33,135 nt of DNA from Candidatus Fermentibacterota bacterium (GTDB lineage Bacteria; Fermentibacterota; Fermentibacteria; Fermentibacterales; JCC-6). The stretch is from contig JAKPTG010000030.1 of assembly GCA_029571005.1 (NCBI GenBank), positions 1-33,135 of the forward strand, written 5' to 3'. A model generated the notes under the pieces. It was not told the DNA's origin and searched no databases. It was given only the letters and a program-made list of their open reading frames with translations. Made by a program: the position numbers and the translations under genes. Shown here piece after piece: positions 1 to 33,135 of the stretch (the first letter of the stretch is position 1; the number at the start of each line of letters is the position of its first letter).

Positions 1-372
1 GAACGTAGCCACGAGGGTCTTCTTCTCGTTGACGCATCGTGCGATCATCGGAGCGACTTCCGGATCCTCCGCTGTCACCGGAGAGACGCCCCTGTTCATC
101 AGCGGGATCTTCCAGTAGCTGCGGGTGCTGGGCCTCTGCATACCGATGACGAACTTGCCCGGCGTTCCGTCCGGCCGGGTCGAGTCCGCCACGACTGCGG
201 CCATCACTGCTCCTACGAATCCGAGCCCCACCACGGAGACGATCTCCCTGCCCCGGGCACGGTGCTCCTCAACGAGCCTGGATAGTCTCTCCAGCTCGGC
301 GGCATAGTCCTCGCCGGCGGGAAGAGCGAACTTCTCGCCGTCAGGGCTTATCGAATACCTTGTTTCCGTCAT
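1..372 (-). CDS. Nucleotide-sugar dehydrogenase (UDP-glucose/GDP-mannose dehydrogenase family), N-terminal part, truncated by window edge
   Basis: Manual translation from ATG at 372: MTETRYSISPDGEKFALPAGEDYAAELERLSRLVEEHRARGREIVSVVGLGFVGAVMAAVVADS...GKFVIGMQRPSTRSYWKIPLMNRGVSPV...; GxGxxG-type NAD-binding motif VVGLGFVGAVMA. Open at the window start, so absent from the ORF track. Confidence 0.85.
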   Translation of the reverse strand, partial: MTETRYSISPDGEKFALPAGEDYAAELERLSRLVEEHRARGREIVSVVGLGFVGAVMAAVVADSTRPDGTPGKFVIGMQRPSTRSYWKIPLMNRGVSPVTAEDPEVAPMIARCVNEKKTLVATF

Positions 373-752
373 CGCGTATCCTCCGTCCGGGAACTGATGA
401 ACCTGATCAGAATCACTGATCATACGGCCGGAAGGGCATGCGGGGGAGCGGGCATGATCCGTCCCCGGTATCGTACCGGCTGCCCCGCAGTCGAGCTTTC
501 TCCCGCATCATCGAATACCCCGGGAGATCCAGTGCCCGGCGGTCGGCGCGAAACGGTCTCCCGGGAAGGCATGGGCCACGATACGCCGGCGGGCGAGGCG
601 GGGTCGTTCATGGCGTCCATGCATTCGAAGCGGCCCGGCCCCTTGTTCTCCAAGGCTTCCTCGTCGAAGATACCGGGATCTCGATCCGGAACGACAGGAG
701 CATCGGCATCCCAGACTCCTGCGATTCGCCCTCGATGGTGATGCATGGACGT

Positions 753-780
753 GAAAAAGGCCCGCATCTGAAGCTGCGGG
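753..780 (-). terminator. Putative Rho-independent terminator (minus strand)
   Basis: On the minus strand: CCCGCA-gcttcaga-TGCGGG-CCTTTTTC; 6-bp GC stem followed by a T-run. Confidence 0.6.
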
Positions 781-817
781 GGATGACGTCAGCCGGGAAG
801 GACCGGGAGGAGCCTGG

Positions 818-835
818 CCCGCATTTCTCACCAAC
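818..835. repeat. Left terminal inverted repeat of the IS1380-like remnant
   Basis: cccgcatttctcaccaac; inverted copy at 1180-1197 with one mismatch. Confidence 0.75.
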
Positions 836-897
836 CCCTTGGAGGTAGTCGGTTTTCGGGGTTTCAAGGGGTTTGAGGCTGGGTGCTTGCCCTGATT

Positions 898-1104
898 TCA
901 GGAGTAATGCCTTGCATGAGGGCAGAGAGCGTGCTGGATTTCGCTCCCGGCCCCCTTCTGAACAGACCCCGCCCCTTGCTTCACTGTAGGACACCCGTCG
1001 GAGGTGATAAAACCGCCGTCGAATCTGCTGACGACCCTGCGGGAACCGAGCCCTTGAAATCCGAGCTCCAACTGATCATTATCGGGGTAACAGAGTGTTT
1101 TCAT
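898..1104 (-). pseudogene. Truncated IS1380-family transposase N-terminus
   Basis: 68-aa ORF containing GLGSRRVVSRFDGGFITSDG, then loss of similarity and a stop; lies between the TIRs. Confidence 0.65.
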
Positions 1105-1179
1105 TGCCGGCCGTTCTTCTGTGGTGTAACTTGTGTTTTGGCACTCAATTATACCACTTTAGAACGGCCTCCGTAACTC

Positions 1180-1197
1180 GTTGGTGAGAAATCCGGG
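1180..1197. repeat. Right terminal inverted repeat of the IS1380-like remnant
   Basis: gttggtgagaaatccggg; reverse complement is also found at 21740 (cccggatttctcacca). Confidence 0.75.
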
Positions 1198-3117
1198 TTA
1201 GGGGGCTTCCTCCACCGCTTCCATGCACCGCTCTTCCAGTTGAAGGATCTCCCGGGCCACGAAGGCGTGTTCCTTCTGCAGCTCTATGATCCTGCCGGAG
1301 CCCCCGGGCAGCCCGGGGGCGGCCAGGAGCGCCTCGATCTCCGCCTTCCTCTTCTCCAGGGGGGCCATTTCCTTCTCGATCAGGCGGATCCGCTGCTCCA
1401 CCCTGCTGCGCTTACGGTAGAGTCTGTTCCTCTCCTGGGCTTCCCGGCGCTTCCGCTCCTTGTCGCCGGCCCTCCCCGGCGAGACCGCCCGGGGTTTTCC
1501 GGAACCGAGGCTCTCGGAGACGCCCCGACGACGCTTCTCCACGAAATCGTCGAAGCCGCCGGTGAAGGGCTTCACCCGGCCGCCGTCCACCACCAGTATC
1601 CTCCGGGCCAGTGTCCGGAGGAGGTTCTCGTCGTGGCTTATGAGCACCAGGGTGCCACGGTATTCGTCCAGCGCCTCCGCCAGAACCCTTCGGCTGAATA
1701 TGTCCAGATGGTTCGTGGGTTCGTCCAGGATCAGGAAATTCGTGGGCAGCAGCATCACCCGGGCCAGGGCCACGCGGCTCTTCTCCCCTCCGGACAGCAC
1801 CCCGACGGGTTTTTCCACATCGTCGCCGGTGAACAGAAAACCCCCAAGGAAGGAACGCAGCTCCTTCTCGCTCCTTTCCGGGGAGATATCGGACAACTGC
1901 TGCAGAACGGTGCGGCCGGGATTCAGGGCCAGGTCCACCTCCTGGGAGTAGTACCCGATCATCACATTGGCCCCGGTCTTCACGGTTCCGGAGGTGGGGG
2001 CCTCCACTCCGGCCATGATCCTGGAAAGGGTGGACTTCCCCCCGCCGTTCCTGCCCACCACCCCCACCCGGTCGCCGGACTCGATTTCCAGGTCCACCCC
2101 CTGGAAGACCATGTGGTCGTAGAGCTTGGATACCCCCTCCATGGTAAGCACCTTCCGGCCGCTCCTGGGGGTTTCGGGAAGCCTGACCTTCATTCGTCCG
2201 GGGCTCCTGTAGGTTTCGATGGTCTCCAGCTTCTCCAGCATCTTCAGCCGGCTCCGCACCTGGAACCTCTTGCTTTCCGCGGCCTGGAACCTTCGGACGA
2301 AACGCTCCATCCTCTCCCGCTGATCCTCCACCTTCCGGGCCTCCCGTTCCCGGTGCCGGATATCCTCCATCTTCTTCTTCTCGTAGAAGCTCCAGTTTCC
2401 GCTCCACACCGTCATGGAGCCGTACTCCAGCTCGTAAACCCTGTTTACCGTGCTGTCCAGGAAGGCGGGATCGTGGGAAATCAGCCACACCGCCCCCCTG
2501 AACCGGCCCAGAAACTCCTCCAGCCATATTCTGGCGTCCAGGTCCAGGTGGTTGGTGGGCTCGTCAAGGAGAAGCAGGTCAGGGTCTTCCAGAATCAGGG
2601 CGCCCAGCATGGCCCGCATTCTCCACCCGCCGCTGAACTCGCTCATGGGTTTCCCGAGATCGTCTCCGGTGAAGCCAAGACCGAAGAGCACCGCCTCGGC
2701 CCGGTTGTGCAGGTTGTACGCCCCGGTGGCCTCTATGGAATCCTGCACCGAGGCCAGTTCGTCCAGCAGTACACCCTCGCCCTCCCCGGAAGCCGACAGG
2801 CTGTGCAGGATCGCCTTTTGCCGGTCCAGGGCCTCCACCGCCTCCCCGACACACCGGCACACCGCGTCAAGCAGCGGCCCCTCCGGAAATTCCCCGAGTT
2901 GCTGGGGCAGGTAGCCCACCCGGACTCCGGAGGCCCTGGTCACCGACCCCCGGGACGGTTCCAGTTCCCCGGTCATGATTCTCATGAGGGAGGTTTTCCC
3001 GGCGCCGTTTATCCCCACCAGGGCCACCCGGTCGCCCCTGTCCACGGTGTAGTTCAGCCCCTCGAAGACCAGGTCCGCCCCGAACTCCAGGGCGAGGCCC
3101 GAAACGCTCAACAGCAA
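1198..3117 (-). CDS. ABC-F family ATP-binding protein (two tandem ABC domains)
   Basis: VGINGAGKTSLMRI, LSGGEKSRVALARVMLL, LDEPTNHLDLDARIWLEEFL and LDEPTNHLDIFSRRVLAEAL. The ORF track extends to 3564, but homology starts at LLLSVSGLALEFGADLVFEGL (TTG near 3117/3111), overlapping the upstream gene's stop at 3108. Confidence 0.92.
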   Translation of the reverse strand: MLLSVSGLALEFGADLVFEGLNYTVDRGDRVALVGINGAGKTSLMRIMTGELEPSRGSVTRASGVRVGYLPQQLGEFPEGPLLDAVCRCVGEAVEALDRQKAILHSLSASGEGEGVLLDELASVQDSIEATGAYNLHNRAEAVLFGLGFTGDDLGKPMSEFSGGWRMRAMLGALILEDPDLLLLDEPTNHLDLDARIWLEEFLGRFRGAVWLISHDPAFLDSTVNRVYELEYGSMTVWSGNWSFYEKKKMEDIRHREREARKVEDQRERMERFVRRFQAAESKRFQVRSRLKMLEKLETIETYRSPGRMKVRLPETPRSGRKVLTMEGVSKLYDHMVFQGVDLEIESGDRVGVVGRNGGGKSTLSRIMAGVEAPTSGTVKTGANVMIGYYSQEVDLALNPGRTVLQQLSDISPERSEKELRSFLGGFLFTGDDVEKPVGVLSGGEKSRVALARVMLLPTNFLILDEPTNHLDIFSRRVLAEALDEYRGTLVLISHDENLLRTLARRILVVDGGRVKPFTGGFDDFVEKRRRGVSESLGSGKPRAVSPGRAGDKERKRREAQERNRLYRKRSRVEQRIRLIEKEMAPLEKRKAEIEALLAAPGLPGGSGRIIELQKEHAFVAREILQLEERCMEAVEEAP

Positions 3118-3821
3118 CCCAGCACCTCTTTCGTTATGTCCAGCGGGGCGAATCCCAGAAAATCGGCGCTCACCAGCCGGAACCGGGTGCCGCGGAACTC
3201 GGTGTTCACCAGCGGAGGCCACTCCTTCTCCCGATGAAGATGGCCGTAAACGCAGATCACGACTCCGGCTGCGGAAAGCTTTTCGGCGAAGGCGGTGGGC
3301 CTGCCCTCCACCACCGGAGGATAGTGCATCATGTACACCAGGGGCTTCCCGGGGAACCGGGAAGCCTTCTCCAGCGCCAGGTCCATTCTCTGAAGCTCCC
3401 GCCGGTACACCCTGCCGTCCGTCTCCTCCCGGAACCCTTCCCAGAGCGGGGCCGACCACCCCCGGGAGGCGGCCAGGACGAAGGGACCCAGGTCTGCGGC
3501 GTCGTTCTGAAGGGGGTGGACCCGGTCGCCAAGGAGGCCCGCCATCCTTGCGGGCGACTGCCACCAGTAGTCATGGTTCCCCTTGCAGACATACTTCGTT
3601 CCGGGAAGCCTCTGAAGAAAGCCCAGGTCTTCCTCCGCCTGGGCCAGGTTCATGGCCCAGGAGATGTCCCCCGGCACCAGGACCACGTCCTCCGGAGCCA
3701 CCAGCCGCTCCCAGGCGGACCTGATCTTACCGGGATGGTCTATCCATTCATCCCCGAAGATGTCCATGGTCTTGTTTACCATGAAACCCAGGTGCAGGTC
3801 GCTCAGGGCGAATACCCTCAT
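3108..3821 (-). CDS. Metallophosphoesterase
   Basis: MRVFALSDLHLGF...VLVPGDISWAMN...CKGNHDYWW...YMMHYPP...VYGHLHREKEW; calcineurin-like motifs DxH, GD, GNHD and GHxH. Start placed at 3821 within the longer ORF. Confidence 0.9.
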   Translation of the reverse strand: MRVFALSDLHLGFMVNKTMDIFGDEWIDHPGKIRSAWERLVAPEDVVLVPGDISWAMNLAQAEEDLGFLQRLPGTKYVCKGNHDYWWQSPARMAGLLGDRVHPLQNDAADLGPFVLAASRGWSAPLWEGFREETDGRVYRRELQRMDLALEKASRFPGKPLVYMMHYPPVVEGRPTAFAEKLSAAGVVICVYGHLHREKEWPPLVNTEFRGTRFRLVSADFLGFAPLDITKEVLGCC

Positions 3822-4639
3822 AGGGCCATTTCCATCCAGATATCCACGGCGTGCCTGACCGCCTGTTCGTCGGGCCCCGGGATGCGGATAGCCCCGGGGG
3901 CCAGCCCCTCCGGAGCGCCGCTCACCAGAAACGCCGTGCCCGCCCACTCCAGCATATCCTTGTCGTTCCAGTCGTTCCCCAGGGCGGCGGTGCGGCTCCC
4001 GGGAACCCCGAACCTCGACGCCAGGGCCGACAGAGCGGCTCCTTTGCCGACACCCCGGGGAAATATCTCGAGCCATATCGTCCGGTGGTCGAGGGGCGAT
4101 GTGGTACGGATCACCTGGAAACCTCCCCCGAGGGACCGCTCCACCAGCTCCATGTCCCGGGCTTCCGTGCGGGGATCTAGGTACACCACGAACTGGGCGG
4201 CTTCCCCGGTGAGTTCCTCCAGGGGACGGATGTATTCCCGGTAAAGCCCCTGCCTCACCCTGTGATCGGGGTGGCGGGGGTTGGAATCGGCGTAGAGGAG
4301 GTGGCTGTCGGGGAACGGGCCCTGCACCGAATACTCCAGCCGGTTCTTCTCCAGAAAATCGCGGACGGTTTCCACGTCTCCGGGGGAGAGGGCGCCAAGG
4401 GTGACCACCTCGCCCTCCTCGGAGATCATTCCTGCTCCGGAGGAGAGGATGAGCCAGTGGAAAGGGAGCTTCACGCCCCCGACCGCCCGGAACAGGGAGA
4501 AGGGGTTCCTGCCGGTGGCCAGTACCGCCGCGGCTCCCGCCTCCCTGAGCCTCAGAAGGGCGCTGATGTCCTCCGGGCAGAGCGTCTTGTCGGACCGCAG
4601 CAGAGTCCCGTCGAAATCGGTGGCGAAGATGCTTTTCAA
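3818..4639 (-). CDS. Cof-type HAD-superfamily phosphatase
   Basis: MKSIFATDFDGTLLRSDKTLCPEDISALLRL...LATGR...KGAALSALASRFGV...ALGNDWNDKDML; ATGA overlap with the downstream gene. Confidence 0.88.
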   Translation of the reverse strand: MKSIFATDFDGTLLRSDKTLCPEDISALLRLREAGAAAVLATGRNPFSLFRAVGGVKLPFHWLILSSGAGMISEEGEVVTLGALSPGDVETVRDFLEKNRLEYSVQGPFPDSHLLYADSNPRHPDHRVRQGLYREYIRPLEELTGEAAQFVVYLDPRTEARDMELVERSLGGGFQVIRTTSPLDHRTIWLEIFPRGVGKGAALSALASRFGVPGSRTAALGNDWNDKDMLEWAGTAFLVSGAPEGLAPGAIRIPGPDEQAVRHAVDIWMEMAL

Positions 4640-4649
4640 AACCCGAGGA

Positions 4650-5279
4650 TCAGGAGCCCTCGAACTCCCGGTAAACCGCTACCACCTTCCCCGCCACCGA
4701 CACCTCGCCGTCGCCCCGGCGGTACTCCATCACCGGGTAGGAGGAATTGCCGGGGATGAGCCGTATCGTGTCGCCCTCCCGGCGGAAGCGCTTCACCGTG
4801 GCCTCCGAGTCCACCATGACCACGGATATCTGGTTCTGCTCCACGAAGGGCTGCGGCGTCACCAGCACCAGGTCGCCGTCGAAAATGCCGTCATCGGTCA
4901 TGCTGTCGCCCCGGACCCGGAGCCAGAACAGCCCTTCCCGGCCGGCGAACCTGTCCGGCACCGGCAGGGAACCCTGGAGGTTCTCCTCGGCGAGGATGGG
5001 AAGCCCCGCCGCCACACTGCCGACGATGGGCGCCCTCGCATCGCTCCGACGCCGACCACGGCCGGACCTGGCGGTAAGGCTAAGGGCCCGGGCGGCGCCG
5101 TCCTCCCGCCGAAGGTAGCCTTTTTCCACCAGCCGGTCCACATGGTCTTTCACGCCCTTGGTGCTCTTCAGCCGGAAATGCTGCTGCATGTCGCGGATGG
5201 AGGGAGGGTAGCCCTTTTCCGCCACGAACCCGATGATGAACTCCAGAAACTGTTTCTGACGGACCGTGAGATCACTCAT
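4650..5279 (-). CDS. lexA: LexA-type SOS repressor
   Basis: MSDLTVRQKQFLEFIIGFVAEKGYPPSIRDMQQHFRLKSTKGVKDHVDRLVEKGYLRRE (winged-helix domain); VGSVAAGLPI cleavage region, RGDSMTDDGI catalytic Ser, VMVDSEATVKRF catalytic Lys region. Confidence 0.95.
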   Translation of the reverse strand: MSDLTVRQKQFLEFIIGFVAEKGYPPSIRDMQQHFRLKSTKGVKDHVDRLVEKGYLRREDGAARALSLTARSGRGRRRSDARAPIVGSVAAGLPILAEENLQGSLPVPDRFAGREGLFWLRVRGDSMTDDGIFDGDLVLVTPQPFVEQNQISVVMVDSEATVKRFRREGDTIRLIPGNSSYPVMEYRRGDGEVSVAGKVVAVYREFEGS

Positions 5280-5293
5280 GCCGCGGCCTCCCT

Positions 5294-5307
5294 AAAACAT
5301 TTGTTCA
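5294..5307 (-). promoter_or_regulatory. Putative LexA/SOS box, autoregulatory
   Basis: Minus strand TGAACAAATGTTTT, i.e. GAAC-N4-GTTT, close to the Firmicutes/actinobacterial-type box GAACN4GTTC; 15-28 bp upstream of the lexA ATG; TTGACA lies further upstream (minus strand, ~5333-5338). Confidence 0.6.
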
Positions 5308-5359
5308 GTATATGCCCCGAAGCACGGCCCCTGTCAATACTTGCCGGAAGAGTCGTTTC

Positions 5360-5803
5360 TCAGAGCAGAGTGCTGAAAAACACCAGGTAGGCCAAGAGCC
5401 TGGGCTTGAGATTTCTCTGGGTGCCGTCGGTGTAGAGAATCACCCGGAAGTCGGAGCCTTCCACGGTGCCGTCGTCCCGGATGGAACCCATGTTCCTCAG
5501 CCGGTTGTCACGGATTCTGCCGTCGCCGGTGAGGTCGTAGAGTTTCATCCCGTTGGGATCCTGCGCCTCGTCGTCCCGGACGTAGCCAAGCACTTCGAAG
5601 TCGCAGGCCTCGATCCTCAGTATCGTAGCATCGTTTTCGGTCTCCTCCCGGATATGCCCCAGGAGTTCGAAAAAGGCGTCCTCTATCCTTCCATCCTCGC
5701 GGATGTAGGCAACCGTCTCGTAGCGGCCGTTCTCCAGGCGGAGATCACCCGCAAAAGCTGCCGAGCACATGACGGCGGCTATGACAACGAAAAGTTTTTT
5801 CAT
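5360..5803 (-). CDS. Secreted five-fold beta-flower-like repeat protein
   Basis: Signal peptide MKKLFVVIAAVMCSAAFA; degenerate repeats VAYIREDGRIEDAFF / LLGHIREET... / VLGYVRDDEA... / DGRIRDNRLRNMGSIRDDGTVEGSDFRVI. Confidence 0.6.
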   Translation of the reverse strand: MKKLFVVIAAVMCSAAFAGDLRLENGRYETVAYIREDGRIEDAFFELLGHIREETENDATILRIEACDFEVLGYVRDDEAQDPNGMKLYDLTGDGRIRDNRLRNMGSIRDDGTVEGSDFRVILYTDGTQRNLKPRLLAYLVFFSTLL

Positions 5804-5864
5804 GGAAACCTACCTCCCTTGGGATGTAGTATTTTCACCCCAAAGCGATGGGGTGTCAAGGGCT

Positions 5865-6926
5865 ATGGTTTATCTACACGCTTTTTTATTTGTTACTTCG
5901 CTGTTCGACCCGCCGCCTGCGGATCTGAACACCGCGGATCTCGATGAACTCGCGGAGATACCGGGGCTTGGGCGGAGCAGGGCCGAGGCTATACTCGAAT
6001 ACAGGGAGAGCGTCTCCACCTTCATGTGCCTGGAGGAACTGGCCTACGTTCCGGGAATAGGGCCGGCCACCATCGAAAAGGTGGCGCCTTTCGTCACGGT
6101 CTCCCCGCCGGCGCCGGCGCCGCCGCCGCTCCACCTGCTTGAGCCGGGGGAGCCGGACGACACCCTGCTGACCGTAGCCTTCCTGGACGTGGGGAACGGT
6201 GATGCGGTGCTGCTTACGTCGCGGGGCGCGGCGGTGCTGGTGGACGGAGGCCCCCCGGGTGACCCGGGAATCCGGGCGCCGGTGATCCAACGGCTTGCGG
6301 AAGCCGGGGTGAATTCCTTGAACGCCGTTGTGTTCACCCACCCCCACGCCGACCACATCGGGGGGCTGCCGGACGTCATCGAACTGTTCGGCCCCGAAAC
6401 CCTCTACGACCCGGGGATAGACCACCCCTCCCGGATCTACGAACTGCTCCTTCAGACCGCCCTCGAAAAGGGAACGGGGTACCGAATCATACACCGGGGC
6501 GACTCCATTCCCCTGGGTCCGGAAGCATCGCTCACGGTTTACCATCTGGAGAACAGGCCCTCGGTGAACGAAGCCTCGGCGGTTTTTCTGGTCAGGCTCG
6601 ACGGCTTCAGCATGCTGATCACCGGAGACATCGAAGAGACCACTATAAGGAACATCACCCTGAACGCCTTTCCGGTCACGGTCATGAAAGTACCCCATCA
6701 CGGCAGCCGAACCTCCCTGTTCCCCCCCTGGCTCCGCAGGACATCCCCGATGCTGGCGGTGTTCTGCGTGGGCAGGGACAACCCCTTCGGGCACCCGAAC
6801 GCAGAAGTGGTCCGGAGCTGGGAATCCACCGGGGCCGCCGTGTTGCGGACCGACAGGCTTGGGAATATCTTTCTCCGAACCGACGGCAGGCGTCTCGGTG
6901 TATCCCATTCCCTGGAGGTACAATGA
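5865..6926 (+). CDS. Secreted helix-hairpin-helix (ComEA-like) + ComEC/Rec2-type metallo-beta-lactamase protein
   Basis: N-terminal hydrophobic segment MVYLHAFLFVTSLF; PADLNTADLDELAEIPGLGRSRAEAILEYRE...YVPGIGPATIEKVAPF (two HhH motifs); VAFLDVGNGDAVLL...VVFTHPHADHIGGLP...MLITGDIEE...VMKVPHHGSRTSLFPPWL. ORF track starts at 5769; MVYLHAF start at 5865 preferred. Confidence 0.85.
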   Translation: MVYLHAFLFVTSLFDPPPADLNTADLDELAEIPGLGRSRAEAILEYRESVSTFMCLEELAYVPGIGPATIEKVAPFVTVSPPAPAPPPLHLLEPGEPDDTLLTVAFLDVGNGDAVLLTSRGAAVLVDGGPPGDPGIRAPVIQRLAEAGVNSLNAVVFTHPHADHIGGLPDVIELFGPETLYDPGIDHPSRIYELLLQTALEKGTGYRIIHRGDSIPLGPEASLTVYHLENRPSVNEASAVFLVRLDGFSMLITGDIEETTIRNITLNAFPVTVMKVPHHGSRTSLFPPWLRRTSPMLAVFCVGRDNPFGHPNAEVVRSWESTGAAVLRTDRLGNIFLRTDGRRLGVSHSLEVQ

Positions 6927-7867
6927 AGCTCGCGTCCAGGCTCTCTCCATTGCTGTACCTGTTGCCGGCCCTGGCGGTGATCATTCTCTTCCGGATCATC
7001 CCGATCCTCGGAAGCTTCGTCGCTTCCCTGACGGACTACGACATCGGCGGCCTCCACGGATTCATCGGCCTTGACCACTACAGAAGGATGTTCAGCGACC
7101 CCAGGCTCTGGCTGAGCCTGGGCAACACGGTGCATTACGTGCTGGGGGTTCTCCCGGCGGAGATCCTGCTCCCCTTAGGGCTGGCCGTCCTGCTGAAGAA
7201 CGAACTGAAGGGCCGCTCCTTTTACCGGACGATCTATTTCCTGCCGGTGGTCACCAGCACCGTGGCGGTCTCCGTTGTGTGGACCTGGATCTTCAACCCC
7301 GAGATGGGCCCCCTGAACCGGATCATCGCCCTGATGGGCGGGGAGCCGCTGGCGTGGCTCCGGGAGCCCCGGGGAATCTTCGAGATGCTTCTCTCCCCCC
7401 TGGGAATCACCCCCTCCGGGTTCCTGGCGGGCCCAAGCCTGGCCCTCGTGGCCATCATGATTGTGGGGATATGGAAGAGCATAGGGTACAACACGGTACT
7501 GTTTCTGGCGGGGCTTGAGAACATCCCGAACGATTACTACGAGGCGGCCCGGCTGGACGGCGCCGGAAGGTGGTCCCGCTTCCGTAACATCACCTGGCCG
7601 CTGCTGTCGCCCACCACCTTCTACGTACTCATCATGAGCACCATCACCTCTTTCCAGACCTTCTCCCTGGTCTATGTGATGACCCCCCCTCCGGGGGGAG
7701 GTCCCCTCGGAACTACAAACGTGATCGTCTTCTACCTGTATCAGAAGGCCTTCGACCGCTTCGACATCGGCTATGCCAGCGCCATCAGCGTATTCCTGTT
7801 CGTCCTGCTGCTGGCCCTCACCATGCTCCAGCGCCGTTTCGGGGAGAGGAAGGTGCACTACTCGTGA
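6923..7867 (+). CDS. Carbohydrate-type ABC transporter permease (MalF/UgpA-like)
   Basis: Multiple TM helices; EAA-type motif YYEAARLDGAGRWSRFRNITWPLLSPT; ATGA overlap with upstream CDS. Confidence 0.9.
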   Translation: MKLASRLSPLLYLLPALAVIILFRIIPILGSFVASLTDYDIGGLHGFIGLDHYRRMFSDPRLWLSLGNTVHYVLGVLPAEILLPLGLAVLLKNELKGRSFYRTIYFLPVVTSTVAVSVVWTWIFNPEMGPLNRIIALMGGEPLAWLREPRGIFEMLLSPLGITPSGFLAGPSLALVAIMIVGIWKSIGYNTVLFLAGLENIPNDYYEAARLDGAGRWSRFRNITWPLLSPTTFYVLIMSTITSFQTFSLVYVMTPPPGGGPLGTTNVIVFYLYQKAFDRFDIGYASAISVFLFVLLLALTMLQRRFGERKVHYS

Positions 7868-8625
7868 GGGTTCTCAGGCACGTGCTCCTGTCCCTGGGCG
7901 CCGTGATCATGACGCTTCCCTTCATCTGGATGGTGACGACGGCTCTGGAGAACGGCGGTCTCTCCAATTTCGCGGATGCCTGGAACCGGGTTCCCTTCGG
8001 AGTCTTCTTCCTGAACACCATTTTCATAACCGGGCTGACGGTCATCGGAGTGGTCATCACCAGTTCCCTGGCCGCCTACGCCTTCGCCACCATGGAGTTT
8101 CCCGGAAGAGGCGCACTGTTCATGCTTTTTCTCAGCACCATGATGGTGCCCCAGCCGGTTTACCTGGCCCCCTCCTACGTCCTCCTGGCGAAACTCGGCT
8201 GGGTGGACACCTACGCGGCCCTGACGGTTCCATGGGTGGTCAACGTATTCAGCATCTTCCTGTTGCGGCAGCATTTCAAGACGATTCCCCGCTCCCTTTA
8301 CGAAGCGGCGGTCCTGGACGGATGCAGCCGCCTCCGGTATCTCCTGCGGGTGGTTCTGCCCCTCTCGAGACCGGTTCTGGCCACGGTGATTCTCTTCAAC
8401 ACCATCGGCTCCTGGAACAGCTTCATGTGGCCCCTGGTGATGACCCACTCGGAGAACCTCCGGGTCATTCAGGTGGGGCTCTCCTACTTCAACCAGGAGA
8501 TGTCCAGTAACTACAGGCTGCTCATGGCGGCCAGCACCTTCTGCACACTGCCGCTGCTGATTCTTTTCCTGATCTTCCAGAAACAGCTTGTGGCGAGTTA
8601 CTCCGGCTCGGGAATAAAGGACTGA
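7864..8625 (+). CDS. Carbohydrate-type ABC transporter permease (MalG/UgpE-like)
   Basis: GTG start overlapping the previous stop; LYEAAVLDGCSRLRYLLRVVLPLSRPVLATVILF; WNSFMWPLVMT. Confidence 0.9.
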   Translation: MRVLRHVLLSLGAVIMTLPFIWMVTTALENGGLSNFADAWNRVPFGVFFLNTIFITGLTVIGVVITSSLAAYAFATMEFPGRGALFMLFLSTMMVPQPVYLAPSYVLLAKLGWVDTYAALTVPWVVNVFSIFLLRQHFKTIPRSLYEAAVLDGCSRLRYLLRVVLPLSRPVLATVILFNTIGSWNSFMWPLVMTHSENLRVIQVGLSYFNQEMSSNYRLLMAASTFCTLPLLILFLIFQKQLVASYSGSGIKD

Positions 8626-8626
8626 A

Positions 8627-9049
8627 ATGATACCGCTCGTGGCCCTCCTCTTAGTTGCCCAGTACTCCACGCTCCCGCTGAGGACGGAGATCGAAGGCTG
8701 GATCAACACCCTTTCCAACCGGGGGTACGACGTGTTTCAGTACCGGGGCGTGGTGCTCCGACTGGATGAATCCATGGACCTGCCGGTGACCCTGCATGCC
8801 GAGGGTGACCACATCTTCGGAGCCCTGGGCGGCCCCAACGCCATGATCATCCGGATGGAACTGATGAAAGGCGACAGGGTTATACTTCAGTGCGGCACCG
8901 ACGATCTGCCCCTGCTCCACCTTCCGGCGGACTCGGCGGCGATGGTGACCCACATGAGGCTTACCGCCACGGACATGATCTACGGAGCCCGCGCCGAAAG
9001 CGTATATGTGTACGAGGCGGTCAGACCCGTTGACCCGGAATCCTTGTAA
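8627..9049 (+). CDS. Hypothetical exported protein
   Basis: 140-aa ORF directly after the permease stop, N-terminal hydrophobic segment MIPLVALLLVAQ; no recognised domain. Confidence 0.6.
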   Translation: MIPLVALLLVAQYSTLPLRTEIEGWINTLSNRGYDVFQYRGVVLRLDESMDLPVTLHAEGDHIFGALGGPNAMIIRMELMKGDRVILQCGTDDLPLLHLPADSAAMVTHMRLTATDMIYGARAESVYVYEAVRPVDPESL

Positions 9050-9088
9050 GGTATTTTAGGTGTTGCGGAATACACACAGGGGGCAACG

Positions 9089-10006
9089 ATGAGGCGTATC
9101 CTTACTGCAGGTTTGATTCTGGCCGCGACCGGCGCCGCCATGGGGGCGCAGACCTCCGGCTTCGCCTTCCTCCGGATTCCCACCGGAGCCCGGGCAGTAG
9201 CCATGAGCGGGGCTTTCACCGCGGTCGTCGGCGACGCCCTGGCGCTGCACTACAACCCGGCGGCCCTCTCCACCACCTCGGGTAAAACCATCATCACCAC
9301 CTACACCAGCTACTTCATAGACATGCACGCCGGCTACCTCGGCTGGTCCAGCCACCGTAGAAACGACGCCATCGGAGTCGCCATCAATTACTTCTACGGG
9401 GGCACCTTCCTCAGAACCACCATGGAGAACCCCACCGGCACCGGCGAGGAGTTCACCAGCCACAACATGGCGGTGTCCGGCACCTGGTCGCGCCCCATAT
9501 CCGAAAAACTGCGGGTCGGCGCCACCGGCAGGCTGATCTATTCGGAGATAGACACCTACAACGCCCACGGGCTCGCCTTCGATCTGGGCGCCCTCTGGCA
9601 GCCCGGAGTACAGGGCTTCACCGCAGGCGCGGCCATCAGGAACGCCGGGGTACAGACCAAGGCCTTCTACCAGGAGAACGACCCCATGCCCACCGAGTTC
9701 GCCCTGGGCGCCGGGCAGACCCTCCTGGACGGCGACCTTCTGATAGCCGCGGACGCCACCCTCCCCATGAGCGGTAAGTTCAACGCGGCCCTGGGCCTGG
9801 AGTACAACCTGATTGACATGTTCGCGATCAGGACAGGGGTCAGCCTCAACGCTCTGGAAACCGCGGACGAAGCGGGTGGCACCTTCCTCGACGGAATGTC
9901 CTTCGGTATGGGGTTCCGCCGAAACAACCTGGGTGCCGACTACGCCTGGAAACCCGCCGCCGACCTTGGAAACGCCCACAGGATTTCGTTGCAGTACCAC
10001 TTCTGA
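9089..10006 (+). CDS. PorV/PorQ-family outer-membrane protein
   Basis: MRRILTAGLILAATGAAMGAQTSGFAFLRIPTGARAVAMSGAFTAVVGDALALHYNPAALSTTSGKTI: typical PorV/UPF0164 N-terminus and beta-barrel pattern. Confidence 0.82.
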   Translation: MRRILTAGLILAATGAAMGAQTSGFAFLRIPTGARAVAMSGAFTAVVGDALALHYNPAALSTTSGKTIITTYTSYFIDMHAGYLGWSSHRRNDAIGVAINYFYGGTFLRTTMENPTGTGEEFTSHNMAVSGTWSRPISEKLRVGATGRLIYSEIDTYNAHGLAFDLGALWQPGVQGFTAGAAIRNAGVQTKAFYQENDPMPTEFALGAGQTLLDGDLLIAADATLPMSGKFNAALGLEYNLIDMFAIRTGVSLNALETADEAGGTFLDGMSFGMGFRRNNLGADYAWKPAADLGNAHRISLQYHF

Positions 10007-10010
10007 CAGG

Positions 10011-10038
10011 TTGACAGGCCACGAAACTATTCTATAAT
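10011..10038 (+). promoter_or_regulatory. Sigma70-type promoter for tRNA-fMet
   Basis: TTGACA (10011-10016), 16-bp spacer, TATAAT (10033-10038), just upstream of the tRNA. Confidence 0.8.
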
Positions 10039-10054
10039 AGAACTCTCGAGCGAT

Positions 10055-10131
10055 TGCGGGGTGGAGCAGTTCGGTAGCTCGTTGGGCTCATAACCCAAAG
10101 GCCGCAGGTTCGAATCCTGCCCCCGCTACCA
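10055..10131 (+). tRNA. Initiator tRNA-Met (CAU)
   Basis: 77-nt cloverleaf TGCGGGGTGGAGCAGTTCGGTAGCTCGTTGGGCTCATAACCCAAAGGCCGCAGGTTCGAATCCTGCCCCCGCTACCA; anticodon CAT, anticodon stem GGG/CCC pairs and unpaired 1:72, both initiator hallmarks; CCA encoded. Confidence 0.93.
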
Positions 10132-10140
10132 ATCCGAAGG

Positions 10141-10177
10141 GAACACCCGTCTCTTTACGAGCGGGTGTTCTTTTTTT
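10141..10177 (+). terminator. Rho-independent terminator after tRNA-fMet
   Basis: GAACACCCG-tctctttacgag-CGGGTGTTC-TTTTTTT. Confidence 0.85.
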
Positions 10178-10459
10178 GCGCATCATGACCGGTAACCGGC
10201 TGAACAGGTGCATGTCCATCCCGTCTGAATCGGGCAAAGGGGCCCGGGAAAGTGAAGGGCGAGATCCTGAACCGGTTCGAACGCCCCCGGCCGGGCTTGA
10301 AGCGTTCAATGGCGGAGCGGAAACCGACGTGATGGTACGACGTCGAGACCGGTAAATCCGCAGCGTCCGCAAAAGGCGATGACAGGTGATTTCTCTCGAC
10401 CTTTCAGCGCCGTCGGAAAGTCTCGCCGGCAACCGGCCCCTGAATGTGACAGCCTGCGA

Positions 10460-12706
10460 TCAGCGTATTACGGCGAACCTGCCAACGCAGTGATCGTCTG
10501 AAGTGTGGACCGTGAAGACGTAAAGCCCTGTGCATACGGAACGACCGGAATCGTTAGTCATGTCCCAGTACTCCTGGGAGGACTGTCCTCCGAAGTCCCT
10601 GTGCTGAAGCACTGCAACCTGATCACCATCGAGGGTGTAGATCCGGATGTCGCACATCGGCGGCAGGTTTATGAAAGCCAGCCTGCCGGCGTGGGGGGAC
10701 TCCCACTGTGCAGCGCCCCTGTATGGGTTGGGGACAACGGCGACATGTTCCTTCCAGTCGGTTCCCGTTGTCCAGCCCGGCACTACCGGAACGGGGGTTC
10801 CGTCCAGGGTTTTCTTGAAGTTCGTTTTTGCGCTCTCGACCCCGGTTACCAGATCGAACGAACACAGGGCGTAGAAATACGGATAGCCGCGGGTGACCGT
10901 CGAGTCCATGTGGGAGTAGGTACCCTGCGGGAATGTACCGACCGGCTCCCAGTCCGACGTGTTAAAGACCGACCTGTACAGCCTGTATCCCCCGAAGGGT
11001 TCGTACACTTCGGAGTCATCGCTCCAGACAAGATCAACCGTGCCGTCGCCGGCTTCGTAGAAAAGCGTAGGAACCGGGGGAACGTCGGGCACCCCCCAGC
11101 CGCCATCCCTGCAGTAGGCGTCAAGCAGGATATCGGCGTTGTGCCTCAGTCCATCGAGACCCCTGCCGACAACCCAGCCTCCCACGATGTGCAGGCTGTC
11201 GCCGTCTTCGAGATCAAGCGGCCCAAGGGTGAGAACCAGGGAATAGTCGAAGGGCTGGTATCCCATCGCAAGCGGGTTATCATGAACTATCGGAAAAGGC
11301 CCCGGGTTGGCCGGCTGGAATGCGCGTGGAGCGTTGGGATGGCCTATCCACTCAGCAAGGTACGCGGGGCCGCTGTGCCTTCCACTGTAATCCTGGTTCA
11401 GCCCCCACTGGTAATCGTACGAAAGCACATCTGACTCGTACGGATCGTTGGCGAACTCCCACCATGTGTGGGAGAGGGGGACAGGACAGCCGAAGACATC
11501 TATCGGTCTCTCAACGGTTCCGTCAGCCTTTCTCACCCACAGGTCCAGAAGACGCCAGCCGACGAAGCCGTTGCATGGAGGCGACAGGGTGGGTTCACCG
11601 CTGTCGTCCGTGAATGATTCGGGGTTGTCGCCGTCCCACATGTAGCTGGTGTTCCTGGGAACCACCGCGTAGGTGGTGTCTCCAACGGTGTGGAGCCAGA
11701 AGTTTGCCGGTCTGCCCTCTTTGAAGAGTTCGAGACCGGTGTTGGGTTCAACGGCGAAAACCGTGTCGGGTCCGACGGTCTTGAAGAGAACGGTGAAGTG
11801 GTCCGAAACACCGTCCGAGTTCACATCGGCGTCAACTATCCCGTCCGAGCCCGGGTAGTTGTAGTGGTAGAAGATGTCCTCATCGGGATCGCTCCACGAT
11901 GCATCGGGATTCCTCTGCCAGATGAAGGCGTCTTCCTTGCTCGCCTGCATGCCGTTGTCGAAAACGTAATCGAACGTTGCGTCGGGGTCGTTGCACCATA
12001 TGGCGTGGCCGTCGTAGAAAACCACGTCGTCGGCGTAGTATTTCGGTGAAGGGTCGGCGCTCGCAACGTCGAAATCAGCGAAAATGGAGAAGCAGAAGGC
12101 CTTCAGGGGAACCCCCGGGTTCCCGAACTGGCTCAGATGCGTAACCGTGATGTGCTGGGCGAAGAAATCATTGTAACCGGGGGTGGTCCAACTGTAGGCT
12201 CTCTGAAGGGTCCTGACCCCCATGGGATTCTCGTTGAACGAAGACCAGTCGTCCTCTCCCCAGGTCGTTTCCTCGTGGGCCGTCGGACCCGGGAAGAACT
12301 TCACCATCGGAAACCCTTCCGTTGGTCTGAACTCATAGTAGCCGGCAAAGATGGTCGAACGGCTCACATATGCCCCCGGTGTTCCCGATGGGCTCACGGG
12401 GCCGAAGGCGGATGCCCAGATGTCACCGTAGAACAGGTACAGGGAACCCTGCCCCATGGGCCACTCGAAGGTCCTGTCGCTGCGAAGGCTTCCTATCATG
12501 CCCACGTTCGTGAAGAGGATTCCGATGTTCGACAGATTGTGCAGAGTGGTCAGAACAAGAGGTCTGCCGTCGTTGCCGTCCGCCCCGAACGGTTCAGCAA
12601 GCCCGGGTTCGTACTTTCCTGCAAACCCTGTGCTGAAGGAAAACAGAACCGGCAGCAACGGAACCCATGCCCCTATTGTCCGGACAATGGCTGTGCCGGC
12701 CGTCAT
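10460..12706 (-). CDS. Large secreted protein with FlgD/T9SS-type C-terminal tail
   Basis: N-terminal hydrophobic signal; fibronectin-like segment VDLVWSDDSEVYEPFGGYRLYRS; C-terminus VVPNPYRGAAQWES...DIRIYTLDGDQVAVLQHRDFGGQSSQEYWDMTNDSGRSVCTGLYVFTVHT...FAVIR. Confidence 0.75.
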   Translation of the reverse strand: MTAGTAIVRTIGAWVPLLPVLFSFSTGFAGKYEPGLAEPFGADGNDGRPLVLTTLHNLSNIGILFTNVGMIGSLRSDRTFEWPMGQGSLYLFYGDIWASAFGPVSPSGTPGAYVSRSTIFAGYYEFRPTEGFPMVKFFPGPTAHEETTWGEDDWSSFNENPMGVRTLQRAYSWTTPGYNDFFAQHITVTHLSQFGNPGVPLKAFCFSIFADFDVASADPSPKYYADDVVFYDGHAIWCNDPDATFDYVFDNGMQASKEDAFIWQRNPDASWSDPDEDIFYHYNYPGSDGIVDADVNSDGVSDHFTVLFKTVGPDTVFAVEPNTGLELFKEGRPANFWLHTVGDTTYAVVPRNTSYMWDGDNPESFTDDSGEPTLSPPCNGFVGWRLLDLWVRKADGTVERPIDVFGCPVPLSHTWWEFANDPYESDVLSYDYQWGLNQDYSGRHSGPAYLAEWIGHPNAPRAFQPANPGPFPIVHDNPLAMGYQPFDYSLVLTLGPLDLEDGDSLHIVGGWVVGRGLDGLRHNADILLDAYCRDGGWGVPDVPPVPTLFYEAGDGTVDLVWSDDSEVYEPFGGYRLYRSVFNTSDWEPVGTFPQGTYSHMDSTVTRGYPYFYALCSFDLVTGVESAKTNFKKTLDGTPVPVVPGWTTGTDWKEHVAVVPNPYRGAAQWESPHAGRLAFINLPPMCDIRIYTLDGDQVAVLQHRDFGGQSSQEYWDMTNDSGRSVCTGLYVFTVHTSDDHCVGRFAVIR

Positions 12707-13767
12707 TGCCGACCCTGCATCAAGGAAATGAGTTCAAGCAGTTCCAGAAGAAAAGTGGGGGAGAGCGGGTCGAGATCGAGCCCGTAACCGGCTTCCTTGC
12801 AGATGTGCCAGGAGTAACCGTGGTTACCCGCGAGAAAGCACTGGGATGCTGCACTTGCCACCACTTCAACAATTTCCGTATCGAAGACGCCCTCCCTTGT
12901 CGGATCGCCCCTTCCGAACAGGTAGTCGGGTGCGTACCGAAGAAGCCCCTGAGAGCAGGCGACACCCAGCAAAAGGTCTCCGTCGGGGTATCGCACTTCC
13001 TGGAGCATCGCCCAGGCTGCCAGGGCGTCAAGGGTGATCTGGCCGATGTTTCCGCTTTCACGGAAGACCGCGTAATCGAAGCGCACTCCCTGATCGGCCA
13101 TGATCCAGGTGTAGTAGGCCGAGCCCATTCCCTGGGATGTAACCTTCATCGGTACGGTGAAATGCACGTATCCCGATGAAATGCTGTCGGCGCTGTAGAA
13201 ACCGCCGCTCTGAACGTTGTAGAGTTCAAGGCATGTCACGAGGTCTTCGGTGCCCGGACTGAACCTGAAATCAAGGCTGGTGTCAAAACCACCGTCCACC
13301 AGATAGTCCCTTATCGTCTGCCCCACCCAGATGGAGCCGGAATCAGCGGTGAGGGCGAGCCAGGAATCAAGGGAATCCTGTGGAAGGTTTGGATCAACGC
13401 ACTGGAATACGGTCCAGAGTGTGTCCTGGATGAGGCTCTGGTCAAGGTGCCGGACTACGGCCGAAGAACCCATGTCCTGCTGGACCGCACTCTGGAAGTA
13501 GCCGTCCGCGATGCTCCAGCAATCCTCAATGAAGAGGCACGAAACCCCGGCCCCCAGATAGCCGTCGGCCCTCCCTACATCCAGGGCTATCGCCTGCTGG
13601 AACCAGTCCAGGGCTTCGGCATGCCTGCCCTGCCGGACCGCCTGCCATCCCAGGGTGATGAAGCCGTCGTAACCCTCGGGTTCGGGCAGACCCGCGGGAT
13701 GCTTCATGCAGGAGGAGGCCGCTGCGAGGGCGGCGACAAGGAGAGAGCGGGAGATGAATGCCTTCAT
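12703..13767 (-). CDS. TPR-like lipoprotein
   Basis: MKAFISRSLLVAALAAASSCMKHPAG (lipobox-like); GWQAVRQGRHAEALDWFQQAIALDVGRADGYLGAG TPR-like segment. Start at 13767 overlaps the upstream stop (ATGA). Confidence 0.7.
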   Translation of the reverse strand: MKAFISRSLLVAALAAASSCMKHPAGLPEPEGYDGFITLGWQAVRQGRHAEALDWFQQAIALDVGRADGYLGAGVSCLFIEDCWSIADGYFQSAVQQDMGSSAVVRHLDQSLIQDTLWTVFQCVDPNLPQDSLDSWLALTADSGSIWVGQTIRDYLVDGGFDTSLDFRFSPGTEDLVTCLELYNVQSGGFYSADSISSGYVHFTVPMKVTSQGMGSAYYTWIMADQGVRFDYAVFRESGNIGQITLDALAAWAMLQEVRYPDGDLLLGVACSQGLLRYAPDYLFGRGDPTREGVFDTEIVEVVASAASQCFLAGNHGYSWHICKEAGYGLDLDPLSPTFLLELLELISLMQGRQ

Positions 13768-16205
13768 CAGCGTACGCTCCCCATCCTGATCAGCTTCCGG
13801 GTGTCGGAGCAATTCGTGGTTTCCAGCCTCACGAAGTAGAGACCCGCCGGTACGCCGCAGTCGTTCCAGAGCACCGAGTGAAGCCCCGCAGGGAATTCGC
13901 CGTCCGCAAGTGTGGCCACCATCCGGCCCGACAGGTCGAAAAGCCTCAGTGTGGCATTGTCCGGGGAGGGCAGGGAGAAGCGAACACTCAACCGATCGTT
14001 CCACGGATTCGGGAAGACACCGATGAGCCCGGGCGTTCCCGGTATCTCCGGGGAGTAAACACCGGGGTTATCTCCAAGGGCGTAAATGCCTTCGGCGGTT
14101 ACGTCCGAGTGTATGCGCCCCTCGAGAAAGTAACTATCCTGAAGCAGCCACCTGTCTTCGTCCAGGAGATACACGCTTCCCCTGTTCGACTCCGCAGGGA
14201 AGGAAATGGTCCCCGTTCCGGGGCTGATCTGAACCGGCCCCGCCAGAATACCGGAGAGCGTTTCCGACATGGAAGAGTGCGGCACACCGGGAACCCCGGT
14301 CTCGATAAGGCCCGCCGGGGCTCCCTGGGGGAGTTGCCCTTCCTGGAAGACAAGCCGTGCGGAAGGGGTCTCGAGTACAAGAACACCCCCGTCCCCGCAG
14401 CCCACCGCGAAATTCAGCGAATTTTCGTGAAAGACTCCCGTGCTGTCGTACCCGGAGCAGTTCATCAGGTAGCCGCCCGGCGACCAGGCGCGAACCCTCG
14501 CGGTCCAGAGGGTTCCAGAGTGGGTATCCATGGGTACGGTGGTGGTGCTGTCAGGTTCCCCCCCCGCGCCAAGATGCGAGACATCAAGAGTGGGGCCCAC
14601 CCAGTCAAACCCGCTGGGGATCTGTGCATCCTCCCTGAACAGGGTTGAATAGACCTGGAGGTAGAACGGGTTCATTCCGTTCTGAAGCGCAGCCATGACA
14701 AGGCTCTGTTCGGCTGAATCCTGACTGAGAGTGTAGCGGATCTGGGCTGTTCCGCCGGGGTTGCCGTTGGTAAGAACGAGAATGGTTCGGGCTCCATCAA
14801 GGGAAAAGGCGCCGTTGAAAAGATTGTCAAAAGTGAGCGAGTCAACGGATGCAAGGGTTGAGTCATCGGACAGGACCACCCTGTAGACGACCCAGCGGCC
14901 GTCAATGTTCGGGCCGGAGCCGTTGTTCTGGTTGTACATGCCGTTGAAACGCACCGACGTGTTCCCGCCGGAAAGGTAATCTCCCGAGAAACCGGCGTAC
15001 TGGGCGGCGAAGACCTGGGCACTCATACCGTAACCCAGGGGTGCGATCCAGGTCGGTATCGGGTACGCATCGAACTCGACAATGAAGGAGGCCGGCGCGT
15101 TGATGATGGTGAAGTCATAACCTGAGCCCTCCAGAAAGCCGTAGCTGTAGATGCCGCCCTGAAAGTCTCCGGCGATATGGGACACCAGGTTCGTTACCAG
15201 CCAGCTCTCGTAAACGGGGTAAACAACCGATTCGACCGCCTGCTGCTCGGGAACCGACGGATCGATAGCCGTGGCTACGTTCAGCATGCCGCTTCGGGAT
15301 GACATGGCTATCTCCCCGATAACACCTATCCCGAAGCGTTGTTCTATGTACTTCAGCCAGAGGAATTCAGCGGCGAGGTTCGCCCCGAAGTCATGGCCTC
15401 TCCGGCCTGAGCTCCACGAAGTAAGCTCGATTCCCCCGCCCCGGGCAAAATCATCAAGCATGACGACGATGCCTATCAACCCGTTGTGGGCGGAGGTAAG
15501 GCCGTAACAGAGGTGCTGGGCGAAGATTCCAAGGCCTCTGACAAGCCACTTCTCCTCCTGCGGGTTGCGGGCCGTTCTCAGGAACTGTCCGAGCCCCGTG
15601 GGCACCGACCATGTATGGATTTTCAGGCGGTTGGCCTCCCAGAGCCCGCCGGACATGTTCTTGTAGGGTCCGACATTGATGTAGACGATGTCGTGGTTGT
15701 TCCCGGTGGACTCATTCCCGTCGAGGTCTTCCGGCCATACGTAAGCCCAGTTGCCAAGCCTGGTGGCTCCGGCGCCGGGGTTCGGATAGTAGTCACGAAT
15801 ATCGGCGAACACGATCCAGAGCCTGTCATCATCGTTCGGTGTTTCGGGGACGGGGCCAAACACGGATGTGACGGATTCAAAAACACCAACTCCCGCGCCC
15901 TCGAACTGGGAGCTTATGGTATCTATTCCGGCCTGCGTGACTATGTTGCCCCAAATAAGCTGAAATTCGTCCTCCCCCGGGGGAAGGTCAATGAACGTGG
16001 TGTCCTGCACAAGCCAGTAGGCGTTGGCTGTGACCGCCCGGCAGGTGAACTGTCTGAGCTGGAGCGAATCGGGGAAGTAGGAGATGTCGGGAACCAGTAA
16101 CTCAAGTGTTTCATTGTAATGTAACGCAAAGGCGGGAGACAGTAGAGAAATAACGAACAGTACCGCGATGCCGTTACAACGGGGTAACCTTGTATTAATT
16201 ACCAT
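13767..16205 (-). CDS. Secreted protein related to HExxH metallopeptidase-like T9SS cargo (apparently lacking the zinc motif), with C-terminal sorting tail
   Basis: Signal-like N-terminus; RLWIVFADIRDYYPNPG...; EEKWLVRGLGIFAQHLCYG; C-terminus GVFPNPWNDRLSVRFSLPSPDNATLRLFDLSGRMVATLADGEFPAGLHSVLWNDCGVPAGLYFVRLET...KLIRM typical of FlgD/T9SS type A tails. Confidence 0.75.
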   Translation of the reverse strand: MVINTRLPRCNGIAVLFVISLLSPAFALHYNETLELLVPDISYFPDSLQLRQFTCRAVTANAYWLVQDTTFIDLPPGEDEFQLIWGNIVTQAGIDTISSQFEGAGVGVFESVTSVFGPVPETPNDDDRLWIVFADIRDYYPNPGAGATRLGNWAYVWPEDLDGNESTGNNHDIVYINVGPYKNMSGGLWEANRLKIHTWSVPTGLGQFLRTARNPQEEKWLVRGLGIFAQHLCYGLTSAHNGLIGIVVMLDDFARGGGIELTSWSSGRRGHDFGANLAAEFLWLKYIEQRFGIGVIGEIAMSSRSGMLNVATAIDPSVPEQQAVESVVYPVYESWLVTNLVSHIAGDFQGGIYSYGFLEGSGYDFTIINAPASFIVEFDAYPIPTWIAPLGYGMSAQVFAAQYAGFSGDYLSGGNTSVRFNGMYNQNNGSGPNIDGRWVVYRVVLSDDSTLASVDSLTFDNLFNGAFSLDGARTILVLTNGNPGGTAQIRYTLSQDSAEQSLVMAALQNGMNPFYLQVYSTLFREDAQIPSGFDWVGPTLDVSHLGAGGEPDSTTTVPMDTHSGTLWTARVRAWSPGGYLMNCSGYDSTGVFHENSLNFAVGCGDGGVLVLETPSARLVFQEGQLPQGAPAGLIETGVPGVPHSSMSETLSGILAGPVQISPGTGTISFPAESNRGSVYLLDEDRWLLQDSYFLEGRIHSDVTAEGIYALGDNPGVYSPEIPGTPGLIGVFPNPWNDRLSVRFSLPSPDNATLRLFDLSGRMVATLADGEFPAGLHSVLWNDCGVPAGLYFVRLETTNCSDTRKLIRMGSVR

Positions 16206-16708
16206 ATTTGCCGTCTATCTTGTTGATTCACGGAAACACTCATCGTAATTTTACAACCACGACTGCCCCAGCAGCCACGTTCTAACTTCTGAATCCCATG
16301 CTGCACGTGTGTTTCCTCTCATCGGCAGCAGCCTTGAATAAACAGCAACTCTTCGCATCAGTCAAGCCCCTGGTTACAAAACAACAGGTGCCGCGTAAAC
16401 TCCATGCAACAACCGCACCGGTTGCGGTTCCAATGGCGGCGCCTCGACAGGAATCCTCCGGGCGGCCCGGCAAGTCACTGCAGGTGAACGGGTTCATCCA
16501 TCAGCATCGAAGCCGGCGTGGAGAACGACCGGAAGATTCTACCGCCTGAAGCACATAACTCAGACCGCGGGAATCAGGGAAATAGTTTAGAAAATGCACC
16601 CCATGAAGACAGGGGCGCTTCCTCGGGTGCGGGAATCCGGGTGTCCCTTGACAGTTATGGCTATATCCCTGAGGTTTACAGTGAGTAAGTGGCTTACAGT
16701 GTACCTGA

Positions 16709-16729
16709 CGGGCAGTTGAAAACAGCCCG
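16709..16729 (+). other. Stem-loop in the leader region of the TonB-receptor gene
   Basis: CGGGC-a-GTT-gaa-AAC-a-GCCCG: symmetric imperfect hairpin. Confidence 0.45.
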
Positions 16730-16765
16730 CATTAACCGGGCGCGACCAGCGTTATCTGCAAAGGA

Positions 16766-16779
16766 GCCGGGGGCCCGGC
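16766..16779 (+). other. GC-rich stem-loop in the same leader region
   Basis: GCCGGG-GG-CCCGGC perfect palindromic arms. Confidence 0.4.
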
Positions 16780-16915
16780 GGATGGATGTTGAGATTCTTA
16801 ATGGAAGAAGTTTGTATGATACGCAGTAGCTTTAAGATAGAAACGTTTGTGATGAACATGGCACATATACCAAGCGGCATGAGATATTTTGACTATTCAG
16901 GAAGGAGGGTGGCGG

Positions 16916-19603
16916 GTGGCAAGCAGAACCGGCACGGCTGACATTCACTCCCGGTCTCGAGGGGTACAGACTCGGCTCCCGGCCGTGGTGTTTGTGCTTG
17001 CATTCATATTCACCTGTTCTTCACCCCTGTACGCCTTCGGTACCGGAGCGGTTTCGGGTGTGGTGACCGATACACACGGAGACCCGGTTGTGGGAGCCGC
17101 GGTCATGGTTGTGGGAACAGCCTTCGGAGCCATGACAAACAGCCGGGGAGAGTACTACATCCCCCAGCTCTCGGCGGGGGAGTACTCGCTGACGGCAAGA
17201 ATGGTGGGAATGGCTTCCGCTACCATAAACGGAGTCACAGTGGTATCCGACCAGACCACGAAGATAGACATCGAGATGCGGGTGGAGGCCGCGGGTGCCA
17301 CCATCATAACCGTTACCGGCCAGAGGAACCTGATCCTCGAAAGCATTCCCTCGACGATTCATGTTGTGGATAGAAGCGAGATAGAGACCATGCCGGTGTT
17401 CGGCATCGTGGATGTCCTGCAGCGCCAGGCCGGCGTCAGCGCGCAGGGCGGCGAGATTCATTTCAGGGGGGGCAGGTCCGGGGAGGTAGCCTTCCTTCTC
17501 GAGGGGGCTTCCGTGAGGTCTCCGGTCACCAACGCCTACATGGCAAGCGTTCCCCTTTCGGCCATCGGCGAGGCTTCAACCATCACGGGCGGCTTCGGCG
17601 CCGAGTATGGCAACGCCCTCTCCGGTGTGGTGAAAATGGTTGTAAGGGAAGGCGGTTCCAGCTATCAGGGAGACGTGAGGCTGGGGGCCGGAGCTTTGAC
17701 CGCTTTCGGTTACGAGAACGAGGAGAGGAACTACATGTCGCCCTCCGAGAACGACAATTACCGAAGCGACTGTCTCGATGGGGAGGCTTCGCTGGGAGGG
17801 CCTGAGCCCCTGACAACCCACGTGCTGCCGGCTCTCGGGATAAGGATTCCAGGCGAGATGCGTTTTTTCGCCGCCTTGGAGCGGAGCCGAAGCGGGTTCG
17901 ATCTGGAGGACAGCAGAGGCAACTGGGATAACAACTGGCAGCACAACCTGTCGGGTTGTCTCAATCTCACTTACAGGCCGAACACACCCACCGGCATCTC
18001 CTGCCTTGGAAGGTACTCCTACAGGCAGAGCGGGTGGGACGAATGGGCATGGTCCCGGTTCGACCAGCCCGCGTACATCGCCGGTGTCCCCTACCTGGGC
18101 GGCAATCCTGATTTCGCGCTGCCGATACGCTTCGACGAGACCTGGGGCATAACCGCAAAGCTCACGCGGCTGCTTGGCGAGAGCAACCTTCTCGAACTCA
18201 TGGCCGACCGCAGTGAATTCTGCCAGTGGCACAGGGTAAGGGATGAGGGGGGTGGGTATGTCGGGGAGGGGCTGACCCCCGCCGCATGGTTTGGCGAATA
18301 CCTTCCCGGGAGAGCCGCGGACAGCCTTGGTTTCTACCATCAGGGAATTCATTCATCGGTCTGGCTCGATTCACGCAGCAGCGTATGGTCAGGCAGCGCA
18401 AGCGTCACCAGCCAGTTCGGGCCGGTACTGAAGCTGAAGGCAGGGCTCGAGGGAAACCGATACGACATATACGATTTTGCTGTTTTCGCCGACTCCCCCG
18501 GGGAAACATGGGTGAACATCTGGAAGGCGCAACCGTACTCCGGCGCAACCTATGTTCAAGCCACCGCGGATTTCTCGGGAGGCATGGTCTTGAACACCGG
18601 TCTTCGAATGGACGCATTCAACCCAAACACGCAGATCGTCACTCCCGGGGAGAGCGGTTCTTCAAAGGTGCCCGTGAAGGTTCAGGTCAGCCCCAGGTTC
18701 GGCATGACACACCCGATCTCTGAAAGGGACGTGTTCTTCGCCACGTACGGCAGGTACTTCCAGATGCCCAACATGAACCAGATGTTCTCGGGCACCAGCT
18801 ACAACCTTTCCGGTGATTACTCCATCGTGGGCAATCCAGATCTCGATGCCGTCCGCACGATTTCGTACGAGGCCGGGGTAAGGCATCGGGTTGACAACCT
18901 TTCAACGCTTTCCCTGGCTGCCTTCTACAAACAGATCACCGGCCTTGTTCAGACCAACCCCACTTCCGGGGAAGGGATGGAACACTTCTTCGTCTATGAG
19001 AATGACGACAGCTACGCTACGGTACAGGGCGCCGAGGTGTCACTGATGAGGCTTCCCGGTGATTTACTCTCGGGAAGCCTGAGTTACACCTATTCGATCG
19101 CGGAAGGCCGGTTCTCCTCGGCAACCGAGCAGTACCGGTACACCTCCGAAGGCTACGGGACCGTTCCCCTGGATGACAACTACCTGGACTGGGACCAGAG
19201 ACATCGTATCCAGGCTCACGTCAGCCTTTCCCTCGACAGGGGAGAGGGACCGGAGTGGGCGGGACTTCGCCCTCTGGAAGGTTCGGCGATGAGCCTGAGC
19301 CTCGCCTGCGGCAGCGGTTACCCCTTCAGTCCCGAGAACGGGGATTCCATCCCTTCCATCAACACCATGCGCTATCCGTGGACCACTCAGACCGATCTGA
19401 CCGTGTCCCGCCAATTCTGGGCCGGTCCCGCGCAACTGGAGGCGAAACTCTCGGTCTTCAATCTTTTCAACAGAAGCAACGTTGTCAGGATTTTTGACCC
19501 TTCGCTGTACATGGCGACCGGTGATCCGGGGGGAAGCATGTCCAACCCTGCGGCGTATTCGACGGCAAGACACTTCTTCCTGAGCCTTGGCTTAAGATGG
19601 TAA
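16916..19603 (+). CDS. TonB-dependent receptor with N-terminal carboxypeptidase-regulatory-like domain
   Basis: GAVSGVVTDTHGDPVVGAAVMVVGTAFGAMTNSRGEYYIPQLSAGEYSLTARMVG; plug region VDVLQRQAGVSAQGGEIHFRGGRSGEVAFLLEG; C-terminal FNLFNRSNVVRIFDPSLY...FFLSLGLRW. GTG start at 16916 preceded by GGAAGGAGG; ORF track starts at 16889. Confidence 0.9.
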   Translation: MASRTGTADIHSRSRGVQTRLPAVVFVLAFIFTCSSPLYAFGTGAVSGVVTDTHGDPVVGAAVMVVGTAFGAMTNSRGEYYIPQLSAGEYSLTARMVGMASATINGVTVVSDQTTKIDIEMRVEAAGATIITVTGQRNLILESIPSTIHVVDRSEIETMPVFGIVDVLQRQAGVSAQGGEIHFRGGRSGEVAFLLEGASVRSPVTNAYMASVPLSAIGEASTITGGFGAEYGNALSGVVKMVVREGGSSYQGDVRLGAGALTAFGYENEERNYMSPSENDNYRSDCLDGEASLGGPEPLTTHVLPALGIRIPGEMRFFAALERSRSGFDLEDSRGNWDNNWQHNLSGCLNLTYRPNTPTGISCLGRYSYRQSGWDEWAWSRFDQPAYIAGVPYLGGNPDFALPIRFDETWGITAKLTRLLGESNLLELMADRSEFCQWHRVRDEGGGYVGEGLTPAAWFGEYLPGRAADSLGFYHQGIHSSVWLDSRSSVWSGSASVTSQFGPVLKLKAGLEGNRYDIYDFAVFADSPGETWVNIWKAQPYSGATYVQATADFSGGMVLNTGLRMDAFNPNTQIVTPGESGSSKVPVKVQVSPRFGMTHPISERDVFFATYGRYFQMPNMNQMFSGTSYNLSGDYSIVGNPDLDAVRTISYEAGVRHRVDNLSTLSLAAFYKQITGLVQTNPTSGEGMEHFFVYENDDSYATVQGAEVSLMRLPGDLLSGSLSYTYSIAEGRFSSATEQYRYTSEGYGTVPLDDNYLDWDQRHRIQAHVSLSLDRGEGPEWAGLRPLEGSAMSLSLACGSGYPFSPENGDSIPSINTMRYPWTTQTDLTVSRQFWAGPAQLEAKLSVFNLFNRSNVVRIFDPSLYMATGDPGGSMSNPAAYSTARHFFLSLGLRW

Positions 19604-19613
19604 GAGGGGGATC

Positions 19614-20606
19614 ATGAAGGTTTGGAAGACGCTGCCGGTGCTTCTTATCGCCTCGGCCTGCTACAACCCGGAGGAACACGACATCGTATCGGAGAGCGGA
19701 GTGGTGAAGATACGGGTGGCCGACAACTCCATTGTCGGTTCCGTCGGTGGGGTTCCGGACGGCCGGGCCCTTTGTTCCCTTGGCAATCTCGAGTTCATGG
19801 TTGCTTCGGGAACCGGATCGGTGTACCGGTTCGATTCACAGAGCATGGCCCTCGACACCTCGTTTTCAGTGGGTTTCGGCAGCGGCGCGGGGTACCGTGA
19901 AATGATCATCCCGAAACCGGGTTCCGTCTACCTGATAGGAGGGGCGGGAAGGATAGTCGAGGTAAGTCTTGCCGGGAATTCGGTGGCTGCCGAGTTTCAG
20001 GTCGGTTCCCTTCCGTCGGCCATGTGCGCTTCTCAAAATCAGCAGAGGTTTTATGTGACCGATGAAGGAGACCACAGGATCAGAGAGGTGGATGCGACAG
20101 CCAACACGGTGCTCAGACAAACCGAACCCCTGAGTGCCGCTCCCGTCGCCGTCGCGGCCGAATCATACCTCAAGGAATACCTCCTTGCCGTTTGCGCGGA
20201 TGAAGCCGGAACAGTTGGAAGAGTGGCACTGAACACCTTTCACGTGGGCCCGATCAACGTTTACAGCCCCGGAAGTGACATCTCCATTTTCCCCGCTGAT
20301 ACGATCTGGGCGGTCACCCATCCCGACTGGAGCGCCGACAACGGCAGGGTAGCCATCTGCAGTAACTTCCACATGCCTGATGTAGAGCATGTTCAGATCG
20401 CCGGACACCCAACTTCCATATGCAGCGTGCCGGGAACAACACTGTTCTACGTCCTCAGCTACCTTGGAGGCGGCGCAAGCAGGGTAACGGCGGTCAACTA
20501 CGTGACGAAAACCGTTGTGGCTGAAATCGATATCGCGGGATTCCCCTGGGACATAACATCGCACGCCAACGGGGAGTTCGTTCTGGCCCTTACCTCCGGG
20601 CTCTGA
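19614..20606 (+). CDS. Beta-propeller (YncE/NHL-like) lipoprotein
   Basis: Lipobox-like MKVWKTLPVLLIASAC; repeated blades (VADNSIVGSVGG.., FYVTDEGDHRIREVDATANTVLRQTEPLS.., ..VNYVTKTVVAEIDIAGFPWDITSHANG); 10 bp after the TonB receptor. Confidence 0.75.
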   Translation: MKVWKTLPVLLIASACYNPEEHDIVSESGVVKIRVADNSIVGSVGGVPDGRALCSLGNLEFMVASGTGSVYRFDSQSMALDTSFSVGFGSGAGYREMIIPKPGSVYLIGGAGRIVEVSLAGNSVAAEFQVGSLPSAMCASQNQQRFYVTDEGDHRIREVDATANTVLRQTEPLSAAPVAVAAESYLKEYLLAVCADEAGTVGRVALNTFHVGPINVYSPGSDISIFPADTIWAVTHPDWSADNGRVAICSNFHMPDVEHVQIAGHPTSICSVPGTTLFYVLSYLGGGASRVTAVNYVTKTVVAEIDIAGFPWDITSHANGEFVLALTSGL

Positions 20607-21672
20607 CCCGGGGCGGTTCAGCGCCAAGCCATTGGAAGGCATACTCCAGAACTGGGTCCACACCCTCCGTGAAATCCTCTTCCGTGGCTTCGACAGCGAT
20701 ATCCGGCGGGATGCCCGCCCCCTCGATCATCGTTGTATCCGGCAGCAGGAAGGTCTGAGAAGGGACGGTCACGTGACAGCCTTCGGGTAGCTCCCACAGC
20801 TCCGAAGGCCAGTTCGCGCTTCCCATCGTTGTGTCTCCGATGATCGTGACCCCGGGCAGGCTGGACATGCAGCTCAGGAACATCTCCGAGGATGCTCCGT
20901 CCAGACCTCCGGCGAGCACGACAACAGTTCCCCCATAGTGCCAGCCTCTCGGTATCAGGTCGTATGCTACGGGCGGCGTCAGATCATGGATCTGGGCATT
21001 CAGCCTTCGCTGCGTCAGAAAACCGACCCGGGGTTGATCCACGAACCTGCGTACCACATTCACCAGTGTCCCCTGCCGGCCACCCTGGCACAGTCGGATG
21101 TCCAGTATTACAGCAGGCCGATCCTGAAGCTGAAACAGAATGTTGTCGAAGAGACTGACGTTCATATCCCCGTCCCATGACAGGAAAACAAAGTACGGCA
21201 CCGAATCCGCCCCCGCAAGGCAGTGCCCCCAGATATCCTCCTGCATCCATTGGAACCCCCAGGGGGAAAGGTACTCCAGAAGGACTTCAGGGCTGCAGTT
21301 CGTGAACACCGGTGGAGAATAGGGTTTCTCGGAACTCCAGGCGGAATCGTACAGAACGATCCTCCGATCCTGAAGCCTGGAAAGCAGCTCCATCGTAAGG
21401 GCGGTCATCTCTTCCCTGGATGAAACAGATCCCGCTTGAGGCTTGAACTGCTCATAAAGGGCGTTCCAGTCGGTTCCATGCGTCCGGAACCCCACATAGC
21501 GAGAATCGAAAAGCTCCCACAGGAGTTGAAACTCCGCCTCATACACGTTCGGATCATCAGTTGTCGCGGGGTTGTCAATACAACCGGAAAAGCCCGCGAG
21601 TAAGAGCAGGGCGAAAGGCAGAGAACAGAGTTTCAGGACCTTGTCGAACATTTCGTTGACTATCCTTTCCAT
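20590..21672 (-). CDS. S41-family (C-terminal processing-like) peptidase, lipoprotein
   Basis: LLLAGFSGC lipobox; GTVVVLAGGLDGASSEMFLSCMSSLPGVTIIGDTTMGSANWPSELWELPEG S41 core; GAGIPPDIAV. Confidence 0.82.
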   Translation of the reverse strand: MERIVNEMFDKVLKLCSLPFALLLLAGFSGCIDNPATTDDPNVYEAEFQLLWELFDSRYVGFRTHGTDWNALYEQFKPQAGSVSSREEMTALTMELLSRLQDRRIVLYDSAWSSEKPYSPPVFTNCSPEVLLEYLSPWGFQWMQEDIWGHCLAGADSVPYFVFLSWDGDMNVSLFDNILFQLQDRPAVILDIRLCQGGRQGTLVNVVRRFVDQPRVGFLTQRRLNAQIHDLTPPVAYDLIPRGWHYGGTVVVLAGGLDGASSEMFLSCMSSLPGVTIIGDTTMGSANWPSELWELPEGCHVTVPSQTFLLPDTTMIEGAGIPPDIAVEATEEDFTEGVDPVLEYAFQWLGAEPPRVRARR

Positions 21673-21739
21673 GCTCTTGTGCTGTACTAAACTACCATCG
21701 GTTGCTCGAAAAGTCCACAGGGAACCTGATCAGTACCAA

Positions 21740-21893
21740 CCCGGATTTCTCACCACCGAATCACAGGGGCCAATCTAAAGTAGCATAATTAAGTGCCAAA
21801 ATACCGCTTACATCATAAAAGAACGGCCGCAATGAAAACATTCCGTTAGCCCGATAAGCAAGGCCCAGTCGGAACTTGAGTTTCAAGCCTTGG
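21740..21893 (+). mobile_element. Single-ended remnant of the same IS1380-family element (TIR + promoter region + transposase start)
   Basis: Base-by-base alignable to the reverse complement of ~1046-1197: cccggatttctcaccaccgaa..ggccaatctaaagtagcataattaagtgccaaaata..aagaacggccgcaatgaaaaca..ccgataa..gagtttcaagccttgg; transposase start ATGAAAACATTCCGT followed by stop TAG. Confidence 0.75.
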
Positions 21894-21991
21894 TGTTTTC
21901 TGTGGGCGCTGCCTATCCCAATATTGATGTCTGTTATATGCTTGGAGGATGGAATGACGATTGTGTTGGTTCATTGAACCCGGAGGTTAAG

Positions 21992-23224
21992 ATGCACGCC
22001 TGCATCCATCGCGGCAGCCATGAGATCGGCGGCAGTTGCGTAGAACTGAGGAGTGACGGGCAGCGGCTTCTCATAGACATGGGTCTGCCCCTTGATGCTC
22101 CCGGCGATTCCGCCCGGTTCGTTCCTCCCATCGCCGGTCTCGATGGAAGCGATCCATCGCTGCTTGGGCTTCTTGTATCCCATCCGCACATAGATCACTA
22201 CGGACTGCTGAACTACCTTAGCCCGAAGATCCCGGTGGGAATGGGCGCCGCTGCCAGGCGGATAGTGAAGGCCGCTTCCCCTTTCATGCGGAATGGTCTG
22301 CCTTCAATTTCCGAAGGATGGGACTTCGAATCAGGTGTGCCCTTCGACATCGGTCCGTTTCGGGTGACACCATTTCTGGTTGACCACAGCGCATACGACG
22401 CTTACGCCCTTCTGGTCGAGAGCGGAGGAAGACGGTTGTTCTACAGTGGGGACTTCCGCTCCAAGGGAAGAAAGGGAAAACTGTTTCATGTGTTCTGCGA
22501 CGATCCTCCCTCCGACATCCATGCTCTTCTTCTGGAAGGCACAACCATCGGGCGCCCGGAGCCCAGAGTCAGTGAGGGCATGGTCCAGATAAGAATGGAG
22601 AGGCTGTTCTCAGCAACCCCGGGGCTTGTCCTGGTTCACTCCTCCATGCAGAACATCGACAGAGTGGTTTCGGTGTTCAAGGCGGGCAGGAAAACTTCCC
22701 GAAAGCTTGTCATCGATCTCTACGGTGCAGCAGTCCTCGAAGCCACGGGCAACGAAAACATCCCTCAGGCAAGCTGGCCGGATGTTGCTCTGTACATTCC
22801 GGAGTTTCAGCTCGAGAAGGCCAAAATGCTGCCGGAACTCATGGAAAGATACAGCAGGTTCAGGATCGACCTCTCGCAGATCTGCTTCAACCCCGGTCGC
22901 TACACCCTGATGTTCCGACCCCGGCACGTGGACGATCTTGGGTCAGAAGGTTGCCTCGACGGCGCTGCGTATGTGTACTCCATGTGGGAGGGGTACAGGG
23001 AACGGGGTGACAACGCCAAGGTAGATGAATGGCTTGCCAAGAAAGGCGTTTCTTCATATAGTATCCACTCCTCGGGGCATGCCGGGACATCAGATTTGCA
23101 GAAACTGGTTTCATGCCTCAATCCCCACAAGGTGATACCCATCCACAGCTTCTCGCCGGAACGCTACCGGGAGGTCTTCCCTTCCGTTGAAATGCACGGC
23201 GACGGAGAGTGGTGGGAAGTGTGA
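21992..23224 (+). CDS. Beta-CASP/RNase J-like metallo-beta-lactamase-fold hydrolase
   Basis: MHACIHRGSHEIGGSCVELRSDGQRLLIDMGLPLD...GLLVSHPHIDHYGLL...FLVDHSAYDAYALLVES...LFYSGDFRSKGRK...HSSGHAGTSDLQKLVSCLNPHKVIPIHSF. Start at 21992 with SD CCGGAGG. Confidence 0.82.
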   Translation: MHACIHRGSHEIGGSCVELRSDGQRLLIDMGLPLDAPGDSARFVPPIAGLDGSDPSLLGLLVSHPHIDHYGLLNYLSPKIPVGMGAAARRIVKAASPFMRNGLPSISEGWDFESGVPFDIGPFRVTPFLVDHSAYDAYALLVESGGRRLFYSGDFRSKGRKGKLFHVFCDDPPSDIHALLLEGTTIGRPEPRVSEGMVQIRMERLFSATPGLVLVHSSMQNIDRVVSVFKAGRKTSRKLVIDLYGAAVLEATGNENIPQASWPDVALYIPEFQLEKAKMLPELMERYSRFRIDLSQICFNPGRYTLMFRPRHVDDLGSEGCLDGAAYVYSMWEGYRERGDNAKVDEWLAKKGVSSYSIHSSGHAGTSDLQKLVSCLNPHKVIPIHSFSPERYREVFPSVEMHGDGEWWEV

Positions 23225-23248
23225 CACCTTTTCCGGGGGAGGACTCGA

Positions 23249-23503
23249 ATGTTCAGGATTGCCGACAAGTACCAGATCAGACTCTGGCTGGATGAAGCCC
23301 TCAAGCTTGGGGCAACACATCTCATAGTAGTGGTAAACAAGTACTGGGATGATTTTCCAGTGTATGTGATGCCCGGGGAGGACACCCGGGAAGTCGCCGC
23401 CCGTTACGATGGCATCGACAGGCAGCGAATCATGGAGGTCTATTCACTCGCCATGGATCTGGAGGCTCAGCTTGACGAGTTCAGAGCCTTCCACTGGGAC
23501 TGA
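23249..23503 (+). CDS. Small conserved hypothetical protein
   Basis: MFRIADKYQIRLWLDEALKLGATHLIVVVNKYWDDFPVYVMPGEDTREVAARYDGIDRQRIMEVYSLAMDLEAQLDEFRAFHWD; SD GGGGGAGG upstream. Confidence 0.75.
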   Translation: MFRIADKYQIRLWLDEALKLGATHLIVVVNKYWDDFPVYVMPGEDTREVAARYDGIDRQRIMEVYSLAMDLEAQLDEFRAFHWD

Positions 23504-23510
23504 TCATGGG

Positions 23511-23816
23511 ATGGGTAACCGATTCGCCGAAAAAGAAGAATGGGAGAAACGACTTGCGAAGCTTCCTCCTCACATTCGGGATGCACACCGCCACTCCATC
23601 CATCACCGCTCCGAGATAGAGGCCAGCGAGATTTGTGGCTGCTTCTATTGCCTTGCGGTCTTTCCTAACGAGGAGATCGTGGATTGGGGGCAGGCCTACG
23701 AACCCGATACAGCCACCTGCCCCCGATGCGGAATTGACAGCGTCATCGGATCGGCTTCGGGTTTCCCGATTGAAAGGGAGTTTCTCGAGGCGATGAAACG
23801 GTACTGGTTCTACTGA
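23511..23816 (+). CDS. Small zinc-ribbon-like cytoplasmic protein
   Basis: MGNRFAEKEEWEKRLAKLPPHIRDAHRHSIHHRSEIEASEICGCFYCLAVFPNEEIVDWGQAYEPDTATCPRCGIDSVIGSASGFPI; CxxC...CPRC pairs. Start at 23511. Confidence 0.75.
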   Translation: MGNRFAEKEEWEKRLAKLPPHIRDAHRHSIHHRSEIEASEICGCFYCLAVFPNEEIVDWGQAYEPDTATCPRCGIDSVIGSASGFPIEREFLEAMKRYWFY

Positions 23817-23828
23817 GAGCAGGACGGG

Positions 23829-24380
23829 ATGGATAGGAACGATTCAGGGGTCGAACCCAACGATTCTGAGTTTGCCGCCCTCTGTGCATCCATTCGGGCA
23901 AACCTCCGGAAAAAGGGCCTTTGGTTTCCCGAGGATGATGATGTGGGCTATACCGCTTCATTTCTTGCGTGGATTGCCGGGATCCTCGCCGGGGAGGGAG
24001 ATGCGAAGGGCAACTGCGTCCCCGCTGACTTCTCCAGGTTTCGTAATCAGGGCAACAGGAAGCTAAGAGAGAACACCATTGCGGGAATGATAGCTTTCCT
24101 ACCCCTGCTGAACACGGTTCCCTACAAGGAGGTCAGGGAACTTCTTAGCCGAGCCCCCATGGCCATTCTTCCCTATCTACCGAGTAGAAGCCGAAAAGCA
24201 GAAAAGCTTTTCGAGAAGAATGACGCGCTCTTCGACTACATAGTAGCGAATGCCCAGTTAGACCTCTGCATACACGGTAGTCTGAGAAAGGGGCTTACCA
24301 GGGATATCTTCATGGCCACCCATCTCTGGTTAGGAGTTACCGTAGATATGGGTCCGAAACTCGACTCTGAGCCCCATTGA
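23829..24380 (+). CDS. Hypothetical protein
   Basis: 183-aa ORF in line with the preceding genes, short intergenic gap; no recognised domain. Confidence 0.6.
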   Translation: MDRNDSGVEPNDSEFAALCASIRANLRKKGLWFPEDDDVGYTASFLAWIAGILAGEGDAKGNCVPADFSRFRNQGNRKLRENTIAGMIAFLPLLNTVPYKEVRELLSRAPMAILPYLPSRSRKAEKLFEKNDALFDYIVANAQLDLCIHGSLRKGLTRDIFMATHLWLGVTVDMGPKLDSEPH

Positions 24381-24511
24381 AAAATGCAGCAATCTTTAGC
24401 GAGTGATCTTGAATATCTTATGCTCATGGTCCATTTTGCCGGCAGACACTCCCGTTGTGGAGAAGAGGTCTGCGTCCGTCAATGCGTCATACGAAGGGCC
24501 ATGCAGTCAGG

Positions 24512-24688
24512 CTCGAGAACGGTTGCACCGAATTCTTCTACTGGAGACTGAGAGACGAGTTAGTCAACGGCGATTTCTCCGACTCGCTTCCGTAGTCTAA
24601 TGTTCTGATCGAGAGCCGGAGGCAAAGGTACAACCCCTTCAGGCCGCACAGTTCCCTGGGCTACAGGCCACCGGCTCATGTTACCTGA
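24512..24688 (+). pseudogene. C-terminal remnant of an IS3-type (rve integrase) transposase
   Basis: Manual translation: LENGCTEFFYWRLRDELVNGDFSDSLP*SNVLIESRRQRYNPFRPHSSLGYRPPAHVT*; matches the typical ENGYxESFNGKLRDELLNGE..EAKVLIExWRxxYNxxRPHSSLGYRPPAP ending; internal TAG. Confidence 0.85.
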
Positions 24689-24828
24689 TCAGATCTTGCG
24701 CCCCGAGACTGGGAAGCGTACAGTATGTGTCCGAACCACCGCGGAGACTATATTGAAAGGGGAAAAAGGAAAAATCAGGCTGGTCAGAGCAGCCATTGAA
24801 CAACAATATACGTAATACGAAAGGATGG

Positions 24829-25708
24829 ATGATAAACGCTATGAAGAGCATCATCGAATTCCGGAATTCCTTAGAGAATGATAAAGATTTTAACTCCAGT
24901 AAGATTGTTGAGGAGTATATCGAGTTTGCAAAACGAAATATTACATTCAGATCCTTGTGTGAAAAACCTAATCAAATTAAGACGTTTGGATTGAGCGGCA
25001 GATCGGGAACCAATGAAACAGAGTCTGAACAAGGTGAAGTGACACTTTGTCAAGCGCTTTTTAATACCTATAAGCCAAAATCAAAACAAAAAATGCGTAT
25101 TAAAGACTATGGTCAATATTATATAGTTGATTACCAAACACCTTTAAAAAATACTGATAAAGACGAATCTTGGGGTAAAATCGATTTAGTCGGTTTTAAA
25201 CAAAACTCATCTGAGAAACATCTTTGCTTCTGGGAAGTCAAGTATGGGGGGAATCGAGAATCTAAACAAGATTATAATGGGAATCGAGAATCTAAACAAA
25301 ATATATAATGGGAATCGAGACTCTATACATTTTGCAGTAATGGAGTTATTAATTTACTATGCACAGTTTGACAGGACAAACAACGATAAGGCGAAAAAAA
25401 ACTTTCAAAATTTCTTGCTGGAGTTAGCTTTCGTACGAGGTGTTGGACTGAACAATAATACAGTAACCATTCATCAAGATAAACCGGTAGATAACCCGGT
25501 GTTATTCATTGCTGGTGACGAAGGTTATTTTAACAATCAATGGAAGTCAACAAAAACAAAGCAGAGGCATATCGAGTTAAAGGAGGTCATAGAAAAAGAG
25601 CTGAAGCTCAAACTTGAGTTTTTACAGATCGGCACAGAACACCATTGGAAAAAAGACGACAAGAGGTATTATTATGGTAAAGATAATGAGTTAAAAATCC
25701 TCCCATGA
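24829..25708 (+). pseudogene. PD-(D/E)XK-like nuclease gene, frameshifted by an internal tandem repeat
   Basis: ORF 24796..25308 and ORF 25244..25708 form one protein: ...SWGKIDLVGFKQNSSEKHLCFWEVKYGG|NRDSIHFAVMELLIYYAQFD...; D...ExK-like motif; AT-rich composition. Confidence 0.65.
25249..25331 (+). repeat. Tandem repeat, 30- and 31-bp units plus partial third unit, inside the nuclease ORF
   Basis: Unit 1 25249-25278 gggaatcgagaatctaaacaagattataat; unit 2 25279-25309 gggaatcgagaatctaaacaaaatatataat; partial unit 3 from 25310 gggaatcgagactctatac. Confidence 0.9.
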
Positions 25709-26172
25709 TGGGCCAAGATTGTATGTCACATTAGATTCGGATATAGTAAAGTAGAACAGCCGCCTCTCCACCGTATCTAACATTGTCTCGCGACATCTCC
25801 ACCCGGTAGAATTGCTGCTTCAATCGGAGGAAGCTGCGATCTAAGGCTCTCCATCGACTTCCCTCAATCATGAAAGCCGGCAAACCCAAATAGAGGATGA
25901 TGACAGTATCGTGGATTGGCGAGGACATATGGACCAGAGTGGCTGAACTCATCGAGGTAAAGAATGATCATCTTTCCCTCCATAAATGTACACGGAGCCC
26001 GCAGCTTTCGCTACGAGCTCCGGGATGCTGCTTGACCAACAAACCCGAAGGAAAGCGGGCTGGCAGCAAGGCGGGTATAACACGACAGTATTCCCCCTGT
26101 CAATCAAGGGGAAAACACCTTGCCGGTGACCATGGTGGAACACAGGTCACTCGTTTCCTCGAATGAAACGGG

Positions 26173-26249
26173 TGGTACGCCCGTAGGGAATCGAACCCCA
26201 AACCTTCTGGTCCGTAGCCAGATGCTCTATCCGATTGAGCTACGGGCGC
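26173..26249 (-). tRNA. tRNA-Arg (ACG)
   Basis: Minus strand GCGCCCGTAGCTCAATCGGATAGAGCATCTGGCTACGGACCAGAAGGTTTGGGGTTCGATTCCCTACGGGCGTACCA; anticodon loop CTACGGA; CCA encoded. Confidence 0.93.
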
Positions 26250-26301
26250 ACCGGATGAGATGAATAAGTAAACTACTATCTTGCTCCGGGCTCGGTCAAG
26301 C

Positions 26302-27186
26302 TCAGCTCCGGTACACCTCCCGGTATTCCAATCGGCGGGTTTCCCGGGGGGGGATGAGTATTTCCGCGGCGAAGCCCTCCCCCGGTTCCGTCACCGCCCC
26401 CCTGGGAAGTCTTCCGGGGAGAACGATCCGGTAGCGGACATCCCTGTCGGCGGTGGAGCGCATATCCAGCCGGCAGTTGTACGCGTCGCCCCTGAAGGTC
26501 CAGCTCAGGTCGGTTTGAAGAAGGTGGTCGGCGGAAATCCATATCGTGTCCGACCGGAGGAACGCGCCGTTCCCCCCGGGCAGGGTGGGAGGGGTTTCAT
26601 GCACCGGAACGGCGATCACCGGGTTCCATCTGCCCTCAACGGGAAAGCCGTATACCAGAAGCGTGTCCGGAGGGGACGATTCGATCTCCCACCAAGGGAA
26701 AAATACTCCCTGCGGGGGTATGACCAGCGGCCCGCTGCTCCTGGCAAGCGGCCCGCCGCCGGCGTCAAGCTGAACCTTGTCGGCGCGCCATGTCTCCCCG
26801 GTGTTGTTCAGTAGAAGCGCCCCGCCCCGGGTCCTGGGCCCCGGAGTTATCCGCAGTTCCCAGCTCAATCCTTCCAGATGAAGCGACGCCAGGGATTCCC
26901 CGAAGCTGAGGAGAATCGGGAAAGCCGACTCTTCCATGACCTTCTGTATGCCCGTGCTGTCTTCCGGCTTCACGGTGAGTTCCAGAAGGCTGACACCGGG
27001 AGTGGAAAGGGTCCGGGCGAAGTCAACCGGCGAGCCGAGCCGCGGGGTCCCGGTGACCACAGCTTCCCGTTCGGTGCTGAGGAAGATGGTTACTCCCTGC
27101 AGGTCTTCAGATGCGTACCCGGTGTATCCCCTGCCGGTGCAGCCCGTCATGACGAGCACCGCGACACTGGCCAAAAACCGCTTCAT
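26302..27186 (-). CDS. Hypothetical lipoprotein
   Basis: MKRFLASVAVLVMTGC lipobox; 294-aa ORF, no recognised domain; divergent from 27216. Confidence 0.65.
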   Translation of the reverse strand: MKRFLASVAVLVMTGCTGRGYTGYASEDLQGVTIFLSTEREAVVTGTPRLGSPVDFARTLSTPGVSLLELTVKPEDSTGIQKVMEESAFPILLSFGESLASLHLEGLSWELRITPGPRTRGGALLLNNTGETWRADKVQLDAGGGPLARSSGPLVIPPQGVFFPWWEIESSPPDTLLVYGFPVEGRWNPVIAVPVHETPPTLPGGNGAFLRSDTIWISADHLLQTDLSWTFRGDAYNCRLDMRSTADRDVRYRIVLPGRLPRGAVTEPGEGFAAEILIPPRETRRLEYREVYRS

Positions 27187-27215
27187 GGGCTATCTATCCT
27201 CCCTGGAGGTGACCG

Positions 27216-27950
27216 ATGGGGGACTCCGTGCGTAATCTAAGTTTCAACCGTTCCTTCCGCGAGGGGTTGAGCGAACTGCTGGAACCCAGGAATCTGGCCA
27301 TTCTGATAACGGTACCCATGCTGGTGGCCCTGGCTTCCCTTGTGGAGGGAAAGCTGGAAATCCAGGGGACCATAGGTCCCTTCAGCAGGTATCAGACCGT
27401 GAGAATGCTCGTCTGGAACGTCGCCGTTATGGTCTCGCTGATGGCGACGATCCGGGGCGGGCTCACCCTGGGACGCCTCTGGCGCTTCGAGAAAACCTTG
27501 TCCGGCGGGGATGCCGCAGGCCACGTGCTCGGAACGGTGCTTTCTCTGTTCCTCTGCTACTTCGGAGTGTTGTGCGTGATGGGCGCCGCAGTCATGCTGG
27601 CCACCCAGAAACTCGACCCGTCGGGTTTTCTGTTTCTGGCGGTCTGGTGTACGCCGGTTCTGTTCTGGGGCGTTTCGCTTTCGTCTCTTCTGTCGCTGCT
27701 GGCGGACGGGCCCGGAGCCGCATGGATGGGGGCCTGCTACCTGATCCTTTCACTGGTCCCCGGGTTGTACGGGCGGGAGGTCACTCCCTGGCTGGTGCCT
27801 CCCATCGGGCGGCTGGTGGCGTCAACGGTAAACGGGGTGTTCTGCCCCAGGGTGCTGCTTGCCATCGTGCTCCACGGGCTGGCATGCCTGGTTCTGGCCG
27901 GGGCGGTGTACCGGCTCAGGAGCCGGAAAGCATCCAGGCGTTGGCCATGA
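27216..27950 (+). CDS. Multi-pass integral membrane protein (ABC-2-permease-like topology)
   Basis: About six hydrophobic helices; SD CTGGAGGTG before ATG. Confidence 0.65.
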   Translation: MGDSVRNLSFNRSFREGLSELLEPRNLAILITVPMLVALASLVEGKLEIQGTIGPFSRYQTVRMLVWNVAVMVSLMATIRGGLTLGRLWRFEKTLSGGDAAGHVLGTVLSLFLCYFGVLCVMGAAVMLATQKLDPSGFLFLAVWCTPVLFWGVSLSSLLSLLADGPGAAWMGACYLILSLVPGLYGREVTPWLVPPIGRLVASTVNGVFCPRVLLAIVLHGLACLVLAGAVYRLRSRKASRRWP

Positions 27951-28464
27951 TGAACTCCATGACATCCCCGATGCCGGGAACCGCCGAATTGGGCGCCATA
28001 CCGTAGATCAGAACCGCGTAACCGTCCCGGAACACTCCGTACGCCCTTCCCCTGAAATGCACGTCGGCGCCGGAAAGCAGATTGAAGTTCAGCGAGGAGG
28101 CGAGCCCCAGGGGGCGCACTCCGGCGGAGATGACCGCGGTGCTGCCCTCCACCCAGTTCATGGAGCCGTAGATTATGCCCCCCGCCAGGTCCGGCGGAAG
28201 CACCGACTCCAGCTTCCGACGGAGCCACAGCCCCCGCTCCACCGGGTTCATGTCCCCGTCAACGGCCCAGTAATGGATGCGGTAGTCGTAGCCGTCGGGG
28301 CCCGGATTGGAGGCAACGGTTCCGGATTCAACGGTGATGACACCCTCTGCCGGGCTGGACAGCTCCGCCGGAAGCCAGCCGAAGGCTATCCCGGGATGCT
28401 CAAGGACATAAACCGGGGTCGGGGCCTCTGCGACGGAGAGCATGACCATAATCAGCGGTATCAT
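27916..28464 (-). CDS. Hypothetical exported protein
   Basis: MIPLIMVMLSVAEAPTPVYVLEHPGIAFGWLPAELSSP...; start trimmed from 28548; converges and overlaps 35 bp with the 27216..27950 CDS. Confidence 0.55.
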   Translation of the reverse strand: MIPLIMVMLSVAEAPTPVYVLEHPGIAFGWLPAELSSPAEGVITVESGTVASNPGPDGYDYRIHYWAVDGDMNPVERGLWLRRKLESVLPPDLAGGIIYGSMNWVEGSTAVISAGVRPLGLASSLNFNLLSGADVHFRGRAYGVFRDGYAVLIYGMAPNSAVPGIGDVMEFIMANAWMLSGS

Positions 28465-28524
28465 GTTTTTCCCTTCGGTTTGTTTGCCGCAGCTTTGAAA
28501 AACGCCCGGCACGTCCGGGGAGGG

Positions 28525-28548
28525 GGGCGCCTGGGGCGCCCCCCTCAT
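28525..28548 (-). terminator. GC-rich stem-loop downstream of secDF, terminator-like but without T-tract
   Basis: ggggggcgcc-tgg-ggcgcccccc immediately after the secDF stop (28556) on the minus strand. Confidence 0.4.
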
Positions 28549-28555
28549 GACAAGG

Positions 28556-31357
28556 TTACTTCTTCGCCTTCCCCCGCCAGTCTATGAGGATAGGGCCGGC
28601 AATGAAAACCGACGAGAACGTACCCACCAGGATTCCCGACATCAGGGTCAGGGCGAAATCCCTCAGCTCGCCCGAAGTGAAGATGAACAGCATGAGCACC
28701 GCCATGAAGGTGGTGAGGGAAGTGTTGACGGTTCTGCTGAGGGTTTCGTTTATGCTCTTGTTGACTATCGCCTCGAAGGTACGGCCCTTGCGCAGCCTGA
28801 TGTCTTCGCGGATTCTGTCGAAAACCACGATGGTGTTGTTTATGGAGTAGCCGACTATGGTCAGCAGCGCCGCGATTATTGTGAGGGATACCTGTATCCG
28901 CAGAATCGCCAGTAACCCGACGGTGATGATGATGTCGTGGAGCAGCGCGCCCACCGCGGCCACGCCCCACTTGAGCTGGAACCGGTACCAGATGTACAGG
29001 ACGATGAAGAACATGGAGATGAGTATGGCCTTCACCGCCTGGGAGCGGAGTTCGGTGCCCACCCTGGGGCCGATCTGCTTGATGAAGGAAGTCTGCTCGT
29101 CGCCGGCCTCCTCCATCAGCCTGCAGCCGGCCTGCTCCAGAGCCTCGTACACCTGGTCCTTGTCGGTGCTGGCGGTTCTCATCACGAACGCCCTGCCTTC
29201 TCCCGTCCAGTCGGAAAGGGCCTGCACCTGCACACTCAGCAGCCCCTTCTCCTCAAGGACATCGGCCAGCTCTTCCCCGTACTCGTAGGAGGATGTCACG
29301 ACATTGGTCTCCAGCCCGCCGGTGAAGTCAATGGAGAGGTTGAGGCCGCCGTTCACCAGGTAGCCTGCGATTCCCAGCACTATCGCCGAAAGGGAGACCA
29401 GGTACACCTTCCGCCGGACCCGGGTTATCTCCCAGTGGGCGTCGTCGCGGATCAGGTTAAACCTTCCCAGATTGATATCCGTTCTGGAGGGCCGCTGGAG
29501 AAGCATGGAGAATAACGCCCTGGCAAACACAAGGAAGCAGAACATTGTCGCAATAATACCGATGGACAGGGTGACCGCGAAGCCACGGATGGGGCCGGTG
29601 CCGAATCGGTAGAGCACCAACGCGGTGATGAGGGTGGTGATGTTGGCGTCGAGAATGGTGACGAACGCCCGGCTGTAGCCGGCGTCCACCGCCGACCTGA
29701 TCCCCTTGCCGCTTTTGCGCTCCTCCCTGATTCTCTCGTAAATCAGAACGCTCGCATCCACCGCCATGCCTATGGTGAGAATGATACCTGCGATCCCCGG
29801 CATGGTCAGGGTGGAGTTCATACCGCTCAAGCCCAACCGGGTGAGGGGGCCCGGGAAGCACAGGAATCCGAAGATTATCAGCAGGTTGAAGATCAGCGCC
29901 AGCACGGCGAGGAACCCGCCGAAACCGTAGTAAGCGATCAGGAACGCGGCAATCAGAAGAAACGCCACAATCCCCGCGAGAATGCTGTTGCCGATGGATT
30001 TCCTGCCCAGGCTCGGGCCTATGGTCTGTTCCTCGGCGATGATCAGCCGGGCCGGGAGCGAGCCGGCTTTGAGCACGAGCCGAAGATCCCTCGCCTCCTC
30101 CAGGGTGAAGTTGCCGGAGAGCCTGGTGCCGCTGCCGGATATTCTTTCGCGGATGACGGCCACCGAGTAGATGCGGCCGTCAAGAATGATGGACACCCTC
30201 TGCTCGACGTTCTCGCCGGTGATCCGCTCCCAGTTGGCGGCGCCCTGATCATCGAATTCAAGTATCAGGCCGGGTTCCGCCGTAACGGCCTGCTGTCCGC
30301 CTATCTGGACCCGGACATCCTGGAGATTGGCGCCGGTGAGCCGGTAGTACGGGCGCTCGATATGGGTGGAGCGCTCCCAGCCCCGGGTGACGTCGGCGGG
30401 CACAAGGAAAACTCCCACACACCTGCCGATCCCCGGCACGTCCGCCGCCCTCGTGTAGGCGAAGGAAAGGTTGTCCCTCTCCAGAATCGCCCGGGCTTCG
30501 GGGGAATTGACGATGTCCTGGAAGGTCTCGAGATTTTCGCCCTCCACCAGTACCCAGTCGCCGGGGGATACCTGGAGCGACCTGTAATGACGCTCGTCCG
30601 CCAGGGTGATCAGGGAGCCAAGCCTGCCCGAGGACTCGAGAAGCAGCGTCTCATCCGTGGAAGCCCCGGGAAATCCGCCCTCATCCGGCAACGAGAAGCC
30701 GGCGTCACCCGGAGCGGGGGACGAGTCCGCCGCCGCCCCATCGCCGTCCGGCGCTCCGGCCTCCGTCCCGGCCCCGGACAGGGCGGCCTCGATATCGCGG
30801 ATGGTGGGTACCGAAGAGGGTGATGTCACGTTGCCCTTGAGGTTCGGATAAACCACCATTTTGAACTCCAGGAGAGCCTGCCTTTCCACGATGGCCCTTG
30901 CCCTGGCCGGATCCCTCACGCCTGGAAGCTGTACCACGATCCGGTCGCTCCCCTGACGGGTTATGGAAGGTTCCGATACGCCGAACTCGTCTATGCGGTT
31001 GCGGATCACCTCCAGGGCCTGATCCAGGGCCTCGCCGGGGTCAAGCCCCGGAGTCGGCTCCACGGTGTAGGCCAGGTACATGCCGCCCTGAAGGTCGAGG
31101 CCGAGCCTTATGGTGCCCCGGCTGAGATCGTAGAGTTCGTGATACCTCCGGACTTCGGCTTCGCCGCCCGCGGCGTACATTTCGTCCAGCAGGGAGCGGA
31201 AGTAGGGGTTGGAGGTCTCCGGCTGAGCGCTGGCCTCGGCTTTGTCCCTTTCCTGTGAAGGTATCGAGTACCAGCGCAGGGTGGGCCATATCATCAGCAC
31301 CGCCGTGACGAAGACCGCCACGGAACTCCAGATCCGCCATCTGTCGGCTCGCTTCAT
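28556..31357 (-). CDS. secDF: Fused protein translocase subunit SecDF
   Basis: SecD: RLGLDLQGGMYLAYTVE, ALEVIRNRIDEFGVSEPSI, GLSGMNSTLTMPGIAGIILTIGMAVDASVLIYERIREE; SecF: LSIDFTGGLETNV, FIKQIGPRVGTELRSQAVKAI, VVFDRIREDIRLRK, SINETLSRTVNTSLTT. Confidence 0.95.
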   Translation of the reverse strand: MKRADRWRIWSSVAVFVTAVLMIWPTLRWYSIPSQERDKAEASAQPETSNPYFRSLLDEMYAAGGEAEVRRYHELYDLSRGTIRLGLDLQGGMYLAYTVEPTPGLDPGEALDQALEVIRNRIDEFGVSEPSITRQGSDRIVVQLPGVRDPARARAIVERQALLEFKMVVYPNLKGNVTSPSSVPTIRDIEAALSGAGTEAGAPDGDGAAADSSPAPGDAGFSLPDEGGFPGASTDETLLLESSGRLGSLITLADERHYRSLQVSPGDWVLVEGENLETFQDIVNSPEARAILERDNLSFAYTRAADVPGIGRCVGVFLVPADVTRGWERSTHIERPYYRLTGANLQDVRVQIGGQQAVTAEPGLILEFDDQGAANWERITGENVEQRVSIILDGRIYSVAVIRERISGSGTRLSGNFTLEEARDLRLVLKAGSLPARLIIAEEQTIGPSLGRKSIGNSILAGIVAFLLIAAFLIAYYGFGGFLAVLALIFNLLIIFGFLCFPGPLTRLGLSGMNSTLTMPGIAGIILTIGMAVDASVLIYERIREERKSGKGIRSAVDAGYSRAFVTILDANITTLITALVLYRFGTGPIRGFAVTLSIGIIATMFCFLVFARALFSMLLQRPSRTDINLGRFNLIRDDAHWEITRVRRKVYLVSLSAIVLGIAGYLVNGGLNLSIDFTGGLETNVVTSSYEYGEELADVLEEKGLLSVQVQALSDWTGEGRAFVMRTASTDKDQVYEALEQAGCRLMEEAGDEQTSFIKQIGPRVGTELRSQAVKAILISMFFIVLYIWYRFQLKWGVAAVGALLHDIIITVGLLAILRIQVSLTIIAALLTIVGYSINNTIVVFDRIREDIRLRKGRTFEAIVNKSINETLSRTVNTSLTTFMAVLMLFIFTSGELRDFALTLMSGILVGTFSSVFIAGPILIDWRGKAKK

Positions 31358-31523
31358 TGGTGAATCCCTTCAAAAGATGGTAAAGCCGGTAACACGGGCA
31401 ACACTTAATGTGTAAACAGCAACGGAAAGGCCGGTGATCGCACCCGCGAAGACGGCGGGACGGCAGCCGGCCCGGAAACAGAACGTGTAAAGATACGAAA
31501 CCGACCCCGGGTTGACCACCCGG

Positions 31524-31949
31524 TTATCTCGGATCCTTCAGCTCCAGTCTGAGCGGGCGGCCGCCGGGAAGTTCGGCGATGAAGGTCAAGCCGCCCTCCG
31601 GCCTCTCCCGGGTGGAAAGCAGGACGATTCCGCACCTCCTCATGAGCCTGGTTATCTTCAGGTTGGCCTGGGTCACCGTGTGGGCGCCGCTGTCCAGGTC
31701 CATGGTGAGGATGGTGGTGTCGCCGGAAAAGGATTGCCTGGGCTGGTTGCCGTATATCAGCTCCGAGCAGCCGCTCGAAAGCCGATCCATCGGATTCGCA
31801 GACGATACCGTGGATTCGTCGGCCCCCTCCGCCTCCCCCTGCAGCAACGCGGCGGCGGCGTCAAATTCAGGGGAGAAGAAGGCCGTGGCCGCCACCCCCC
31901 CCAGCCCCACCACAGCCAGCAGAAGTACCATAAGCTCGCCGGGTTTCAT
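31524..31949 (-). CDS. Hypothetical exported/anchored protein
   Basis: N-terminal TM MKPGELMVLLLAVVGLGGVAATAFF; 141 aa; type-II-secretion/pilin-like features cannot be confirmed. Confidence 0.55.
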   Translation of the reverse strand: MKPGELMVLLLAVVGLGGVAATAFFSPEFDAAAALLQGEAEGADESTVSSANPMDRLSSGCSELIYGNQPRQSFSGDTTILTMDLDSGAHTVTQANLKITRLMRRCGIVLLSTRERPEGGLTFIAELPGGRPLRLELKDPR

Positions 31950-32034
31950 CGAAAGCCCTTTCCGTTGCGCTCATCCCGCTTCAGGCTCTATCTTTCCCTC
32001 CCTTGGGGAGTCTGTCAACCCTGCGGGAGGTCCT

Positions 32035-32775
32035 ATGGGAAAAACATGTCTTATCCTTGCATTTGGAGCGGTTTTTCCGGCTATTGCCGGAATGGTGGGA
32101 CCTGGCGCCCTCACGGGGCTGCCCGGCCTTCCCCTGTCTGAAGTGCCGGGGCCGGGAGAACTGTGCGTGAGGACGGGTTTCGGATACGTACACACAGGCG
32201 GCGGCAGTAACCGTCTGGAGATACCTTTCGCCGCCTGCATGGGCTTTGAGGGTGAATACGAAGCCGGGGCGGTCCTCTCCGTCCGGTGTCCGGAAGGCGC
32301 TTCCGCCCGGATAAGCGACATCACCCTGTCCGGCGCCATGCTCTACGAAACCGCCCGGGGGGGGTCGTCACTGAAACTGACGGGTTCCCTTTTCCTGCCC
32401 ACGGGAGAAGAGGCTTTTGACCCCGGGGCGGGGATAGCGGCCGGAACGGTGACCAGCACCACCTTCAGGATGTTCAGGTTCTCCGCCGCCGGGGAGTACA
32501 GGCTTCACGGAGGGCAGTCCCCCTGGAAAGCCCGCTGGGAGGATTCGGCGGCCTTCTCCTTCGGGGGCGTCAGCTACCTTGGGGAGATGGTTTCGGTGTT
32601 CACGTCCGTGTCCGGTGACTCCCGGGGCACTCTGGAGCTAACCGGGGGGGCGTCGCTGGAACCCTGGAGAGAACTGCTGCTGGACCTCATACTGACCGTG
32701 GACATGGCTGACCACGGCGGCATCGCGGGAGCCCTGGGGCTGTCCTGGTCTTTCCGGGGGGGCTCTGAACCCTAA
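32035..32775 (+). CDS. Hypothetical secreted protein, outer-membrane beta-barrel-like
   Basis: SD GGGAGG; MGKTCLILAFGAVFPAIAGMVGPGALTGLPGLPLSEVPGPGELCVRTGFGYVHTGGG...GALGLSWSFRGG; amphipathic strand pattern. Start trimmed from ORF 31579. Confidence 0.6.
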   Translation: MGKTCLILAFGAVFPAIAGMVGPGALTGLPGLPLSEVPGPGELCVRTGFGYVHTGGGSNRLEIPFAACMGFEGEYEAGAVLSVRCPEGASARISDITLSGAMLYETARGGSSLKLTGSLFLPTGEEAFDPGAGIAAGTVTSTTFRMFRFSAAGEYRLHGGQSPWKARWEDSAAFSFGGVSYLGEMVSVFTSVSGDSRGTLELTGGASLEPWRELLLDLILTVDMADHGGIAGALGLSWSFRGGSEP

Positions 32776-33135
32776 TCGTAGGGTGAGATAGCCCTGAGCT
32801 TCTCCACTATCCCCGTGAGGGCCTCCAGGGCGTAGTCCACCTCCTCAACGGTGTTGTACCTTCCCAGGCTGAACCGCACGGCGCTGTTGGCCAGGTTGTG
32901 GTCCAGCCCCATCGCCATGAGAACGTGGCTGGGATTCTTGCCCCCGGTGCTGCAGGCGGACCCCGAGGAGGCGTAGATCCCCCGGAGGTCCAGCAGGGTC
33001 AGCACCGCTTCGCTCTCGATGCCGCGGAATATCACGGTGGAGGTGTTGGGCAGACGCGGAGAGGATCCGGCCATGATCATCGCCCCGGGGCACCTTTCCA
33101 GCACACCCCTCTCGAACCTGGCCAGCATCGAGCCC
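32772..33135 (-). CDS. Cysteine desulfurase (NifS/IscS-like), C-terminal part, truncated by window edge
   Basis: LPNTSTVIFRGIESEAVLTLLDLRGIYASSGSACSTGGKNPSHVLMAMGLDHNLANSAVRFSLGRYNTVEEVDYALEALTGIVEKLRAISPYD; SSGSACS catalytic-Cys loop. Confidence 0.92.
   Translation of the reverse strand, partial: GSMLARFERGVLERCPGAMIMAGSSPRLPNTSTVIFRGIESEAVLTLLDLRGIYASSGSACSTGGKNPSHVLMAMGLDHNLANSAVRFSLGRYNTVEEVDYALEALTGIVEKLRAISPYD

Follow-up and report, generated by a model that had tools for sequence, protein, structure and literature searches.

The window analysed here, a stretch of 33,135 bp from a Candidatus Fermentibacterota bacterium with a GC content of 59%, contains a gene of only 35% GC (0.34–0.36 over 24750–25750) that is split by a tandem repeat into two open reading frames, 24829–25308 and 25244–25708, lying in different frames. 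The 5' part (24829–25308, + strand) comprises 159 codons from the ATG at 24829, with a TTG at 24796 as an alternative upstream start, and its stop lies within the second repeat unit. The 3' part (25310–25708, + strand) is in the +1 frame and comprises 132 codons and a stop at 25706–25708; a mechanical listing of open reading frames gives it as 25244–25708, and the frame already opens after 25187. At 35% GC, the open stretches of about 140 and 133 codons in the two halves each have a chance probability of ~1e-5 to 2e-5 (~2e-5 for the 3' part), suggesting that the break is recent. Promoter-like sites near the gene are no more frequent than expected by chance.

The AT-rich gene was apparently acquired from foreign DNA. 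About 460 bp from it lies a tRNA-Arg(ACG) gene (26173–26249, − strand), whose position beside the minus-strand gene at 26302 is conserved in most family members examined. The order of the genes past the tRNA (26302, − strand; 27216, + strand; 27916, − strand) is kept in a genome of the same genus, G001, and partly in other family members. On the other side of the same tRNA-Arg, G001 carries an apparent integrated element (contig C10; locus L013, 3213–11116) encoding a serine recombinase whose reading frame overlaps or reads into the tRNA end, an HTH protein, an EcoRI-type methylase, two GmrSD_N proteins (one with an HNH domain) and a HEPN RiboL-PSP protein. This element indicates that the site receives foreign DNA and that the tRNA is a likely insertion site, where foreign restriction-type genes are to be expected; tRNA-Arg(ACG) is thus a probable insertion hot spot. 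In the window, no direct repeat of the tRNA 3' end bounding an integrated element was found and no recombinase gene was recognised. An integron cassette was considered and rejected, as attC core sites were represented by no more than a single stray RYYYAAC and a single GTTRRRY match.

Upstream of the AT-rich gene, a three-gene cluster (21890–23816, + strand) encodes a Metallo-beta-lactamase/RMMBL protein, an 84-aa protein and a zinc-ribbon-like protein. Two copies of this cluster occur at two other sites of G001, the first protein being ~77% identical, and the cluster may serve RNA processing and be mobile or duplicated. Between it and the broken gene lies an orphan ORF of 183 aa (23829–24380, + strand) without a match in Pfam, NCBIfam, PHROGs or PADLOC. 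A search of the same genome for a second copy of the broken gene or its flanks returned only a 53-bp upstream segment (24470–24522) that is 79% identical to positions 29557–29609 of contig C104.

The original prediction labelled the gene a PD-(D/E)XK-like nuclease, a plausible but unproven label. A putative core is found in the 5' part, with D119 in KIDLVGF and E136-x-K138 (ExK) in FWEVKYG. The nearest family is DUF234 (PF03008), which shows a weak profile similarity to the 5' ORF over residues 84–152, spanning the putative D...ExK core, at 15.6 bits (E = 0.022), below the Pfam gathering cut-off of 22.5. DUF234 proteins usually carry a fused ATPase domain, and no such domain is fused here. In a poor single-sequence AlphaFold model of the 5' part (mean pLDDT 45), a helix (73–80) is followed by four predicted strands (88–93, 97–105, 115–124 and 131–139), with D119 and E136-x-K138 placed on the last two. 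The PD-(D/E)XK (restriction-endonuclease-like) superfamily is characterised by an alpha-beta-beta-beta core with D and ExK on adjacent strands. The helix-then-strands order here would be compatible with such a core, and the KIDLVGF...FWEVKYG motif, placed on neighbouring predicted strands that follow a helix, resembles that of the superfamily. In contrast to members of that superfamily, the gene has no family-level match above cut-off in Pfam, NCBIfam or PADLOC, and a partner methyltransferase gene was not identified beside it. Foldseek with the low-confidence model gave no PDB match at E ≤ 0.001, and comparison of the gene with NCBIfam, PHROGs and PADLOC gave no match of weight; the only PADLOC match of the 3' ORF was BstA (E = 0.018 over 27 residues), so that the gene was not assigned to a known anti-phage defence protein. 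Literature searches on DUF234 and the nuclease superfamily yielded nothing useful.

No relative of the broken gene was found among viral contigs, species genomes, phages, plasmids and several hundred whole genomes. Searches by tblastn in plasmids and phages and by phmmer in the PDB were empty, as were scans of viral contigs with the whole protein, its core, its N and C parts and degenerate DNA motifs. Pattern scans of genome contigs returned no locus; two alignments, used for one viral-contig and one genome-contig scan, contained artificial variant rows, which are not real relatives and served to focus the pattern on the putative core, and these also returned no locus. Neither 145 relatives nor genome sets drawn across the breadth of five phyla yielded a homologue, the three marginal matches (E 0.06–0.09) being at chance level. 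The whole-genome searches covered ~800 genomes, and the locus scans require exact short peptide patterns that distant relatives can escape, so the absence of relatives is an absence at moderate sensitivity. The search for alleles in related genomes, proposed with the original prediction, thus produced neither a homologue nor an alternative allele.

The repeat that divides the gene consists, in register, of three 26-nt copies on the + strand, spaced 30 and 31 bp apart. Copy A (25243–25268), read in frame as YGGNRESKQD, is followed by the spacer AGAT (25269–25272), copy B (25273–25298) by the spacer AAATA (25299–25303), and copy C (25304–25329) is already in frame with the 3' part. Copies A and B differ at three positions and B and C at two, while the spacers, of 4 and 5 nt, account for the sole length difference between the units. 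The array is the strongest in the whole window by TRF (score 134, period 31, 2.6 copies), and the longest exact lagged match in the gene, 21 nt, exceeds the ≤11 nt reached in 100 dinucleotide-preserving shuffles of the gene; the three-copy repeat is real and far above chance. The unit sequence, gggaatcgagaatctaaacaa, is unique to this array within the 1.87-Mb genome. Recomputation reproduced the coordinates and unit lengths (30 bp, 31 bp and a partial third) reported earlier, together with the ORF ends and the joined product of 272 residues.

The second spacer has one base too many (AAATA versus AGAT), and this lesion leads to the first frame-0 stop, a TAA at 25306–25308 (region 25299–25308). 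Given units of 30 and 31 bp, only the second shifts the frame. Deletion of both units (61 bp) joins the two ORFs into 272 residues, exactly as originally predicted; this restoration is unspecific, since deletion of unit 2 alone (31 bp) is equally effective and yields 282 residues. Deletion of unit 1 alone (30 bp) leaves the gene broken, confining the defect to unit 2. The observation that removing a repeat restores a frame is weak evidence, since any deletion of 3n+1 bases does likewise, and the lag of the best-matched repeat pair should be checked first.

If the extra base is set aside, the three copies translate directly after CFWEVK as YGGNRESKQD, YNGNRESKQN and YNGNRDSIHF. We infer from this that a decapeptide repeat was present in frame, in a loop, before the single nucleotide was inserted; the homologue searches returned no in-frame ancestor. 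A 61-bp out-of-frame insertion into a gene formerly without a repeat is the alternative. Our preferred reading, in which we place considerable confidence, is that of a horizontally acquired orphan gene that is either a young pseudogene, produced by a 1-nt insertion into an in-frame repeat, or carries a consensus error of the draft assembly. An AT-rich orphan gene, probably encoding a stand-alone PD-(D/E)XK-type nuclease, would have been acquired horizontally, probably recently, and would have carried a tandem repeat of three 10-codon units in frame, probably in the loop that follows the ExK strand. Gain of one base in the second spacer would then have shifted the frame and stopped translation within unit 2, leaving as the product read here a 159-residue fragment that is probably non-functional.

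The second branch of this reading, that the extra base or the entire repeat is an artefact of consensus or assembly, is a substantial minority possibility contained within the confidence just expressed and not additional to it. The draft genome is fragmented into 125 contigs, the open and the broken frame are one base apart, and the extra base falls within a low-complexity AAAATATATAAT stretch. Against this, the copies differ among themselves at several positions, so that a simple duplication during assembly does not explain the repeat itself, and the spacers differ by one substitution in addition to the inserted base, which argues against a simple homopolymer miscall.

The original prediction offered a reversible switch or recent decay, of which the second fits the data, with one lesion and halves that are otherwise open. 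Phase-variable restriction-modification genes with tandem repeats exist, type III mod genes among them, and the broken gene resembles these in that a tandem repeat lies, out of frame, within what may be a DNA-acting gene. Slipped-strand gain or loss of units would act as a reversible on/off control of the nuclease-like gene: the two ORFs become one when 31 or 61 bp are lost, and frame-changing pairings are available, with a perfect match of 17 bp at lag 31 and of 11 bp at lag 61. The copies that match best, over 21 bp without a difference, nevertheless lie at lag 30, a multiple of three and frame-neutral, whereas the main unit of a phase-variable gene should not be such a multiple; the most probable copy-number change would leave the gene broken, and this arithmetic does not favour a switch. 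Unlike known phase-variable genes, the array holds just 2.6 long units, and its copies are diverged (3/26 positions between A and B, 2/26 between B and C), as would not be expected of an array turning over rapidly; the genome searches, moreover, revealed no second allele. We therefore regard phase variation as unlikely. More doubtful still is the idea that the gene represents a novel family of stand-alone PD-(D/E)XK defence nucleases, in which decapeptide repeats in the loop next to the active-site strand would tune or switch the activity and only the rarer 31-bp pairing would change the frame.

A full-length product might also be made from the gene as it stands, by +1 ribosomal frameshifting or polymerase slippage at GGGGGG (25246–25251), or by separate translation of the two halves followed by their assembly. 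Past 25187 and up to 25308 both frames are open together, the run of six G residues lies inside this shared stretch, and a GGAAG-like sequence precedes the ATG at 25244. Nevertheless, a recognised frameshift signal is absent, a six-base run is short for polymerase slippage, and no relatives showing a maintained arrangement were found, making expression by any of these routes very improbable.

Ordinary gene decay or error is the most likely explanation of the broken gene. The switch, if true, would be unusual: phase variation by long repeat units acting on a nuclease, in a bacterium that has not been cultured.
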